DNA from: Thermoflexus hugenholtzii
GTDB taxonomy: Bacteria; Chloroflexota; Anaerolineae; Thermoflexales; Thermoflexaceae
Direction of reading: 5' to 3'
Length of the DNA: 64,000 nt
NCBI RefSeq assembly: GCF_018771565.1
Contig: NZ_CP076326.1
Location: forward strand, 1,426,001-1,490,000
Shown here: one piece after another, positions 1 through 64,000 of the stretch
How the letters are laid out: every line of letters begins with the position of its first letter
Position numbering within the stretch: the first letter of the stretch is position 1
Position numbers and translations under genes: made by a program
Notes under the pieces: generated by a model
The model's input: the letters and a program-made list of their open reading frames with translations, nothing else
Databases searched by the model: none
Told to the model about the DNA's origin: nothing

Positions 1-34
1 CTTTCCCCTTCCGATCCGTTCGGGGGGCACAGGC

Positions 35-3000
35 ATGGCGGAGTTGACGTGGACAGGGTTTGTGTTGAGCAGCATCGTGGCGGGCATCCTCGGCAACCGG
101 GCCGACGCCGTTTTCTGCAGCCTCTGGCGAACGATTTACGACCGCCTGCGTCGAGGGGATCGTCCGGTCCGCGACCTGCAACAGGCGATCCGCAGAGCCC
201 TCCTTCAAGCTACCCGGAGCCTGCTCTCCGACGCCCTGAGGGAACGGGGCGTGGATGTCCAAAATTTGGTCTCCCGCTTTTCGCGTCGCCTTCCCTTCGG
301 TCAACCGAGAGACGAGGAGAGCCGATGGCTCTGGCGGGCCTATCACGAACTCACCGCCGAGCTGGGCAGGGTTTCCGATGCCGAATATGTGCCGCCGTCG
401 TCGGTTGCGGAAAGCCGGCTGGCCTTCTTGCTGCAACCGCAAGGCGTCGCCGCCGAGGAACGGGGGAAGGAGCTGCGCGAGCGCCTGACGAACGAGTGGC
501 TGCAGGAGCTGAGGGGATGGTTCGGCGAGCCGCCGGAGGTTTTCATCAAGCGGCTGCGGGAGGGATGGCAGCCGCCCGAGGGGGCCGGGCGGGTTTCCTG
601 GTTCGACCTGGTTTGCGCCTTCTTCGCCCATGAAGTCAAACACAACGACGTCGTCTTCCGCATCGTCACCGCGAAGCTGCTGGCGGGCCTGGAGGTGGAC
701 GGACGATCCCTGGGCGACGCGTTCCTCGATTACCTGGAAAGGCAGTTCGCGCCTGTTCTGGAACGCCTGGAGGCCGTTCAACGGCAACTGGAGGAGCTGG
801 GGCGGCAGCAGCGGGAGGGCTTCGAGGAGCTGAAAGCGCGACAGGCGGAGCTGACCGCCATCCTGCTGCCGATGCGGGAAACGCAACAGGCGCTGCAGGC
901 GCTGCTCGCGGATGCAGCCGGATGGGTTCGCTGGATCGCGGAGCGCTTCGGCGTCAGCCACGTCGCCGCCTACTTAGACCGCGCGACGCGCCGGTTCCTG
1001 TGGGAGAAGTGGGCGCAGGGCTTCGTCGGCCGGAAGGGGGCGATGGAGCGCCTGAACCGCTTCATCGCCGCCAATCCGAACGGGGTCGCCGTCGTCTACG
1101 CCCCTGCCGGCTACGGCAAGACCGCTTTCCTGGCCCGCTGGATCCGGCAGGTGGAAGGAAGGTGGATCGGGCCGGCCGGGGATGGCGAGGCCCTCGTGGA
1201 AGCCGTTTGCCACTTCTTCAGCACCGCCGTAGCGAAGTCAACGGAGCCGCCCAACGCTTACGCTCACCTGCTCGCCCAGCTGGCCCGCCTGTCCAACTCG
1301 CCCTTCCCCATTCCCGACCGGGACGACGAGCGGTGGGCGGCCCTGCACAACCTCCTCGCCGACCGGCGATGGCCCCCGGGCGTCAAAGCGGTCCTCGTCC
1401 TGGACGGCCTGGACGAGGCGGAAGGAAAAGTCGAGCCCTTCGTCCCCCGCCCCATCCCCGACGGTCTTTTCGTCATCGTCTCGGGGCGGTGGGACGGCAA
1501 GGGCAAGCCGCCCCCTTACCTGAAGGAGTGGGCGAGGTTCGCCGAGTTCATCCCGCTGGAGGCCCTCTCGGAGGAGGAAATCCGGGAGTGGCTGCGGACG
1601 ACGGGCGAGGGCGAGCTGGCCCAACTGGCCGAAAAAGCGGACTTCGTCCGGACGCTGTGGGAGAAGACCGGCGGGTTCCCGCTGTTCATCCGCTATCTGA
1701 TGGAAGACCTCGCGCAGGCGGTCCGGCACGGGCGATCGCCCGAGCAGGTCCTGGAGCAAACGCCTTCCGGCTTCTCGGAGTATGTTCAGGAGCAATTCGG
1801 ACAGCTGGCGAAACTGGTTCGCAACGAAAAGGGGGTTCGGGACTTGTTCGCCTTGTTGACGGTGGCGAAAGGCGCTTTGCGTCAGGACGAGGCGGAGGAG
1901 TTGACGGGGCTCTCCGTCTGGGATTTGGAGGGTCTCCCGTATTCAGTCATCCGCTGGTTCTCCATCGGCCGGGACGAGGAACAGGAGACCTACGCCTTCG
2001 CCCACCCCCTGCTGGCGGAGGAGTTCCGCCGGCACCTGGGCCGCGAGGCAAAGGAGATGGAGGACCGGCTGCTGCAGTGGTGCGCCGGCTGGCCGGCGCA
2101 TCCCTCCCCCTACATCCTGCGCCACTACGCCGATCACCTCCACGAGAAGGGGGACCCCGCCCTGTTCCGGCTGGCCCTGGACCCGGCCTTCGCCGAGGCC
2201 CAGGCCCGGCATCTCCCCGGCGAGCCCCACCTGCCCCTGAAGACCGTCCGGCTGGCCCTTGAGATGGCCATCCGGTCGGAGGACGCGCCGAGGATGGCGG
2301 CGCTGCTGATCGAGCACGCCCGGCGGGCGGGCGGGGAGGAGACGCCCCTGCAGGCGTGGCGGCGGGGGCATCGGGAGCGGGCGCTGCGGATGGCGACGGA
2401 GATCCTCTTCGAGCGGGACCCCCGGCTGGGGACGCTCTGGAGCCTGCTGCTGGCCTGGGCGGCGGAAAGCGAGGGCGAGGGGGAGTGGGCCCGGCGCATC
2501 CTGGAGGCGGCGCGCAAGCGCTGGGAGGGGGCGAAGCTGGAGAAGTTGGAGGATTGGCAAGGGGAGCTGGCGGCGTTCTGGCTGGGGGAGCTGGGGGCGG
2601 TGGAAGGGGCGGCGGAGGCGGCGGGCCTGATGCTGGATGATGCGCACAAGGGGAAGGTGGCGGCGGGCTGGGCTTCCCGGGGGCTGTTCGACCGAGCCCT
2701 GAACGTGGCGGAAGGGATCCAGGAGGCATGGAAGCAGGCATCGGCCTTTGGGGCCATTGCGGAAGCCATGGCCAGGGCCGGAATGTGGGAGCAAGCCCGC
2801 CGAACGGCAGAAGCAATCAAAGAGGCTGGGGAGCGGGCATGGGCCTTGGGGGCCATTGCGGAGGCCATGGCCAGGGCCGGAATGACCCAGCAGGCCCTTT
2901 GGGAGCAAGCCCGCCGAACGGCAGAAGCAATCAAAGAGCCACGGGAACGGGCAGAGGCCTTGGGGGCCATTGCGGAGGCCATGGCCAGAGCCGGAATGAC

Positions 3001-5857
3001 CCAGCAGGCCCAGGAAGCCTTCCACCAAGCCCTCCAAACGGCAGAAGCAATCAAAGGGGCATGGGAACAGGCTTGGGCCTTGAGGGCCATTGCGGAGGCC
3101 ATGGCCAGGGCCGGAATGACCCAGCAGGCCCTTTGGGAGCAAGCCCGCCGAACGGCAGAAGCAATCAAAGAGCCACGGGAGCGGGCATGGGCCTTGGGGG
3201 CCATCGCGGAAGCCATGGCCAGCGCCGGAATGACCCAGCAGGCCCAGGAAGCCTTCCACCAAGCCCTCCAAACGGCAGAAGCAATTAAAGAGGCTGGGGA
3301 GCGGGCATGGGCCTTGGGGGCCATTGCGGAGGCCATGGCCAGGGCCGGAATGACCCAGCAGGCCCAGGAAGCCTTCCACCAAGCCCTCCGAACGGCAGAA
3401 GCAATCGAAGAGCCACAGGAGCGGGCAAAGGCCTTGGGGACCATTGCGGAGGCCATGGCCAGGGCCGGAATGACCCAGCAGGCCCAGGAAGCCTTCCACC
3501 AAGCCCTCCAAACGGCAGAAGCAATCAAAGGGGCATGGGAACAGGCTTGGGCCTTGAGGGCCATTGCGGAGGCCATGGCCAGGGCCGGAATGACCCAGCA
3601 GGCCCTTTGGGAGCAAGCCCGCCGAACGGCAGAAGCAATCAAAGAGCCACGGGAACAGGCTTGGGCCTTGAGGGCCATCGCGGAAGCCATGGCCAGCGCC
3701 GGAATGTGGGAGCAAGCCCTCCGGACAGCAGAAGTAATCGAAAGGGCACGGGAGCGGGCAGAGGCCTTGGGAGCCATCGCGAAAGCCATGGCCAGCGCCG
3801 GAATGTGGGAGCAAGCCCGCCGAACGGCAGAAGCAATCAAAGAGCCACGGGAACAGGCTTGGGCCTTGAGGGCCATCGCGGAAGCCATGGCCAGCGCCGG
3901 AATGTGGGAGCAAGCCCTCCGGACAGCAGAAGTAATCGAAAGGGCACGGGAGCGGGCAGAGGCCTTGGGAGCCATCGCGAAAGCCATGGCCAGCGCCGGA
4001 ATGTGGGAGCAAGCCCGCCGAACGGCAGAAGCAATCAAAGAGCCACGGGAACAGGCTTGGGCCTTGAGGGCCATCGCGGAAGCCATGGCCAGCGCCGGAA
4101 TGTGGGAGCAAGCCCGCCAAACGGCAGAAGCAATCAAAGAGCCACGGGAACAGGCTTGGGCCTTGAGGGCCATCGCGGAAGCCATGGCCAGGGCCGGAAT
4201 GACCCAGCAGGCCCAGGAAGCCTTCCACCAAGCCCTCCGAACGGCAGAAGCAACCGAAGAGCCACGGGAACAGGCTTGGGCCTTGTGGGCCATTGCGGAA
4301 GCCATGGCCAGCGCCGGAATGTGGGAGCAAGCCCGCCAAACGGCAGAAGCAATCAAAGAGCCACGGGAACAGGCTTGGGCCTTGGGGGCCATCGCGAAAG
4401 CCATGGCCAGCGCCGGAATGACCCAGCAGGCCCAGGAAGCCTTCCACAAAGCCCGCCGGACAGCAGAAGCAATCAAAGAGCCACGGGAACGGGCAGAGGC
4501 CTTGGGGGCCATCGCGGAAGCCATGGCCAGGGCCGGAATGTGGGAGCAAGCCCGCCGAACGGCAGAAGCAATCAAAGAGCCACGGGAACGGGCGGAGGCC
4601 TTGAGGGCCATTGCGGAAGCCATGGCCAGGGCCGGAATGACCCAGCAGGCCCTTTGGGAGCAAGCCCGCCGAACGGCAGAAGCAATCAAAGAGGCTGGGG
4701 AGCGGGCATGGGCCTTGAGGGCCATTGCGGAGGCCATGGCCAGGGCCGGAATGTGGGAGCAAGCCCGCCGAACGGCAGAAGCAGTCGAAGAGCCACAGGA
4801 GCGGGCAAAGGCCTTGGGGGCCATTGCGGAGGCCATGGCCAGGGCCGGAATGACCCAGCAGGCCCAGGAGGCCTTCCACCAAGCCCTCCAAACGGCAGAA
4901 GCAATCAAAGGGGCATGGGAACAGGCTTGGGCCTTGAGGGCCATTGCGGAGGCCATGGCCAGGGCCGGAATGACCCAGCAGGCCCTTTGGGAGCAAGCCC
5001 GCCGAACGGCAGAAGCAATCAAAGAGCCACGGGAACAGGCTTGGGCCTTGAGGGCCATCGCGGAAGCCATGGCCAGCGCCGGAATGTGGGAGCAAGCCCG
5101 CCAAACGGCAGAAGCAATCAAAGAGCTACGGGAACAGGCTTGGGCCTTGAGGGCCATTGCGGAAGCCATGGCCAGGGCCGGAATGTGGGAGCAAGCCCGC
5201 CAAACGGCAGAAGCAACCGAAGAGCCACGGGAACAGGCTTGGGCCTTGTGGGCCATTGCGGAAGCCATGGCCAGCGCCGGAATGTGGGAGCAAGCCCGCC
5301 AAACGGCAGAAGCAATCAAAGAGCCACGGGAACAGGCTTGGGCCTTGGGGGCCATCGCGAAAGCCATGGCCAGCGCCGGAATGACCCAGCAGGCCCAGGA
5401 AGCCTTCCACAAAGCCCGCCGGACAGCAGAAGCAATCAAAGAGCCACGGGAACGGGCAGAGGCCTTGGGGGCCATCGCGGAAGCCATGGCCAGGGCCGGA
5501 ATGTGGGAGCAAGCCCGCCGAACGGCAGAAGCAATCAAAGAGCTACGGGAACGGGCGGAGGCCTTGGGGGCCATCGCGGAAGCCATGGCCAGGATCGGGG
5601 AAGCGGAGGGAGCGGCTGGCATCATGGAGCGAGAGATCGGGGCGCGGGAGCAAGGATTGCTCGCCGTCCTTCAGGCGCTGACCGAACGGGCGCAGGAAGA
5701 GGACGAAAAGAGCAAGCGGGTCTTCCTGCGGCTGCTCCCCCTGTGCGGCTGGTCGCTGGAGCTGGCCTATTCCGCCTGCGGGCTGCTGGCCCGGCTCTAC
5801 CCGCACCAGGCGGAAGGGATCGCCCGGGCGATCCGCGGCATGCCGCCCGCGGCGTAG
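35..5857 (+). CDS. STAND/NACHT-type ATPase with long TPR-like repeat array
   Basis: 1940 residues. Residues 1-240 are an unrecognised, mostly helical N-terminal domain. A coiled coil follows at about 245-290 (LERLEAVQRQLEELGRQQ). The P-loop NTPase domain has Walker A APAGYGKT (Lys362) and Walker B VLVLDGLDE (Asp457, Asp460, Glu461), an arrangement typical of STAND/NACHT ATPases. A helical region leads into 26 near-identical repeats at residues 916-1854, then a short unique tail ends the protein. In the STAND family the repeats are the sensor, the ATPase is the oligomerising switch and the N-terminus is the effector; many members act in antiphage defence or signalling. That role is inferred here, because the effector domain was not identified. 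The start has a GGGGGG stretch about 8 bases upstream. The window begins 34 bases before the gene, so its upstream neighbours are unseen. Several long open frames overlap it on both strands but are by-products of the repeats. Confidence 0.85.
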   Translation: MAELTWTGFVLSSIVAGILGNRADAVFCSLWRTIYDRLRRGDRPVRDLQQAIRRALLQATRSLLSDALRERGVDVQNLVSRFSRRLPFGQPRDEESRWLWRAYHELTAELGRVSDAEYVPPSSVAESRLAFLLQPQGVAAEERGKELRERLTNEWLQELRGWFGEPPEVFIKRLREGWQPPEGAGRVSWFDLVCAFFAHEVKHNDVVFRIVTAKLLAGLEVDGRSLGDAFLDYLERQFAPVLERLEAVQRQLEELGRQQREGFEELKARQAELTAILLPMRETQQALQALLADAAGWVRWIAERFGVSHVAAYLDRATRRFLWEKWAQGFVGRKGAMERLNRFIAANPNGVAVVYAPAGYGKTAFLARWIRQVEGRWIGPAGDGEALVEAVCHFFSTAVAKSTEPPNAYAHLLAQLARLSNSPFPIPDRDDERWAALHNLLADRRWPPGVKAVLVLDGLDEAEGKVEPFVPRPIPDGLFVIVSGRWDGKGKPPPYLKEWARFAEFIPLEALSEEEIREWLRTTGEGELAQLAEKADFVRTLWEKTGGFPLFIRYLMEDLAQAVRHGRSPEQVLEQTPSGFSEYVQEQFGQLAKLVRNEKGVRDLFALLTVAKGALRQDEAEELTGLSVWDLEGLPYSVIRWFSIGRDEEQETYAFAHPLLAEEFRRHLGREAKEMEDRLLQWCAGWPAHPSPYILRHYADHLHEKGDPALFRLALDPAFAEAQARHLPGEPHLPLKTVRLALEMAIRSEDAPRMAALLIEHARRAGGEETPLQAWRRGHRERALRMATEILFERDPRLGTLWSLLLAWAAESEGEGEWARRILEAARKRWEGAKLEKLEDWQGELAAFWLGELGAVEGAAEAAGLMLDDAHKGKVAAGWASRGLFDRALNVAEGIQEAWKQASAFGAIAEAMARAGMWEQARRTAEAIKEAGERAWALGAIAEAMARAGMTQQALWEQARRTAEAIKEPRERAEALGAIAEAMARAGMTQQAQEAFHQALQTAEAIKGAWEQAWALRAIAEAMARAGMTQQALWEQARRTAEAIKEPRERAWALGAIAEAMASAGMTQQAQEAFHQALQTAEAIKEAGERAWALGAIAEAMARAGMTQQAQEAFHQALRTAEAIEEPQERAKALGTIAEAMARAGMTQQAQEAFHQALQTAEAIKGAWEQAWALRAIAEAMARAGMTQQALWEQARRTAEAIKEPREQAWALRAIAEAMASAGMWEQALRTAEVIERARERAEALGAIAKAMASAGMWEQARRTAEAIKEPREQAWALRAIAEAMASAGMWEQALRTAEVIERARERAEALGAIAKAMASAGMWEQARRTAEAIKEPREQAWALRAIAEAMASAGMWEQARQTAEAIKEPREQAWALRAIAEAMARAGMTQQAQEAFHQALRTAEATEEPREQAWALWAIAEAMASAGMWEQARQTAEAIKEPREQAWALGAIAKAMASAGMTQQAQEAFHKARRTAEAIKEPRERAEALGAIAEAMARAGMWEQARRTAEAIKEPRERAEALRAIAEAMARAGMTQQALWEQARRTAEAIKEAGERAWALRAIAEAMARAGMWEQARRTAEAVEEPQERAKALGAIAEAMARAGMTQQAQEAFHQALQTAEAIKGAWEQAWALRAIAEAMARAGMTQQALWEQARRTAEAIKEPREQAWALRAIAEAMASAGMWEQARQTAEAIKELREQAWALRAIAEAMARAGMWEQARQTAEATEEPREQAWALWAIAEAMASAGMWEQARQTAEAIKEPREQAWALGAIAKAMASAGMTQQAQEAFHKARRTAEAIKEPRERAEALGAIAEAMARAGMWEQARRTAEAIKELRERAEALGAIAEAMARIGEAEGAAGIMEREIGAREQGLLAVLQALTERAQEEDEKSKRVFLRLLPLCGWSLELAYSACGLLARLYPHQAEGIARAIRGMPPAA
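2780..5596 (+). repeat. In-gene tandem array of 26 TPR-like units (99/114/120 bp)
   Basis: The array holds exactly 939 codons: 13 units of 33 residues (starting GMWEQARRTAEAIKE), 5 of 38 residues (GMTQQALWEQARRTAEAIKE) and 8 of 40 residues (GMTQQAQEAFHQAL). All share the tail ALxAIAEAMARA. The 38-residue unit is the 33-residue unit with TQQAL inserted near its start. A degenerate unit (FDRALNVAEG) precedes the array. Nucleotide identity between units is very high. A 198-bp, two-unit block is tandemly duplicated at about 3639-3836 and 3837-4034, and larger blocks recur (units 7-8 match 20-21; units 14-16 resemble 23-25). This indicates recent expansion by recombination. Confidence 0.92.
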
Positions 5858-6121
5858 ATCCCCGGGGTTCGAAGGGAAGATCCGGCCGGGCGATCCATCG
5901 CCGCATCGAGGCTCCCCGCCTTCGGCCGCGCCGGTTGGCCGGACCGCCGTCCAGGGGGCTTCGGGGGAAGGCGATGGGCCGCGGGCCGGGCCGAACCCGC
6001 CCCGGCCTTCCCGAGGTCCGAACCCCGGCGCGGCGCGCCGGGGCCTTCCAGACATGCAGGACAACTGTGAGCAGTTGCCCCGCATGCGGAAAAGCCGGAG
6101 CGCCCCGGCGCCGCGCGCGGG
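5858..6121. other. Non-coding interval with partial palindrome
   Basis: No gene is supported here. Near 6050-6080 there is a GC-rich hairpin (CATGC arm, core ACAACTGTGAGCAGTTG). It resembles the inner stem of the 74-bp element that starts at 6122 and may be a decayed third copy. Confidence 0.5.
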
Positions 6122-6195
6122 TGTGTCCTGATTTTGTCGGGCCCGGCCGCCTTGTAGGACAACCGCAAGCAGTTGTCCTACGATCTTGGGACACA
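6122..6195. repeat. 74-bp palindromic dispersed repeat, copy 1
   Basis: The outer inverted ends are TGTGTCC and GGGACACA. An inner hairpin has 10-bp arms, GTAGGACAAC and GTTGTCCTAC. A second copy with the same 74-bp length lies at 16757-16830 and differs at only about four positions. This is a MITE- or REP-like element with no coding capacity; the family was not identified. Confidence 0.8.
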
Positions 6196-6215
6196 CCCCC
6201 GCGCGCCGGGCCCCC

Positions 6216-6243
6216 TTGACAAAATCGAAAACCCGGATATATT
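6216..6243 (+). promoter_or_regulatory. Sigma-70 promoter of the lys operon
   Basis: -35 TTGACA (6216-6221), a 16-base spacer, then -10 TATATT (6238-6243). Transcription would begin near 6250, leaving a leader of about 200 bases before lysW. Confidence 0.75.
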
Positions 6244-6275
6244 TAGAGCCAAACTGAGGGAGCCGCCCCTGCTCT

Positions 6276-6359
6276 ATGGAACGCCGAACGCTGTGGATGG
6301 CGTGCATCAAAAAAGCCGCTGCGCCTCCAGGCCCGGACGGTAGTCCGGTCCTGACGTAG
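6276..6359 (+). CDS. Putative lysine-rich leader peptide of the lys operon
   Basis: A 27-codon reading frame runs from ATG 6276 to TAG 6357. An in-frame ATG at 6297 would give 20 codons. It contains the tandem lysine codons AAA AAA at 6309-6314 (peptide MACIKKAAAPPG). It lies between a strong promoter and an intrinsic terminator, directly upstream of lysine biosynthesis genes. Leader-peptide attenuation of the lys cluster is known in Thermus thermophilus, so the same logic is likely. The ribosome-binding site is weak: GAGGGAG about 13 bases before the first ATG. Translation is inferred, not shown. Confidence 0.55.
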   Translation: MERRTLWMACIKKAAAPPGPDGSPVLT

Positions 6360-6405
6360 CGGCTTTCTCATCCGTCAGGATCCTCACCCCCAGACTGCCG
6401 TCCGG
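6309..6405 (+). promoter_or_regulatory. Attenuator hairpins in the lys leader
   Basis: A long hairpin pairs 6312-6323 (AAAGCCGCTGCG) with 6355-6366 (CGTAGCGGCTTT). An inner stem is formed by CCGGAC and GTCCGG. Its 5' arm overlaps the Lys codons and its 3' arm holds the leader stop codon. Two competing pairings are visible: 6347-6356 with 6373-6382 (10 bp, one wobble), and 6333-6343 with 6395-6405 (11 bp, one wobble). The second would occupy the loop of the downstream terminator. Mutually exclusive folding that depends on ribosome position is plausible, but no energies were calculated. Confidence 0.5.
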
Positions 6406-6426
6406 CGGCCTGGGGGTTTTCTTTTT
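6386..6426 (+). terminator. Intrinsic terminator in the lys leader
   Basis: Stem ACCCCCAG (6386-6393) pairs with CTGGGGGT (6410-6417), with a further GC-rich stem inside the loop and a TTTTCTTTTT tract after it. It ends about 30 bases before the lysW start, so it must act as an attenuator rather than as the end of an upstream gene. Confidence 0.8.
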
Positions 6427-6455
6427 GCCCCAAACCCAGGCGAAGGAGGTGCGCG

Positions 6456-6626
6456 ATGGCCCAGGCGATGTGTCCGGAGTGCGCGGCCGGCGTGCCGCTG
6501 CGGGAGGACGTCATGCTCCACGAGTTCCTCACCTGCCCCGAGTGCGGGACCGCCCTGGAGGTGGTCTCCCTCTCCCCGCTGACCCTCGACCGGGCGCCCC
6601 AGGTGGAAGAGGACTGGGGGGAGTGA
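6456..6626 (+). CDS. lysW: LysW amino-group carrier protein
   Basis: 56 residues. LysW is the carrier protein of the aminoadipate lysine pathway: alpha-aminoadipate is attached through its amino group to the side chain of the C-terminal Glu, and intermediates stay attached until lysine is released. Two CPEC motifs (residues 6-9 and 27-30) form the zinc site. The protein ends in the family signature EDWGE. A strong AAGGAGGTG ribosome-binding site lies 5 bases before the ATG. The lysX start follows 3 bases after its stop. Close relatives also carry glutamate for arginine synthesis in some archaea; the gene order here favours lysine. Confidence 0.95.
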   Translation: MAQAMCPECAAGVPLREDVMLHEFLTCPECGTALEVVSLSPLTLDRAPQVEEDWGE

Positions 6627-6629
6627 GCG

Positions 6630-7547
6630 ATGCGGATCGCCATATTCTGCTCGCTGGTGCGCACGGAGGAGAAGTGGCTGCTGGAGGCGCTCCGACGCCG
6701 GGGGGCGGAGGTCGAGGTCCTCCACGATCGCTCCGCCGTCCTGGAGGTCGGCGCAGGGGAGCGCTGGCGCCGGTTCGACGCCGTGCTGATGCGCTCCCTC
6801 AGCCACTGGCAGGCCTTCCACGCCGCCCGGCTGCTGGAAGACCTGGGGCTGCCGGTGATCAACCCCTCCGCGGTGATCCACACCTGCTCCGACAAGCTCC
6901 TCACCACCGCCGCCCTGGTCCGGGCCGGGATCCCCACCCCTCGGGTGAAGGTCGCCTTCTCCCCCGAAGGCGCCCTGCAGGCCATCGAGGAAATGGGCTA
7001 CCCGGTGGTCCTGAAGCCGGTGCTGGGCTCCTGGGGCCGGCTGCTGGCCCGGGTGAACGATCGCGACGCCGCGGAGGCCCTCCTGGAGCACAAGGAGACC
7101 CTGGGGGGCTTCGCCCACGGCGTCTACTACATCCAGGAATACATCCCCAAGCCGGGGCGGGACATCCGGGCCTTCGTGGTGGGCGGGGAGACGGTCGCCG
7201 CGATCTACCGGACCTCGGCGCACTGGATCACCAACACGGCCCGGGGCGGGCGCGCCCTCAACTGCCCCATCACCCCGGAGCTGGCGGCGCTCTGCGCCCG
7301 GGCCGCGGCCGCAGTCGGCGGCGGGGTGCTGGCCCTGGACCTCTTCGAGGATCCGCAACGGGGGCTGCTGGTCAACGAGATCAACCACTCCATGGAGTTC
7401 CGCAACTCCGTGGAGCCCACCGGGGTGGACATCCCGGGGGCGGTGGCGGACTTTGTGCTCCGGGTGGCCCGGGAGGGCTGGGCCGCGGCCCACCGCGCCC
7501 TTCCCCAGGAGGTCGGGCAATGGAACGGGTCCGCGTCAGCATCGTAG
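6630..7547 (+). CDS. lysX: Alpha-aminoadipate--LysW ligase LysX
   Basis: 305-residue ATP-grasp enzyme that joins alpha-aminoadipate to the C-terminal Glu of LysW. Visible features are the ATP-grasp core [15 protein letters not shown], the segment ITNTARGG near residue 200, and the metal-binding [14 protein letters not shown] near the C-terminus. It lies between lysW and lysY and its 3' end overlaps the lysY start by 28 bases, implying translational coupling. A RimK/ArgX-type role on glutamate is the alternative; the operon makes the lysine role more likely. Confidence 0.93.
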
Positions 7548-8560
7548 GCGCCTCGGGATACGTGGGCGGGGAGCTGCTGCGCCTGCTGCTCCGGCATCCT
7601 TACGTGGAGATCGCCCAGGTCACCTCGGAGTCCCATGCCGGGGAGCCGGTGCATCGCGTGCACCCGCACCTGCGCAAGGCGACGGGGCTGACGTTCTGCC
7701 GCATGGCGGATCTGAAGCCCTGCGATATCCTCTTCATCGCCCTCCCCCATGGCCAGGTGGCGCCCCGCATCGAGGCCTTCGCGGCCCTGGCTCCTGTCCT
7801 CGTGGACCTCTCCGCCGATTTCCGGCTCCGCCGGCCGGAGGACTACGCCCGCTGGTATGGCCATCCCCACCCCCATCCGGAGTGGCTGTCCCGCTTCGTC
7901 TACGGCCTGCCGGAGCGCTACCGGGCGGAGCTGCGCGGGGCCCGCGCCATCAGCGGGGTCGGCTGCAACGCGACCGCCGCCATCCTGGCCCTCTGGCCCC
8001 TGGTCCGGGCCGACCTGCTCGACCCGGAGCGGCCGGTGATCGTGGACATCCAGGCCGCTTCCTCGGAGGCCGGGCGCGAGCCGAACCCGGGCTCCCATCA
8101 CCCGGAGCGCCACGGGGCGATCCGCCCCTACGCCCCCGTCCAGCACCGGCACACCGCCGAGGTCCGCCAGGCCCTCGGCCGCGAGGGGGTGGTCCTCTCC
8201 CTCACCGCCGTGGACGCCGTGCGGGGGGTGCTGGCGATCGCCCACGCCTGGCCCCGGGATCGCATCGCCGAGCCGGAGCTGTGGCGGATCTACCGGGCCG
8301 CTTACAGCGAGGAGCCCTTCATCCGCCTGGTGAAGGATCGTCAGGGCGTGCACCGGCTGCCGGATCCCAAGGCGGTGGTGGGGAGCAACTTCGCGGACGT
8401 CGGGTTCGCGGTGGAGGAGGAGACGGGACGGATCGTGGCCCTGTGCGCCCTTGACAACCTGATGAAAGGCGCGGCGGGCTCCGCCGTCCAGTCCCTCAAC
8501 GTCGCCATGGGCTGGCCGGAGACGGCCGGCCTGGATCTGATCCCCGTGTATCCCGCGTGA
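7520..8560 (+). CDS. lysY: LysW-gamma-aminoadipyl phosphate reductase LysY (ArgC family)
   Basis: 346 residues. NADPH-dependent reduction of the LysW-bound aminoadipyl phosphate to the semialdehyde. The Rossmann motif [14 protein letters not shown] is at the N-terminus and the catalytic Cys149 sits in SGVGCNATA. The His-rich segment [13 protein letters not shown] is typical of the ArgC/LysY family. The start was set at ATG 7520, preceded by AGGAGGTCGGGCA inside lysX; the frame stays open far upstream but that part overlaps lysX and is not coding. ArgC of arginine synthesis is the paralogue to exclude. Confidence 0.93.
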
Positions 8561-8574
8561 GGGGAGGCGGAAGG

Positions 8575-9399
8575 ATGTGGGTGATCAAGCTGGGAGGGAA
8601 CGCGGCGGTGAACGCGGAGGCGGTGCTGGAGGAGCTGGCCGCCTGGGCCCGGGAGGGCCGGCGCTGGGTGCTGGTCCACGGGATCTCGGCCGAGGCCGAC
8701 GCGCTGGGGGAGGCCCTGGGCCATCCGCCCCGCTACATCACCTCGGCCTCGGGCTTCACCAGCCGATACACCGACGCCCGCACCCGGGACATCCTGCTGA
8801 TGGCCTACGGCCGGGCGAACGCCCATCTGGTGGCCGCCCTCCACCGGCGCGGCGTCCCGGCCATCGGCCTGCGGGGGATCGACGGCGGGTTGCTCCGGGC
8901 CCGGCGGAAGGAGGCCCTGCGGGTGCGGGAGGGCGAGCGGATCCTGATCCTGCGGGGGGATTACTCCGGCACCCCCTCCGGGGTGAACGAGAGGCTCCTG
9001 CGCGCCCTGCTGGATCAGGGGCTCTACCCGGTGATCGCCCCGATGGGGCTGACGCCGGATGGGGAGATCGTCAATGTGGATGGGGATCGGGCGGCGGCGG
9101 CCCTGGCGGCCGCCCTGAGCGCGGAGGGCCTGATCTTCGTCACCGGGGCGCCGGGGTTGCTCCGGGCCTTCCCCGATGAATCCACCCGGGTGCCGCGATT
9201 GACCCTCCCGGAGCTGGAAGCGGCGATGGCCTGGGCCCAGGGCCGGATGCGCCACAAGCTGCTGGCCGCCCGCGAGGCCCTGACGGGCGGCGTGCCGCAG
9301 GTCCTCCTGGCCGATGGCCGGCGGCCCGCCCCCCTCGCCGCGGCCCTGAACGGGAACGGCACCCGAATCGATGCCGACGGGCACGGGCGGGTCGAATGA
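8575..9399 (+). CDS. lysZ: LysW-aminoadipate kinase LysZ (ArgB family)
   Basis: 274 residues of the amino-acid kinase family. It phosphorylates the side-chain carboxylate of LysW-bound aminoadipate. Motifs: KLGGNAAVN at the N-terminus, LVHG near residue 40, and VNVDGDRAAAALA for ATP/metal binding. ATG 8575 follows the ribosome-binding site GGAGGCGGAAGG; a GTG at 8557 would add six residues with no better signal. lysZ is the last gene before the 0.77-kb repeat cluster that separates it from lysJ. Confidence 0.92.
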   Translation: MWVIKLGGNAAVNAEAVLEELAAWAREGRRWVLVHGISAEADALGEALGHPPRYITSASGFTSRYTDARTRDILLMAYGRANAHLVAALHRRGVPAIGLRGIDGGLLRARRKEALRVREGERILILRGDYSGTPSGVNERLLRALLDQGLYPVIAPMGLTPDGEIVNVDGDRAAAALAAALSAEGLIFVTGAPGLLRAFPDESTRVPRLTLPELEAAMAWAQGRMRHKLLAAREALTGGVPQVLLADGRRPAPLAAALNGNGTRIDADGHGRVE

Positions 9400-10170
9400 G
9401 GCGGGTCGAATGAATTCGACCTCAAAGGGCCTTCGGCCAGCGTCGGCTTGTGCGCCGAATGAATTCGGCCTCCAGAGGCCTTCGGCCGACGGTCGGCTTT
9501 ATGCGTCGAATGAATTCGACCTTGAAGGGCCTTTGGCCAACGGTCGGCCTGCGCCGACCGAAAAATACTCTCCGCGTCGGCGAAGGCCGACGCCTGGCGC
9601 GTAGCACCTGAGAAGGCCGATTTCAATCGGCGCGAAGGCCTCCGGCCAGCGGTCGGCTTGTCCGCCGAATGAATTCGGCCTCCAAAGGCCTCCGGCCGAC
9701 GGTCGGCCTGCGCCGACCGGAAAGGCATTCCTTGCGTCGGCGAAGGCCGACGCCCGGCGCGTAGCGCCTGAGAAGGCCGATTTCAATCGGCGCGAAGGCC
9801 TTCGGCCAGCGGTCGGCTTTATGCGTCGAATGAATTCGACCTTGAGGGCCTTCGGCCAACGGTCGGCCTACGCCGACCGGAAAGGCATTCCTTGCGTCGG
9901 CGAAGGCCGACGCCCGGCGCGTAGCGCCTCAGAAGGCCGATTTCAATCGGCGCGAAGGCCTCCGGCCAGCGGTCGGCATGCACGCCGAATGAATTCGGCC
10001 TCCAGAGGCCTTCGGCCGACGGTCGGCCTGCGCCGACCGAGAAAAACCCTTTGCGTCGGCGGAGGCCGACGCCTGGCGCGCAGCGCCTTGGAAGGCCGAT
10101 TTCAATCGGCGCAAAGGCCGACGCCCGGCGCGAAAGCGCCTGCCGCCCACCCAGGCCGATTCCCATCGGC
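9400..10170. repeat. Cluster of ~160-bp composite palindromic repeats inside the lys operon
   Basis: The palindrome GCCGATTTCAATCGGC recurs at 9616, 9776, 9936 and 10095, a period of 159-160 bp, with a variant at about 10157-10175. Interleaved are six copies of G(T/C)CGAATGAATTCG(A/G)C (9405, 9454, 9505, 9664, 9825, 9984), copies of AAGGCCTTCGGCC, and four copies of GCGTCGGCGAAGGCCGACGC. Almost every segment is self-complementary, so the transcript would be heavily folded. Frames open through it are of low complexity and lack start signals. No transposase gene is present. Confidence 0.88.
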
Positions 10171-10195
10171 ACCCATCCGTGGGAGGAAAAGGACG

Positions 10196-14996
<4,801 letters not shown>

Positions 14997-15012
<16 letters not shown>

Positions 15013-15797
15013 CCCGGATGCGTCGCCCGCTGCGCCAGCCAGCGCCGGACCTGATCCTGCGCCCACTGCGCATCCGCCGGCGGGAGCGGCGGGGGCGGGA
15101 TCGGCCCGGTGTAATCGATCTGCTCCGCATAGCGAGCGCGTTCGTAAACCTCGTCGAGGGCTTTCTGCAAGTCCAGGGGCACATCCGGGAACGGGGGCCG
15201 CAACGGAACCGCCACCACCGGCAGGGGATCCCGCAGATCGATGAACCAGACCAGCATGCCGGGATGTTGCGGCCGGTAGAGGGCGACCGCGTAATCGCTG
15301 CGCCCGGCCAGCGGCTCCGGCCGGCTTCCCGCCCGGAGCAGATCGATCTCCAGCCAGTTGGCGCTGCCCTGCAGGAGCGGCCGGCGCTTCTCCTGCATGG
15401 CCTGCTGTCCCCACGATCCCTTCACCTTGTTGGCCGGAGACAACACCTCGATCGCGGTGACGACCTGATGCGTGCGGGCGTCCCGGATCTCCAGGTAGGC
15501 GTCCCGGATCTCGGGCTCGACCAGTATCTCCACCACCGCCGGCCTGGCGATGGCCGGCCGCCCGGGCCACCCGAGCGGGGCCTCGGACTCGCGGGGAGCG
15601 CTCGGGATCAGAGCCGGATAGCCCGGATCGTCCACCGGCGAGGTGATGTAAACCCGTTGCTCCACCCGCACGTAAAAGTGCGGGGCCAGAACGGGGGCCA
15701 GCGGAGCGCGGATCGCCTCGATCAGCCCATGATGCACATCCGGCCACAGCGTCGGATCTTCCAGATAAGGGTCCATGCCCGGAAAGGGGGAGGGCAT
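14997..15797 (-). CDS. DUF4058 family protein
   Basis: 266 residues starting [26 protein letters not shown], the usual DUF4058 opening. Further family features are [18 protein letters not shown], the [12 protein letters not shown] segment and a Pro-rich C-terminus. Function is unknown; the family is frequent in Cyanobacteria, Planctomycetes and Chloroflexota. It lies antisense between the two homoaconitase subunit genes and its 3' end overlaps the large-subunit gene by 16 bases, so the pair is convergent. A possible -10 (TACAAT, plus-strand 15855-15860) lies upstream. It looks like an insertion into an ancestral lysT-lysU pair. Confidence 0.85.
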
Positions 15798-15926
15798 CTC
15801 CGGCCTCCGACGGGAACTGAAGGATCAGCAGCGCTCAGGCCCATGCTCGGTTCCATTGTATCGGATCCGCCTTTCGATCTCATCAAGAGGCCCTGAGAAT
15901 CCCGATCGGTCAGGAGGGGATCGATC

Positions 15927-16457
15927 ATGCGATGGCGGGGACGCGTGTGGAAATATGGGGACCACGTCAACACCGATGTGATCTTCCCGGGCAAATACAC
16001 GTATACGATCACCGACCCGGCGGAGATGGCCCGGCACGCGCTGGAGGATCTCGACCCTCGCTTCGCCCGCGAGGTGCGGCCCGGGGACATCATCGTGGCG
16101 GGGCGGAACTGGGGGTGCGGCTCCTCCCGGGAGCAGGCGGTGATCGCCCTGAAGGCCGCGGGGGTGCGAGCCATCGTCGCCAAATCCTTCGCCCGCATCT
16201 ACTTCCGCAACGCCGTCAACCACGGCCTGCTGCCCATCGTCTGCCCGGAGGCGGTGGAGGCCATCGAGCCCGGGGAAGAGATCGAGATCGACCTGGAGGC
16301 GCACCGCATTCACAGTCGCGCGGGGAGCTTCCCCTTCCCGCCCCTCTCCCCCACGGTCCGGGAGATCCTGGAGGCCGGAGGTCTGCTCCCCATGCTCTGC
16401 CGCCGGCTGGGCCTGCCGCTCCCTCCGGAAAACATCGGCGGAGCGAGCGGCGACTGA
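15927..16457 (+). CDS. lysU: Homoaconitase small subunit
   Basis: 176 residues of the LeuD/aconitase swivel-domain family. Motifs: [16 protein letters not shown] near the N-terminus and the substrate-binding loop [13 protein letters not shown], followed by [19 protein letters not shown]. It partners the large subunit, from which it is separated by the DUF4058 gene. An AGGAGG site lies about 10 bases before the ATG. It needs its own promoter or read-through from lysT; no clear promoter was seen. Confidence 0.9.
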
Positions 16458-16504
16458 AACGAACCGGGCGGGACCCTCTGCCAGGTCCCGCCCGGTCCAG
16501 CAGG

Positions 16505-16596
16505 CGGAGGGGGAGGGATTCGAACCCTCGAGGGGGGCTTTTCGCACCCCCCACCGCTTAGCAGGCGGTTCCGTTAGGCCACTCCGGCACCCCTCC
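16505..16596 (-). tRNA. tRNA-Ser (anticodon GCT)
   Basis: Read on the minus strand: acceptor stem GGAGGGG/CCCCTCC, D-arm, anticodon loop CTGCTAA giving GCT, a long variable arm (GGGGGGTGCGAAAAGCCCCC) typical of class II tRNA, and T-arm GAGGG-TTCGAAT-CCCTC. The CCA end is not encoded. 92 bases. Confidence 0.93.
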
Positions 16597-16612
16597 GGGC
16601 GATCCCCTCAGG

Positions 16613-16703
16613 CGGAGGGAGGGGGATTCGAACCCCCGAGGAGGCGCTCAGGCCTCCCAGCGGTTTTCAAGACCGCCGCCTTCAGCCGCTCGGCCATCCC
16701 TCC
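16613..16703 (-). tRNA. tRNA-Ser (anticodon TGA)
   Basis: Minus strand: acceptor GGAGGGA/TCCCTCC, D-arm with GGCCGAGCGGC, anticodon TGA in loop CTTGAAA, long variable arm (GGGAGGCCTGAGCGCCTCC) and T-arm GGGGG-TTCGAAT-CCCCC. 91 bases, no encoded CCA. Lies 16 bases from the tRNA-Ser(GCT) gene on the same strand and is probably co-transcribed with it. Confidence 0.93.
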
Positions 16704-16756
16704 ACAGCAATTATGCCTGACCGGCTCGGCCTCGTCAAGCCGGACCTCGCCAAGGA

Positions 16757-16830
16757 TGTGTCCCGATTTTGTCGGGCCTGGCCGCCTTGTAGGACAACTG
16801 CGAGCAGTTGTCCTACGATCTTGGGACACA
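16757..16830. repeat. 74-bp palindromic dispersed repeat, copy 2
   Basis: Same length and structure as the copy at 6122-6195, about 95% identical. Outer ends TGTGTCCC/GGGACACA are perfect here. The inner stem is longer: GTAGGACAACTGC pairs with GCAGTTGTCCTAC around a two-base loop. Lies between tRNA-Ser(TGA) and the rhomboid promoter. Confidence 0.82.
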
Positions 16831-16886
16831 CCCCTCGCCAAGGCTTTCTCCCCTGCCTTGAGGACAACTCGCTGTAATCGGCCCGA

Positions 16887-16895
16887 TGGTATAAT
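16887..16895 (+). promoter_or_regulatory. Extended -10 promoter of the rhomboid gene
   Basis: TGGTATAAT (16887-16895), an extended -10 element, 31 bases before the ATG. No clear -35. AGGAA follows at a suitable distance from the start codon. Confidence 0.65.
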
Positions 16896-16925
16896 GGCCT
16901 TGACTTTCCCAACAGGAACATTCGA

Positions 16926-17648
16926 ATGATCCCGATCAGCGACAGCCCGCGAAGCCGCACGGTCCCGATCGTCAACTGGACCCTGATCCTGGTTAACATC
17001 TTGATCTTCCTGCTGGAGCTCTCCATGCCGCCCCGGGCGCTGGATCGCTTTCTGCTCACCTGGGGTGCGGTGCCGGTGCGGGTGTGGGGAGCCCTGCTGG
17101 GGCAGGCGGATCCCTTCTGGCTGGTCACGCTGATCACCAGCCAGTTCCTCCACGGGGGATGGGCCCACATCCTGGGCAACATGCTCTACCTGTGGGTGTT
17201 CGGGGACAACGTGGAAGACCGGATGGGACATCTGCGTTATCTGGTCTTCTACCTGCTCTGCGGGGTCATCGCCGGCCTGATCCAGACCCTGGTCCTCTTC
17301 GGCTCGCGGGTGCCGCTGATCGGGGCCAGCGGAGCCATCGCCGGGGTGCTGGGCGCCTACCTGGTCCTTTACCCGGGGGCCCGAGTGACCGTGCTGGCCC
17401 CTTATTTCTTCTTCGGCCTGGGCTTCTTCGAGGTCCCCGCTGCCGTGTTGCTGGTGATGTGGTTCCTGCTGCAGTTCGTCAACGGCATCGCGGCCATCAC
17501 CACCGCCAGCCCCTCCGTCGGCGGCATCGGCTGGTGGGCCCACATCGGCGGGTTCGTGGCCGGCTACCTGCTGGTCCGCCTGTTCGCCCGACCCCAGCGC
17601 CCCCGCCCGATGCTTCCCTACGACTTCTACGATCCCGATCGATGGTAG
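16926..17648 (+). CDS. Rhomboid family intramembrane serine protease
   Basis: 240-residue polytopic membrane protein with about six membrane segments. The catalytic Ser135 lies in GASGAIAG and the catalytic His206 in WWAHIGGF. The conserved HGGWAHILGNMLYLWVFG loop (HxxxN) sits before TM2. Rhomboids cut transmembrane substrates within the membrane; the substrate is unknown. The protein ends in a Pro/Arg-rich cytoplasmic tail. Single gene with its own extended -10 promoter; the next gene begins 163 bases downstream. Confidence 0.92.
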   Translation: MIPISDSPRSRTVPIVNWTLILVNILIFLLELSMPPRALDRFLLTWGAVPVRVWGALLGQADPFWLVTLITSQFLHGGWAHILGNMLYLWVFGDNVEDRMGHLRYLVFYLLCGVIAGLIQTLVLFGSRVPLIGASGAIAGVLGAYLVLYPGARVTVLAPYFFFGLGFFEVPAAVLLVMWFLLQFVNGIAAITTASPSVGGIGWWAHIGGFVAGYLLVRLFARPQRPRPMLPYDFYDPDRW

Positions 17649-17811
17649 CGAGGCGCCGGGAGCCTCCCACTTCCCACCAATCCCTAAAGCGAATAAAATT
17701 TCTAATCAAAATGCGAACCTGGAGCTTTTCCGGGCGCTGAGTCACGCGCCCGAAAGGGCGCCGGGGGCCTCCGCTCAACCTGAGTCGATCCGAGACCCGG
17801 AGGAGTATCCC

Positions 17812-18588
17812 ATGGAAGATCGAGGCCGGTATCCGGAGCGGGAGTTCGTGGTCCACACCCAATCGATCCATCTATGGGGGAGCGTTCCGCCCATGAGTGA
17901 GAAAGCAAAGGTCCTGGTGATCGACGACGATTTGCTTCTGCGGGAGGTGCTGGCCCGCGCCTTGACCCAGGAAGGTTATGAGGTTTTGACTGCGGAGACC
18001 GGAGGGGAAGGCCTTCTCCTCTTCGATCAGCATAGCCCTGACCTGGTGATCCTCGATGTGTTGCTCCCGGACCTCGACGGCTGGGAGGTCTGCCGACGGA
18101 TCCGCCGGGTCTCCACAGTGCCCATCCTGTTCCTGACGGCCCTGGAGGGGATCCCGGAGCGGGTGCGGGGGCTGGTCCTGGGCGGCGACGATTATGTCGT
18201 CAAGCCCTTCGCCGTCGAGGAGCTCCTGGCCCGGGCGGAGGCCATCCTGCGGCGGGTGCGCCAGGCGGCTCCGATCGAAGGGGCCTCCATCCGGCTGGGG
18301 GATGGCGCCCTGGTGATCGATCGGGAGCGCCGCCAGGTATGGTTCCAGGGACGCCTGCTGGAGCTCTCCCCGATCGAATACACCCTCCTCCTTTATCTGG
18401 CGGAACGGGCCGGGCGCGTGGTCTCCATCAACGAACTGCTCACGGCCGTCTGGGGCGGACCCCAGGAAGGATCCATCCAGGCCCTTCGCTGGTATATCTG
18501 GAACCTTCGCCAGAAGATGGAGACCAACCCGCATCGCCCCCGCTGGATCCAGACGGTCCGTCGCTACGGCTACCGGCTGAACGGTTGA
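17812..18588 (+). CDS. OmpR/PhoB-family response regulator
   Basis: Receiver domain (VLVIDDD, phosphoacceptor Asp in VILDVLLPDLDG, Lys in DDYVVKPF), then a winged-helix DNA-binding domain ending IQTVRRYGYRLNG. ATG 17812 has the better ribosome-binding site (GGAGGAGTATCCC) and gives 258 residues. ATG 17893 gives the family's usual length (231 residues, phospho-Asp at 55) with a weaker GGGGGAG site. No histidine kinase lies next to it, so it is an orphan here. The following AAA ATPase gene is convergent. Confidence 0.9.
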   Translation: MEDRGRYPEREFVVHTQSIHLWGSVPPMSEKAKVLVIDDDLLLREVLARALTQEGYEVLTAETGGEGLLLFDQHSPDLVILDVLLPDLDGWEVCRRIRRVSTVPILFLTALEGIPERVRGLVLGGDDYVVKPFAVEELLARAEAILRRVRQAAPIEGASIRLGDGALVIDRERRQVWFQGRLLELSPIEYTLLLYLAERAGRVVSINELLTAVWGGPQEGSIQALRWYIWNLRQKMETNPHRPRWIQTVRRYGYRLNG

Positions 18589-18670
18589 CCCGGGCGAGGG
18601 AGATGGCATGGAGCGGGCCGGATCGAGCGGAGCCCGCGGGAGGATGCATGGGGCATCTTCCCCCAGGCTT

Positions 18671-19921
18671 TCACGCCTCCAGCAGGGGGAGCAGGATCGG
18701 ATGGACATCGCACCAGGGCTCCCCGTCGCTGTATTCCAGCAGGCTCAAGTTGGCCAGGAACTCCCGGGTCCGCTCGTTGTTCACAAACGCCCGAGTGCGG
18801 TGATATCCCCGGAGCTCCCCGTAATCCTCCGGCCGCAACGTCCCCCGGTAATCGTTTTGCAGCTGGATCACCGCGCTCTGCATCTCGGAAAGCCCGACCC
18901 GATCCCGCCCCATCGCCAGGCCGTGGAGGATCGCGGATTGAAGCAGCTGGATGAGGGTCAGGGGAACCCCTCCGCTCATGCGGACGGCCAGGTCGACGGC
19001 TTCCGGGTCGATCAGATAGGGCTCCATCCGCCGCTCTACGATCTCCCGCATCACCCGGTAGCCCTCCGGCCGCAGCTGGCCCTGGCGATCGTAAACCATC
19101 ACGTTGGGGATCAGAAAGCGCTCGCTGAAGTGGCTGCGGATCTGCAGGAACTCCCGGGCGTAGCGCAGGGTGATGGGGAAGGTGAACAGGATATGGGCGC
19201 GCAGCTCCGCCAGCAGGGCCGCATGGTTTAAGAAGAGCCCCAGTGCCCGCTCGAAGGAGAGCTTGTCCAGATCCTCCACGATCACCAGCACCGGCCGGCG
19301 GGCGTTGGAGCGGATCTCCTCGATCAGACGGTTGGTGCGAGAGACCAGCTCGAAGAGCCGCAGCTCCGCCCGCTCCCGGACCATCCGGCGGGTGCTGCTC
19401 TCGGTCTTCACCCGCCCCTCCAGCTTCAGGGCCAGCAGGTTCAGCGCCGCCTCGGCCGAGGCCTCCCGGGAGGGGCTGACCATCTCCTCCTCGACGATCT
19501 CGTGGGTCAACCAGCGGTAGAGATCCTCCAGCATCCCCACTCCGACCAGCCCCCGCTTGCGCCCCTTCAGGATCCGCTCATCGGTGGCCTGCTGGAGCAG
19601 CCGCAGGGCGATGGCCAGGATGAGGTCCACGTAGGTGAGATCTGTGAGGTTGAGGATCTCCAGCACGGAGAAATGGACGATGAAGAAGCGCCCTTTCAGG
19701 AGGCCGCTCAGGCGATTGAGCTCGGTGCTTTTGCCGCTCCCCCGATGGCCGGAGAACAGGACCTTCACCGGCTCATCCATCGCCTCCAGATAGGCCTTCA
19801 GCTCCAGGGTGGGGACGTCCGGCCGCTCGACATAATACGCGGCCAGGGCCCGTCCCGCCAGGGGAACCCGCGGGTCGAACAGGTTCAGCGCTTCCTTCAA
19901 AGTGCGCGCCCGCACCGCCAT
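18671..19921 (-). CDS. P-loop AAA-type ATPase of unknown role
   Basis: 416 residues. Walker A is SGHRGSGKST (Lys64) and Walker B VLVIVEDLDK (211-220). The remainder is a helical Orc/Cdc6-like lid region with a conserved-looking SGGVPLTLIQLLQSA segment. No transmembrane part. Start at ATG 19921 is preceded by GGAGGTG; ATG 19933 would add four residues. The ATPase of this general type resembles those in STAND/KAP-like systems, but no effector domain was recognised. Convergent with the response regulator gene. Confidence 0.7.
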   Translation of the reverse strand: MAVRARTLKEALNLFDPRVPLAGRALAAYYVERPDVPTLELKAYLEAMDEPVKVLFSGHRGSGKSTELNRLSGLLKGRFFIVHFSVLEILNLTDLTYVDLILAIALRLLQQATDERILKGRKRGLVGVGMLEDLYRWLTHEIVEEEMVSPSREASAEAALNLLALKLEGRVKTESSTRRMVRERAELRLFELVSRTNRLIEEIRSNARRPVLVIVEDLDKLSFERALGLFLNHAALLAELRAHILFTFPITLRYAREFLQIRSHFSERFLIPNVMVYDRQGQLRPEGYRVMREIVERRMEPYLIDPEAVDLAVRMSGGVPLTLIQLLQSAILHGLAMGRDRVGLSEMQSAVIQLQNDYRGTLRPEDYGELRGYHRTRAFVNNERTREFLANLSLLEYSDGEPWCDVHPILLPLLEA

Positions 19922-19950
19922 CCGCACCTCCATCCGGAATCCGATCTACC

Positions 19951-20121
19951 TATAGGAGCGGCTTTCGCCGCGAACCTCCCCCTCTCGAGGACCGAGGGTT
20001 CGGTGCGAAAGCCCCTCACGTAAGCCGAAATTCATTTCGGCATCCACGTCTGTAGGAGCGGCTTTCGCCACGACCCTCGCGCCATCGAAGACAAGGGGTC
20101 GGGGCTAAAGCCCCTCCTACA
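19951..20121. repeat. Two REP-like palindromes and a small hairpin
   Basis: Copy A (19951-20020) and copy B (20051-20121) both begin T(A/G)TAGGAGCGGCTTTCGCC and end in the inverse GCGAAAGCCCCTC or GCTAAAGCCCCTCCTACA, so each folds into a long imperfect hairpin. Between them, GCCGAAAT-TC-ATTTCGGC (20024-20041) resembles the GAATGAATTC palindromes of the cluster at 9400-10170. Confidence 0.75.
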
Positions 20122-20144
20122 GAAATCGTTTGCGAATTCATTGT

Positions 20145-20687
20145 TCACGGCTGCGCCCCGGGGCCGGACAAAAAGATCTCGGTGCCGCAATAGGGGCAGC
20201 GGATCACGCCCTTGCCGGCCAGCTCCAGGGCGCCCCCGCAGCGAGGACACCGGCCAGCGTCCCGCAGGGCAGCGGCCTCGGCGGAGTAGAGCACCCCCTC
20301 CGACCAGTTCACGTAACCGGAGAACAGGCCCATGTGCACCAAATCGTAGATCCACGCCCGCACCTGATCCCGCGTCGCCCGGAGCTCCAGGGCGATCTCG
20401 GGGAGCGAGACCTGCCCCCGGGCCTGGATCATGCCCAGCAACCGACGCTGCTTCTCCGCGACCTCCGCCTCCTGCGCCTCCACCGCCCCCCGGCGCCACA
20501 GGTAAAGCCCCAGGCCAACCAGCGGCGAGAAGATGAGCAGGATCAGGAAAACCCCGATGCCGAGCCCGCCGGGCGTGAGGGTGCCCGTGGACCACTGGAT
20601 CAGCAGAAACCCTGCGAAGGCCAGGATCAGAAACAACCCCGTCCCGCTCAGGATCCCTCCCAGCATCTGCATCGTCCGCGGATGCAT
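20145..20687 (-). CDS. Membrane protein with winged-helix-like region and zinc ribbon
   Basis: 180 residues. Two transmembrane helices (about 8-30 and 38-62) are followed by a helical region (EIALELRATRDQVRAWIYDLVHMGLFSGYVNW) that looks like a winged-helix or PCI-like fold. A C-terminal zinc ribbon has CPRCGG and CPYCG. The start has a strong GGAGGAGG site. It lies 26 bases downstream of the DUF2207 gene and is probably co-transcribed with it. Function unknown; a role with the DUF2207 protein at the membrane is an inference. Confidence 0.75.
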   Translation of the reverse strand: MHPRTMQMLGGILSGTGLFLILAFAGFLLIQWSTGTLTPGGLGIGVFLILLIFSPLVGLGLYLWRRGAVEAQEAEVAEKQRRLLGMIQARGQVSLPEIALELRATRDQVRAWIYDLVHMGLFSGYVNWSEGVLYSAEAAALRDAGRCPRCGGALELAGKGVIRCPYCGTEIFLSGPGAQP

Positions 20688-20713
20688 CCCCCGCCTCCTC
20701 CTGAAGATCGCGC

Positions 20714-22543
20714 TTAGCCGAACCCGCTGCGGCCGCCGCCGCCCCCGCCCCCGCCGAAGCTCGCCCCTCCGCTCCAGCGCCCTCCTCCACCCCGCTCCGA
20801 TGGCGGACGGCTGACCAGGGTGTCGGCGGCCGTGTTCAGCATCGCCGTTAACCCCTCGGAGAACGCATTGAGGCTCCCGGTCAGCGAGGAGGCCATGTCA
20901 TCGAGAGACGGCACACCCTGTCCTCCCTCCCCGGGGAGCGGCGCCGCATGCCCCGGCACCCGTCCCGGAGCCCCATGGGTCGTCGGCTGGATCCACGGGC
21001 GATACCACGGGGGCGGTGGGAGATCCGGGGCGATCTCCTGCCACTGGCGCAGGAAACGACGCTCCATCCCGAAGACGATCGCGTAAGGAAGATACTGCTC
21101 CAGCCGGGCAGAGGCCTCCTCCGGCGCCATCTTCCGGAGCTCTCGCAGACCTCGGGCGAAAGCCCGCCACTGGGCCGCCCGCTCCGCCCCCTTCCGGGTC
21201 CGCCGGGGCATATGAGGGGCGATCAGAAACCAGGCCAGCGCGGTCCCTCCCAGCCCGACTGCGATGGCCCATATCCCCCACAGCCCCCGGGCGCTCTCCT
21301 GCGCGGCCAGGATCCCTGTCAGGACCGCCAGCCCGCCCGCCAGCACACCCGGGATCCGATAGGCGTCCCGCACGCGATCCGGACGGGCGGAGAACCACCC
21401 TGCCCGGACGACGGCCCGATAGAGGGCCGCCTCCAGCTCCGGGAGCCGCCGGAAGAACCGGTGCCGCAGATCCCGCAGGCGCCGCTCCGTGGATCCATCG
21501 AACAGCGCCTGCACCAGCAACCGCTCGAAGGGCTGCAGCTCCGCCTCCGAGCCGGTCCGCCGTAGCCGGAAATCCCGGGCGAAGCCCTCCCGGATCTCCT
21601 CAATGGTCAACACCCCTCGACGAGCCAGATCCACCACCGTCGCCAGGATGTCCCGCAGATCCGCCCGCTCGTCCAGCAACACCCCCACCAGCCCCGGAGG
21701 ATCCGGGAAGGGAGGCTCCGTCCGCAAATCCGGCCCGCTCCCGATGTAAGGATCCCGCCCCCATCGCGCCCAGACTCCTACGGCCAGCGCGGGCCCGGCC
21801 GCCAGCACGAACAGCCCGACAATGAGCAACGCCAGGTTATACAGCGGGAGTCGATCCTCCCAGACCTGCCACGCGGGGGGCTCCGACGGGAGGATCCCAT
21901 GGGGGAACTGAACCCGGACCTCGAAGGATTCGTCGGGGGCAAGGGGGCGCCGGGCCTGAAATCGAACCACCTGCCCGCCTTCCTCCGCGATCCCATCGGC
22001 CGGGCCGTAGGCGGCGATGCGTTGCGCGATCGCTCCCGGGGGCAGATACACAGTCACCGCGCTCTCACGGATCTCGTAAGCGTGCTCGGCCGGCAGCGGG
22101 TTCCACCAGAGCTGATCGCCCGCCGCGTAGCGCCGGATCGCCCCGCGGACCTGATACCGGAGATAGAACGTGCGGCGCGCGTTCGTGGTCGGCGGGAAGA
22201 ACCAGCGGACGGTGACGGCCTCGGCCCCCTCCTCCACGGTGTAGGTGAACGGTTCCCCGGTCGAGGCGCGGCGATAGGGATGCCCCTCTTCCCCCACCTC
22301 CAGGATGGTGATGCCCTCGGTGCGTCGGAGAGGGATCTCCCGGAAGCCCCGGCGAAACGTCCCGAGGAACCGGATGGCCTGACGTTCAACCACCTCCAGG
22401 GTCCCATCCGACCGCACATGGAGTTCCACGTCGAAGCGCTCCGCGACCAGTGAGGAGGACTGGGCATGGAGCCCAGGAACCGGCCCGAAGAGCCCCAGGA
22501 GCAGGATCAGGATGCCGGACACCCATCGCAGGGGAACCCGCAT
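20714..22543 (-). CDS. DUF2207 family membrane protein
   Basis: 609 residues. N-terminal signal/anchor (GILILLLGLFGPVPGLHAQ). The extracytoplasmic DUF2207 domain follows: RFDVELHVRSDGTLEVVERQAIRFLG, with FRRGFREIPL. There are membrane helices near residues 240-260 and 400-445, and a Gly-rich C-terminus (GGASFGGGGGGGGRSGFG) that is characteristic of this family. Function unknown. The start was set at MRVPLRW, immediately before the signal segment; an upstream in-frame extension of 24 residues looks non-coding. Confidence 0.85.
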   Translation of the reverse strand: MRVPLRWVSGILILLLGLFGPVPGLHAQSSSLVAERFDVELHVRSDGTLEVVERQAIRFLGTFRRGFREIPLRRTEGITILEVGEEGHPYRRASTGEPFTYTVEEGAEAVTVRWFFPPTTNARRTFYLRYQVRGAIRRYAAGDQLWWNPLPAEHAYEIRESAVTVYLPPGAIAQRIAAYGPADGIAEEGGQVVRFQARRPLAPDESFEVRVQFPHGILPSEPPAWQVWEDRLPLYNLALLIVGLFVLAAGPALAVGVWARWGRDPYIGSGPDLRTEPPFPDPPGLVGVLLDERADLRDILATVVDLARRGVLTIEEIREGFARDFRLRRTGSEAELQPFERLLVQALFDGSTERRLRDLRHRFFRRLPELEAALYRAVVRAGWFSARPDRVRDAYRIPGVLAGGLAVLTGILAAQESARGLWGIWAIAVGLGGTALAWFLIAPHMPRRTRKGAERAAQWRAFARGLRELRKMAPEEASARLEQYLPYAIVFGMERRFLRQWQEIAPDLPPPPWYRPWIQPTTHGAPGRVPGHAAPLPGEGGQGVPSLDDMASSLTGSLNAFSEGLTAMLNTAADTLVSRPPSERGGGGRWSGGASFGGGGGGGGRSGFG

Positions 22544-22699
22544 GGACGCGCTCCTCGATTGCGGAAATCGGGGGAGCATCTTCCTCGCCTCAAGCGCGCG
22601 ATCGCCCCGGCCCATTTTACACGCATCGCCTCCGGGTCACCGCCCCGCCATCGCTGCATCTAACATGAATGAGACTTCGAAGCGCAGAGAGGAGGTCGG

Positions 22700-23245
22700 A
22701 TGCGATACCGGTGGCTCCTGGGGATCGGGCTGGCCGCGGTGATCGGCATCGCCTGGATCGGATGGAGCCGGAGCGGGGCGCTCGGGCTCCCCGTCCGGGA
22801 GGCGCCTCAGCCGGGCTACCGCGCGCCGGACTTCTCGCTCCCCGCCCTAAGCGAGGAAACCCTGACGCTCTCCCGGTTGCGGGGGCGAGCGGTGGTGCTG
22901 AACTTCTGGGCCACCTGGTGTCCGCCGTGCCGGGCGGAGATGCCCGCTTTCCAGCGTCTCTACGCCCGTTACGCGGACCGCGGCCTGATGGTGATCGCCA
23001 TCAACGCCACGTTCAGCGACGCCCCGGAGGCGGTGGCCGATTTCCGACAACGCTACGGGCTGACCTTCCCCATCCTCCTGGACGCCTCCGGAGCGGTGAA
23101 TCAGCGCTACCGGGTGACCGCCCTTCCCACCACGTTCTTCATCGACCCGCAGGGGACGATCCGCGAGGTGGTGGTGGGTGGGCCGATGAGCGAGGCCGCT
23201 ATCGAAGCCCGCGTGCGGACGCTGCTTTCGGAGGGGGCGCGCTGA
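22700..23245 (+). CDS. TlpA-like membrane-anchored thioredoxin
   Basis: 181 residues. One N-terminal membrane anchor (LLGIGLAAVIGIAWIGW), then a redoxin/TlpA domain with active site WATWCPPC (Cys74, Cys77) and the cis-Pro loop ALPTTFFIDPQG. It would reduce extracytoplasmic disulfides, for instance in cytochrome maturation. GAGGAGGTCGG precedes the ATG. Its stop overlaps the start of the Lgt-like gene (TGATG), so the two are coupled. Confidence 0.92.
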   Translation: MRYRWLLGIGLAAVIGIAWIGWSRSGALGLPVREAPQPGYRAPDFSLPALSEETLTLSRLRGRAVVLNFWATWCPPCRAEMPAFQRLYARYADRGLMVIAINATFSDAPEAVADFRQRYGLTFPILLDASGAVNQRYRVTALPTTFFIDPQGTIREVVVGGPMSEAAIEARVRTLLSEGAR

Positions 23246-23961
23246 TGCTCCCGGTCCTCCCCCTCGGCCCCCTGACGCTGCCTACCCGACCCGCCCTCAT
23301 CCTGATAGGGATCTGGATCGGGCTGGCCCTGGCGGAGCGGGAGGGCCGGCGGCAGGGTGTCGGCGCCGCGCCGGCCGCCGATGCCCTGGGGGGCCTGGTC
23401 ATCGGATACCTGATCGCCCGCCTTGCCGCTTTGCTCCCCTATGGCGCTCCCTCTCCGCTCGACCTGATCTACATCCTTCGACCCACGGACGCTCTCCTTG
23501 CCCCGCTCCCCGGCCTCCTGGGGATGAGCGCCTGGATCGCCTGGCGGTGGCGCGTCCGTCGCATCCCCTGGCGGGTCGGGCTGGACGCCCTGGCCCCTTC
23601 CTTTCTGGTTCTGGCCATCGCCTGGGCGCTGGGGGATTGGGCGGAGGGGTTGCGCTACGGGAAGCCCACGGCTCTTCCCCTCCTGGCCGCCCTGGGCGGC
23701 GGCGAGCGCCACCCGGTCCCCCTTTACGAGGCCGCGCTGGGATCCCTGGCCTTGCTCCTGTGGGGGCGCCTGCGGCGGCGATCCTGGGCCCCGGGCGGCG
23801 TGTTCCTCCTCGCCCTGACCCTTTACAGCGCCATCCGCTGGTTCACAGAGGGGTTCGGGACCGGCTCTCCGATCCTGCAAACCGTCGCCCTGGGCGGGAT
23901 GCTGCTCGGCCTGTGGGGGCTTTCCGGCCTGACGCAAGAGGGATCCGCTACCCCTTCATGA
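23245..23961 (+). CDS. Lgt-like prolipoprotein diacylglyceryl transferase family protein
   Basis: 238 residues with about six or seven membrane segments. The segment RHPVPLYEAALGSLALLLWGRLRRR matches the HPxxLYE motif of Lgt, and ALYSAIRWFTEGF-like residues near the end match the family C-terminus. The central Arg-rich Lgt signature is weak, so the enzymatic role (adding diacylglycerol to lipobox Cys) is uncertain. Lipobox-bearing proteins occur elsewhere in the window. Starts at ATG 23245 overlapping the tlpA-like stop; convergent with the NarL-type regulator, which it overlaps by six bases. Confidence 0.65.
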   Translation: MLPVLPLGPLTLPTRPALILIGIWIGLALAEREGRRQGVGAAPAADALGGLVIGYLIARLAALLPYGAPSPLDLIYILRPTDALLAPLPGLLGMSAWIAWRWRVRRIPWRVGLDALAPSFLVLAIAWALGDWAEGLRYGKPTALPLLAALGGGERHPVPLYEAALGSLALLLWGRLRRRSWAPGGVFLLALTLYSAIRWFTEGFGTGSPILQTVALGGMLLGLWGLSGLTQEGSATPS

Positions 23962-24630
23962 AGCGTTGTCTTCTTCCTTGAGGAAATCGTGGATGCGGTG
24001 CTTGAGGGCGTAGGCGGCCGCCTCCACCCGGTTGGAGACGCCCAGCTTGTCCAGGATGATGCTGACGTAGTTGCGCACCGTCTTCTCGGTGAGGAACAGC
24101 TCCTTGGCGATCTCCCGGTTGCTTTTCCCTTCCGCGATGCGGGCCAGGATCAGGCGCTCTCGTGGGGTGAGGTCCTTGAAGGCCTCCTCCCGGGTGGCCC
24201 GGGATCGCTGGCGGAACTGCTCCAGGACCTTGCGGGTGATGGTGGGATCCAGGATCGCCTCCCCCCGGGCCAGCGCCTCCAGGGCCTCGATCAGCTCCCG
24301 GCTCCCTGCCCGCTTGAGCACATAGCCGGAGGCCCCCGCCTCGATGGCCCGCACAATGAACTCCTCATCCGGGTAGGCCGTCAGGATCAGCACCCGGGTC
24401 TCCGGGAAACGCGCGGTGATCTCCCGGCACACCTCCACCCCATCCCGATCGGGCAGGCGGACATCCAGCACCACCAGGTCGGGGCGCAGGCGTTCCACCA
24501 GGCTCAGGGCCTGGGCCCCGCTCTCCGCCTCGCCCACCAGCTCGAACTCCGGCCGGTTCTGCAGCAGCAACCGCAGCCCCAGCCGGACCACCTCGTGATC
24601 ATCCACGATCAGCAGGCGCAGGCGCTTCAT
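23956..24630 (-). CDS. NarL/FixJ-family response regulator
   Basis: 224 residues. Receiver with DDHE at the N-terminus, phosphoacceptor Asp56 in VVLDVRLPDRDG, and Lys in YVLKRAG. C-terminal LuxR helix-turn-helix: LTPRERLILARIAEGKSNREIAKEL. It overlaps the end of the adjacent sensor kinase gene by 32 bases and forms a two-component system with it. Targets unknown. Confidence 0.93.
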   Translation of the reverse strand: MKRLRLLIVDDHEVVRLGLRLLLQNRPEFELVGEAESGAQALSLVERLRPDLVVLDVRLPDRDGVEVCREITARFPETRVLILTAYPDEEFIVRAIEAGASGYVLKRAGSRELIEALEALARGEAILDPTITRKVLEQFRQRSRATREEAFKDLTPRERLILARIAEGKSNREIAKELFLTEKTVRNYVSIILDKLGVSNRVEAAAYALKHRIHDFLKEEDNAS

Positions 24631-26044
24631 CCGGAGGTCGCCCCTTCTCCGCCATCGGCAGCTCCAGCCAGACCGTCGTCCCCTGTCCGGGCGCGCTCTC
24701 GATCCGCAGGACGCCACCCAGCAGCCGGGCCCGCTCCCGCATGCTCCGCAATCCCATCCCCACCGGGTGATCCGGGCGCATCCCGATGCCGTCGTCTCGC
24801 ACGCCGATGCGCAGACGGTCGTCCTTCACCTGCGCCTCCAGGACGACCCGTCGGGCCCGCGCATGGCGGAGGACGTTGCTGAAGGCCTCGCTCAGGATGG
24901 CCGCCAGATGGGCCGCCTGCTCCGGCTCCAGCAGCAGGTCCGGGATGTCCAGACGCACCTCGACATCCAGCATGCTCCGGAAACGGGGATCCCTCGCCGT
25001 CTCCTCCAGCAACGCCCGCAAGTGGCCGGGCTGGCTCATCCCGTGCAGGGTCGCGATGTAGAGACGCACGTCCTCGATGGCCCGGTTCAGCGCGAGCAGC
25101 ATCTCCTCCAGAAGGGGGCCGACCTTGGGGTTCCAGCCGCATTGCTCCCGCACCGCCTCGACGAGCAGGCCGGCGGCGTAGATCTGCTGAAGGACCCGAT
25201 CGTGGAGCTCCCGGCCGATCCGCTCCCGCTCCAGCGTGAGGATGTTCGCCCGCTCCATCTCCTCGATCCGCCGGTCGATCTCCACCTGGAACACCTCCAG
25301 CGCCCGCAGGAGGGCGATGAGGAGGATCAGGCCCAACAGGGAGCGCCAGACCGGCATGGGGATGCCGACGGCCTGGAACACCGTCATCTCGTTCAGGAGG
25401 TTGCCCGGGAAAAAAGGAACCGCCGGCCCGAAGAGACCCCCCGCGATCCCATATCCGGCCATCGCCAGGCCGGCGACGCGCAGCGTGCGCAGGATGTGGG
25501 GAAGCTCCAGCGGGGCGATGTGGCGATGGGCGTGGAGGCGCAACCCGTAAGCGGCGATCAGCCCCCCGGGCAGCCCCAGCCCGTAACGGGCGGTGGCCCC
25601 CGCCACCCGATGCCACGCCTCGATCTCCGGGATCACCGTCAGGCCAACGTAAAAAGGCCCCAGCAACCAGATCAGGAACACCCCGGTGGGGACCCAGAAC
25701 GCCCACCGCCACCGCGGAGGAAGCGGGCTCAGAGTGCTGATCCCGAACTGAAACAGACAGAGGAACGAAAGAGCGAGCAAAAAGACCTGGGCGATGTGCA
25801 ACAACTGGACCAGGAAAGGTGGAAGATAAGTGGCCTGGATGGGGATGAACACATCACCCCATTCATGCAAGCCGTGGAGGATGCCGAAGAGGGCCAGCCA
25901 GGGCAGGGCCTGGGCCAGCCGCAGCCGGCTGTGCCGCAAGCTCTGGATGGCCAGGATCACCCCTAAGGTGAAGAAGACCTGGCCGTAGACCGAATAGACG
26001 ATGATCCGATTGGTTTCGAAAAAGGCCTGAAGTGCCTCCCGCAT
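24599..26044 (-). CDS. Sensor histidine kinase (HisKA_3, NarX/DegS type)
   Basis: 481 residues. About seven membrane helices fill residues 15-250, an integral-membrane sensor without an obvious ligand domain. The HisKA_3 motif RERIGRELHDRVLQQIYAAG has phospho-acceptor His281. A HATPase_c domain follows, with EAFSNVLRHARA (N-box) and DDGIGM. It phosphorylates the overlapping NarL-type regulator. Lies 27 bases downstream of the MerR gene in the same direction. Confidence 0.92.
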   Translation of the reverse strand: MREALQAFFETNRIIVYSVYGQVFFTLGVILAIQSLRHSRLRLAQALPWLALFGILHGLHEWGDVFIPIQATYLPPFLVQLLHIAQVFLLALSFLCLFQFGISTLSPLPPRWRWAFWVPTGVFLIWLLGPFYVGLTVIPEIEAWHRVAGATARYGLGLPGGLIAAYGLRLHAHRHIAPLELPHILRTLRVAGLAMAGYGIAGGLFGPAVPFFPGNLLNEMTVFQAVGIPMPVWRSLLGLILLIALLRALEVFQVEIDRRIEEMERANILTLERERIGRELHDRVLQQIYAAGLLVEAVREQCGWNPKVGPLLEEMLLALNRAIEDVRLYIATLHGMSQPGHLRALLEETARDPRFRSMLDVEVRLDIPDLLLEPEQAAHLAAILSEAFSNVLRHARARRVVLEAQVKDDRLRIGVRDDGIGMRPDHPVGMGLRSMRERARLLGGVLRIESAPGQGTTVWLELPMAEKGRPPDEAPAPADRG

Positions 26045-26071
26045 GGGCCCGACCTCGGATGGGCGTGGCCT

Positions 26072-26830
26072 TCAGGTCCGGCCGGAGCGGATGGACCGAC
26101 GGAGCCAGCGGCGCATCAGGGCCCGGCGCACATACTTTCGATAGAGCAACCCGGTCAGGGCCTGGATGCGGCGGTGGAGCTCCCGGAACCGCCCGATGCG
26201 CTCGACGTCTGTGGCCAGATCGCCCACAAGGGGCGCATAGAGGGCGACGTCGTGGCGCACCTGAGCCCGCACCAGCCGCACGTAAAAAGCAAGGTCCCGA
26301 CAGGTGATGCCCATCGCCTCCAGATCCCGCACCACCCGCATCAGCGCCACGTCCTCCAGGCCGTAACGACGCTCCCCTCCAGACTCCCCGTCCGGGAGCA
26401 GGCCCATGGCCTCCATGCGACGGAGCTGGTCCAGGGAAATCCCCGCACGTTGCGCGGCCTCCTCTGCGGTCAGAGAAGCCGACCCCTCCGCGCCCTCTTC
26501 CCGGAACACCTCCAGAAGCGCCTCCAGGGCCTCCGGGCTCAGCGCCGGATCCTCCTGCAGGCGATCCAGCATCGCCCGCACCACCGGGAGGGGGAGCCGG
26601 TGACGGGCCCGCAGATTCAGGATCAGGGCCAGCCGCTCCACGTCGCCGGGACAATACAGCCGGTGCCCGCCGTGGGTGCGGCGGGGCCGGATCAGACCCG
26701 CCTTCTCCCAATAACGGAGCTTGCTCGGCGTCACATCCGGGAAGCGGCATCGCAGATGCTGGACCACCTCCCCGATCGTCCACAGCCGCTCCTTCCGCTC
26801 TGCTTCTTTCCGCTCCTCTTCGTGCTGCAT
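26072..26830 (-). CDS. MerR-family regulator with two MerR helix-turn-helix domains
   Basis: 252 residues. First MerR domain at about 15-85: LWTIGEVVQHL, SKLRYWEKAGLIRPRRTHGGHRLY. A second, divergent one at about 118-175: LTAEEAAQRAGISLDQLRRMEAMGLLPDGE, with GERRYGLEDVALM. The C-terminal part is helical with no Cys ligand cluster, so a metal sensor is unlikely. It lies 37 bases downstream of an MFS exporter and may control it. Confidence 0.85.
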   Translation of the reverse strand: MQHEEERKEAERKERLWTIGEVVQHLRCRFPDVTPSKLRYWEKAGLIRPRRTHGGHRLYCPGDVERLALILNLRARHRLPLPVVRAMLDRLQEDPALSPEALEALLEVFREEGAEGSASLTAEEAAQRAGISLDQLRRMEAMGLLPDGESGGERRYGLEDVALMRVVRDLEAMGITCRDLAFYVRLVRAQVRHDVALYAPLVGDLATDVERIGRFRELHRRIQALTGLLYRKYVRRALMRRWLRRSIRSGRT

Positions 26831-26867
26831 CCCCTTTCGCTCCCTTTCCTGCCGCGCCTCTCACCGT

Positions 26868-28256
26868 TCACTCCGCCGCACCGACCTCAACGGGCTCCGA
26901 TATCCCGGGGGTCCCGGAAGCGGGCAGATCCGGAACCCCCCGCCCGATCAGCAGGATCCCGGTGGCCAGGGCCAGCGCGAGGGCAGGAACCCGCCAGAAG
27001 GCGCTGAGCAAAGCCTCCCCGCCGGCAGCCAGCGCCGGACCCAATGCGGCGCCCATCGCCGCGGCTCCCATAGACCCGCCGATGTTGCGGGCGAAGAGCA
27101 GCATGGCGGTGACCACGCCGAGGACCTCCCGGGGCGCCTCCTCCTGCGCGCACACCAGGAGGGCCAGCATCACCGTCCCCATCCCCGCCCCGACGATCAG
27201 GCCGGCCAGGGCCAGGACCGGCAACGGAGCCCGCCACGCCAGCGCCCACAGGCCGAACCCTCCCATCATAGCCAGGGGGCCCCAGCGGGCCATGGGCCGG
27301 GGCCCCCAGCGGGGCAGCCACCGCGCCGCCAGGACGCTGCTCACGGTCCAGCCCACGGTCATCGGGGAGAGGAGCAATCCGCCTATCGTGGCGCTCTGGC
27401 CACGGGCCACCTGCGCGAAGAACGGGATGTAAGCGGTCATCCCGAAGAAGGCCATGCCGCCGAGCAGATTGCCCAGGAATCCCCGGAAGGCGAAAGGCCG
27501 CCGCAGTGCCGGGAAAGGAAGCAGCGGCAATTCCTGGCCTCGCTCCACGAAGACGAAGAGGATCAGGGCCAGCGCCGCGACGATCAGCGCGCCCGGGGAT
27601 TCGAGCTCCAGGCCATAGATCAGCGCCCCAGCCCCCAGGGTGAACAGAGCGGCCCCGCTCAGATCGATCCGGGGGGCCTCATGGCCGGCCCTCTCCGGCA
27701 CGCCGCGGCCCACCAGCAGCAAGGCTGCGATCCCAAAAGGCAGGTTCAGGTAGAACACCCAGCGCCATGAGAAGTGATCCACGATCAGTCCCCCGATCAG
27801 GGGGCCGACCAGGGCCGAGAGCCCCCACACGCCGCTGATCCAGCCCTGCACCCGCGCCCGCTCCCGCAGCGGATACAGCTCCCCCACCAGGGTGAAGGTG
27901 AGGGTTTGCAGGCCCCCTCCCCCCAGGCCTTGCAGGGTGCGGGTGGCGATCAGCATCCCCATCGAACGGGCCGCCCCGCTCAGGGCGGAGCCGAGCAGGA
28001 AGATCCACACCGCCGCCAGATATAGCCGCCGCCGGCCATACAGATCCGAGGCGCGGCCCCAAATCGGCCCGGACACCGTCGCCATCAACAGGTAGAGGGC
28101 GAAGGGCAGGCTGTAGAGCTGCACCCCGCCCAGCTCCCGGATCACCCGGGGCATCGCCGTGGCGACCACCGTCGCTTCCAGAGCCGCCAGGAACAGGCCC
28201 AGGATCAGACCCGCGGTGACCCGAATCCGATGCGACACGACGACGGGAGTGACCAT
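26868..28256 (-). CDS. MFS drug:H+ antiporter (DHA2/EmrB-QacA type)
   Basis: 462 residues with about 13-14 membrane segments. Motif A-like GRASDLYGRRRLYLAAV lies between TM2 and TM3, and motif C-like GPLIGGLIVDHFSWRWVFYLNLPFG after TM5; the latter phrase is typical of DHA2 transporters. N-terminal LFLAALEATVVATAMP is the usual TM1. Likely exports toxic organic compounds. In a same-strand block with a MerR regulator downstream and redox/detoxification genes upstream. Confidence 0.92.
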   Translation of the reverse strand: MVTPVVVSHRIRVTAGLILGLFLAALEATVVATAMPRVIRELGGVQLYSLPFALYLLMATVSGPIWGRASDLYGRRRLYLAAVWIFLLGSALSGAARSMGMLIATRTLQGLGGGGLQTLTFTLVGELYPLRERARVQGWISGVWGLSALVGPLIGGLIVDHFSWRWVFYLNLPFGIAALLLVGRGVPERAGHEAPRIDLSGAALFTLGAGALIYGLELESPGALIVAALALILFVFVERGQELPLLPFPALRRPFAFRGFLGNLLGGMAFFGMTAYIPFFAQVARGQSATIGGLLLSPMTVGWTVSSVLAARWLPRWGPRPMARWGPLAMMGGFGLWALAWRAPLPVLALAGLIVGAGMGTVMLALLVCAQEEAPREVLGVVTAMLLFARNIGGSMGAAAMGAALGPALAAGGEALLSAFWRVPALALALATGILLIGRGVPDLPASGTPGISEPVEVGAAE

Positions 28257-28276
28257 GGCGGTTCGCGATGCCTCCC

Positions 28277-28879
28277 TCAGCCTCCCTCACTTTCCGGAGG
28301 GTTCGGCGAGATGCGCGCGGATTCCTCAAAAAGCAACTCCATCTGCATCCCTCCCGAGCCGGGAGGCCCGGCGTAAAGCAGCCGCTCTCCCTCCAGGCGC
28401 GCCCACGGAGGGAGCGAATGCCCCACGCAACGCTCCCGATCCAGGATGTGCTCCACCCGGAACCCCCGGACCGTCAGGGCGTCAGCGATGAGCCGCCGGT
28501 GGCAACGCCATGGGAACCGCTCCGCGCACATGAGCGCGACCCGGGCGCGTCCGGCTTCCTCCATCACCCGCTCCAGCCCGCGCTGGAACTCCTCGCTCTC
28601 CATGTGGTCCGCATAGCCGCGGAACCCCGGCGTCTGCCAGGCGATATGGGGGGAATCCGGCCGCGGGGCGCGACGCCCGCCCAGCTCGGGCAGATGGAGG
28701 TAACCGATCCCCACGGCGGCCAGGGCCGCCGCCAGGGCATCTCCGCGGAAATGAGGATGCCGCCGGGAGGACGGGAACCGCCGCACGTCCATCACCCGCT
28801 CCACCCGGTGGATCCGGAGGAGCTCCAGGAACTCCTCCAGCGGCCGGTTCGAATGCCCCACCGTCCAGATTGTGGGCAC
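28277..28879 (-). CDS. DUF488 family protein
   Basis: About 200 residues from GTG 28879 (PTIWTVGHSNRPLEEFLELL), preceded by GGAGGGAGCGGA. A longer reading from 28942 would overlap the upstream gene and has no better signal. Family motifs: TVGHSNR, MDVRRFPSSRRHPHF, LMCAERFPWRCHRRLIAD. The Cys/Arg/His motif resembles a nucleic-acid or redox active site, but the function is unknown. Twenty bases before the MFS gene. Confidence 0.85.
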   Translation of the reverse strand: MPTIWTVGHSNRPLEEFLELLRIHRVERVMDVRRFPSSRRHPHFRGDALAAALAAVGIGYLHLPELGGRRAPRPDSPHIAWQTPGFRGYADHMESEEFQRGLERVMEEAGRARVALMCAERFPWRCHRRLIADALTVRGFRVEHILDRERCVGHSLPPWARLEGERLLYAGPPGSGGMQMELLFEESARISPNPPESEGG

Positions 28880-28938
28880 TCCGCTCCCTCCACGCGGCCG
28901 AGGGCCACGTCGATTGTCACCGGAGCGGGCCGGTTCTG

Positions 28939-29835
28939 TCAATTCTGGAGCCAGGGATCCGATTCGGCAGGTTCCGGAGAAGCGGTCGGCGACGCCCAGA
29001 ACTCGCCGCCCGGGACAGGGATCCGTCGCGCTCGCCCTTCCCGCTCCAGGGCCTCCATGGCCTCCCGCATCCCCGGAAGATCCCTCCCATAGATCTCCGC
29101 CAGCTCCCGGGTGGTCAGCGGCCCGTAGATCCGGAGCAGCTCCTCAACCGCCCGCGGGGGATGCTCCTCCAGGGTGGGAGCCAGCCGGCGGAGGACCTCC
29201 CGATACGTCGCATACGCGCGGTGGCCCACCACCAGGACCGGCCGCTGGGCACCTGGGACCACCACCGACCCCACATAACGGAAAAGCAGTGTGGGGAACC
29301 CCGTCACCCCGTAACGCCGGCACTCCTCCAGGTCCTCCTCGAACGCGCGCGCCGCACGCCCGTTCTCCAGATCCATGCGCCAGCGTGCGAGATCCAGCCC
29401 TTCCACCTCCCGGGCCAATTCCTCCTGGACCTCCCGCCGGGAGATGTTGCGGCGCTCGGTGAGGGCGGCCCGCCGGAACCGCCGCAGGAGCCGTTCCCCG
29501 ATCTCCTCTCCCTGCAGGAAGGCCGCTTTGACGGCGATGCAGGCCGGCCACGTGGAGAAATGGGGATCGTTCAGCTCCAGCCACAGCCCTTCATCGATGG
29601 GCTGGCCCGAGCGCTGGGAGACCATCCGCCAGTGCGGGGCGACCTGGGCGGCCGTGCGGATATCGTTGAGGGCGTCGTAGAACTCCGCCATGTCCCGCAC
29701 CAGCCCGCCCATGACATACCGGATCCGCACCTGATCCCGAAAGGTCTCCCGGATCCGGTAGAGCATGGGCTCGGTGGCCCAGCACCAGGAGCAGTAAGGA
29801 TCCGTGAAATACGTGACCTCCACCCGCGACGCCAT
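28939..29835 (-). CDS. DsbA/FrnE-family oxidoreductase with C-terminal helical domain
   Basis: 298 residues. The thioredoxin-fold DsbA domain begins VEVTYFTDPYCSWCW with the redox pair Cys15/Cys18; the cis-Pro loop is VTGFPTLLFRY. A C-terminal extension after residue 230 (PLTTRELAEIYGRDLPGMREAMEALEREGRARRI) looks like a winged helix. No signal peptide, so cytosolic, like FrnE-type proteins. The methyltransferase gene ends 10 bases upstream. Compare the paralogue at 32067-32717, which has TGA in place of the first Cys. Confidence 0.88.
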   Translation of the reverse strand: MASRVEVTYFTDPYCSWCWATEPMLYRIRETFRDQVRIRYVMGGLVRDMAEFYDALNDIRTAAQVAPHWRMVSQRSGQPIDEGLWLELNDPHFSTWPACIAVKAAFLQGEEIGERLLRRFRRAALTERRNISRREVQEELAREVEGLDLARWRMDLENGRAARAFEEDLEECRRYGVTGFPTLLFRYVGSVVVPGAQRPVLVVGHRAYATYREVLRRLAPTLEEHPPRAVEELLRIYGPLTTRELAEIYGRDLPGMREAMEALEREGRARRIPVPGGEFWASPTASPEPAESDPWLQN

Positions 29836-29845
29836 CCCCTCCTCC

Positions 29846-30433
29846 TCACCCAATCGGTCCGCAACATCCGGTGCTCCAATCACACCAGAGGCCGGGCTCT
29901 TCCCCCGGGAGGATTTCCAGGGTCTCCGAAGGCGTCTCCGATTCCGCAGGAGGCGCGGCCACCAGCCAGGCCGCCTCCTCCGGAGCCTCCGGGTGGACCT
30001 CCTCGTGGAGAAGGCTCCAGCCCGCTTCCGAGAGCTCGCGCCGGACCCATCGGGCCTCCCCGGCCGAGATCGTGGTGCAGATCAAACGCCCGTCGGGGGC
30101 CAGGAGCCCCGGCAGCCGGGCGAAGACCGCCCGCCAGCGGCTCGGCTGGGCGAGGAGGTCCGGCCGGCGGATCACGATGAGATCGAAGCCGCCCTCCCAG
30201 CCGGGCGGAAGGGTGGCGGCGTCGGCGCAGCGGAACCGGGCCCATGGCACCCGCGCCTGAGCCCGCGCCAACGCCATCTCATCCAGGTCCACCCCCACCA
30301 TCCGCACGACCTCCGGCCCTCCCAGGCGGTCAGCCAGCGCAGCGGCCTCCTCCCCTTCCCCACAACCGATGAGCAGGACACGAAGCGGACGGCGAGAAGG
30401 AAGCCATCCCTCGATCGCCGGGAGCCACTCCAT
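29846..30433 (-). CDS. SAM-dependent class I methyltransferase
   Basis: 195 residues. Motif I is VLLIGCGEGEEAAALA, followed by GVDLDEMALARAQARV (motif post-I) and FDLIVIRRPDLL. The C-terminus is Cys-bearing (LWCDWSTGCCGPIG). The start at MEWLPAIEGW is preceded by AAGGTAAGGTGAAGGTAG. Substrate unknown. Sits between DsbA-like and DoxX genes in the same-strand block. Confidence 0.82.
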   Translation of the reverse strand: MEWLPAIEGWLPSRRPLRVLLIGCGEGEEAAALADRLGGPEVVRMVGVDLDEMALARAQARVPWARFRCADAATLPPGWEGGFDLIVIRRPDLLAQPSRWRAVFARLPGLLAPDGRLICTTISAGEARWVRRELSEAGWSLLHEEVHPEAPEEAAWLVAAPPAESETPSETLEILPGEEPGLWCDWSTGCCGPIG

Positions 30434-30452
30434 CTCTACCTTCACCTTACCT

Positions 30453-30909
30453 TTACTCGGCAGGGCATGGTCGCAGCCCGAACAAGGGATCCAGGGCGAT
30501 TCGGCCGGCACCCGTGAAGATCAGGGCCAGGGCGCCCGCCAGAAGGGCGAAGTCGAACTCCCATCCGGTGGCCTGTTGGGCCATGAAGGGCACCTTCATG
30601 AAGCCGCGCTTGGCGACCAGGATGGCCACCAGCATGTCGACGGCGAAACCCAGGGCCAGGATCCGCGTTCCCAACCCCAGGATCAGCAGGACGGCGCCGA
30701 GGGTCTCCAGCAGGGCAACCACCCAGGCGAAGAAGCCCGGCAGCGGAATGCCCATCTGCCGCAGGAAACCCGCGAAGCCGGCCGTGCCCCTCATCGGGGA
30801 GTTCGGGTTCAGCTTCGGCCAGCCGTGGACCAGGAAAATGATCCCCCAGCGCCACACGCAGGATCAGGGGCCCCACATCCCCATACGGTCGCATCAGGTT
30901 CTCCAGCAT
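30453..30909 (-). pseudogene. DoxX family protein, frameshifted by one base
   Basis: The N-terminus (MLENLMRPYGDVGPLILRVAL) is in one frame and the remainder (GIIFLVHGWPKLNPNS to the stop at 30453) in another. The join is a run of five C on the plus strand at 30843-30847; four would restore a normal ~151-residue DoxX protein with four membrane helices. A homopolymer sequencing or assembly error is as likely as a true mutation. DoxX proteins are linked to redox and electrophile stress. An intact DoxX gene lies 72 bases upstream. Confidence 0.8.
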
Positions 30910-30981
30910 GGCTCCCTCCTTTCCGAAATCAACGGCCCGGGGGCCCGCACCCTTCCGAGCCAGGCCCCCGGGCGGCCGCGG

Positions 30982-31386
30982 TCAGAACGGCCAGAGGTTC
31001 GGGATCAGGCTGAAGGGCCAGCGCTCGATAAGGAGGAACATCAGCGCTGCCCCCATCAGGGCCATGTTCTTGTTGAAGTTGACCATCTCGATGATGCGCT
31101 GCTGCTGATCCTGCACCGCCCAGAAGTTGTGCATCTTGAAGGTCACGGGCAGGAAGAACAGCACCGCGCTCAGCACCCCGATGCCCGGATACACCCCCAG
31201 CAGGAAGCTGAGGCCGGAGATCAGCAGAAGGATCCCCGAGACGATCACCGCCAGCCGGGGCGCGGGCACCCCCTTATATGCGGCATACTGGGTCAGCTGC
31301 CCCGTGCCCATGATCAGATGGTTGGCCGCGTTGAACAGGTAGAAGAGGCCGACGATGATCCGCCCGATCAGGAACAAGATCTCCAT
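30982..31386 (-). CDS. DoxX-like membrane protein
   Basis: 134 residues, four membrane helices. The N-terminus (MEILFLIGRIIVGLFYLFNAANHLIMG) is typical of DoxX/DUF417-like proteins. The central segment MHNFWAVQDQQQRIIEMVNFNKNMALMGAALMFL matches the family C-terminal half. GGAGGTGTCCT precedes the ATG. Second of two DoxX-type genes in this block. Likely a membrane partner of quinone/electrophile detoxification, by analogy with MhqP. Confidence 0.85.
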   Translation of the reverse strand: MEILFLIGRIIVGLFYLFNAANHLIMGTGQLTQYAAYKGVPAPRLAVIVSGILLLISGLSFLLGVYPGIGVLSAVLFFLPVTFKMHNFWAVQDQQQRIIEMVNFNKNMALMGAALMFLLIERWPFSLIPNLWPF

Positions 31387-31712
31387 AGGACACCTCCGTG
31401 AGGATGGGATGAAAATCCGGGCCATCGCCCGGGGGGAACGCCGGCGATCGACGCCGCGCTCCCCCCGAGCGGGGTCGCTGCCGCGACCCACCCGGGCTCC
31501 TCCTGCCCCCTGGGCAATCCGCCATCCACGGCCTTCTTTCCTCATTGGCCGCCCTTCCCGCCAGCGGCCCACCGTGCCGGGAACGGCCGTCGAGGCCCGC
31601 CGCGCCACCCCGGCGCGGACCATCGGGGCCACCCGGATGCTTAGGAGCTCGATAGCCCGCCACACAGCCCGATGGGGCGGCGTGCCCACCGTTCCCCATC
31701 CGACCTCCCGCC
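31387..31712. other. 326-bp interval without a supported gene
   Basis: Very GC-rich. All open frames here have shadow-like composition (Arg/Gly/Pro) and no start signal. No clear promoter or terminator was found. It is an unusually long gap within an otherwise tight same-strand block. Confidence 0.5.
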
Positions 31713-32042
31713 TCAACCCGCCTCCGGCCCACCGGACCCCCAGAGGGAGGGCAGCGCCGCGATCCGCCGCCAGCCCTCCCCCTCTGTCACCCGTTCCACC
31801 CGCAGGTCCTCGAAATAACGGTCGAGGACCGCCTCCCGCTCCATCGCCAGCGGCGGGGAGCAGTAATCCTCTTCCTCCCAGACGGCCTCCCCTGTAGCCG
31901 GGTCGAGCCGGGCGTTCTCCAGGGAGAAAGTCAGCGCCTCCCCGAAGGGCCGCAGCCGGCGGAACTCTCCCCTTCGCAGGCGCTCGTGAAGCTCCTCCGC
32001 GAGCGCCGGCCGGAGCCGCGCACGAACCAGGTAATGCGCCAT
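31713..32042 (-). CDS. Small conserved-looking hypothetical protein
   Basis: 109 residues, MAHYLVRARLRPALAEELHERLRRGEFRRLRPFGEALTFSL and so on, ending with a short tail. The N-terminal beta-helix pattern suggests a small ferredoxin-like (YCII-like) fold, but I do not recognise the family. Soluble, no Cys cluster (one Cys in EDYCSPPLA). 24 bases downstream of the DsbA-like candidate selenoprotein and in the same direction. Confidence 0.65.
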   Translation of the reverse strand: MAHYLVRARLRPALAEELHERLRRGEFRRLRPFGEALTFSLENARLDPATGEAVWEEEDYCSPPLAMEREAVLDRYFEDLRVERVTEGEGWRRIAALPSLWGSGGPEAG

Positions 32043-32066
32043 ACGGCCTCCCTTTGAGATCCGCCC

Positions 32067-32717
32067 TCAGGATCGGCGGCTCGGATCCCGCCCCGCCAGG
32101 AGATCCGCGATCACCCGCCGCAGGAACTCCTCCGGCACCGCTCCCTGCACCACCCAGCGATCGTTCAGGATCAGGGTGGGGACGGCGTGGATCCCCCGTC
32201 GTGCGGCCTCCTGCAGGTCCGCCTGCACCCGTCGTTCCACCTCCGGGCTTCGGAAATCCCGCTCCCACCGTTCGAGATCCAGGCCCACCTCCCGGGCGCA
32301 ATCCCGGAGGACCTCGAAGTCGGCGATGTTACGGGCTTCCACGGCGTGGGCCCGCTGCACCCGATCGAACAGATCCCAGTGGGCCTCCGGCCCGCCCTGG
32401 AGCTCAGCGGCCTTGCACGCTTTCAAGCCGGGCATGGAATACGGGTAAGGGAACGAGGCGGCCCGCATCCCCTCCACATGAATGGCCTCGCCGCCCGGAT
32501 GCCGGCGGGCCGCCGCCCAGTGGGTCAGGATCTCCGCCTTCCCTTGCTCCGGCGACCCGAAGATCCGGGAGATCGCCTCCGGGTCCGGAGCGAGGGCGAA
32601 GCAACGGTGCTCCACCGTCACCTGTCCCGCGAATTCCCGCACCACCCTTCGGAGCCTCGCCGAGGCCAGGAAGCACCAGACTCAAAGCACATCGTGGTAG
32701 AACGTCACCCGCACCAT
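32067..32717 (-). CDS. DsbA-family oxidoreductase, candidate selenoprotein (in-frame TGA at UxxC)
   Basis: 217 codons from ATG 32717, which is preceded by GGGAGGAGCGCGCG. Codon 12 is TGA (32684-32682), giving VRVTFYHDVL-TGA-VWCF: the TGA stands where homologues have the first Cys of the CxxC active site, with Cys15 as its partner. The frame then stays open and family-like to the end (EHRCFALAPDPEAI, FPYPYSMPGLKACKAAE, HAVPTLILNDRWVV). UxxC in a thioredoxin fold is a classic selenoprotein arrangement. A SECIS-like hairpin lies just downstream. Alternatives: a nonsense mutation, or initiation at an internal GTG (32645), which would remove the active site and part of the fold. Selenocysteine machinery is not in the window. 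Confidence 0.7.
32647..32673 (-). promoter_or_regulatory. SECIS-like hairpin downstream of the in-frame TGA
   Basis: In mRNA sense, counting from the base after UGA: lower stem 9-12 with 32-35 (CUUC/GAAG), a small internal loop with one G-U pair, upper stem 16-20 with 24-28 (GCCUC/GAGGC), apical loop GGC at 21-23. The loop lies 21 bases after UGA and begins with G, which fits the general bacterial SECIS pattern. GC-rich DNA gives such hairpins by chance, so this is supporting evidence only. Confidence 0.45.
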
Positions 32718-32731
32718 CGCGCGCTCCTCCC

Positions 32732-33622
32732 TTATTCAGGGGGCTCCCCCTCGAAACCGTCCCCCCGGCTCACCCAGACCCCGTTCCCCGAAGGATCCCG
32801 CAGGAAGAAGGCCCGGGAACCCTCGAGAACGAGCCATCCGGCGCGGCGCGCCCGCTCCCGGATCCCCTGCCACGCTTCCTCGTCCGGGACCACCAGGCTG
32901 AAGGCCCGAAGCCCCACGGCGTCCGGAGGCGGCGGGGGTGCGCCCCGGCCGGCCCAGGTGTTCGTCCCCACGTGATGGTGGTAACCCCCGGCGGCGAAGA
33001 AGCGCGCCCCCGGATAGTTCCGCTGCGTCACCGCCAAGCCCAGGATCCCGCTGTAAAACGCCTCCGCCTCATCCAGATCCGCCACGTGCAAATGGACGTG
33101 GCCGATGTCGGTCTCCGGCGGCAGCCCGCTCCACGGCTCGGAGGCGCCCTCTTGAAGCAGCCCCTCGACATCCAGAGGGCGGGTCACCATCGCCAGCTGT
33201 CCCTCCCGCCACGGCCACTGCGCCCGGGGCCGATCCCGATAGATCTCCAGGCCGTTGCCGTCGGGGTCCGGCAGATAGAGGGCCTCGCTCACCCCATGGT
33301 CGGAGAACCCGTGGAACGGCCACTCCGCTTCGATCAGCCGCCGGAAGGTTCGGGCCAGATCCCGGCGCGTCGGCACCCGGATCGCCACGTGATACAGCCC
33401 GGTCGTCCGCGGCGGCTTCGGCCGCGCGTCCCGGCGCTCCGTCAGCGCCAGCAACGGGGATCGCGATCCCGGCGCGGACAGGAGCACGGTGGTTCCCTCC
33501 CGCCCGACCTCCCGGAACCCCAGAAGGTCCCGGTAGAAGGCCAGGGACCGCCCCAGATCTCGGATCTGAAGGTGAACCCCACCGATATGGGTATTCTCGG
33601 GTAACCCGATGCGCTCCCTCAT
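32732..33622 (-). CDS. VOC-superfamily dioxygenase-like protein (two-domain)
   Basis: 296 residues, two vicinal-oxygen-chelate modules. His and Glu ligands are seen in IGGVHLQIRDL, LYHVAIRVP, LPDPDGNGLEIYRDRP, IGHVHLHVADL, HHHVGTNTW and DPSGNGVWV. The pattern resembles catechol 2,3-dioxygenase/CatE. ATG 33622 overlaps the stop of the preceding gene (ATGA), and AAGGAGA lies 9 bases before it. Expected substrate: catechols or quinone-derived aromatics. Confidence 0.9.
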   Translation of the reverse strand: MRERIGLPENTHIGGVHLQIRDLGRSLAFYRDLLGFREVGREGTTVLLSAPGSRSPLLALTERRDARPKPPRTTGLYHVAIRVPTRRDLARTFRRLIEAEWPFHGFSDHGVSEALYLPDPDGNGLEIYRDRPRAQWPWREGQLAMVTRPLDVEGLLQEGASEPWSGLPPETDIGHVHLHVADLDEAEAFYSGILGLAVTQRNYPGARFFAAGGYHHHVGTNTWAGRGAPPPPPDAVGLRAFSLVVPDEEAWQGIRERARRAGWLVLEGSRAFFLRDPSGNGVWVSRGDGFEGEPPE

Positions 33623-34131
33623 TTGTTTCGGTCTCCTTTCTGGGCCTGGACCGGCTCCATCCATTCGCCGCATGCGAAGGCGTAGCTGGCCTGGAGGATC
33701 CGCCATACCACCTCCAGCTCCGCCTCATCCCGCGGCCCATACACCATCACATAGATGGGGGGCAACACCCCCTGGGCGACCAGAGGGTGGAATTCCCCCC
33801 ATCCACGCTCCACCACTCGTTCCGCCAGCTCTGGCGGCAGCGATAGATGCAGGCTTCCATCGTAAGGGGGATGGAGATGGGCGAACTCATAACCGAACAC
33901 AAAAGCCTCCGCCGGGCCCCGCGCTCGCTCCGGGTCCAGGTAAAACGCCCGGGCTCCGGGCACGGAGATCCGACTGGGGGCCACCCGAACGCCCGGCAGG
34001 GCCTGCGCCCGTTCGAACAGTGCCTCCTGCAGCGCCCGAGGGGCGTTCTGGGTGAGCTGCTGGTGGGGCATCGAGCGGCGCGTCAACGGCCGCTCCCCCG
34101 TGCGCGCCGGGAGATCCTCCAGGCGATCCAT
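33619..34131 (-). CDS. DUF5519/luciferase-domain-like protein
   Basis: 170 residues. Segments PGVRVAPSRISVPGARAFYLD, GYEFAHLHPPYDGSLHLSLPPELAERVVERGWGEFHPL and IYVMVYGPRDEAELEVVW match a small conserved family often annotated as a luciferase domain. The His-rich HLHPPYDGSLHL may bind metal or flavin. The function is not known. Good GGGGAGG ribosome-binding site; coupled to the following VOC gene by a 4-base overlap. Confidence 0.78.
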   Translation of the reverse strand: MDRLEDLPARTGERPLTRRSMPHQQLTQNAPRALQEALFERAQALPGVRVAPSRISVPGARAFYLDPERARGPAEAFVFGYEFAHLHPPYDGSLHLSLPPELAERVVERGWGEFHPLVAQGVLPPIYVMVYGPRDEAELEVVWRILQASYAFACGEWMEPVQAQKGDRNK

Positions 34132-34186
34132 CGCTCGGCCTCCCCTTTCTCAGCTTGCCCTTTGGTCCACCCGTGGGCCGTTGGGT

Positions 34187-35137
34187 TTAAGAGACCTCCA
34201 GAGGCGGCAGCGCCCGCTCGATCTCGCCCCGCTGGGGCTCCAGCCAGTCCGGCAACATCAGGCCCGTCCCCAGACGTTCCGGCGGCTCATCCACCGTGAA
34301 CCCGGGCGGATCCGTGGCGATCTCGAAGAGCACCCCGCCGGGCTCCCGGAAATAGATCGAGCGGAAATACTTCCGGTCCATCACCGGGGTGACATAAAGC
34401 CCCCGCGCCTGCAAATGGGCTCGCCACGCCTGCTGCTCCGCGACGTCCTGGACCCGCCAGGCCACGTGATGCACCGTTCCCACCGCCACGCGGCCTCGAG
34501 AAGCCCGAGGATCGACGTGGAGATCCACCCACGCGCCCGGCTCCCCTGGGCCGATCTTCAGTCGGATCCGATCTCCTTCTGATCGCTCCACCCGGAACCC
34601 CATTTCCTCGATCAGGAAACGAAGCGTGAGCTCCGCAACGGTCTCCAGGAGGGTCACCGCGTGCAGACCCCGGATCGCATGCGCAGGGGGAACGGGACCG
34701 TCCGGCCAGCCTGGACGCTCCCCCGCCCGGGGATGGGCCGCCAGCTCCAGGGCCAAGCCGTCGGGATCCCGAAACCGCAAGACCACCTCTTCCTCTTCAA
34801 AGCGCGGGGCGATGCGCTCCACCACGACCCCGTAGGCTTGCAGCCGCTCCTGCCAGTAACCGATGGAGGCCTCCGGGATCGTGAGGGCGATGGCCATGAC
34901 CTGACCCGCCCCCACCCGCCCCCGCGTTCCGCCCGGCCAGAGGAAGAACGTGAGCAGGGTCCCAGGTCGGCCCAGGGCATCCCCGTAATACAGGTGATAA
35001 GCGCCCGGGTCATCGAAGTTCACCGTGCGCTTGACCAGCCGCAGCCCCAGCACTTCCCGATAGAACCCCAGGTTCCCCCGCGGATCCCCCGCCAGGGCCG
35101 TCACATGATGAAGCCCCTGAATCCCCTCCACGCCCAC
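34187..35137 (-). CDS. Ring-cleaving dioxygenase, VOC superfamily (MhqO/LinE-like)
   Basis: 316 residues with two VOC modules. Metal ligands are in LHHVTALAGDP, IRGLHAVTLLE and VHHVAWRV; GGVLFEIATDPPGF is characteristic of hydroquinone ring-cleaving dioxygenases. First gene of the block, 7 bases downstream of an operator palindrome and under a consensus promoter. In Bacillus subtilis the homologous mhqO and a DoxX gene (mhqP) belong to the MhqR quinone-stress regulon, so a similar role is likely. Confidence 0.9.
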   Translation of the reverse strand: MGVEGIQGLHHVTALAGDPRGNLGFYREVLGLRLVKRTVNFDDPGAYHLYYGDALGRPGTLLTFFLWPGGTRGRVGAGQVMAIALTIPEASIGYWQERLQAYGVVVERIAPRFEEEEVVLRFRDPDGLALELAAHPRAGERPGWPDGPVPPAHAIRGLHAVTLLETVAELTLRFLIEEMGFRVERSEGDRIRLKIGPGEPGAWVDLHVDPRASRGRVAVGTVHHVAWRVQDVAEQQAWRAHLQARGLYVTPVMDRKYFRSIYFREPGGVLFEIATDPPGFTVDEPPERLGTGLMLPDWLEPQRGEIERALPPLEVS

Positions 35138-35143
35138 CTCAAT

Positions 35144-35165
35144 TTAAATCTCACTTTAGATTTAA
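35144..35165 (-). promoter_or_regulatory. Operator palindrome of the dioxygenase block
   Basis: TTAAATCT and AGATTTAA are perfect 8-bp arms around a 6-base spacer (35144-35151, 35158-35165). It lies just downstream of the -10, over the predicted start of transcription, and ends 7 bases before the ATG. Its AT-richness contrasts with the GC-rich surroundings. The shape suits a MarR-family dimer; the repressor gene is not identified. Confidence 0.7.
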
Positions 35166-35176
35166 GTTCTGTCTTC

Positions 35177-35205
35177 AGTATATCCTCGACCCGGGATCCT
35201 GTCAA
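35177..35205 (-). promoter_or_regulatory. Sigma-70 promoter of the dioxygenase block
   Basis: Read on the minus strand: -35 TTGACA (35205-35200), 17-base spacer, -10 TATACT (35182-35177). One of the closest matches to consensus in the window. Confidence 0.8.
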
Positions 35206-35223
35206 GGGCATGGCGAAGGGCGG

Positions 35224-35395
35224 TGGCCCTTAGGTGATCCACATGGCCTGACCCCTGGGTGTGCCGGATCACGCGGATGCGGAGGTCTGCTCGTCGTCGA
35301 GGTTCTTCCGCTCGACGATGGTCAGCGGCGGGCCGTTCACAAATGGCAGCAATCGCTTCCAGGATGTCCCGCAGCCTTTCCTTGGGGTCTCTCAT
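35224..35395 (-). pseudogene. Remnant of a HepT-like (DUF86) toxin gene
   Basis: Begins [20 protein letters not shown], the usual HepT start, then loses similarity. Another frame around 35290-35320 (ERKNLDDEQT) resembles the expected continuation, suggesting a frameshift. Its ATG overlaps the stop of the MntA-like fragment, as in intact MntA/HepT pairs. The end is approximate. Confidence 0.5.
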
Positions 35396-35520
35396 AGCGG
35401 CACCGCCTCTCGAAGCACACGCTCTCGGATACGCGGCTTGAGGCCGCGTTCCGTGACCACGTCCACCCGGCGCCCCAGGAGTTGCTCCAAATCGTAAGGA
35501 GACTTGCCGTCAAGAGGGAT
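35392..35520 (-). pseudogene. Remnant of a MntA-like nucleotidyltransferase antitoxin gene
   Basis: Only the C-terminal part is recognisable: [20 protein letters not shown], then [16 protein letters not shown] and a stop overlapping the HepT-like start. The nucleotidyltransferase catalytic region (GSxARG, DxD) is missing, so the system is decayed. Confidence 0.55.
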
Positions 35521-35592
35521 GAATCCGGTTGAGATGGAAGGCGTGATGATCGGATACGCCGAACCCTTTCCCAGAATCCCGGAGGGACCACC

Positions 35593-35601
35593 TGCTATAA
35601 T
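35593..35601 (+). promoter_or_regulatory. Extended -10 promoter
   Basis: TGCTATAAT (35593-35601), 40 bases before the ATG at 35641. GAGGAGG lies 8 bases before that start. Confidence 0.7.
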
Positions 35602-35640
35602 GGGTGGGTGCTCAGACCTCAATCCGAGGAGGCGCCATCG

Positions 35641-37086
35641 ATGCCGCGCGCGTGGAACCGATGGCTCAGCCGCGGGGTCGCCCTCCTGCTGGTGGGCTTC
35701 CTGATCTGGCAGTTCGCCCTCTTCCAGCAGGAGCTGCAGCGGATCCCCCGGACCTGGACCGTGGCCGGGCTGGCTGTGGGCGGACGCTCCATCGAGGAGG
35801 CGCTGGACGCGGTGGAGCGCGCCCTGGCCGCCCCGCTGCGCGTGCAGTATCAGGATCACACCCTGATGCTGGACCCCGCGGATGTGGAGGCGCGGCTCGA
35901 TCGGGGTAAAAGCCGGGAGCTGCTCCAGCAAGCCTTATCCGAGCGCCAGCGCCCGGGCGCTTTCCTGCAATTCCTCTTCCGCCAGCCGCCCCCACCCCGG
36001 GATCTCCCGGTGGCGATCCAGGCCTCCCCGGAGAAGATCCGCCTGTGGCTGCTGGAGGTCGCCCGCCGCTTCGATGAGCCGCCGGTGGAGCCCCAGCCGG
36101 ACCTGGAGCGCTTCGCCTTCACGCCGGGCCGCCCGGGCCACGTGCTGAACATCAGCCGCTCCGCGGAGCGCCTCCAGGCCGCCCTGGCTCAGGCGGACCC
36201 CCGCGAGGTCGCCCTGGTGGTGGACGAGAAGCCCGCCCCGCCCCTTTCCCTCTCCGCCCTGGGTCGGTTCTTCGAGGCTTACCTGAGCTCCTTCGACGGC
36301 ACCGCCGGGATCTTCATCAAAGACCTGCGTCGTGGGGAAACCTGGATGCACAATGGAGACCTGCCGTTCTCCGGAGTGGGGGTGATGCGCCTGCCCGTGG
36401 CCCTCGCGGTCGCCCGGGCCCGGGACCTCATCCACGACGAGGCGCGCCGCCAGACGGTGTTCCGAATGCTGACCGATGAAACCGCCCTGCCCGCCCTGGA
36501 TACGCTGCTGGGAGACCTCGGGGAGGGCGACCCGGCGAAGGGTGCGGAGCGGGTAACTGCGTTCCTGCGGGAGCTGGGGCTGGTGAACTCCTTCATGGCG
36601 TGGCCCTTCGACCAGCCGGGCACCCCGCCTGCAGTGGTGACCCCGGCCAACAGCCGGCCGGAGCTTCCCACCCATCCTGACCCGCGCCAGCAGACCACCC
36701 CGGAGGACCTGGGGGTGCTCCTGGAGATGCTCCGACAATGCGCTCAGGAGGGCGGACCGCTCCCCCTCGTCTCCGAGGGCGCCGTTCAACCCGGGGAATG
36801 CCAGTTCATCCTGGAGGCGATGACCCAGAACCGCCTGCTGGATCCCCAGGGTCAGCCCACCCTGCTGGCCGCCGGCCTCCCCCCCGGCATCGCCTTCGCC
36901 CGTCGGCCCGGCTGGACGAACGAAACCCGGGCGGACGCAGGGATCGTCCTCGCCGGGCGCGCCGAGTATGTGCTGGTGGTCTTCCTGCATCGCCCAATCT
37001 TAATGGAATGGGAACAGGCCGTGCGGATGATGCGGGATCTCTCCCGGATCACATCCCAGTTCTTCCTGGGGACGCCCTCGGAGTAA
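35641..37086 (+). CDS. Membrane-anchored penicillin-binding-like protein, catalytically degenerate
   Basis: 481 residues. An N-terminal anchor ([20 protein letters not shown]) is followed by a PG-binding/YoaR-like domain (about 40-215), then a class-A beta-lactamase-like domain from about 220. The region that normally holds SxxK reads [13 protein letters not shown], so the catalytic Ser and Lys are replaced by Gly and Arg. It should therefore bind or sense cell wall rather than hydrolyse it. Faces outward, from the anchor topology. Own extended -10 promoter. Confidence 0.8.
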
Positions 37087-37104
37087 AGCAGGGGGCTCTT
37101 TCCA

Positions 37105-37779
37105 TCAGGGGGCTTCGTCGGCCCCGCGGGAGCTCCAGAGGGAGAGGAGATCCTCCACGCGGCGTCGGGCGGCCGCGAACTCGGGCCGGGAGGTTCCCTC
37201 GGTGCGGCGCAGAAAAGCCCGGATCTCCTCCCACAGCGCATCGACCACATCCAGATAGCGCTCCCGATCCCGGGGCTTGAACCCCTGCAGCTTGCGCGGG
37301 CCCTCCCGCCATCCCTCCGCGATGGACCAGTCGCGGATGGGGAAGGCACACCCGGCATAGAACAAGCACATTCCCAGCGGGGTCAGGATCGGGGGGATCC
37401 CCAGCCGGAGGGCCTGCTCGGTCTCCCGATGGATCAGCTGGCTCTCGCCGAACGTCTCGTAGGCCAGCCCCAACCACCCTCCCGGCGGGATCAACTCGCC
37501 GATGCGTCGGAAGAACGCCCGCACCACCCGCTCCGGAAGCTCCACGGGCACGCCCTGGAAGCGAACCGGGTTCTGAAAGAAGCCATCGAGCCAGCCCGGG
37601 ATCGGCTGCGGACGCGGACCGGCGGAGAGCCCCCGCAGGATCGGGCGCTCCGAAAGGAGGCCCTCGCGCTCCAGGTAAAACGCCACATAGCGCTGGCCGG
37701 CTGTGACGCTCCGGCCCTCCTCTCGCACCCGGATCCGATAATCCCCTGCCATCACGCCATCCAGGGTCTCCCAGCGCAT
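37105..37779 (-). CDS. DUF1122-like protein
   Basis: 224 residues, start chosen at MRWETLDGVMAG. Segments such as RVVRAFFRRIGELIPPGGWLGLAYETF and ETEQALRLGIPPILTPLGMCLFYAGC match a family I associate with DUF1122, known mainly from archaea and thermophiles; this assignment is from memory. The fold may be acyltransferase-like. Function unknown. Convergent with the penicillin-binding-like gene (18 bases between stops), with plsY upstream. Confidence 0.65.
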   Translation of the reverse strand: MRWETLDGVMAGDYRIRVREEGRSVTAGQRYVAFYLEREGLLSERPILRGLSAGPRPQPIPGWLDGFFQNPVRFQGVPVELPERVVRAFFRRIGELIPPGGWLGLAYETFGESQLIHRETEQALRLGIPPILTPLGMCLFYAGCAFPIRDWSIAEGWREGPRKLQGFKPRDRERYLDVVDALWEEIRAFLRRTEGTSRPEFAAARRRVEDLLSLWSSRGADEAP

Positions 37780-37855
37780 GTTCCGTCCCCGGAGGGGAAT
37801 CCCTGAGCGGAGGATAGGAGCGTGGACCTCTCCTGAGGTCTCACGCACGGGAAGG

Positions 37856-38527
37856 TCAGGCCGACGTCATAGACCGCTCTTTGCCTTCCGCCAGCCCGGA
37901 AGAGGCGGAGGCCTTGGGCTGCCCGGAGAAGCGCAAGCGGGGCTCGGTCCCCTCCCGGAGGCGCCGGAAGTTCGGGCGTAGGGCCCAGACGATCAGCCCG
38001 AGGGTGCCAAGCCCAAACAGGACCTCCGCCCATGGCCCCCCGAAGGCCACCGCGCGCAGGGCGAAGAGCCCAGGGACCACAAAAGCGAGGATCAAGGAAG
38101 TCATCGATGCGTATCCGGTGAGGGCAGCAAGGAGGGGAACCAGAGGCAACAGCACGGCCGCGACAGGGGGCCAGAGGGCGATGGCCGCCCCGAGGTTCGG
38201 AGCGGTCCCCGCTCCACCCCGAAACCCCAACCATATCGGCCAGTTATGGCCGGCCACGACCAAGATACCCGCCACCGCCCAGGCCAGAGGCTGGCCCGGA
38301 AACAGCATCCGGGCCCATTCGACCGCCAGGATCCCTTTCCCAAGATCCCCCAGGCCGGTGAGCAGCCCGGCCGCAAGCCCCCCGGCGCGCATCGCGTTGG
38401 TCCCGCCCGTCCGGCCGCTGCCGATCCGCCGCACATCCTGCCCGGTCAGCAGGCGAACCACCAGCCACCCCGTGGGGAACGATCCGATCAGATACGCGCC
38501 GAGGATCAGCATCCACACAGACCCCAT
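37856..38527 (-). CDS. plsY: Glycerol-3-phosphate acyltransferase PlsY
   Basis: 223 residues with about five membrane helices. Transfers the acyl group from acyl-phosphate to glycerol 3-phosphate, the first step of phospholipid synthesis. Family motifs: GSGRTGGTNAMR (motif 1), GHNWPIWLGFRGGAGTA (motif 2), and ALRPNFRRLREGTEPRLRF near the C-terminus (motif 3 region). The usual GATN is GGTN here and the usual GGKG is GGAG, so binding details may differ. Confidence 0.88.
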   Translation of the reverse strand: MGSVWMLILGAYLIGSFPTGWLVVRLLTGQDVRRIGSGRTGGTNAMRAGGLAAGLLTGLGDLGKGILAVEWARMLFPGQPLAWAVAGILVVAGHNWPIWLGFRGGAGTAPNLGAAIALWPPVAAVLLPLVPLLAALTGYASMTSLILAFVVPGLFALRAVAFGGPWAEVLFGLGTLGLIVWALRPNFRRLREGTEPRLRFSGQPKASASSGLAEGKERSMTSA

Positions 38528-38568
38528 CCCCTCCTCCGAATTTCAGATTGAGCGCTCCTCCCGCTGCC

Positions 38569-39387
38569 TCACGCGGGTGTTCGCGGGGCCAGGCCGCAGA
38601 ACACCTCGTAATCGATGGGCTCGAAGACCGTGGGGTGATCTCCGCACACCGGACAATCCGGGCGGCGCTCCACCTGAACGCTCAACCATTCCGCCCGCAG
38701 CCCGTCGAAGACCAGCAGCCGGCCGGCCAGGGAGGTCCCCAGGCCCAGCAACCATTTCAGGGCCTCCAGGGCCTGGAGGGCCCCGATCGTGCCGGGGACC
38801 GCTCCAAAGACGCCTGCCTGCTGGCAATCCGGGATCAGATCGGGAGGCGGCGGGGCGGGTAAGAGGCAGCGATAACACGGGCGTCCGCCCGGCGGGACCA
38901 TGCTGACCTGCCCCTCATACTGGAAGATCGCGCCCCAGATCAGCGGCTTCCGCTCCCAGACGCACACATCGCTCGCCAGATACTTGGTGGGGAAGTTATC
39001 GCTCCCATCGATGATCAGGTCGTAGTCCGCGACCAGCTGACGGGCGTTGGCGGCCGTGAAACGGGTCACGTAGGGGATCACCCGCACATCCGGGTTCAGG
39101 GCTTGAAGCCGCTCCCGGGCCACCTCCGCCTTCGGGCGCCCGAGGTCCTCCGTGCGGAAGAGGACCTGGCGTTGCAGGTTGCTGAGATCCACCACGTCGG
39201 GATCAATGATCCCGATGGTCCCCACCCCGGCGGCGGCCAGATAGAGGGCGATGGGGGATCCGAGCCCCCCTACCCCGATGAGCAGCACCCGGCTTTGCAA
39301 CAGCCGGCGCTGCCCACGCCCGCCCACACCGGGCAGGACGATGTGCCGGGCATAGCGGCGGATCTGCTCCTCGCTCAGCGGGAACAT
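38569..39387 (-). CDS. ThiF/MoeB-family adenylyltransferase
   Basis: 272 residues, start at MFPLSEEQIRRYARHIVLPGVG. E1-like enzyme that adenylates the C-terminus of a sulfur-carrier protein (ThiS/MoaD type). Nucleotide site VLLIGVGGLGSPIALYLAAAG, then IDPDVVDLSNLQRQ, DNFPTKYL, and zinc cysteines in CYRC and CPVCG. No rhodanese domain. No carrier-protein gene is adjacent, so thiamine versus molybdopterin cannot be decided. Confidence 0.9.
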   Translation of the reverse strand: MFPLSEEQIRRYARHIVLPGVGGRGQRRLLQSRVLLIGVGGLGSPIALYLAAAGVGTIGIIDPDVVDLSNLQRQVLFRTEDLGRPKAEVARERLQALNPDVRVIPYVTRFTAANARQLVADYDLIIDGSDNFPTKYLASDVCVWERKPLIWGAIFQYEGQVSMVPPGGRPCYRCLLPAPPPPDLIPDCQQAGVFGAVPGTIGALQALEALKWLLGLGTSLAGRLLVFDGLRAEWLSVQVERRPDCPVCGDHPTVFEPIDYEVFCGLAPRTPA

Positions 39388-39600
39388 CCTCACCGGCTCC
39401 GGCGAAAGATCCCCCCTCCCGATCGGCCGGACGTCCCGATGCGGGAGGGGAGCCAGGGGGCTTGAAAACCGCGGAACCCGCGGGAAGGCCCCCCGATATC
39501 TTATCGCCGTTCGGGGCGTTCCGGAAAGCGCCATCTCCCACCGGGACGCCCCGAATCGGGGAGGCGCCGGCCCGGCAGGAGGAACGCGATCCGCTGGAGA

Positions 39601-40086
39601 TCAGCCCTCGTGGGGATGGCCGTGCTCCAGCTCCTCAGGGGTCGCCGGACGCAGGGCCAGGATCTTCACCGTGAAATGAAGCTCCTCCCCAGCCAGGGGG
39701 TGATTGAAATCGAGAGTGACCGTGTCCGGCCCCACCTCCGCGATGTAGGCCGGGAACGCCTCGCCGGTTTCGGTGTAGACATACAGGCCGACGCCTGGGG
39801 CCAGCGGGAAATCCTCGGGGAACTCACTGCGGGGGACCACCTGATAGGCGTCCGCGCGCCGTGGCCCATACGCGTCCTCAGGGGCCAGCCAGATCTCCTT
39901 CTCCTCCCCCACCGCCATTCCGTAGAGGGCTTCCTCCAGGGCGGGGAGGATCTCGCCGGCGCCCTGGATGAACGTGATGGGCTCGCTTTCCTCGGACGAC
40001 TCCACCACCCGGCCGTCCTTCAGGCGAAGGGTGTAGGCCAGGGTCACCACCATGTTGTCCTGGACCGTCAATCGCTCTTGCAGCAT
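39601..40086 (-). CDS. FKBP-type peptidyl-prolyl isomerase (SlyD-like)
   Basis: 161 residues. The FKBP core is seen in YTLRLKDGRVVESSEE, FIQGAGEILPALEEALYGMAVGE and LAPEDAYGPRRAD. The inserted chaperone flap (about 75-130) ends DFNHPLAGEELHFTVKI, as in SlyD. The C-terminus has only a short His tail (HGHPHEG), so nickel handling is limited. Its leader contains an intrinsic terminator. Confidence 0.92.
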   Translation of the reverse strand: MLQERLTVQDNMVVTLAYTLRLKDGRVVESSEESEPITFIQGAGEILPALEEALYGMAVGEEKEIWLAPEDAYGPRRADAYQVVPRSEFPEDFPLAPGVGLYVYTETGEAFPAYIAEVGPDTVTLDFNHPLAGEELHFTVKILALRPATPEELEHGHPHEG

Positions 40087-40100
40087 GGGTTTGAACCTCC

Positions 40101-40145
40101 AGAAAAGTTAAAAGGGGCGCCTCCCGGCTTACGGAAGAGCGCCCC
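40101..40145 (-). terminator. Terminator-like hairpin in the FKBP leader
   Basis: On the minus strand GGGGCGC (40145-40139) and GCGCCCC (40120-40114) flank an 18-base loop and are followed by TTTTAACTTTT. It ends 15 bases before the FKBP start, downstream of the predicted promoter, so it can only act as an attenuator for this gene. Confidence 0.6.
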
Positions 40146-40191
40146 TCTTGCGAAAAGCCCCTGCCGCAAAACCGGCAGCGCGGTTGCCCTT

Positions 40192-40220
40192 ATCATAACC
40201 GAAGCCGCCGTGAAAAGCAA
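40192..40220 (-). promoter_or_regulatory. Promoter of the FKBP gene
   Basis: Minus strand: -35 TTGCTT (40220-40215), 17-base spacer, -10 TATGAT (40197-40192). The leader of about 100 bases contains a hairpin CTGCCG/CGGCAG and then the terminator-like stem. Confidence 0.6.
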
Positions 40221-40414
40221 ATCACGCGCCTGGGCCATGCGCAAAGATCCGGGCGGGATCGCGCCCTCGGCCCTCCGGGTCGTGTCACCCTTTCAGGCCT
40301 TCGGGCATCTAAAATACTGAGAATTCATCCGGGCGATCGGCCGCTCTCGACGCCCCTCTGGGCGTGGATGGCCCGTCCGGAGGCGAACCTTCTGGTTTCC
40401 GAGGAGGAGCCGCG

Positions 40415-40675
40415 ATGGCAGGGACCGGGAAATGGCCCCGGGTGATCATCTTCACCACGCCCAACTGCCCATGGTGCCGGGCCGCCAAAGAATACCTCCG
40501 GCAACGGGGAGTGCCCTTTAAGGAAGTGGATGTGAGCCGGGATGCGGCAGCGGCCCGCGATCTGGTGCGCCGCACCGGCCAGATGGGTGTGCCGGTGCTG
40601 GATATCGGTGGTAAAATCGTCATCGGCTTCAACCGACCCCAGATCGACGCGTTGCTCGGGTTGAGGAAAAAGTAA
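40415..40675 (+). CDS. Glutaredoxin-like protein
   Basis: 86 residues. Active site NCPWC (Cys18, Cys21), cis-Pro in GVPVLDIGGK, and a final FNRPQIDALLGL helix: a small glutaredoxin/NrdH-like cytosolic dithiol reductant. ATG 40415 has GAGGAGG 7 bases upstream. GroES follows about 120 bases downstream in the same direction. Confidence 0.92.
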   Translation: MAGTGKWPRVIIFTTPNCPWCRAAKEYLRQRGVPFKEVDVSRDAAAARDLVRRTGQMGVPVLDIGGKIVIGFNRPQIDALLGLRKK

Positions 40676-40715
40676 ACGACGCGCTGCGCGATCTCCTGAC
40701 GCCGCGAAGAAGCCG

Positions 40716-40750
40716 GGATCCGGAGAGGAAGCATGCATCGCTCCGGATCC
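40716..40750 (+). promoter_or_regulatory. Hairpin in the glutaredoxin-groES interval
   Basis: GGATCCGGAG and CTCCGGATCC form a 10-bp stem around a loop of about 15 bases. No T-tract follows, so it is not a standard terminator. It does not match the CIRCE operator. Lies about 47 bases before the groES start. Confidence 0.4.
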
Positions 40751-40796
40751 GGGCGGTGGATCTTCAATGAACTTCAATGAAGAGGAGGGAACAGCG

Positions 40797-41132
40797 ATGG
40801 CGGAAGAGCGCTTCCCGTGGCAACCCCTGGGCAGCCGGGTGGTCATCCGCCCGGTGGAGCAGGAGAGCCGCACGCCGAGCGGCCTGATCATCCCGGAGAC
40901 CGCCAAGGAGAAACCCCAGGTCGGGATCGTGGTCGCCGTCGGCGACGATGAGTCCATTCGGGTGCGTGTGGGGGATCGGGTGCTGTTCCCCAAATATTCG
41001 GGGAACGAGGTGAAGGTGAACGGCGTGGAGTATCTCATCCTCGACGCCAACGACCTGCTGGCCTACGACACGGAGACGCGGGCCACGCTGCCGGAGCCGA
41101 AGCCCACGCGCAAAGGCCGGCGCAAGGCATAA
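40797..41132 (+). CDS. groS: Co-chaperonin GroES
   Basis: 111 residues. Typical Cpn10: PLGSRVVIRPVEQESRTPSGLIIPETAKEKPQVGIVVAVG includes the mobile loop that binds GroEL, and VLFPKYSGNEVKVNGVEYLIL is the family core. A Lys/Arg-rich C-terminal tail (TRKGRRKA) extends beyond the usual ~95 residues. GAGGAGGGAACAGCG precedes the ATG. No groEL follows, which is not unusual in Chloroflexota but means the partner is elsewhere. Confidence 0.93.
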   Translation: MAEERFPWQPLGSRVVIRPVEQESRTPSGLIIPETAKEKPQVGIVVAVGDDESIRVRVGDRVLFPKYSGNEVKVNGVEYLILDANDLLAYDTETRATLPEPKPTRKGRRKA

Positions 41133-41262
41133 GGAAGGCATAAGGATCGAGCCCCCTGCGGCTCTCGGGCGGATCCCATTCCGATGGCGCAAGACCCCCA
41201 ACCCGGGCGCCGAGGCCTCCGGCGCAGGCGCCCGGGCGCTTCCGCGACCCAGGCACAGAGTG

Positions 41263-41296
41263 GAAAAACTGGGGGGCGGATGGGCATCCGCCCCCC
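41263..41296 (-). terminator. Intrinsic terminator of the TPR lipoprotein gene
   Basis: 11-bp stem (GGGGGGCGGAT/ATCCGCCCCCC, 41271-41281 with 41286-41296) followed on the minus strand by AGTTTTTCC. It lies 16 bases after the stop of the lipoprotein gene and may also limit read-through from groES. Confidence 0.75.
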
Positions 41297-41311
41297 GGCC
41301 TCAGATTCCGC

Positions 41312-42736
41312 TTAGGGGCCCAGGCGCTCCCGCACCCGCGGGGGCGGCTCCTCCCCGGGTCGCAGTGCCAGATACCGCCGGTAGAACTCCCGTGCCTCCT
41401 CCTGCTTCCCCAGGTCCCACAGGGCATCGCCCAGATCCAGATACGCCGGCGCGTAATCCGGAGAGAGGACGATCAGACCTCGCAGGATGGGCTCCGCCTC
41501 GCGGGCCCGTCCACTCCGGGCCAGGTAACGGGCGTAATGGGCCAGGGCCTCCCGATAGAGCGCCGGATCCAGAGAGGGGCCATAGAAGGCTTCTCGGGCC
41601 CACTCCTCCAGGGAACGCGACCGAATGGCCCAGTCCTGGGGGAGGAAGGTTGGACCCTCCAGCTCATAGGGGAGCGAGGCGAGGGTGAGGGCCGCGTGAA
41701 GGGCCCGCGCGGCCCCCGCTGCGTCCCCGGCCTCGGCGCGCCGCTGGGCCACCGCCAGCCCCTGGCGCAACGCCTCCGTGGCCAGCTCGGGATCCTCATC
41801 CACCTGACGGGTGAAGGCTCCCTCTTCATACGCCCGCAGGGCCTCCTCCAGCTCCCCCGCTTCCACGTGGCGGCGGACCTCCTGATAGGTGTCCGCGGCC
41901 GGGTTCGCCCGTTCCACCCCCATCGACCGGAAGCCCTTCCCGTCCCACTCCGCTTCCAGGGCCGTCCCCCCTCCTCCGCTCATCGCGTTCACCCACTGGA
42001 TGCGATCCGCCTCGCAGAGCACGTAATACCGCTCGGGATCCCGCTCCCTTTCCGGCAGCGCCGACAGCCCGGGCGCCTCTCCATGAAATGGGCCGTCCAG
42101 CTGGAGGATATAGAAGCCCACGATCAGGAAGAGATGATCGGCGATCGAGCAGATCTGCGCGTCCACCAGCGGGGGGATGGCGGACGGCTCTCGGCCGAAG
42201 CGCGCGGCGATCCACTTCCGCCCCCACTCGGGCAGGGGCTCGGTGCCTCCCAGCGCCGCGCCTCCCGGCCGTCCCGCCAGGGAGAGGGCCAGGACCCATT
42301 CCACCCGCAAGCCGGCGGGCGCGGCATCCGGGCGGAGGCCGCCCTGGGGATCCAGACACCGGCATCCCCGACCCACCAGCGCGAGGGCGTCCGCCCGGAT
42401 GCGTTCTCCCCGCTCGGGTTGCCCTTCCTTCTGCGCCCGGACGATCTCGCGGAGGGCCTGTTCCATCCATGCGTTGAGGCGCTCGGCCGGCAGCGGCGGC
42501 GCGCCGGCGGCCTCATACGCCGCCCGGGCCGCCGCCCAGTCCCCCTTTCGGATCGCTTCCTCCAGCGCCTGAAGCGAACCCGGCGTCGGCGAGGCCGGGA
42601 TCTTCACAACGATAGGTGTGCCCTCGGCGGGCGGCTGCGGCGAGCGGGCTGCAGGCGTTCCGGGCGCAAGCGGGGAAGGCCGCCCGCAGCCGACGAGCAC
42701 GCTCAAGGCCATCAGGCTCAGAAGGATCGTCCGCAT
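41312..42736 (-). CDS. TPR-containing lipoprotein
   Basis: 474 residues. Signal peptide with lipobox (MRTILLSLMALSVLVGCG, Cys17), then a Pro-rich linker. Helical repeats fill residues 53-150 and 275-465; the last ones are TPR-like (YAPAYLDLGDALWDLGKQEEAREFYRRYLALRPGE). The middle (about 185-265) is a distinct alpha/beta region with IPPLVDAQICSIADHLFLIVGFYI. Function unknown; exported and anchored outside the membrane. GAGGAGGTAAGCG precedes the start. Followed by a terminator. Confidence 0.8.
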   Translation of the reverse strand: MRTILLSLMALSVLVGCGRPSPLAPGTPAARSPQPPAEGTPIVVKIPASPTPGSLQALEEAIRKGDWAAARAAYEAAGAPPLPAERLNAWMEQALREIVRAQKEGQPERGERIRADALALVGRGCRCLDPQGGLRPDAAPAGLRVEWVLALSLAGRPGGAALGGTEPLPEWGRKWIAARFGREPSAIPPLVDAQICSIADHLFLIVGFYILQLDGPFHGEAPGLSALPERERDPERYYVLCEADRIQWVNAMSGGGGTALEAEWDGKGFRSMGVERANPAADTYQEVRRHVEAGELEEALRAYEEGAFTRQVDEDPELATEALRQGLAVAQRRAEAGDAAGAARALHAALTLASLPYELEGPTFLPQDWAIRSRSLEEWAREAFYGPSLDPALYREALAHYARYLARSGRAREAEPILRGLIVLSPDYAPAYLDLGDALWDLGKQEEAREFYRRYLALRPGEEPPPRVRERLGP

Positions 42737-42739
42737 CGC

Positions 42740-43669
42740 TTACCTCCTCCACATCCTGCGGAAGCGCTCCAGGATCGTCGCGTAGGCAGGATCTTCAGCG
42801 GCCCGGGCCTCCAGGGCCTGCTCCACCTTCCGCTCAAAGGAGGCCGCGAACTCCGGGTCCCCCGTGGCGGCCTCGGCCAGATCCCGCAGCCGGTTCAGCC
42901 AGCCCCCGAGGAACTTCCGCTGGGAAGGGAACCGGTGGGCGAGCTCCAGGTAGTGGTTCAACCGCAGATCCAGATAGGCCTCCGCCAGCTCCCGGGGGCT
43001 GGAATACCCGCCTTCCTGAGCCCGCCTCAGGAACTCCCGGGCGCGCCCCGTCCCCATGTTCACCGCCGTGTCGAAGTGGATCATGGCCAGGGCCGGAGAA
43101 GGGATGGTGGCCGCTCCGGATGACGCCCAGTATCGCTCCAGGTAAATGGCCCGGGCCTCCTCCGGCGTGAGGGCGCGGACGTCCTGAGGAGGCAACCCCT
43201 TCTCGCGGCGCCAGGCGTCATAGGTGCCCTGGGTGATCCCCATGTTCGTGGCGCCGCCGGGATCATCGGGGTCGTGGACATATCCCCCCTCCCATCGGCG
43301 GACGAAAGCGTAGGCCTCCTCGAAGGATGCGGAGAGAGCGGCCGTGGGGAGCGCCCCCTCCCCGACGCGTTCCTCGGCCCGCTCCACCATCCGGGCCGCC
43401 TCCAGGAAGGCTTCCTCCAGGTGGAGGAGGGCCTGCTCCAGGGTGTCCGCCAGGATCCGCACCCGCGCCGACGCCTGCCCCAGATGCCCCCGGGGACGCT
43501 CGGTTTCCTCCTCGAACCGCCGCCCGGGGGTCGCGCGCACCGTCCGCAGCAGGGCGATCCCTATCCGCTGCGCCCGCCGGAAGGTCTCCTCCCAGACGGA
43601 GGCCCACGCCCGCAGCTGCCGGATCACCTCCCGTATCCCCTCCAGATCGATCTGCAGAGCCTTTTCCAT
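42740..43669 (-). CDS. Helical WXG-like domain fused to GH108 muramidase
   Basis: 309 residues, no signal peptide. The first ~105 residues form a two-helix hairpin (LEGIREVIRQLRAWASVWEE; ILADTLEQALLHLEEAFLEAARMVERAEE) like WXG100/LXG secretion domains. From about 118 comes a glycoside hydrolase 108 domain: FVRRWEGGYVHDPDDPGGATNMGIT, with the catalytic Glu in the WEGGY motif. A peptidoglycan-binding-3-like part follows (HFDTAVNMGTGRAREFLRRAQ). It should cleave peptidoglycan. The absence of a signal and the helical N-terminus suggest a non-Sec export route; that is an inference. Confidence 0.8.
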   Translation of the reverse strand: MEKALQIDLEGIREVIRQLRAWASVWEETFRRAQRIGIALLRTVRATPGRRFEEETERPRGHLGQASARVRILADTLEQALLHLEEAFLEAARMVERAEERVGEGALPTAALSASFEEAYAFVRRWEGGYVHDPDDPGGATNMGITQGTYDAWRREKGLPPQDVRALTPEEARAIYLERYWASSGAATIPSPALAMIHFDTAVNMGTGRAREFLRRAQEGGYSSPRELAEAYLDLRLNHYLELAHRFPSQRKFLGGWLNRLRDLAEAATGDPEFAASFERKVEQALEARAAEDPAYATILERFRRMWRR

Positions 43670-43838
43670 AAAACGGCCTCCCTCAGCACGTTCTCCACAG
43701 CCTGACCCCATGGGATGCGCTTTCGCTCATAAAGATGATAGCCACCACGCTGATGCTCGGGGTCGAATGAGGGGGTGCGGGATGGAAGATGAGGCGAAGC
43801 CCGGAGGGGAAAAGAGCGGGGCGCTTTTCACCGCGCGG

Positions 43839-44567
43839 TCAGGCTCCGTTCAATCCATCGCCCTCCACGACGCTCCGCATCCGCCACGTGATCCAGAGGA
43901 CGCGGGGATAAGCCCAGAGGAGGAACGCAGCGCCATCGAGGAAGTTATACTGCGACGCCGGCAGAAGGAGGGCCAGAGGGGTGAACAGGGCACCGAACCC
44001 CAGCTGGACCTTCACCTCTTTCCTCAGAGAAGCGAGCTCCCTCTCACCCATGCCCCGACGCTGAGCCTCCTTTCCCAGGACGAAGAGATAGGCTGCAAAG
44101 GCGCAGAAGTTCGCCGCCCGCAACAGGTTCTGAACCGGATCGGGCAGGACCACGCTCGCCCACAGGTTCACCGACCACAAGGGCCAGAGGATCCCCACGC
44201 CATCGAACCAAGCGAGCAAATCGGGGAGGATGTGCAGCCCCACGCTTCCCAGGAGCCATCCTCCGGCGAACGCCATTCGCGCGCGATCCCCGCGAAGGCG
44301 GGCGCTCCCGGCCAGCACCAGGGCGACGCCGATCGCAAAAAAGAGGGAGTGGGTCAGGGTGCGGTGGAACAGCGCCTCCGCCCGCGCCGGGTCCATTCCC
44401 AGCACGACCGCCACACCCTGAGGATAGGTGTCCAGATCGGGCAACAGGGCCCCGGCCATCAAACCCAGGGCGAACCCCCGGGGAGCCGGACGGAGCCGAA
44501 GGACGCTCAGGGCGAACAGACCATGCAGTCCGGGCTGCGGCATCTCCCTCTCCAGACGCCTTTCCAT
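43839..44567 (-). CDS. YdjM/DUF457-type membrane metal-dependent hydrolase-like protein
   Basis: 242 residues with about five membrane helices. The family pattern is LHGLFALSVLRL, then GLMAGALLPDLDTYP and ALFHRTLTHSLFFAIGV: His, Asp and HRxxTHS residues at the membrane face. A third His lies in VGLHILPDLLAWFDGVG. Function unknown. An alternative start at MPQPGLHG eight residues later has a better ribosome-binding site (GGAGAGGGAG). Confidence 0.85.
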   Translation of the reverse strand: MERRLEREMPQPGLHGLFALSVLRLRPAPRGFALGLMAGALLPDLDTYPQGVAVVLGMDPARAEALFHRTLTHSLFFAIGVALVLAGSARLRGDRARMAFAGGWLLGSVGLHILPDLLAWFDGVGILWPLWSVNLWASVVLPDPVQNLLRAANFCAFAAYLFVLGKEAQRRGMGERELASLRKEVKVQLGFGALFTPLALLLPASQYNFLDGAAFLLWAYPRVLWITWRMRSVVEGDGLNGA

Positions 44568-44575
44568 TCACCGCT

Positions 44576-45544
44576 TCACGGCATGTCCACCCACAGGGCC
44601 GGCACCTTACGCAGCCGCCCTCCGTCCCCCTCCCAGATCCCCGTTCGGCCCTCCCAGCGGAAGGAAGGGAATCGGCGCGCCTGCAGCAGCGCCCACGCCA
44701 GATCATAGCCCAGGGCCGCATAAGGGCCCGGCGGCGTCCCCAGGGAGAGCGCCCGATATGCGGCGACCCACCCCGGATCGTCCACCCGCCGGGTCTCCGC
44801 CACCACCCGGATCCCGGGGTCCCCCGGGATCAGCGCCCGGAGATCCGAGTGCAGGAGCCCCGGGCCGCCGAACAGGAGACCCCGCCAGCCCGCCTGCCGC
44901 CAGCGCCGCGCGGCCTCCCCCGCGTGGACCGCCCGGCCATCGAAGAGCACCGGCTCCTCTCCCCGGGGATCCGCCTCAGTCCACCGCGCCTCCACCACCT
45001 GCCATCCCCGGGCGCGGATCATGGCCACAGCCTCCGGCCCGAACCATTGCTCCTCCCCATCCCGGACCATCCAGAAGCGCGATCCAGACGCTTGGGGAAG
45101 GCTGCCCATCAGGGCCTCCACCATCGTGGAGGTGTCCGCCGCCGTGGCCATCGCCCCTGCAGGAACCCGGTCCGCCGGAAGCAGGGGGGCGATCCACAGG
45201 ACGCCGGCCTCCCGGTAAACCGGAGCGGCCGCTCGCGTGGTCTCCGGCCGGAAATGGCCGATCACCGCGATCAAACCGGGACAGGCTGTGATCTGACGCG
45301 CCCGCTCCCGCGCCCGCTCCGGATCCCCCCCGTCGTCCAGGGCGAGGAGCATCGCCCACGGCCCATCCGGATGCCGGGCGTTCCACTCTCGGATCGCCAG
45401 GCGAGCCCCGAAGATCAGATCGTAACCGATCGCGCGATCCCGCCCCTCGAACGGAGCGACCAGGCCGATGGTCCAGAGCTCCGGGGAGCGACATGCAGTC
45501 AGCCCCAGAAGCCCGATCAGGAAACCCGCAAGCCTCTTCCTCAC
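44576..45544 (-). CDS. Periplasmic-binding-protein-like lipoprotein (branched-chain amino acid type)
   Basis: 322 residues from GTG 45544, with GGAGGGGCGTATCG before it. Lipobox LTAC in the signal segment KRLAGFLIGLLGLTACRS. The type I periplasmic fold is seen in IGLVAPFEGRDRAIGYDLIFGARLAIREWN and LIAVIGHFRPETTRAAAPVY, as in LivJ-like proteins. No permease or ATPase genes lie beside it, so transport is not certain; it may be a receptor. Its start overlaps the upstream epimerase stop (GTGA). Confidence 0.87.
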   Translation of the reverse strand: MRKRLAGFLIGLLGLTACRSPELWTIGLVAPFEGRDRAIGYDLIFGARLAIREWNARHPDGPWAMLLALDDGGDPERARERARQITACPGLIAVIGHFRPETTRAAAPVYREAGVLWIAPLLPADRVPAGAMATAADTSTMVEALMGSLPQASGSRFWMVRDGEEQWFGPEAVAMIRARGWQVVEARWTEADPRGEEPVLFDGRAVHAGEAARRWRQAGWRGLLFGGPGLLHSDLRALIPGDPGIRVVAETRRVDDPGWVAAYRALSLGTPPGPYAALGYDLAWALLQARRFPSFRWEGRTGIWEGDGGRLRKVPALWVDMP

Positions 45545-46494
45545 CGATACGCCCCTCCACCGCCTGCCCGGCCCGCCCGGGCCTCCAGGTAATCGGCGAG
45601 GGTGGCCGGGGTGTCGAATTGATAAGCGAAGGAGGTCAACCGGGCGATGCGGCTCCCATCCACCACCCACGGCCAGCGCAGGTAATGGAGCAGCGCCGGC
45701 GGCGCCTCGGTGACCGCCCGCCATCCCATCCGCCAGGCTACCGCGGCCAGGGGATATAAGAGGGCCCAGGGAAGGGCCACGGCCCGGGCTCGGGCGTGCC
45801 GGACCACCTCCTGGAACGGCATGGGGTTCGGGGCCCCCAGGTTGTAAGGGCCCGACGGTCCTTCATGGAGCAACGTCGCCAGGGCCTGGGCCACATCCTG
45901 CTCATGGATCAGCTGGAGCGGCGGGTTGGCCCCCCAAGGGAGAAACACAAAGGGTTTCTCCAGGCTGCGGGAGAGATAGTTCCGCATATGGGGGCCGGCG
46001 ACCACCACCGGCCGCACGAGGATCACCCGGGCCTCCGGATGCTCGCGGGCGTAACGCGCCGCCATCCGCTCCAGCTCCAGCTTGTCCTCCACATATCCGA
46101 ACCCCGGGCACCCGCGCAACGGCGCGTCCTCCGTCAGCGCAGGCGGGTTGTCGGGATACGCCCCGTAGACCGTGGCGCTGCTGAGGAGGATCACGGTCTC
46201 CACCCTTGCCTCCGCGCACGCCGCCAGCACGTTGGCGGTCCCCAGCACGTTCAGCGCCCGTTCCGCCTGCCGATCCCGCATGGGATCCACGGCGAAGGCC
46301 AGGTGGATCACTGCCTTCACGCCACGGGCCCGAAACAGGGCGCCCATGGGCTGTCGCACATCATGGCGGACGAACTCCGCGCCTTCCGGAAGATGGCGCG
46401 GCGGGCGGATGTCCAGGGCCAGCACCGCCGTGCCGGCCAGCCGCTCGAGCAGGCGGGACCCGATGTAGCCGCTGGCGCCGGTGATGGCGATCAT
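45541..46494 (-). CDS. NAD-dependent epimerase/dehydratase (extended SDR)
   Basis: 317 residues. NAD-binding TGASGYIGSRLLERL, LLSSATVYGAYP, then the catalytic pair in GYVEDKLELE (YxxxK). LVRPVVVAGPHMRNYL and the HEQDVAQAL segment are typical of sugar-nucleotide epimerases. Substrate not deduced. AAGGGGGTCGCG precedes the ATG. Divergent from the FHA gene, with about 95 bases between them. Confidence 0.9.
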   Translation of the reverse strand: MIAITGASGYIGSRLLERLAGTAVLALDIRPPRHLPEGAEFVRHDVRQPMGALFRARGVKAVIHLAFAVDPMRDRQAERALNVLGTANVLAACAEARVETVILLSSATVYGAYPDNPPALTEDAPLRGCPGFGYVEDKLELERMAARYAREHPEARVILVRPVVVAGPHMRNYLSRSLEKPFVFLPWGANPPLQLIHEQDVAQALATLLHEGPSGPYNLGAPNPMPFQEVVRHARARAVALPWALLYPLAAVAWRMGWRAVTEAPPALLHYLRWPWVVDGSRIARLTSFAYQFDTPATLADYLEARAGRAGGGGAYR

Positions 46495-46522
46495 CGCGAC
46501 CCCCTTGCCGGAACGTCCGGGA

Positions 46523-46531
46523 TGCTATAAA
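46523..46531 (+). promoter_or_regulatory. Extended -10 promoter of the FHA gene
   Basis: TGCTATAAA (46523-46531), 60 bases before the start codon. Third extended -10 in the window with the form TGnTATAAw. Confidence 0.55.
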
Positions 46532-46590
46532 TTGGGAACAGGTGGACTGAGGGAAGAGACACGAACCCCTCGCAAGGGCAGGAATCCGGC

Positions 46591-47046
46591 ATGGCGGAGA
46601 TCGAACCGACAACCCCGGAGTCTTCCGGGAATCTAACGCCCCCGGATGCGGAGCGCTGGCAGACCGCTCCGCTGGCCGAGGGGGAAACGGAGGTCGAAAG
46701 CCCGTCCCCCAAGGCCCCGGCGACGCTGCTGCGCCTTCGGATCGCCCAGAGCGGCCGCACCATCGAGGTGCGCACTTCCCAAGTCTGTGAGATCGGGCGG
46801 CCGGACCCCGGCCTTGGCCTCTTCCCGGATCTGGATCTCTCTCAGGAGGGCCCGGAGGCGATCTGGGTCTCCCGACGTCATGCATGCATTTTCTACCATG
46901 ACGGACATTTCTACATCGAGGATCTGGGAAGCACCAACGGAACCTATCTCAACAACAAGCGCCTGGTCTCCGGTCTCCCCTACGCCCTCCAGGATGGAGA
47001 TGAGCTGCGCTTCGGCCGCATCGTCGCCCACGTGCACATTGAGTAA
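46591..47046 (+). CDS. FHA-domain protein
   Basis: 151 residues. A disordered acidic/Pro N-terminus (1-50) is followed by one FHA domain: CEIGRPDPGLGLFPDLDLS, WVSRRHACIFYHDGHFYIEDLGSTNGTYLNN. The phosphothreonine-binding Gly-Arg, Ser-Arg-Arg-His and Asn-Gly-Thr residues are all present. It binds phosphothreonine peptides and so implies a Ser/Thr kinase elsewhere. Convergent with the folate gene. Confidence 0.92.
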   Translation: MAEIEPTTPESSGNLTPPDAERWQTAPLAEGETEVESPSPKAPATLLRLRIAQSGRTIEVRTSQVCEIGRPDPGLGLFPDLDLSQEGPEAIWVSRRHACIFYHDGHFYIEDLGSTNGTYLNNKRLVSGLPYALQDGDELRFGRIVAHVHIE

Positions 47047-47095
47047 ACGTCTCCCCCGTGATCCCCGCGAAGGTCCCCCCTGAGCGCCGCGACGG

Positions 47096-48481
47096 TCAAG
47101 CCGTCCACGGCGGCCCGCGGCGGACGATGGCGTCGGCCATGCGGGCGACCCGGGCCATCGCCTGGACATCGTGAACCCGGACGATATCGGCCCCGCGGGC
47201 GATGCAGAGGGCCACGACGGCCGCCGTGCCCTCCAGCCGCTCCTCCGGCGGGAGGTTCAGGGTGTAGCCGATGAAGGATTTGCGGGAGGGCCCCACCAGA
47301 ATGGGGAAGCCCAGCTCCCGCAGCTCCCCCAGGCGGTCGATCAGCTCCAGGTTCTGCGCCACGGTCTTGCCGAACCCCAGCCCGGGATCCAGGATGATCC
47401 GGTAAGGGGGGATCCCGGCGGCGCGGGCGGCCTGCACCCGTTCCTGAAGATGCGCTTTGACCGCCGCCACGATGTCTTCCTGCACCGCGCCCTCATAGCG
47501 AGCGCCCAGCCGGGGGTCCCGCACCACCGCATCCCGGCGGCTCCGGTTGTCCATCAGGACGATGGGGACGCCCAGCTCGGCCGCCGTCTCCGCCATGGCG
47601 GGATCCGCCCGCATCGCCCAGACGTCGTTGATCAGGTCCGCCCCAGCCTCCACGGCGGCCCGGGCCACCTCCGCTTTATAGGTGTCGATGGAGATGGGGC
47701 CCAACCCCTCCTCCGCCAGCCGTCGGATCACCGGCAGCACCCGGCGCATCTCCTCCTCCGCAGGCACCGGCTCCGCGCCGGGTCGGGTGCTCTCCCCGCC
47801 CACGTCGAGCAGATGGGCCCCCGCGGCCTTGAAGCGGCGCGCCTGCTCCAGGGCCGCCTCCACCCAGTCCGGCCCCTTCAGCAACCCATCCCCGGAGAAA
47901 GAGTCCGGGGTGACGTTCAGGATGCCCATCACCAGGGTCTCCCGTCCCCAGTAAAGGAAACCCCGCCCCACGCGCATCGGCGCCCGAGCCCATAGACGGA
48001 TCCCGACGGCGGGCAAACCGGCGGCCAGGTCCGCTGCCGTCCGTCCCAGACGGGGGTGTCGCCACTCCGGGGCCACCTCCGCCAGCGGCGTCATCACGAA
48101 GGCGCGCTCGGCCATGCGCGGATGCGGCAGGGTTAGCGCCTCATCGTCCAGACACAGATCGTCGTAGAACATGACATCCAGATCGATGGGGCGAGGACCC
48201 CAGCGCGGGCCCGGCTGACGTCCCATCGCCGCCTCGATCGCCTTACAGGCTGTCAGCAGCTCGTAAGGGGAGCAATCCGTAGTGCCGAGGCAAACTGCGT
48301 TCAGAAAGAGGGGTTGGTCCACAACGCCCACGGGCTCCGTCTCGTAGAAGGAGGAGACGGCCTCGATCTCCACGATCTCCAGGAGGCGTTCCAGGGCCTC
48401 CCGCAAGGCCGCGTCCCGATCCCCCAGGTTGCTCCCCAGGGCGATGCCCACGCGATGCTTACGGCGTCGCAGCGGCGGCAT
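47096..48481 (-). CDS. folKP: Bifunctional HPPK-DHPS (folate synthesis)
   Basis: 461 residues. Residues 1-165 are 6-hydroxymethyl-dihydropterin pyrophosphokinase: IALGSNLGDRDAALREAL, RWGPRPIDLDVMFYDD and LPHPRMAERAFVMTPLAEVAP. Residues about 185-455 are dihydropteroate synthase: VMGILNVTPDSFSGDG, DVGGESTRPGAEPVP, ILDPGLGFGKTVAQN and LVGPSRKSFIG. Fusions of these two are known from protists and plants; in bacteria they are usually separate. The start overlaps the PTPS-like gene by 23 bases, so both are one operon. Confidence 0.92.
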   Translation of the reverse strand: MPPLRRRKHRVGIALGSNLGDRDAALREALERLLEIVEIEAVSSFYETEPVGVVDQPLFLNAVCLGTTDCSPYELLTACKAIEAAMGRQPGPRWGPRPIDLDVMFYDDLCLDDEALTLPHPRMAERAFVMTPLAEVAPEWRHPRLGRTAADLAAGLPAVGIRLWARAPMRVGRGFLYWGRETLVMGILNVTPDSFSGDGLLKGPDWVEAALEQARRFKAAGAHLLDVGGESTRPGAEPVPAEEEMRRVLPVIRRLAEEGLGPISIDTYKAEVARAAVEAGADLINDVWAMRADPAMAETAAELGVPIVLMDNRSRRDAVVRDPRLGARYEGAVQEDIVAAVKAHLQERVQAARAAGIPPYRIILDPGLGFGKTVAQNLELIDRLGELRELGFPILVGPSRKSFIGYTLNLPPEERLEGTAAVVALCIARGADIVRVHDVQAMARVARMADAIVRRGPPWTA

Positions 48482-48947
48482 GGAGCACCTCCCGGTGGAT
48501 GGCGCGCTGGCCGAAGGATTCCTCCACCTCGATCTCCAGGGCGTGCAGGCGGAGCCCCTCTGGCAGGCGCGCCCGCAACCGCCCCGCGAGATAGCGAGCC
48601 AGCCACTCCGCCGACGTGTTGGGGATAGGCAGGATGCGCACATCCTCCAGGGGGAACACGTAGCGCTTGCGATCCACCTCCGCTTCCACCTGATCCTCCT
48701 CGATCCGCAGGCGCAGCCGCGGGTGCTCCGCCGGCAGCAGCACCCGGTGATCCAGCTCCTCCACCAGCGCCTTCACCAGGCGCTTCAGGGCGACAAAGTC
48801 CATCACCATGTCGTCCCGGAGCTCACCCTCCAGGGCCACCGACACCCGGTAGTTGTGGCCGTGGAGCGGCTCGCTCCCTTGCGGGAAGATCATGAAATGC
48901 CCGGCGCAGAACACCAGGTTGTCCTGAGCAACCTGCACGCGATCCAT
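48459..48947 (-). CDS. 6-pyruvoyltetrahydropterin synthase family, PTPS-III-like
   Basis: 162 residues. Zinc His residues are in FCAGHFM and LHGHNYRV. The usual catalytic Cys before LHGHNY is absent; the sequence is SEPLHGHNY, with a Glu, which is the mark of PTPS-III enzymes that replace dihydroneopterin aldolase (FolB) by making 6-hydroxymethyl-dihydropterin. It directly precedes HPPK-DHPS, the next two steps, and no FolB is seen. QueD (queuosine) is the alternative and is less supported. Confidence 0.85.
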   Translation of the reverse strand: MDRVQVAQDNLVFCAGHFMIFPQGSEPLHGHNYRVSVALEGELRDDMVMDFVALKRLVKALVEELDHRVLLPAEHPRLRLRIEEDQVEAEVDRKRYVFPLEDVRILPIPNTSAEWLARYLAGRLRARLPEGLRLHALEIEVEESFGQRAIHREVLHAAAATP

Positions 48948-48987
48948 CCACAGCCCTCCCTCAAGAGGTCTTCCGCCTCGCGTCCGG

Positions 48988-50118
48988 CTATACGCTGCCT
49001 TCGATGGCCTCCGCCGTGCGCTCGGCGCAGGCCCGCCATGAGAACTGCGCAGCCCGCCGCAGCCCGCGCTCCCGCAACGTCTGCCCCAGATGGGCATCGA
49101 CCAGGACGGCGATCAGCGCCCCCGCCATCCCCCGGGCGTCGTCCGGCGGGACCAGATAGGCGGCGTCGCCGGCCAGCTCGGCCAGGGCCGGGATCTCCGA
49201 AGCCACCACCGGCACCCCGCAGGCCATCGCCTCCAGCACCGGCAACCCGAACCCCTCATACCGGGAAGGATACAGGAAGGCTGAAGCGCCCCGATACAGC
49301 GCCGGCTTGTCCGCCTCGTCCACCGGGCCGATACATCGGATCACTTCCTCAAGTCCCCACGCCCGGGCCAGGGGGCGGGGATCCACGAACAGGCGATGGG
49401 AGCCCTCGGGCAGGCGCCCGGCGATCACCAGCGGGAAATTGTAACCGATCGCCTCTTGAGCCCAGGTGTAGACCGCCAGCAAGGTCTCGATGTTCTTGCG
49501 CCGATCGAAGCCCCCCAGATACAGCACATACGCCGGAGGCAGATCGTAACGGGTCCGCACCCGGGCGTCCGCGATGGGATCCGGGCGCGGGGTGAACCGC
49601 TCCGAGACCCCCAGGGGGATCGCCACCACCCGCTCCGGGGGAACCCGGAGCCGGCGAAGGATGTCCTGACGGGAGGCCTCGGAGTCCGTCAGGATGCGAG
49701 CGGCGCCCGGGGTGGCCGCCCGCACCAGGGCGGTATACAGCCGCACGCCGAAGCCCGACCGATATTCCGGGAAGAGCAACGGGATCAGGTCGTGGACCGT
49801 GACGATGATCGGCGCCGGGGCGCGCAGGGGCGGCGCCCAGTAAGGGACGAACAAGCGGTCCGCCCGCCAGCGGGCTGCAGCCTGCGGCAGGGCGAACTGT
49901 TCGAACCAGATCTTCCGGAGGGCGCGGGGCGCCCGGGGCAGCCGGATGGGCACCGGCGTCACTCCCTCCGGCAACGCGCTCCCCCATCCTTCCGGGAAGG
50001 CCACGCCGATCTCCCAGCCCGGCCGGACGACGGGGAGGCGCGCGATCATCTCCCGCACATACTGGCCGGTGCCGGTATCCGGATATCCCAGGAACCATCC
50101 GCTGATCAGCACCCGCAT
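48988..50118 (-). CDS. GT4-family glycosyltransferase
   Basis: 376 residues, start at MRVLISGWF. N-terminal GYPDTGTGQYVREMIARLP and VHDLIPLLFPEYRSG; C-terminal nucleotide-sugar domain with LYLGGFDRRKNIETLL, ASAFLYPSRYEGFGLPVLEAMACGVPVVAS (the EX7E motif). Retaining, cytosolic or membrane-associated; acceptor unknown. About 40 bases upstream of the PTPS-like gene and possibly co-transcribed. Confidence 0.92.
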   Translation of the reverse strand: MRVLISGWFLGYPDTGTGQYVREMIARLPVVRPGWEIGVAFPEGWGSALPEGVTPVPIRLPRAPRALRKIWFEQFALPQAAARWRADRLFVPYWAPPLRAPAPIIVTVHDLIPLLFPEYRSGFGVRLYTALVRAATPGAARILTDSEASRQDILRRLRVPPERVVAIPLGVSERFTPRPDPIADARVRTRYDLPPAYVLYLGGFDRRKNIETLLAVYTWAQEAIGYNFPLVIAGRLPEGSHRLFVDPRPLARAWGLEEVIRCIGPVDEADKPALYRGASAFLYPSRYEGFGLPVLEAMACGVPVVASEIPALAELAGDAAYLVPPDDARGMAGALIAVLVDAHLGQTLRERGLRRAAQFSWRACAERTAEAIEGSV

Positions 50119-50144
50119 CCTTGATCCAACCACCTCGGGAAGGC

Positions 50145-50840
50145 TCAGAGGCTCTCCTTCCGGGGAAGGACCGGAAGGGCCGGCACCGTCACCGGAACCA
50201 GATCCTGAAACCAGAAGCCGTCCCGATAGACCTGCTCGCCCCGGGTGAAGGCCACCGGCTCCCGGAAGCCCGGGCCGTCATACACGAACGTATGGAACTC
50301 CCCGTTCTCCCCTGCGGGATCGACCTCCGGGGGAAGGTCGGCCAGGAAGCCCAGATCCAGGGTCCGCCCCAGGAAGGCCGGGCCCAGGCGCTTTCCGTCC
50401 ACACAGACGGTGAGGGCCCGGAACCCCAGGGCGAGGAAGCGGCGCACCAGGTCATGGGTGGGCTCGCCCCAGATCGGGAACAGGACCTCGGCGCCGAGCG
50501 GGAGGAGGTGACGGAGCCGGTAGGCGCGGATCTCCTCCAGGAACAGGTCGCCGAAGGCGAAGCGGCGGATCCCCTGCTCCATGAGCGCGCGGACCGCCTC
50601 GCCCATCCGTTGCTCGTAGATCTCGTTGGGGCATGGATGGGGGAGCCACACCTCATAGAGGGGAAGGCCCAGGGCCGCGGCCTGGGCGTGGATCAGGGAG
50701 CGGCGCACCCCGTGCATGCTGACGCGATCGAAGGCCTCGTTCAGGGTGACCAGCAGCACGGCCACGCGCTCGCCCCGCCGCCGTAAGGCGTGCAGGGCCA
50801 TCATGCTGTCTTTTCCACCGCTCCAGGCCAGCGCGATCAT
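50145..50840 (-). CDS. Dph6-like PP-loop ATP pyrophosphatase
   Basis: 231 residues. The PP-loop SGGKDS is at the N-terminus (WSGGKDSMMALHAL), followed by MHGVRRSLIHAQAAALGLPL, FGDLFLEEIRAYR and GENGEFHTFVYDGP. The last motif (GExGEFHT) is shared with eukaryotic/archaeal diphthine-ammonia ligase. In bacteria the substrate is unknown. GGGAGGCATCG precedes the ATG. Confidence 0.85.
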   Translation of the reverse strand: MIALAWSGGKDSMMALHALRRRGERVAVLLVTLNEAFDRVSMHGVRRSLIHAQAAALGLPLYEVWLPHPCPNEIYEQRMGEAVRALMEQGIRRFAFGDLFLEEIRAYRLRHLLPLGAEVLFPIWGEPTHDLVRRFLALGFRALTVCVDGKRLGPAFLGRTLDLGFLADLPPEVDPAGENGEFHTFVYDGPGFREPVAFTRGEQVYRDGFWFQDLVPVTVPALPVLPRKESL

Positions 50841-50885
50841 CGATGCCTCCCTGCCGGTGAATCAACCGCCTTATCCTCATTCTCT

Positions 50886-51108
50886 TAGGAGTTACGCAGT
50901 TGACAAGGTGCCCCCCCTGACGCGATCATGAGAGCAGGCATACCGGTAAGCGGCAGATGGCCAAGCGGCATGCCTTCATCCGAGAAACTCCCCGGAGGCT
51001 CCGGCCTCCGAGGCGGGGGTCGGTGGGCAGCCCCTGCGGCTGGTCCTCTGGCCTTGGGATAAAACTCGGGACCACGACTGGAACGCGCGGGAAACCGCGC
51101 AAGCCCTA
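50886..51108 (+). mobile_element. 223-bp non-autonomous IS605-like element with solo right end
   Basis: Left end TAGGAGTTACGCAGTTG (50886-50902). Right end AACCGCGCAAGCCCTA (51093-51108). Its last ~110 bp align with the 3' end of the tnpB element downstream: both contain GGGGTCGGTGGGC, GGTCCTCTGGCCT and a final GCGC-stem hairpin. Differences in the stems are compensatory, GCGCGG/CCGCGC here versus GCGCAG/CTGCGT there. No coding frame. Confidence 0.7.
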
Positions 51109-51306
51109 AAATAGGAGCTACGCAGTTGGCTGCGCCCTTCTCTTCACGCGGCGGACGGGGCGATCATCATTAGGAGTTACGCAGTTGGGGCCCAACTGGG
51201 TCATTCCTACCGCCATATATGGGGTGTTTTGGCCGATCACTCGCCATATGTGGGGATCCCCTCCTGCCAACCACGTAAGTCCTACATCATGATGGAGGCG
51301 ACGACG

Positions 51307-52488
51307 ATGCCGACGGTCTGCCTGCGGTTCCGATTCGAGGAGCACCCCAGGATCCGCGCCCTGATGGAGGCCTGCACCGACATCCAGCGGCAGGCCGTCG
51401 ACTACGCCCTGGAAAACGGCAAAACCGCCACCTTCACGATCATCAAAGCCCTCTACCCCTCCCTGCGCGCACAGCATCCGGATCTCCACTCCAACCTCAT
51501 CTACGGGGCGATCCGATCCGGCGCCCGGATCGTCCACGGCTTCCGAAACCGGCAGCGGAAGGGGAAGACCCAGGCGGACCGGCCGGAGATCCGGCGCCCC
51601 TCGGTCTATCTGGTCCAACAGACGGCGAGGATCGAATGGGATGGCGAGACCCTGACCGTTACGATCCCGGTCTCCCCCCGGGATCCGGGGCCCATTATCC
51701 TTACTTTTCGCCCTCATCACAAGTATCGTCGGCTGCTGGATGAATGGAAAGCAGGGCGGGCGCGGATGGGGGAGCCGACGCTCACGGCCCATTCCCTCTC
51801 CATCCCCCTCAAGTTCCCGGATCCCATCCCCTATGAGCCGGAGGGGGTGATCGGGATCGACAGCAATGAAGGGAACCTCACGGCCTTTGTGACCTCCACC
51901 GGCGAGATCCGGGAGATCGACACCGGTTATGTGGGGAAGGTCAACCGGGACCATCTGCGACGAGAGATCAAAGGGACGAGAGGGAAGCACAACCCGAAGG
52001 CCAAGAAGAAGATCGCCTCCAAACACCGAAGGATTCGCCGGGAGAAGACGGAGAACTTCTGGCATCATCTGGCCCTGGCGCTGATCGCCTGGGCGCTGGG
52101 GATGCGGGCGGCCCTGGTGCTGGAGGACCTTCGGGGGATGAAGGAGCGGATCGGGGAGGGGAAGTCCAGGAGGATGCGGCAGCGTTTGCTCAACTTCTGG
52201 AGCATTATGACTTTCCATCGCATTCTGGTTCACAAGGCGAGGTTTTATGGGGTTCCGGTGATTTGGGTGGATCCGCAGAACACGTCTCGGGCGTGTCCGG
52301 TATGCGGCAAAGTGAATGAAAGGCTAAGGGGACACGTCCTGGCGTGCCCCTGCGGGGTGAGGATGGGCCGTCACGAGGCGGCGGCGGTGAACATCGCCCG
52401 CAGGGGGGTGGAATTCCTCGGGGGCCTGGGCCCTCGGGGCAGGGGTCGGTGGGCGACCCCGGTGGCCGGTCCTCTGGCCTCGGGCTAA
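51307..52488 (+). CDS. tnpB: TnpB, RNA-guided nuclease family, RuvC-III Asp missing
   Basis: 393 residues from ATG 51307 (GGAGGCGACGACG before it). The RuvC-I Asp185 is in GIDSNEGNLTAF and the RuvC-II Glu273 in LVLEDLRGM. A zinc ribbon has CPVC (330, 333) and CPC (347, 349). The RuvC-III motif, usually (D)RDxNAAxNI, is MGRHEAAAVNI: Gly354 replaces the expected Asp, one base change (GGC for GAC at 52366). The protein may be nuclease-dead, as in TnpB-derived repressors, or recently inactivated. Otherwise full-length. Confidence 0.92.
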   Translation: MPTVCLRFRFEEHPRIRALMEACTDIQRQAVDYALENGKTATFTIIKALYPSLRAQHPDLHSNLIYGAIRSGARIVHGFRNRQRKGKTQADRPEIRRPSVYLVQQTARIEWDGETLTVTIPVSPRDPGPIILTFRPHHKYRRLLDEWKAGRARMGEPTLTAHSLSIPLKFPDPIPYEPEGVIGIDSNEGNLTAFVTSTGEIREIDTGYVGKVNRDHLRREIKGTRGKHNPKAKKKIASKHRRIRREKTENFWHHLALALIAWALGMRAALVLEDLRGMKERIGEGKSRRMRQRLLNFWSIMTFHRILVHKARFYGVPVIWVDPQNTSRACPVCGKVNERLRGHVLACPCGVRMGRHEAAAVNIARRGVEFLGGLGPRGRGRWATPVAGPLASG

Positions 52489-52534
52489 AACCCGAAGCCA
52501 CGACCGGAATGCGCAGAAAACTGCGTAAGTCCTA
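52390..52534 (+). ncRNA. Probable omega-RNA/right-end RNA of the TnpB element
   Basis: The 3' end of tnpB and the right end of the element form a structured region, as in IS605-type elements where it is processed to the TnpB guide scaffold. Stems seen include CCTCGGG/CCCGAAG-like pairing and the terminal GCGCAG-AAAA-CTGCGT hairpin. Comparison with the solo copy at 51000-51108 shows paired changes. The guide would be read from the flank beginning at about 52535. The 5' boundary is approximate. Confidence 0.5.
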
Positions 52535-52618
52535 TCTCTGCTTTGAGGTAAAATCCTTCAAGTGGCCGGAGGGCTCCGGCTGTCCACGGATCTGATCTCC
52601 GCACAGGAGGGAGCCTCG

Positions 52619-53368
52619 ATGGGGAACCTGGAGGGCCGTGTGGCGGTGGTGACCGGAGCCTCACGGGGGCTGGGGCGGGCCATCGCCCTGGAGCTGGCCC
52701 GGCGGGGCGCCCGGGTTGTGGTGAACTACCGGCAGAACGAGGCCGCCGCCCGCGAGGTGGTGGAGGCCATCCGGGCCGCCGGCGGGGAAGCCATCGCCGT
52801 GCAGGCCGACGTCAGCCGCTATGAGGAAGCCGAGCGTCTGATCCGCGCTGCCCTGGAGGCCTTCGGCCGCGTGGACATCCTGGTCAACAACGCGGGGGCT
52901 ACCCGGGATAACCTGCTGGCCCTGATGAAAGAGGAGGACTGGGATTTCATCCTGGCCACCAACCTGAAAAGCGCCTTCAACTGCACCAAGGCCGCCCTGC
53001 GGCCGATGATGCGGCAGCGCTACGGGCGCATCATCAACATCACCTCCATCGCCGGCCTGGTGGGCAACGCCGGTCAGACCAACTACGCCGCCGCCAAGGC
53101 CGGCCTCATCGGCTTCACGAAATCCCTGGCCAAAGAGGTGGGCTCCCGCAACATCACCGTCAACGCCGTGGCCCCCGGCCTGATCCCTACGGACCTGACA
53201 GAGCCCCTGCCCCAGGAGTTCAAGGAGGCGGCCCTGCGGATGACCCCCCTGGGGCGCCTGGGGACGCCGGAGGATGTGGCCTACGCGGTGGCCTTCCTGG
53301 CCTCCGACGAGGCGGCCTTCATCACCGGCCATGTCCTCACCGTGGACGGCGGGATGACATGCGTATGA
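52619..53368 (+). CDS. fabG: 3-oxoacyl-ACP reductase FabG
   Basis: 249-residue classical SDR. NADPH site TGASRGLGRAIALELA, NNAGATRD, catalytic Ser143, Tyr156 and Lys160 (ITSIAGLVGNAGQTNYAAAK), and C-terminal FITGHVLTVDGGMT. Reduces 3-oxoacyl-ACP in fatty-acid elongation. GGAGGGAGCCTCG before ATG 52619. First gene of an operon; the next start overlaps its stop. A possible -10 (TAAAAT, near 52549) lies just past the IS right end. Confidence 0.92.
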   Translation: MGNLEGRVAVVTGASRGLGRAIALELARRGARVVVNYRQNEAAAREVVEAIRAAGGEAIAVQADVSRYEEAERLIRAALEAFGRVDILVNNAGATRDNLLALMKEEDWDFILATNLKSAFNCTKAALRPMMRQRYGRIINITSIAGLVGNAGQTNYAAAKAGLIGFTKSLAKEVGSRNITVNAVAPGLIPTDLTEPLPQEFKEAALRMTPLGRLGTPEDVAYAVAFLASDEAAFITGHVLTVDGGMTCV

Positions 53369-53766
53369 GCGGACAGGGAGAACCGGGAATGGGTGGGGTG
53401 GAGGAGCACGCGCCGATCCCCGGCCGTGTCATCGTCGCCCCCGAGGTGCTGCGAACCATCGTCCGGCAGGCCGCCCTGCAGGTCCCCGGGGTCGCGCGCC
53501 TGGCCCCGATGCGGGTCGGGCCCTGGCCCCTCGCCGAAGGGGTCCGTCTGACGGTGGTGGAAGATCGGGTGCGGGTGGACGTCGCCCTGGTGGTGCGTCC
53601 GGAGGCCCGCTTCCGCGAGGTCGCCCGACAGGTCCAGGAGGAGGTGGCCCGGGCCCTTCGGGACCTGACCGGCCTGGAGGTCGAGGCGGTCAACATCCTG
53701 ATCGCGGACGTGGAGGTGGAAGCCCGTGGCCCGTCGACCGCCTCCGGCTCGGAAGAACGACCCTGA
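53365..53766 (+). CDS. Asp23/Gls24 family envelope stress protein
   Basis: 133 residues from ATG 53365, which overlaps the fabG stop; ATG 53359 would add two residues. Asp23 pattern: GRVIVAPEVLRTIVRQAALQVPGVARLAP, GVRLTVVEDRVRVDVALVVRP and VEAVNILIADVEVE. A small alpha/beta protein tied to cell-envelope homeostasis in Gram-positives. Overlaps the nusB start, an arrangement (asp23-nusB) that is common in Firmicutes too. Confidence 0.9.
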   Translation: MSGQGEPGMGGVEEHAPIPGRVIVAPEVLRTIVRQAALQVPGVARLAPMRVGPWPLAEGVRLTVVEDRVRVDVALVVRPEARFREVARQVQEEVARALRDLTGLEVEAVNILIADVEVEARGPSTASGSEERP

Positions 53767-54217
53767 AGGAGGCGCCCGGGAGGGCGGGGGGATCCCGCTG
53801 CTGCGGCGGGCCCGCATGGTGGCCCTGCAAGCCCTTTATGAGATCGACGCCGCCGGCCACCCGCCCGGCGAGGTCCTCGCGACCCGCTTCCAGGCGGAGC
53901 CCTTGCCCGCCGAGGCTCGCGCCTTCGTCCAGGAGATCGTCACCGGGGTCCTCGCCCACCGCGAGGAGATCGACCGGCTGATCCAGCGCTACGCCCCGGC
54001 GTGGCCGGTGGCCCAGATGGCCATCATCGACCGCAACATCCTGCGCATGGCCATCTTTGAATTCGTCATCGCCCGGCGCACGAGCCCGGCGGTGGCCATC
54101 AATGAGGCCGTGGAGCTGGGGAAGCTCTTCGGCTCCGACAGCACCCCGCGCTTCGTCAACGGCGTGCTGGGCAGCATCGCCGATGAGATCGAAGGGGGAG
54201 ATGGGAGCGGGGCCTGA
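53726..54217 (+). CDS. nusB: Transcription antitermination factor NusB
   Basis: 163 residues from GTG 53726. All-helical NusB core: RRARMVALQALYEIDAAGH, FVQEIVTGVLAHREEIDRLIQRYAP, QMAIIDRNILRMAIFEF and TSPAVAINEAVELGKLFGSDSTPRFVNGVLG. It binds boxA with NusE in rRNA antitermination. The start has GGAGG about 9 bases upstream; ATG 53816 would cut into helix 1. Overlaps the asp23 gene by 41 bases. Confidence 0.93.
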   Translation: MARRPPPARKNDPEGGAREGGGIPLLRRARMVALQALYEIDAAGHPPGEVLATRFQAEPLPAEARAFVQEIVTGVLAHREEIDRLIQRYAPAWPVAQMAIIDRNILRMAIFEFVIARRTSPAVAINEAVELGKLFGSDSTPRFVNGVLGSIADEIEGGDGSGA

Positions 54218-54506
54218 GGAGGACATGCCATGGAAAGCCTGTTCGGCATCGGCCCGATGGAGCTGGCCTTCATCTTCCTGCTGGCCTTCATCCTGCTGGG
54301 GCCACGGGATCTCCCGCGTCTGGCTTATCAGCTGGGGCGCTGGGCCCGACAGGCCCAGCTCCTCTATGCGGAGTTCCGACGGGAGTGGGAGGCGGAGGTC
54401 CAGGAGGTCGCCCGGGAGGTAGAGCAGGCCGCCACAACGCCCCCCGAGACCTTCCTCCCGCCAACCGTCGCCACCTATCAGCTGCCTCCCTCCTCGGGGA
54501 TCACCC

Positions 54507-55247
<741 letters not shown>

Positions 55248-55281
55248 CGCATGCGCTTCATCCCGCTTCGGAGGGAGCATC

Positions 55282-56640
55282 ATGGCCGATCGCATCCGCG
55301 TGATCATCATGGGCGCCGCCGGAAGGGATTTCCACAATTTCAACGTCTTCTTCCGGGACAACCCGGATTACGAGGTGGTGGCCTTCACGGCCGCCCAGAT
55401 CCCGAACATCGAAGGGCGCCGGTATCCGCCCGAGCTGGCCGGCCCCCTGTATCCCGAGGGCATCCCCATCCGCCCCGAGGAGGAGCTCCCGGAGCTCATC
55501 CGCCGCTTTCGGGTCGATCGCGTGGTCTTCGCCTACAGCGACGTCAGCCACGAGTATGTGATGCATCGGGCCAGCATCGCCCACGCGGCCGGGGCGGATT
55601 TCTGGCTGATGGGCCCCCGCGCCACCCAGCTGAAATCCCGCAAACCCGTGGTCTCCATCGGCGCGGTGCGCACCGGCAGCGGCAAAAGCCCCACCACCCG
55701 CCGGGTGGCCCGGCTGCTGCGGGAGCTCGGCTGGCGTCCGGTCATCGTGCGCCACCCGATGCCCTACGGCGACCTGCGCAAACAGGTCGTGCAGCGCTTC
55801 GCCTCCTTCGAGGACCTGGATCGCTACGAGTGCACCATCGAGGAACGGGAGGAATACGAGCCTCATCTGGCCAACGGCTTCATCGTCTACGCGGGGGTGG
55901 ACTACGAGCGGATCCTGCGGGCGGCGGAGGAGGAGGGGGATCTGATTCTCTGGGACGGGGGGAACAACGACTTCCCCTTCTTCGTCCCCGACCTCCACAT
56001 CGTGGTGGCGGATCCCCACCGCCCGGGCCACGAGCTGCGCTACCATCCCGGCGAGGCCAACCTGCGCATGGCCGACGTGGTGGTGATCAACAAGATCGAC
56101 ACCGCCTCCCCGGAGGCCATCCATCAGGTCCGGGAGAACGTCCGGCAGGTCAACCCCCGGGCGGTCCTCATCGAGGCCGCCATGCCCATCTTCGTGGAGG
56201 AACCCAACGCCATCCGCGGCCGGCGGGTCCTGGTGGTGGAGGACGGGCCCACCCTCACCCACGGGGAGATGGCCTACGGGGCGGGGATGGTCGCCGCCCG
56301 CCGCTTCGGGGCGGCGGAGATCCTGGACCCCCGGCCTTACGCGGTGGGCAGCATCCGGGAGGTCTACCAGCGCTATCCCCAGACCGGGCCGGTGCTCCCG
56401 GCCATGGGCTACGGCGCCGCGCAGATCCGCGAGCTGGAGGAGACCATCAACCGGGCTCCCTGCGACCTCGTGCTAACGGCCACGCCGGTGGATCTGACCC
56501 GCATCCTGCGGGTGCGTCATCCCGTGCTCCGGGTGCGCTACGAGATCCAGGAGATCGGCCGCCCCACCCTGGCCGACGTGCTGATGGAGCGCCTGGGGCG
56601 CGGCCCGCAGCCGCCGGATTCTGGTGCAGGCCGGAATTGA
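55282..56640 (+). CDS. Cyclic 2,3-diphosphoglycerate synthetase-like GTPase/ATPase
   Basis: 452 residues. N-terminal Rossmann-like domain (VIIMGAAGRDFHNFN), then a P-loop domain with IGAVRTGSGKSPTTRR and DLILWDGGNNDFPFF, plus VVINKIDTAS (NKxD motif). The sequence matches the cDPGS family known from Methanothermus; bacterial members usually lack a proven cDPG role. An ATP-dependent ligase on a phosphorylated substrate is plausible. Last gene of the fabG-tat operon, 34 bases after tatC. Confidence 0.85.
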   Translation: MADRIRVIIMGAAGRDFHNFNVFFRDNPDYEVVAFTAAQIPNIEGRRYPPELAGPLYPEGIPIRPEEELPELIRRFRVDRVVFAYSDVSHEYVMHRASIAHAAGADFWLMGPRATQLKSRKPVVSIGAVRTGSGKSPTTRRVARLLRELGWRPVIVRHPMPYGDLRKQVVQRFASFEDLDRYECTIEEREEYEPHLANGFIVYAGVDYERILRAAEEEGDLILWDGGNNDFPFFVPDLHIVVADPHRPGHELRYHPGEANLRMADVVVINKIDTASPEAIHQVRENVRQVNPRAVLIEAAMPIFVEEPNAIRGRRVLVVEDGPTLTHGEMAYGAGMVAARRFGAAEILDPRPYAVGSIREVYQRYPQTGPVLPAMGYGAAQIRELEETINRAPCDLVLTATPVDLTRILRVRHPVLRVRYEIQEIGRPTLADVLMERLGRGPQPPDSGAGRN

Positions 56641-56677
56641 ATCCCGGGTTGCGGGGAACATCCCGATCATCGCCCCC

Positions 56678-57025
56678 TCAGCCCGGTGTCCCTTCCGGTT
56701 CGCCGCGCCGGGCCAGCAGGATGCTTCCCCGCAACGCCTCCTCCAGCCCGGGGGGAAGATCTGGACCCGTTAGCAAGAGGTCCAGGGCCACCTCCAGACG
56801 GCGAGAGAAGAAGAAAAAATAGGGCTTCATGGCTTCCAGGTGGTTTCCGGAGATCTCCCGCACCCGAAGCAGCAGATCCACATCGCTGGTCCCGGTGGCC
56901 GTCCCGGTCGCCAGGGAGCCGATCAGCCGCATCTCCAGGAGCTCCGGGAAGGCCTCCAGCGCCTCGGCGGCCGCCTCCCGCAACCGTCGGAGGAGCTCAT
57001 CCCGATCCAGGGAGATGGCTTTCAC
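56678..57025 (-). CDS. Nucleotidyltransferase (MNT type)
   Basis: 115 residues from GTG 57025. Polbeta-like core: LLEMRLIGSLATGTATGTSDVDLLLRV, with GSxxxG and DVD catalytic Asp residues intact. The start is uncertain because there is no clear ribosome-binding site; the longer frame to 57187 overlaps the HEPN gene in low-complexity sequence. Pairs with the adjacent HEPN protein; in such pairs the nucleotidyltransferase often AMPylates and silences the HEPN partner. Confidence 0.75.
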   Translation of the reverse strand: MKAISLDRDELLRRLREAAAEALEAFPELLEMRLIGSLATGTATGTSDVDLLLRVREISGNHLEAMKPYFFFFSRRLEVALDLLLTGPDLPPGLEEALRGSILLARRGEPEGTPG

Positions 57026-57395
57026 AGAACCGGAGGATTCGATCCGCCGCACGAAGCGTCTCCCGGGCCTGGGTTTCCGTGAAGTAATCCGCGGGCTTGC
57101 CGGAGGGGAAGCCGTTCGGATAACGAGGCGGGATGTAATAAAGGTCCAGCAATCGGGCATCATCCAGGATCTCAGGGGGAACTTCAATCCGCTGTCCGAT
57201 CCACTTCAGCATCTCGGTCAGGGAATGTCCCCACAGCGTCAGGCCCAGCGCGAGCCCCAGCGCCTTGACGACCTTCCCCGCGGACTGCTGGAGCGTGAAA
57301 CACGCCCATTCGTAGTATCCATACTGAGTGTCCAGGAGCGCCCATTCGCGATCCCGCTTCCCCTGCTCATACCAGTCCTTCCAGCGGCTGGCCAT
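56997..57395 (-). CDS. HEPN-domain protein
   Basis: 132 residues from ATG 57395 (MASRWKDWYEQGKRDREWA). The HEPN pattern is clear: YYEWACFTLQQSAGKVVKALGLALGLTLWGHSLTEMLKWIG. The Rx4-6H RNase motif is not evident; a His in GHSLTEML is the typical position for this subgroup. The gene overlaps the downstream nucleotidyltransferase by 29 bases. Together they form a HEPN/MNT module, possibly a toxin-antitoxin or defence pair. Confidence 0.8.
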   Translation of the reverse strand: MASRWKDWYEQGKRDREWALLDTQYGYYEWACFTLQQSAGKVVKALGLALGLTLWGHSLTEMLKWIGQRIEVPPEILDDARLLDLYYIPPRYPNGFPSGKPADYFTETQARETLRAADRILRFCESHLPGSG

Positions 57396-57715
57396 GGATC
57401 CCCCGCGGGGAGCGAATCCTTCGCCGGGAATTATGCCGGACCGTCCGGTGCAGGGCCCAGGAATCCTCCCCAGCCTTCCCTCTCCTGCCGATCCCATCCC
57501 GCTTCCCTGGCAAACGGCCTCGAGCCCCGGAGGAGCGAGCTCCCGTCCGGCGAAGGAGTCCGCACGGATCTGTTATCCCCGCATTTGACGGGGCTTCCCC
57601 CACCCCTCTAAAATGATGAGCGAAGCGATCGCTTTGCCGCCGGTCTGAGCGGGCTCAAGCGGATCTTCACGATAGACCCCCCCGATCCAGCGGGAGGGAT
57701 GGGAAGGTGAGCGGG
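57396..57715. other. Intergenic region, divergent promoters expected
   Basis: 320 bp between the HEPN gene (minus) and miaB (plus). A possible miaB -10, TAAAAT, lies near 57612. GC-rich stretches near 57430-57580 carry no supported gene. Confidence 0.45.
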
Positions 57716-59074
57716 ATGCGGTATTACATCCACACCTTCGGCTGCCAGATGAACGTGGCCGACAGCGAGCGGCTGGCCTCGGCCCTGGAGAAGCTTGGCT
57801 ATCAGATGGCCGAGCGGCCGGAGCAGGCCGACGTGCTGGTCGTCAACACCTGCGTCGTCCGCCGGTCGGCCGAGGAGAAGGCCTACGGGTGGCTCCACAT
57901 GGTCCGGCCCCTCAAGGAGCGGCGGCCGGACCGCGTGGTGGCGGTCATGGGCTGTCTGGTGGGCGTGAAGGGCAACGAGGGGCTGCGCCGGGCCTTCCCC
58001 TGGGTGGACGTCTTCATGCCCCCGGCGGACCCCCGGCCGCTGGTGGAGTTCCTGGCCCGGCGGGTCGATGAGGGCCGGGCGGTGGAGGACCTGGAGCGCA
58101 TGGTCCGCTACGCGCTCCAGGACGAGGAGCTGGTGCTGCCCCTCTCGGAGCGGGGCCGCAAGGTGACGGCCTACGTGCCGGTGGTCCACGGCTGCTCCTT
58201 CGGTTGCACCTTCTGCATCATCCCCTACCGCCGCGGCCCGGAGCGCAGCCGCCCGGTGGGCCAGGTGGTGGCCGAGGTGCGCGCCCTGGCCGAGCAGGGC
58301 GTCCGGGAGGTCACCTTGCTGGGCCAGATCGTCGACCGCTACGGGAAGGACATCCCCGACGGCCCGGACCTGGCGGACCTGCTGCGGGCGGTCCATGAGG
58401 TGGAGGGCATCCAGCGCATCCGCTTCCTCACCTCCCATCCCAGCTTCATGACCGACCGGATCATCGAGGCGGTGGCGGAGCTGCCCAAGGTCTGCGAGCA
58501 CATCGAGATCCCGGTTCAGGCGGGCAACGATGAGGTGCTGGCCCGCATGCGCCGGGGCTACACCGTGGCCGACTACAAGCGCGTGGTGGAGAAGATCCGC
58601 CGGCGCATCCCCAACGCCTCCATCGCCACGGACATCATCGTCGGCTTCTGCGGCGAAACCGAGGAGCAGTTCATGGACACCTACCGGCTGGTGGAGGAGC
58701 TGGAGTTCGACGTGGTGCACATCGCCAAATACTCCCCCCGGCCGGGGACGGTGGCCTGGCGCACCATGGCCGACGACGTGCCGCCCGAGGAGAAAGAGCG
58801 CCGCTTCCGCATGCTGGAGGAGCTTTACGAGCGGATCTCCCGCCGCAAGAACGAGGCCCTCATCGGGCAGACGGTGGAGATCCTGGTGGAGGACCGCAAC
58901 GAGAAGGGCAAGTGGTTCGGGCGGACCCGCAACAACAAGCTGGTCTTCTTCGAGGACGGCGACCGCGACTGGCGAGGGCAGCTGGTCTCCGTCCGCATCA
59001 CCGCCGCCGGCCCCTGGTCCCTCCAGGGAGTCCCCGTGGAGCCCAGTCTGGAGCCCGGTCGATCCCCACGCTGA
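57716..59074 (+). CDS. miaB: tRNA-2-methylthio-N6-dimethylallyladenosine synthase MiaB
   Basis: 452 residues. Radical-SAM methylthiotransferase that adds the 2-methylthio group at A37 of tRNA. The N-terminal auxiliary cluster uses Cys10, Cys46 and Cys80; the radical-SAM cluster is Cys160/164/167 in HGCSFGCTFCIIPYRRG. A C-terminal TRAM domain (IGQTVEILVEDRNEKGKWFGRT) completes it. ATG 57716 follows GGAAGGTG; GTG 57707 would add three residues. Followed by a terminator. Confidence 0.93.
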   Translation: MRYYIHTFGCQMNVADSERLASALEKLGYQMAERPEQADVLVVNTCVVRRSAEEKAYGWLHMVRPLKERRPDRVVAVMGCLVGVKGNEGLRRAFPWVDVFMPPADPRPLVEFLARRVDEGRAVEDLERMVRYALQDEELVLPLSERGRKVTAYVPVVHGCSFGCTFCIIPYRRGPERSRPVGQVVAEVRALAEQGVREVTLLGQIVDRYGKDIPDGPDLADLLRAVHEVEGIQRIRFLTSHPSFMTDRIIEAVAELPKVCEHIEIPVQAGNDEVLARMRRGYTVADYKRVVEKIRRRIPNASIATDIIVGFCGETEEQFMDTYRLVEELEFDVVHIAKYSPRPGTVAWRTMADDVPPEEKERRFRMLEELYERISRRKNEALIGQTVEILVEDRNEKGKWFGRTRNNKLVFFEDGDRDWRGQLVSVRITAAGPWSLQGVPVEPSLEPGRSPR

Positions 59075-59109
59075 AACCCCCGGCCTTCTCCGGCATCTTC
59101 GAAAACGAA

Positions 59110-59140
59110 GGGGCCGGACCGCGGATCCGGCCCCTTTTCC
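59110..59140 (+). terminator. Intrinsic terminator after miaB
   Basis: GGGGCCGGA (59110-59118) pairs with TCCGGCCCC (59126-59134) around a 7-base loop, followed by TTTTCC. 35 bases after the miaB stop. Confidence 0.8.
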
Positions 59141-59166
59141 CCAGGACCCTTATCCTCCGTTCGCGC

Positions 59167-59172
59167 TACAAT
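59167..59172 (+). promoter_or_regulatory. Probable -10 of xdhC
   Basis: TACAAT (59167-59172), 55 bases before the XdhC start. Its -35 is not clear. Confidence 0.4.
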
Positions 59173-59226
59173 GAAGGAGCCAGCGTCTGCAAGGTGAATC
59201 TACCCCCCTGAGCCTCAGGAGGCTAA

Positions 59227-60051
59227 ATGCGAGCGCTGTATGAGGCCATCCTGCGGGCGTATGAGGAAGACCGGCCGGTGGCGCTGTGCACCGTGATCCG
59301 GGCCCGCGGCTCCGTCCCCCGCCACGAGGCCGCCAAAATGCTCGTCCACCCCGACGGCCGGATCCAGGGGACCATCGGAGGCGGGGAGATGGAAGCGCGA
59401 GTGATCCAGGAGGCGCTCCACGTTATTCAGGAGGGACATCCTCGGCTGGTCCGTTACACCCTCTCCGACCCCCTACAGGGCGACCCCGGGGTCTGCGGCG
59501 GGGAGGTGGAGATCTTCATCGAACCCCTCCTGCCACCCGCGGTGCTGATCATCGGGGCCGGACACGTCGGCCGGGCCCTCGCCCACCTGGCCAAATGGCT
59601 GGGCTTCCGCGTCCTGGTCAGCGATGACCGGCCGGAGCTCTGCACCCCGGAATGGATCCCCGAGGCGGACCGCTTCTTCGTGGGGCCGCCCGAAGAGGTC
59701 CTCCCCCAGGCCCCGATTCACCATCAGACTTACATTGTCCTCACCACCCGGAACCATCCCCTGGACGTGCGGATCCTCCCGCTGATCCTGGATTCCCCGG
59801 CGCCCTACATCGGGGTGATCGGCTCCCGGCGGCGCTGGCTGCTGACGGCCAAGGCCCTGATGGAACGCGGCATCCCCCTGGAGCGCCTGGCCCGGGTGCG
59901 CTCGCCCGTAGGCCTGGAGCTCCGGGCGGAAACGCCGGAGGAGATCGCCGTCTCGATCATGGCGGAGATCATCGCCGTCCGGCGCGGGGGGAGCGGCGCG
60001 CCGATGACCGCAGATATCCGGGAGCTCTTGCGGGAAGCGATCCCCGGATGA
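59227..60051 (+). CDS. XdhC/CoxI family protein
   Basis: 274 residues. N-terminal XdhC_CoxI domain (ALCTVIRARGSVPRHEAAKMLV, GTIGGGEMEARVIQEA, GVCGGEVEIFIEPL) and a C-terminal Rossmann domain (VLIIGAGHVGRALAHLAKWLGF; YIGVIGSRRRW). These proteins insert sulfurated molybdenum cofactor into xanthine/CO-dehydrogenase-type enzymes. No such enzyme is in the window. Confidence 0.9.
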   Translation: MRALYEAILRAYEEDRPVALCTVIRARGSVPRHEAAKMLVHPDGRIQGTIGGGEMEARVIQEALHVIQEGHPRLVRYTLSDPLQGDPGVCGGEVEIFIEPLLPPAVLIIGAGHVGRALAHLAKWLGFRVLVSDDRPELCTPEWIPEADRFFVGPPEEVLPQAPIHHQTYIVLTTRNHPLDVRILPLILDSPAPYIGVIGSRRRWLLTAKALMERGIPLERLARVRSPVGLELRAETPEEIAVSIMAEIIAVRRGGSGAPMTADIRELLREAIPG

Positions 60052-60162
60052 GCTCCGGAAGCGGCGACCCGGCGGAGAAGCAGGGGCCGGATCGCCCGAA
60101 GAGGCGCCATCCGGCCCCACCCGATGCTCCACGAATGACCTGCGCGGTGCCTTCGGAGGAGA

Positions 60163-61338
60163 CTATTCGCGGAGGAACTCCCGGAGCTTGCGGGCGTAAG
60201 TGGGATGCCGCAGGCGGGCGAGGGCCTGGGCCTCGATCTGCCGCACCCGCTCCCGCGTAACCCCCAGCTTGCGCCCCACCTCCTCCAGCGTGTAGGAACG
60301 CCCGTCCGCCAGCCCATAGCGCAGCTGGAGGATGCGGGCTTCGCGCGGGGAGAGGGTGGCCAGCGCCTCGTGCAGGATCTCCCGCAACATCTGCTGGCTC
60401 ACTGCCTCCGCCGGGGAGGCCGTCCCCCGATCCTCGATGAAGTCCCCCAGCACGCTCTCTTCCTCATCATCCGTGGGGGTCTCCAAGGAGAGAGGCTGGC
60501 GGGCCATCTGGAGCAACTGCTCCGCCCGCGCCCGGGGGATGCCCATCGCCTCCGCCAGCTCCTCCGGCGTCGGCTCCCGGCCCAGCTCCTGGGCCAGTTG
60601 CTGCTGGAGGCGCATGAGCTTGTTGATCTGATCCCCCATATGGACAGGGACGCGGATGGTGCGGGATTGGTCGGCGATGGCCCGGGTGACCGCCTGGCGG
60701 ATCCACCAGGTGGCATAGGTGGAGAACTTGTGGCCCCGGCGCCAGTCGAATTTCTTCACCGCCCGGATCAGGCCGATGTTGCCCTCCTGGATGAGGTCCG
60801 AAAGGGGAAGGCCCCGGCCCGCGTATTTCTTGGCCACGCTGATCACCAATCGGGTGTTGGCCAGGATGAGGTGTTCCTGGGCCGCCCGCCCGTCGGCGAC
60901 GATCTCCTCCAGCCGACGGCGCTCCTCGGGGGAGAGACCCCCCTGGGCCAGGCGTCGCTCCGCCGCCCGCCCGCGCTCGATCCGCCGGGCCAGCTCCACC
61001 TCCTCCTCCGGCGTCAGCAGGGGGATCCGCCCCACCTCCTTGAGATAGAGGCTGAGGAGGTCATCGGAGTCCAGCTCCGCCTCCAGCTCCTCCTCCCAGA
61101 GGCCTTCTTCGTCAACCTCCTCCTCCGCGGAGATCGGGCCTTCCTCCTCGGGAGCGTCCGTAACCTCCACCCCTGCCTCCAGAAGGGCCGCGAAGATCTC
61201 ATCCAGCCGATCCAGGTCGTTCTCGGCCTCGGGGAAGAACTCCAGGATCTCTTCAAAGGTCACATACCCCCGGGATCGACCCAGGGCGAGGAGCTGGTCC
61301 AGCGTCGTGCGATGCGGGCTCAGGATTCCCTCCAGCAT
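60163..61338 (-). CDS. rpoD: Primary sigma factor RpoD (SigA)
   Basis: 391 residues. A short 1.1-like region lies at 1-55, then an acidic stretch ([17 protein letters not shown]). Region 1.2 begins [22 protein letters not shown]. Region 2 carries [43 protein letters not shown] and the -10-binding [17 protein letters not shown]. Region 3 follows, and 4.2 has the helix-turn-helix [27 protein letters not shown]. Group 1 features are complete. GGAGGAATCGGCTTC precedes the ATG. It fits the near-consensus promoters seen in the window. Confidence 0.95.
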
Positions 61339-61373
61339 GAAGCCGATTCCTCCATCAGGTTTGACCGCTTCGA

Positions 61374-62000
61374 TCAGGGTGTCGGAGTCACACCCGGGGT
61401 GGGCGAAGGGCCGGGCGTGGGAGTGGGCGTGGCCGTCGGCGTAGGGGTCACCGTCGGCGTGGGCGTGGGCGTCGCCAGCGGCGGCTCCGTGATCAGCTTC
61501 CGGGCCTCATCGATGGCGAAGGTCCCCACCACATACACCGCCGGATCCCCCTCCCGGCGCACGTAATAGCCACCCCCGATCGGCGTCGCCGTCCCCACCG
61601 TCAGCGTGAACACCCGATCCGTGGCGCTGATCCCAATCGTGTAAGTCGGCGTCACCAGCCCATAGGCGGAGAGATCCGTGACGTCGGAAATCACCTGCTG
61701 AACGAAGAGCGTCGCCAGCCCTCCGGCCAGGGTGTCCAGGGCATCCTGGCGCACCAGATGGCGGGTGGGCGCGATCATGAACCACTGTCCGCTGGCATCC
61801 CGCTCCACCTCCGCCTCCCGCCCGGCGGCGTGGTCGATGACCCGGATGCGCTGGATGGCGGCGCTGCTCACCTCCAGGAGGTTGCGGGATGCGCCCGCCG
61901 GCGTCGGCGTGGGACGAGCCGTGATCCTCGGCTCCAAGTATACAAAGAGGGCCAGGATCAGGAAAGCGACCACCAGGCCCAGCGTCCCCCAGCGCTTCAT
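61374..62000 (-). CDS. DUF4340-like exported protein with TP-rich tail
   Basis: 208 residues. N-terminal membrane anchor ([18 protein letters not shown]), one DUF4340 domain ([46 protein letters not shown]) and a low-complexity Thr-Pro tail of about 35 residues. DUF4340 proteins accompany GldG-type ABC systems, as here: the gene is 68 bases downstream of gldG. GGAGGTGATCGGCG precedes the start. Confidence 0.85.
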
Positions 62001-62068
62001 CGCCGATCACCTCCGATCCGATGCCCGGCTTCTATGAGAAAAGACCGCATCGGGATCCTCGAATCCCC

Positions 62069-63643
62069 TCAGCGACGCTGCCACCATACCATGGCGCCGG
62101 CGGCCAGGACCAGCAGCGGCATGGCCACCACCGTCAGCATGAAGACGGTGCGGACCTGGGCCGGCGTGGCGCTCAGGGCGCGGACGGTGGCGGAGGGAGA
62201 CTGGCGCAGCCCGATCAGGACCTCGGACTCCGAGAGCCAGTTGACGGCGTTGACGAACAGATCCAGGTTGGCGAAGGGCAGGTTCGCCCCCACGTTCTGG
62301 TTGGCGGCGAAATCCGCATCTCCGAAAAGGACCAGGCGGCCTTTCCCGTTCACCTGCTCCACCGCCACAGCCAGGGCCTGAGGCCCCACCGGCTTGCCGC
62401 CCGGCCCCGGCAACCGTCCCTGGCTTAACCCCTGGCGCAACGCGCCCAGATCCGTCTCGCCCCAGCTCTGGTTGCTGGTCTCCACCAGCCGGACGGCGCG
62501 GAAGCGGTCCGAAGGGACGCGGCTGTCATCGATGGAGCGCGCGGCCGGGAAGGCCGTGGCGATCCCGCGCAGCTTCTCCGTGATCGGGCTGAACCCGTAG
62601 CGGCCGGCCACCGGGGTGAGCGGATCCGTGAACATCGAGCTCACCGGATCGACGATCACGTCATCCCGGAAAGCGATCCCCCAGTCCGCCAGCACCCGGT
62701 TGATGGACTCGGTCACCCCGGCTCCGACGTTCTGGAGGGCGGGATCCAGCGCGATCAGCATCCGCCCGCCGGCGTTGAGATAGCCTTTCAAGGCCTCAAC
62801 CTCGCGATCCAGCAGCGGGCGGGTGGGGCCGACCAGGATCACGGCCGCCGCATCCGCGGGCACCGTCGCCGTGACCGCCAGGTTCAGGGGCTCCACCGCA
62901 TATCCCTCCCGTTCCAGGGCCCGACGGACCTGGGCGTAGCCGTTGTCCCCTTCCTCCTGGATGTCCCGCTCCCCATGGCCGGTGAGGACGTAGATCTTGG
63001 GCTGGGTCGTGCGGATCAGCTTCACCAGGGCTGAGGTGAATTCCTGTTCCGTATAGAGGGTGACCTGCTGCCGTCGATCCCCCATCACGAAGAGGATCGT
63101 CCCGTCCTGGCTGACCCCCCACTGCCGGGCCAGGGAGGCCTGGGCCACCGGATCGATGAACCGGTAAGAGAACTTCCCGTTGCTGTAATGCCGATACTGA
63201 TCCAGCAGATCCGCCGCATCCTCCCGGGCGAACTGGAAGTTCTGGGAGAAGAAGGCCAGGGCCTCCACCGGCTGGGGGAGGGCGCTGAGGATCTGGAGGG
63301 TCTGAGGGGAGAGGGAGAAACGCCGCTCCGCGGTCACATCCCAGCGCTGGGCGTGGCGGACCGCCAGGATGTTCAGCAAGACCATGATGCCGATGAAGGC
63401 CGCGCTGGCCAGGACGGCGTTGGCGCCGAAGGCGAAGGGGCGCCCCTGGATCCAGGCGCGGGCCTGCTCCGGGGCCAGGTAGATGGCGATCCCCCCCAGC
63501 AGGACGGCCAGAAGGAGGGCGACCACGCTGGGCGCGCCGAGCCGCCCCTCGATGGTCCAGGCGACCGCGGCGGCGACGAGAGCCAGGAGGGCAAGCCCCC
63601 ACAGCGCCCGGAGGATCGCTTCGGACGGCCGGGCCAGGTTCAT
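62069..63643 (-). CDS. GldG-like ABC transporter auxiliary protein
   Basis: 524 residues from ATG 63643. Three N-terminal membrane helices (about 10-90) are followed by a large extracytoplasmic ABC-type auxiliary domain: RFSLSPQTLQILSALPQPVEALAFFSQN, IYVLTGHGERDIQEEGDNGY and LVLFGDADFAANQNVG. A final membrane helix lies near 505. The start overlaps the permease stop (ATGA), so the two are coupled. In Bacteroidetes GldG works in gliding; here it is more likely part of an exporter. Confidence 0.88.
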   Translation of the reverse strand: MNLARPSEAILRALWGLALLALVAAAVAWTIEGRLGAPSVVALLLAVLLGGIAIYLAPEQARAWIQGRPFAFGANAVLASAAFIGIMVLLNILAVRHAQRWDVTAERRFSLSPQTLQILSALPQPVEALAFFSQNFQFAREDAADLLDQYRHYSNGKFSYRFIDPVAQASLARQWGVSQDGTILFVMGDRRQQVTLYTEQEFTSALVKLIRTTQPKIYVLTGHGERDIQEEGDNGYAQVRRALEREGYAVEPLNLAVTATVPADAAAVILVGPTRPLLDREVEALKGYLNAGGRMLIALDPALQNVGAGVTESINRVLADWGIAFRDDVIVDPVSSMFTDPLTPVAGRYGFSPITEKLRGIATAFPAARSIDDSRVPSDRFRAVRLVETSNQSWGETDLGALRQGLSQGRLPGPGGKPVGPQALAVAVEQVNGKGRLVLFGDADFAANQNVGANLPFANLDLFVNAVNWLSESEVLIGLRQSPSATVRALSATPAQVRTVFMLTVVAMPLLVLAAGAMVWWQRR

Positions 63644-64000
63644 CGCCACCTCCGCGAATTCAGGATCTGCACGGTGAGGAACAGGAAAGCTGCGGTGACG
63701 CTCAGGTAATACACGATGTCCGCCGTGTCGATCAAGCCCCGACGGAAGTTCAGAAGGTGGTTCCGCAGATCCAAATGGTTCAGAATCTGCTGGAGGATGG
63801 GGTTGGTGATCCCATCCGCGGGCAGGCTGGCCACCGCCAGCAGGATCACCAGCCCGATCCCCACCACCGCCGCCACCACCTGGTTCTGGGAAAGGGAGGA
63901 GGAGAACAGGCCGATGGAAAGCAACGCCGCCCCGAAGAGGGCCATCCCCAGGTAGCCGGAGAGGATGGGGCCGACGTCCGGGTTGCCTCGCATCCAGAAC
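63640..64000 (-). CDS. ABC-2 type permease (GldF-like), partial
   Basis: The 3' end of a permease gene cut by the window edge. About 120 residues are visible with several membrane helices: LGMALFGAALLSIGLFSSSLSQNQVVAAVVG, then VILLAVASLPADG, and YYLSVTAAFLFLTVQILNSRRW. The SLSQNQVVAA phrase is typical of GldF/ABC-2 permeases with GldG partners. An ATPase gene is expected beyond the edge. Confidence 0.85.
   Translation of the reverse strand, partial: FWMRGNPDVGPILSGYLGMALFGAALLSIGLFSSSLSQNQVVAAVVGIGLVILLAVASLPADGITNPILQQILNHLDLRNHLLNFRRGLIDTADIVYYLSVTAAFLFLTVQILNSRRWR

Follow-up and report, generated by a model that had tools for sequence, protein, structure and literature searches.

We propose that the lysW gene of Thermoflexus hugenholtzii is preceded by a transcription attenuator, ribosome-mediated and responsive to charged tRNA-Lys, a reading to which we assign a probability of about 0.87. 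Four lines of computational evidence lend support to it, and to the first-pass annotation that had placed lysine-codon attenuation upstream of lysWXYZ: conservation of the leader within the genus, the occurrence of lysine-rich leaders across the class, folding that depends on the position of the ribosome, and leader codons whose identity follows the type of ligase encoded downstream. The mechanism would thus be a known one, here in a lineage new to it and with a variant form of the antiterminator. RNA polymerase would start near position 6250 of the window (the whole 64,000-nucleotide stretch analyzed here; all features described below lie on its forward strand), and a ribosome would initiate synthesis of a leader peptide. 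Given sufficient lysine, this ribosome would reach the stop codon at 6357, where it would mask part of the antiterminator together with one arm each of helix I (3′) and helix II (5′), such that the terminator at 6386-6417 would end transcription. Under lysine shortage, the ribosome would pause at the AAA AAA codons with its leading edge near 6324, blocking helix I, and positions 6333-6345 would pair with the emerging loop and inner stem of the terminator, allowing polymerase to continue into the lysine operon, beginning with lysW. If the leader is not translated, helix I and hairpin P would form and the terminator would win.

The elements called for by this mechanism are present in the window. 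A consensus promoter had been noted upstream of the leader, and a near-consensus sigma-70-type promoter, TTGACA-16-TATATT, is indeed found at 6216-6243 (11/12 consensus matches; shuffles of the region, mean 0.1). As in leader-peptide attenuators, a short ORF coding for lysine, the product of the pathway, lies between the promoter and lysW. This ORF of 27 codons, MERRTLWMACIKKAAAPPGPDGSPVLT, runs from the ATG at 6276 to the TAG ending at 6359 and contains, as previously recorded, the putative regulatory codons AAA AAA (Lys-Lys) at 6309-6314, which are invariant in the seven lysW-bearing genomes of the genus. Two observations count against an attenuator: no strong Shine-Dalgarno sequence precedes the leader ATG in the genus, and members of the genus have just two Lys codons in the leader. 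The frame of the leader ORF is kept in the relatives, yet without a good Shine-Dalgarno sequence. Directly 5′ of the promoter, at 6119-6199, lies a palindromic repeat of ~80 bases with ends GGTGTGTCC and GGACACACC, present in ~40 copies in the genome (one 3.3-Mb contig) and not seen at the same place in the sister genome G004. Further 5′, window positions 35-5857 encode a protein of 1,940 residues that matches an ATPase domain weakly and contains many near-identical TPR-like repeats.

Downstream of the leader, lysW (carrier protein; 6456-6626, TIGR01206 above cut-off) is followed by lysX, encoding a ligase with the motif NHSMEFRNS (6630-7547, TIGR02144 above cut-off), a lysY/argC-type reductase gene (7544-8560, start approximate, TIGR01850), lysZ for the [LysW]-aminoadipate kinase (8557-9399, NF010659), a lysJ-type aminotransferase gene (10196-11395, start approximate, TIGR00707 above cut-off; best match NF042418 LysJ, below the cut-off of that model), lysK for the [LysW]-lysine hydrolase (11392-12480, NF003367), and genes for homocitrate synthase (12494-13687, TIGR02146) and a member of the homoaconitase large subunit family (13636-15012, start approximate, TIGR01343). 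By these assignments, the operon produces lysine via the aminoadipate route, in keeping with an attenuator that senses lysine. Inside it, between lysZ and lysJ (9405-10119), a 160-base tandem repeat occurs in four copies.

The leader RNA (6250-6430) folds better than its shuffled counterparts, with a z of -4.7 against 200 dinucleotide shuffles. In the minimum free energy fold, helix I (12 bp) pairs 6312-6323 with 6355-6366; its 5′ arm begins at the second AAA, and it is predicted to form when the Lys codons are free of ribosomes. It corresponds to the long hairpin described earlier as overlapping the Lys codons. Enclosed within helix I is hairpin P (6333-6348; CCGGAC-GGTA-GTCCGG, 6 bp), which gains four pairs (6328-6331 with 6350-6353) once helix I forms. 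The T-tailed terminator of the first reading was likewise recovered: the stem spans 6386-6417, the T tail extends to 6426, 30 bases before the lysW ATG at 6456, and the element sits between the leader ORF and the first gene, as expected of an attenuator. The pairing formerly given between 6333-6343 and 6395-6405 was confirmed and proved longer, at 13 bp including one G-U (6333-6345 with 6393-6405); this antiterminator targets the loop and inner stem of the terminator, with a further extension onto the terminator 3′ arm (6327-6333 with 6407-6413). It is conserved and mutually exclusive with the terminator, again in the manner of an attenuator. The second pairing proposed at that stage, 6347-6356 with 6373-6382, stands as an 8-bp helix II (6349-6356 with 6373-6380), which is nested inside the antiterminator and is not its rival. 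Scoring the longest complementary run between leader and terminator as its length minus 0.5 per G-U yielded 12.4 in the window, compared to 6.3 with shuffled leaders.

Growing transcripts were then folded without a ribosome, with a ribosome at the Lys codons, or with a ribosome at the stop codon, assuming a footprint of the A site plus 15 nt; all energies are model values. In the absence of a ribosome, helix I, hairpin P and the terminator form. When the ribosome sits at the first Lys codon (edge at 6324), the antiterminator with its nested helix II is the best structure from 6405 through 6421. When the edge is set at 6327, the antiterminator is best until 6416 and approximately equal to the terminator state thereafter; with energies this close at full length the outcome would depend on kinetics, and this near-tie counts against the attenuator reading. 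Placing the ribosome at the stop codon leaves just the terminator. Folding at 65 °C gave the same pattern. Across the seven genus members, the mean terminator advantage (energy relative to the best alternative with the antiterminator allowed to compete, capped such that 0.0 means that the terminator is not favored) was -15.1 kcal/mol in free RNA, -2.9 kcal/mol with a stalled ribosome and -22.0 kcal/mol with the ribosome at the stop. The shift from free to stalled was +12.2 for the real leaders and -0.5 when the leader was shuffled and the terminator kept. The outcome of folding is thus predicted to depend on the position of the ribosome, and the comparison of folds with and without a ribosome at the Lys codons, which had been suggested as a check, returned a three-state switch in silico.

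Alignment of related leaders, another check suggested, bore out the conservation of the Lys codons and terminator in each of the seven genomes of the genus that carry lysW (counting that of the window; lysW was not found in two less complete genomes of the genus), as well as that of the T tail and alternative pairings, while the covariation it offers is thin owing to the few variable positions. TTGACA is present in 7/7 genomes, starting 57-65 nt 5′ of the leader ATG, and the distance from the ATG to AAA AAA is exactly 33 nt in six of the seven, with intervening codons that vary. Paired cells amount to 84/84 for helix I, 91/91 for the terminator (including a compensatory A-U to G-C change at 6397:6406), 91/91 for the antiterminator and 56/56 for helix II; sequence changes in the genus thus break no pair in any of the four switching helices (0 broken cells). 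The 3′-arm extension is less well kept (52/56 cells, counted in a nearby 8-pair register). In three genomes (G000, G007 and G008), full pairing of the first AAA is prevented by the continuation of the 3′ arm (TTTCT, TTTAG and TTTTG, respectively), and this codon is invariant even there. In G007 (locus L008), insertion of a single base past the Lys codons changes the leader frame, creating a new TAG stop inside hairpin P with loss of the old stop, and Lys-Lys is still in frame with an ATG. Such a pattern would be expected if the Lys codons matter and the tail of the peptide does not.

LysW scored above the cut-off in 250 of 396 genomes of the class Anaerolineae, and 127 upstream regions were examined, seven of them from the genus, drawing on 100 loci retrieved in addition to an initial set; the resulting counts are not independent of phylogeny, and the terminator and ORF rules are our own. 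A strong terminator was found within 260 nt in 69/127 lysW upstream regions. The rule used detected none in the other 58/127; that many relatives have no recognizable leader counts against the attenuator reading. When a Lys leader was defined as an ATG ORF ending 14-48 nt before the terminator with at least three Lys in nine codons, 32 of the 69 terminator-bearing loci had one, compared to 0.23 in dinucleotide shuffles and 0 in the reverse complement. Typical Lys leaders end, immediately before the stop, in KKSKAKKPDLRSG, KRAKKPRTPLPDTRSG or KKQVKKQMPDPGVW; they span about ten families besides that of the window, and their recurrent PDxxSG is coded by a hairpin resembling hairpin P (CCGGAC..GTCCGG). 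Mean leader-terminator complementarity was 8.5 for Lys leaders, 6.6 for mismatched locus pairs and 5.7 for shuffled leaders, and covered two thirds of the terminator loop on average; at several loci of family f4 it falls on the terminator 5′ arm rather than the loop. The loop-targeting antiterminator put forward initially is real in the window and recurs in many Lys leaders of the class, without being universal.

These data bear on whether the window might simply hold a plain terminator preceded by a chance ORF, with no sensing of amino acids. Short ORFs are common and no good ribosome-binding site precedes the leader ATG; however, both the Lys codons and the alternative pairings are kept in 7/7 genomes, some ten further families also have Lys leaders, and the promoter lies upstream of the terminator, which therefore acts on the transcript of lysW itself. 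We accordingly regard a chance ORF as very unlikely.

Applied to arginine, the same rule returned Arg-rich leaders (RRARAKR, RKRAKR and similar) at twelve loci (L029, L031, L036, L037, L059, L061, L072, L075, L087, L097, L214 and L216). Leader codons follow the type of ligase. At all 22 Lys-leader loci with a readable ligase, one ligase carries N[HY]TMEF[RK]NS, the motif of Thermus LysX. The correspondence holds mostly for arginine: ligases with PEF occur at 10/12 Arg-leader loci, usually as a PEFRNS and PEFHGA pair, the remaining two loci having SEFHTL and MMEFGRS. It also holds within single genomes, as G364 and G187 each carry both kinds of cluster with the matching leaders (the Lys leader of G187 being partly masked). 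The Sulfolobus protein in 3vpb, which we take to be ArgX, reads PEFKGF at this motif position, and the PEFHGA ligases appear to be ArgX-like. Within the LysX/ArgX family, a five-residue signature separates glutamate from aminoadipate (PMC10433800). Leader codons would independently indicate the product of a LysX/ArgX homologue and may be useful for annotation. In both kinds of leader, a stalled ribosome is predicted to weaken the terminator by >2 kcal/mol relative to free RNA (24/32 Lys leaders and 12/12 Arg leaders), with mean shifts of +5.4 and +6.8, respectively, against -1.6 and -1.1 in shuffles.

That codon content tracks ligase type is not predicted by a metabolite-binding RNA, and this argues against a terminator governed by an RNA-binding protein or an undescribed riboswitch that would use the alternative helices, the ORF being incidental. 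Such control could account for the 93% identity within the genus of the RNA spanning AAA through the T tail, which exceeds that of the start of the peptide, but no Rfam match was obtained even at a relaxed threshold, save one chance-level hit, and the frame-shifted leader of G007, with its new stop, retains Lys-Lys in frame with an ATG; we consider it very unlikely. It is likewise very unlikely that helix I is the working terminator, opened by translation of the leader, with the loop-targeting antiterminator secondary, for although in several genus members terminator scoring picks up the helix I hairpin and a T-run follows it in some (TTTTTT in G003), the tail in the window (TTTCTC) is poor for termination and such an arrangement needs neither a conserved antiterminator nor Lys codons.

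The proposed attenuator has its closest known counterpart in Thermus thermophilus, whose lys genes are reportedly under leader-peptide attenuation, as Tsubouchi et al. are said to have described in J Biol Chem in 2005. Leaders from nine Thermus genomes and relatives were compared. The Thermus lys and window systems share a leader peptide with AAAAAA, an intrinsic terminator, an antiterminator and downstream genes of the aminoadipate pathway to lysine, but the Thermus leader, exemplified by MLARAKKLGRRGVG, precedes homocitrate synthase whereas that of the window precedes lysW. The antiterminators also differ. In Thermus the paired segment begins 5-9 nt ahead of the terminator (3-6 nt in other Thermaceae) and extends no further than the initial bases of its 5′ arm, in contrast to the loop in the window; a Thermus-type pairing just upstream of and onto the terminator 5′ arm was looked for in the window leader and not found. 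Enteric trp, his, leu and thr attenuators resemble the window leader in having regulatory codons in or beside the first arm of a leader helix, a stop near the second arm, and a terminator with a competing antiterminator. In enteric bacteria the antiterminator captures the terminator's 5′ arm, whereas in the window it captures the loop, the inner stem and some of the 3′ arm. In other phyla, the lysine riboswitch (RF00168) and T-box (RF00230) likewise act on lysine genes by termination; covariance-model searches of the leader matched neither, and control of the leader by either was rejected on these grounds. Most descriptions of amino-acid leader-peptide attenuation come from Proteobacteria and Actinobacteria. 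Outside these groups, a 2010 survey recognized only its own Firmicutes case (PMC2965389), although the Thermus case had reportedly been published.

Attenuation of this kind appears to be a widespread means of regulating the LysW-dependent synthesis of lysine and arginine in a class of the Chloroflexota. We find it reasonably probable that the class holds a family of lysW attenuators in which the antiterminator often falls on the terminator loop, the leader codons (Lys or Arg) have switched together with the substrate specificity of the neighboring LysX/ArgX ligase, and, in some families, two Lys attenuators act in tandem on a single transcript. Serial arrangements of two Lys leaders with two terminators were found at twelve loci, eleven of them convincing (upstream of lysW at L015, L018, L030, L032, L051, L053, L070, L074, L091, L104 and L116), and in none of the shuffles. 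Peptides of unit 1 often resemble KxSKSKKPSxAW[DE]G and those of unit 2 KPDxxSG. Tandem units and loop-directed antitermination represent testable design variants. At L015 and L070, a perfect sigma-70 consensus precedes unit 1 with nothing comparable between the units, and at L051 and L053 zero bases separate terminator 1 from ORF 2.

Follow-up and report, generated by a model that had tools for sequence, protein, structure and literature searches.

Does the in-frame TGA at the twelfth codon of a DsbA-family gene in Thermoflexus hugenholtzii end translation, or is it read as selenocysteine (Sec)? The gene lies on the minus strand of the 64,000-nucleotide stretch of DNA that was analysed (the window), and is laid out as follows.

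32067–32717, minus strand: gene of 216 codons (stop not counted) for a DsbA/FrnE-like protein with a predicted Sec, recognized by read-through homology, TGA-bearing orthologues and an AlphaFold2 model (pLDDT 95.3)
32682–32684, minus strand: codon 12 (TGA), the predicted Sec of the UVWC motif; in the alignment it shares an invariant Cys/Sec column with the first active-site Cys of the Cys homologues
32724–32731, minus strand: Shine-Dalgarno-like GGGAGGAG, preceding the ATG at 32717

The original prediction was that this is a selenoprotein gene, with the TGA falling on the first Cys of CxxC. From comparison of sequences we came to the same reading with high confidence: the UGA at codon 12 is very probably decoded as Sec. 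The proposed start held up, as the Shine-Dalgarno-like sequence (32731–32724) does stand before ATG 32717, and the TGA gives the motif U-V-W-C. The frame stays open past the TGA, for 204 codons (13–216) and not the 205 first counted, and is closed by a second TGA (32069–32067). When the read-through product was compared with Pfam, PF01323 (DSBA) scored 71 bits (cut-off 25.6) and Thioredoxin_5 scored 59 bits, both over nearly the full length, confirming that DsbA-family sequence continues beyond the TGA. A PF01323 score above cut-off and a U at the first position of CxxC are the marks of a DsbA-like selenoprotein, and the product has both.

A second genome of the genus (G004) contains a copy that is 97% identical and likewise has TGA as codon 12. 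The two genes differ at 23 nucleotides, 16 of which are third positions, and the first 60 nucleotides are without any difference. Orthologues with 55–57% identity (FFHDALUAWC, FFHDVLUAWC) occur in three genomes of the phylum that belong to a distant family, again with TGA at this codon. Cys orthologues (TGC/TGT), 47–48% identical, were found in one genome each of Ignavibacteriae, Stygiobacter and Bacteroidales. The Sec and Cys orthologues together form one clade (support 0.985), and in a 25-sequence alignment C12 (the Cys/Sec column), C15 and P180 are invariant. The occurrence of TGA at codon 12 is above chance: four orthologues of other genomes share it, down to 55% identity, and the remaining ones have Cys. 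Among the aligned orthologues no other stop codon occurs at this position; other stop codons or frameshifts there had been named in the original prediction as grounds for giving up the Sec reading. In a 53%-identical relative on an Aminicenantes contig (L056, ~3850–4200), the match begins only at residue 29, and no in-frame N-terminal part was found.

These comparisons bear on whether the TGA is a true stop in a decaying pseudogene, or a sequencing error. To a plain gene caller codon 12 is a stop, and the gene is patchy within the genus: a search of nine same-genus genomes, not all of them complete, did not find it in seven. However, the same TGA occurs in an independent genome and in the orthologues at 55–57%, the dN/dS downstream of the TGA is 0.115 (G004 against the window gene), and beyond the TGA the gene is without further lesions. 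This explanation was rejected as highly improbable on the strength of the shared TGA and the low dN/dS. For the selenoprotein reading, the UGA aligns to the Cys of homologues, and UGA homologues elsewhere are under purifying selection. In addition, selA is present in all 13 checked genomes with the TGA version and absent from two genomes (G245, G342) that have Cys versions only.

Another way to avoid the TGA is translation from a downstream GTG at 32645, giving a protein of 192 aa that lacks the active site. The open frame exists, and automatic callers may pick this GTG. Its product, however, would have neither strand 1 nor the CxxC site; in the two same-genus genomes the first 60 nucleotides are identical, a Shine-Dalgarno-like sequence precedes ATG 32717, and the alternation of TGA and Cys is conserved at codon 12. 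We give such a start very little credence. Since TGA is shared with the 97% and the 55–57% orthologues and Cys stands in the 47–48% ones, sequencing error, pseudogene and downstream start are all effectively ruled out, leaving Sec at codon 12 as the preferred reading.

The host genome (one contig, 3.32 Mb) was found to encode the whole machinery for Sec, i.e., selA, selB, selC and selD. A tRNA-Sec at 1149581–1149673 scored 78.1 bits and was called tRNA-SeC, anticodon tca, by ARAGORN. The score was 562.9 bits for selA and 297.9 bits (325.8 including the C-terminal part) for selB, which lies at ~1422546–1424453, some 1.5 kb beyond the window. For selD (G000:C1:2801258–2802193, L049) it was 377 bits, and this gene has its own UGA in the canonical ASCAGU motif (ASCAGUASK); SelD of the host is thus a UGA selenoprotein as well. 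Absence of selB and tRNA-Sec had been named beforehand as evidence that would count against Sec; both are in the genome. Together with a further UGA gene (see the end of the text), the tRNA-Sec, selA, selB and the UGA-bearing selD identify the organism as a genuine Sec user. Decoding of UGA as Trp or Cys through general reassignment or readthrough is less probable still than the explanations above, because UGA terminates this gene itself and other frames of the genome, and because a dedicated Sec system is present.

The original prediction had also pointed to a hairpin with a GGC loop downstream of the UGA.

32653–32667, minus strand: candidate bSECIS hairpin GGCCTC-GGC-GAGGCT, with 20 nt between the UGA and the loop, which starts at the 21st base

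The hairpin is present, and its layout agrees with the published bSECIS model, in which a loop of 3–9 nt has a G in its first two positions and lies 16–37 nt after the UGA (PMC13188914). By itself it is no stronger than what synonymous shuffling of this GC-rich gene produces: 39% of the shuffles matched it, and as a stand-alone proof of Sec it was rejected for that reason. RNAfold z-scores for the region after the UGA were 0.1 to −1.1, and an Rfam scan of the hairpin region gave chance matches only. Across homologues the picture was clearer. Hairpin scores of at least 13 were obtained for 14 of 21 UGA genes against 10 of 76 Cys genes, in a comparison that was not GC-matched. Set against its own synonymous null, the mean score was 13.7 vs 8.5 for UGA genes and 7.5 vs 7.6 for Cys genes; on shuffling, four of the 21 UGA genes were at p ≤ 0.05, and the median p was 0.105 (UGA) vs 0.635 (Cys). 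By eye, the hairpins of relatives retain pairing despite changes (CTCC/GGAG, GTCC/GGAC, TTCC/GGAA). It is this enrichment across UGA homologues that suggests a function for the hairpin, which taken by itself is weak evidence.

The window protein was modelled with AlphaFold2 on the basis of its sequence and eight Cys homologues. The model of the window protein (pLDDT 95.3, pTM 0.91) was a confident FrnE/YjbH-like fold. Strand 1 comprises residues 2–8 and is encoded before the UGA, bearing out the earlier assignment of an N-terminal β-strand upstream of the TGA, and helix 1 begins directly after the UGA; an internal start would thus delete strand 1 along with the catalytic residue. The closest solved structures were YjbH, 2in3 (a putative disulfide isomerase) and FrnE of Deinococcus radiodurans. 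The protein has the features of the FrnE subfamily (cd03024), namely a Trx domain with a helical insertion, an N-terminal [C/U]xxC, and VP before strand 3 (the predicted cis-Pro loop, with the invariant P180). The C-terminal CxxxxC of D. radiodurans FrnE is absent from the window sequence; this motif is optional in the subfamily, being found in many but not all members (PMC8945050).

Taken together, the gene would encode a cytoplasmic thiol-disulfide (or selenol-thiol) oxidoreductase of the DsbA/FrnE type. We infer that SelB and tRNA-Sec would insert Sec at UGA codon 12, aided by the hairpin just after the codon, while the final UGA would serve as stop. The selenol of UVWC may then attack substrate disulfides or oxidants, with Cys15 as the resolving residue, in a putative reductase or isomerase role. 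A cytoplasmic location is predicted because a signal peptide would not fit ahead of residue 12.

How does this protein compare with known ones? Reports of UxxC DsbA-like selenoproteins go back to 2005, when nine sequences from the Sargasso Sea were described (COG2761; PMC1088965). Examples from complete genomes followed in 2006 (PMC1794560), and in 2008 the GOS data gave 63 sequences under the name 'DsbA 1' (PMC2398784); a 2026 review lists a 'DsbA-like protein form 1' (PMC13188914). The window gene is a new example of this already catalogued group (COG2761/PF01323), with which it shares the Pfam DSBA fold, a predicted Sec as the first residue of UxxC, common Cys homologues and a candidate hairpin after the UGA. 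Unlike the UP[WFY]C of those selenoproteins, it belongs to a narrower subfamily with HDxL[U/C]xWC (UVWC/UAWC), set apart by motif. With D. radiodurans FrnE (5cnw; PMC8945050) it has in common the fold (TMq 0.75) and a predicted role as cytoplasmic thiol oxidoreductase, but the identity is ~23%, and FrnE has Cys in place of Sec and the extra C-terminal CxxxxC. The best match among solved structures was YjbH/SpxH (6gho/6ghb, GK0824; E 2.3e-10 by fold, 3.1e-12 by sequence), whose own role is that of an adaptor binding Spx. The Rcas_1661-type thioredoxin-like (seleno)lipoproteins (NF041057, DsbG-like) are likewise a Sec thioredoxin-fold family and have an NCBIfam model; membership in that family was rejected (23.9 bits vs a cut-off of 190). 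As no NCBIfam model scored above cut-off for the window protein, automatic annotation may truncate or miss the gene. With the present reading, a gene that routine annotation may shorten or label a pseudogene is set right, and the Chloroflexota gain a well-supported Sec enzyme; a survey of 2006 had listed only three selenoproteins for this phylum (PMC1794560). Selenium goes unmentioned in a paper on the genus Thermoflexus.

We also examined the neighbouring genes.

32732–33706, minus strand: VOC/glyoxalase-fold gene on the upstream side of the UGA gene, 14 nt away
31713–32042, minus strand: 109-aa ORF, possibly of the same operon, 24 nt downstream of the UGA gene and between it and DoxX; no Pfam match
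30982–31386, minus strand: gene for a DoxX-like membrane protein of 134 aa, a homologue of the DoxX beside orthologues in other lineages
30453–30857, minus strand: second DoxX-family gene (PF07681, 68 bits)
28939–29835, minus strand: DsbA-family paralogue with Cys (CSWC), 35% identical; the GTG-extended ORF is 28939–29883

The CSWC paralogue, noticed earlier, is confirmed. The idea of an operon devoted to redox stress is borne out only in part: the neighbours are two VOC/glyoxalase genes, a luciferase-domain gene, the two DoxX genes, the Cys paralogue, and genes for a methyltransferase, an MFS transporter and DUF488.

A gene homologous to the first DoxX (44–49% identical) lies directly beside the orthologue, after a YceI gene, at two other loci, L133 (1021–1464) and L134 (2121–2819), and the DoxX proteins there match PF07681. 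It follows the Cys orthologue by 12 nt in L053 (4648–5043) and L054, and adjoins two UPWC FrnE-like selenoprotein genes (L026, 464–844; L158, 2217–2597). At the other named-genome FrnE loci examined (L055–L132) no such homologue was found. DoxX thus stands beside HDxL[U/C]xWC DsbA genes in the phylum of the window and in Ignavibacteria, for both Sec and Cys versions, and this adjacency across lineages suggests a functional link between DoxX and DsbA. By analogy, DoxX and superoxide dismutase of Mycobacterium belong to one oxidoreductase complex associated with the membrane, which is mentioned in the literature. Gene order hints that the window protein may be coupled to its neighbouring DoxX membrane protein. 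We offer tentatively, and as the less probable case, that the HDxL[U/C]xWC DsbA (Sec or Cys) and an adjacent MHNFW-type DoxX might be the two parts of one conserved system, the soluble selenol enzyme exchanging electrons with a membrane, perhaps quinone-linked, DoxX. A literature search for a DsbA–DoxX operon link found no description, only a single incidental match, and the pairing is apparently an undescribed trait. Occurring across phyla and with both versions, it is a testable lead to a redox partner of these FrnE-like proteins.

Farther FrnE-like proteins of the same phylum also have UGA (UPWC, UPFC, UPYC). UGA was seen at the first active-site codon in many more FrnE/DsbA-like genes of the phylum (L025, L026, L028, L029, L031, L141–L143, L146, L148, L149, L152, L156–L158), which indicates wide use of Sec in this family. 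The named-genome search used a Cys pattern and by design under-samples UGA versions; these were found by a read-through search instead. In the host itself, the second UGA gene lies at ~3.064 Mb (G000:C1 ~3063800–3065370, L163). It is lipoprotein-like and has a DsbA domain with DFQUPYC fused to a peptidylprolyl-isomerase-like domain (domain names assigned by eye, no profile search), and the same UGA occurs in a same-genus genome (L041).
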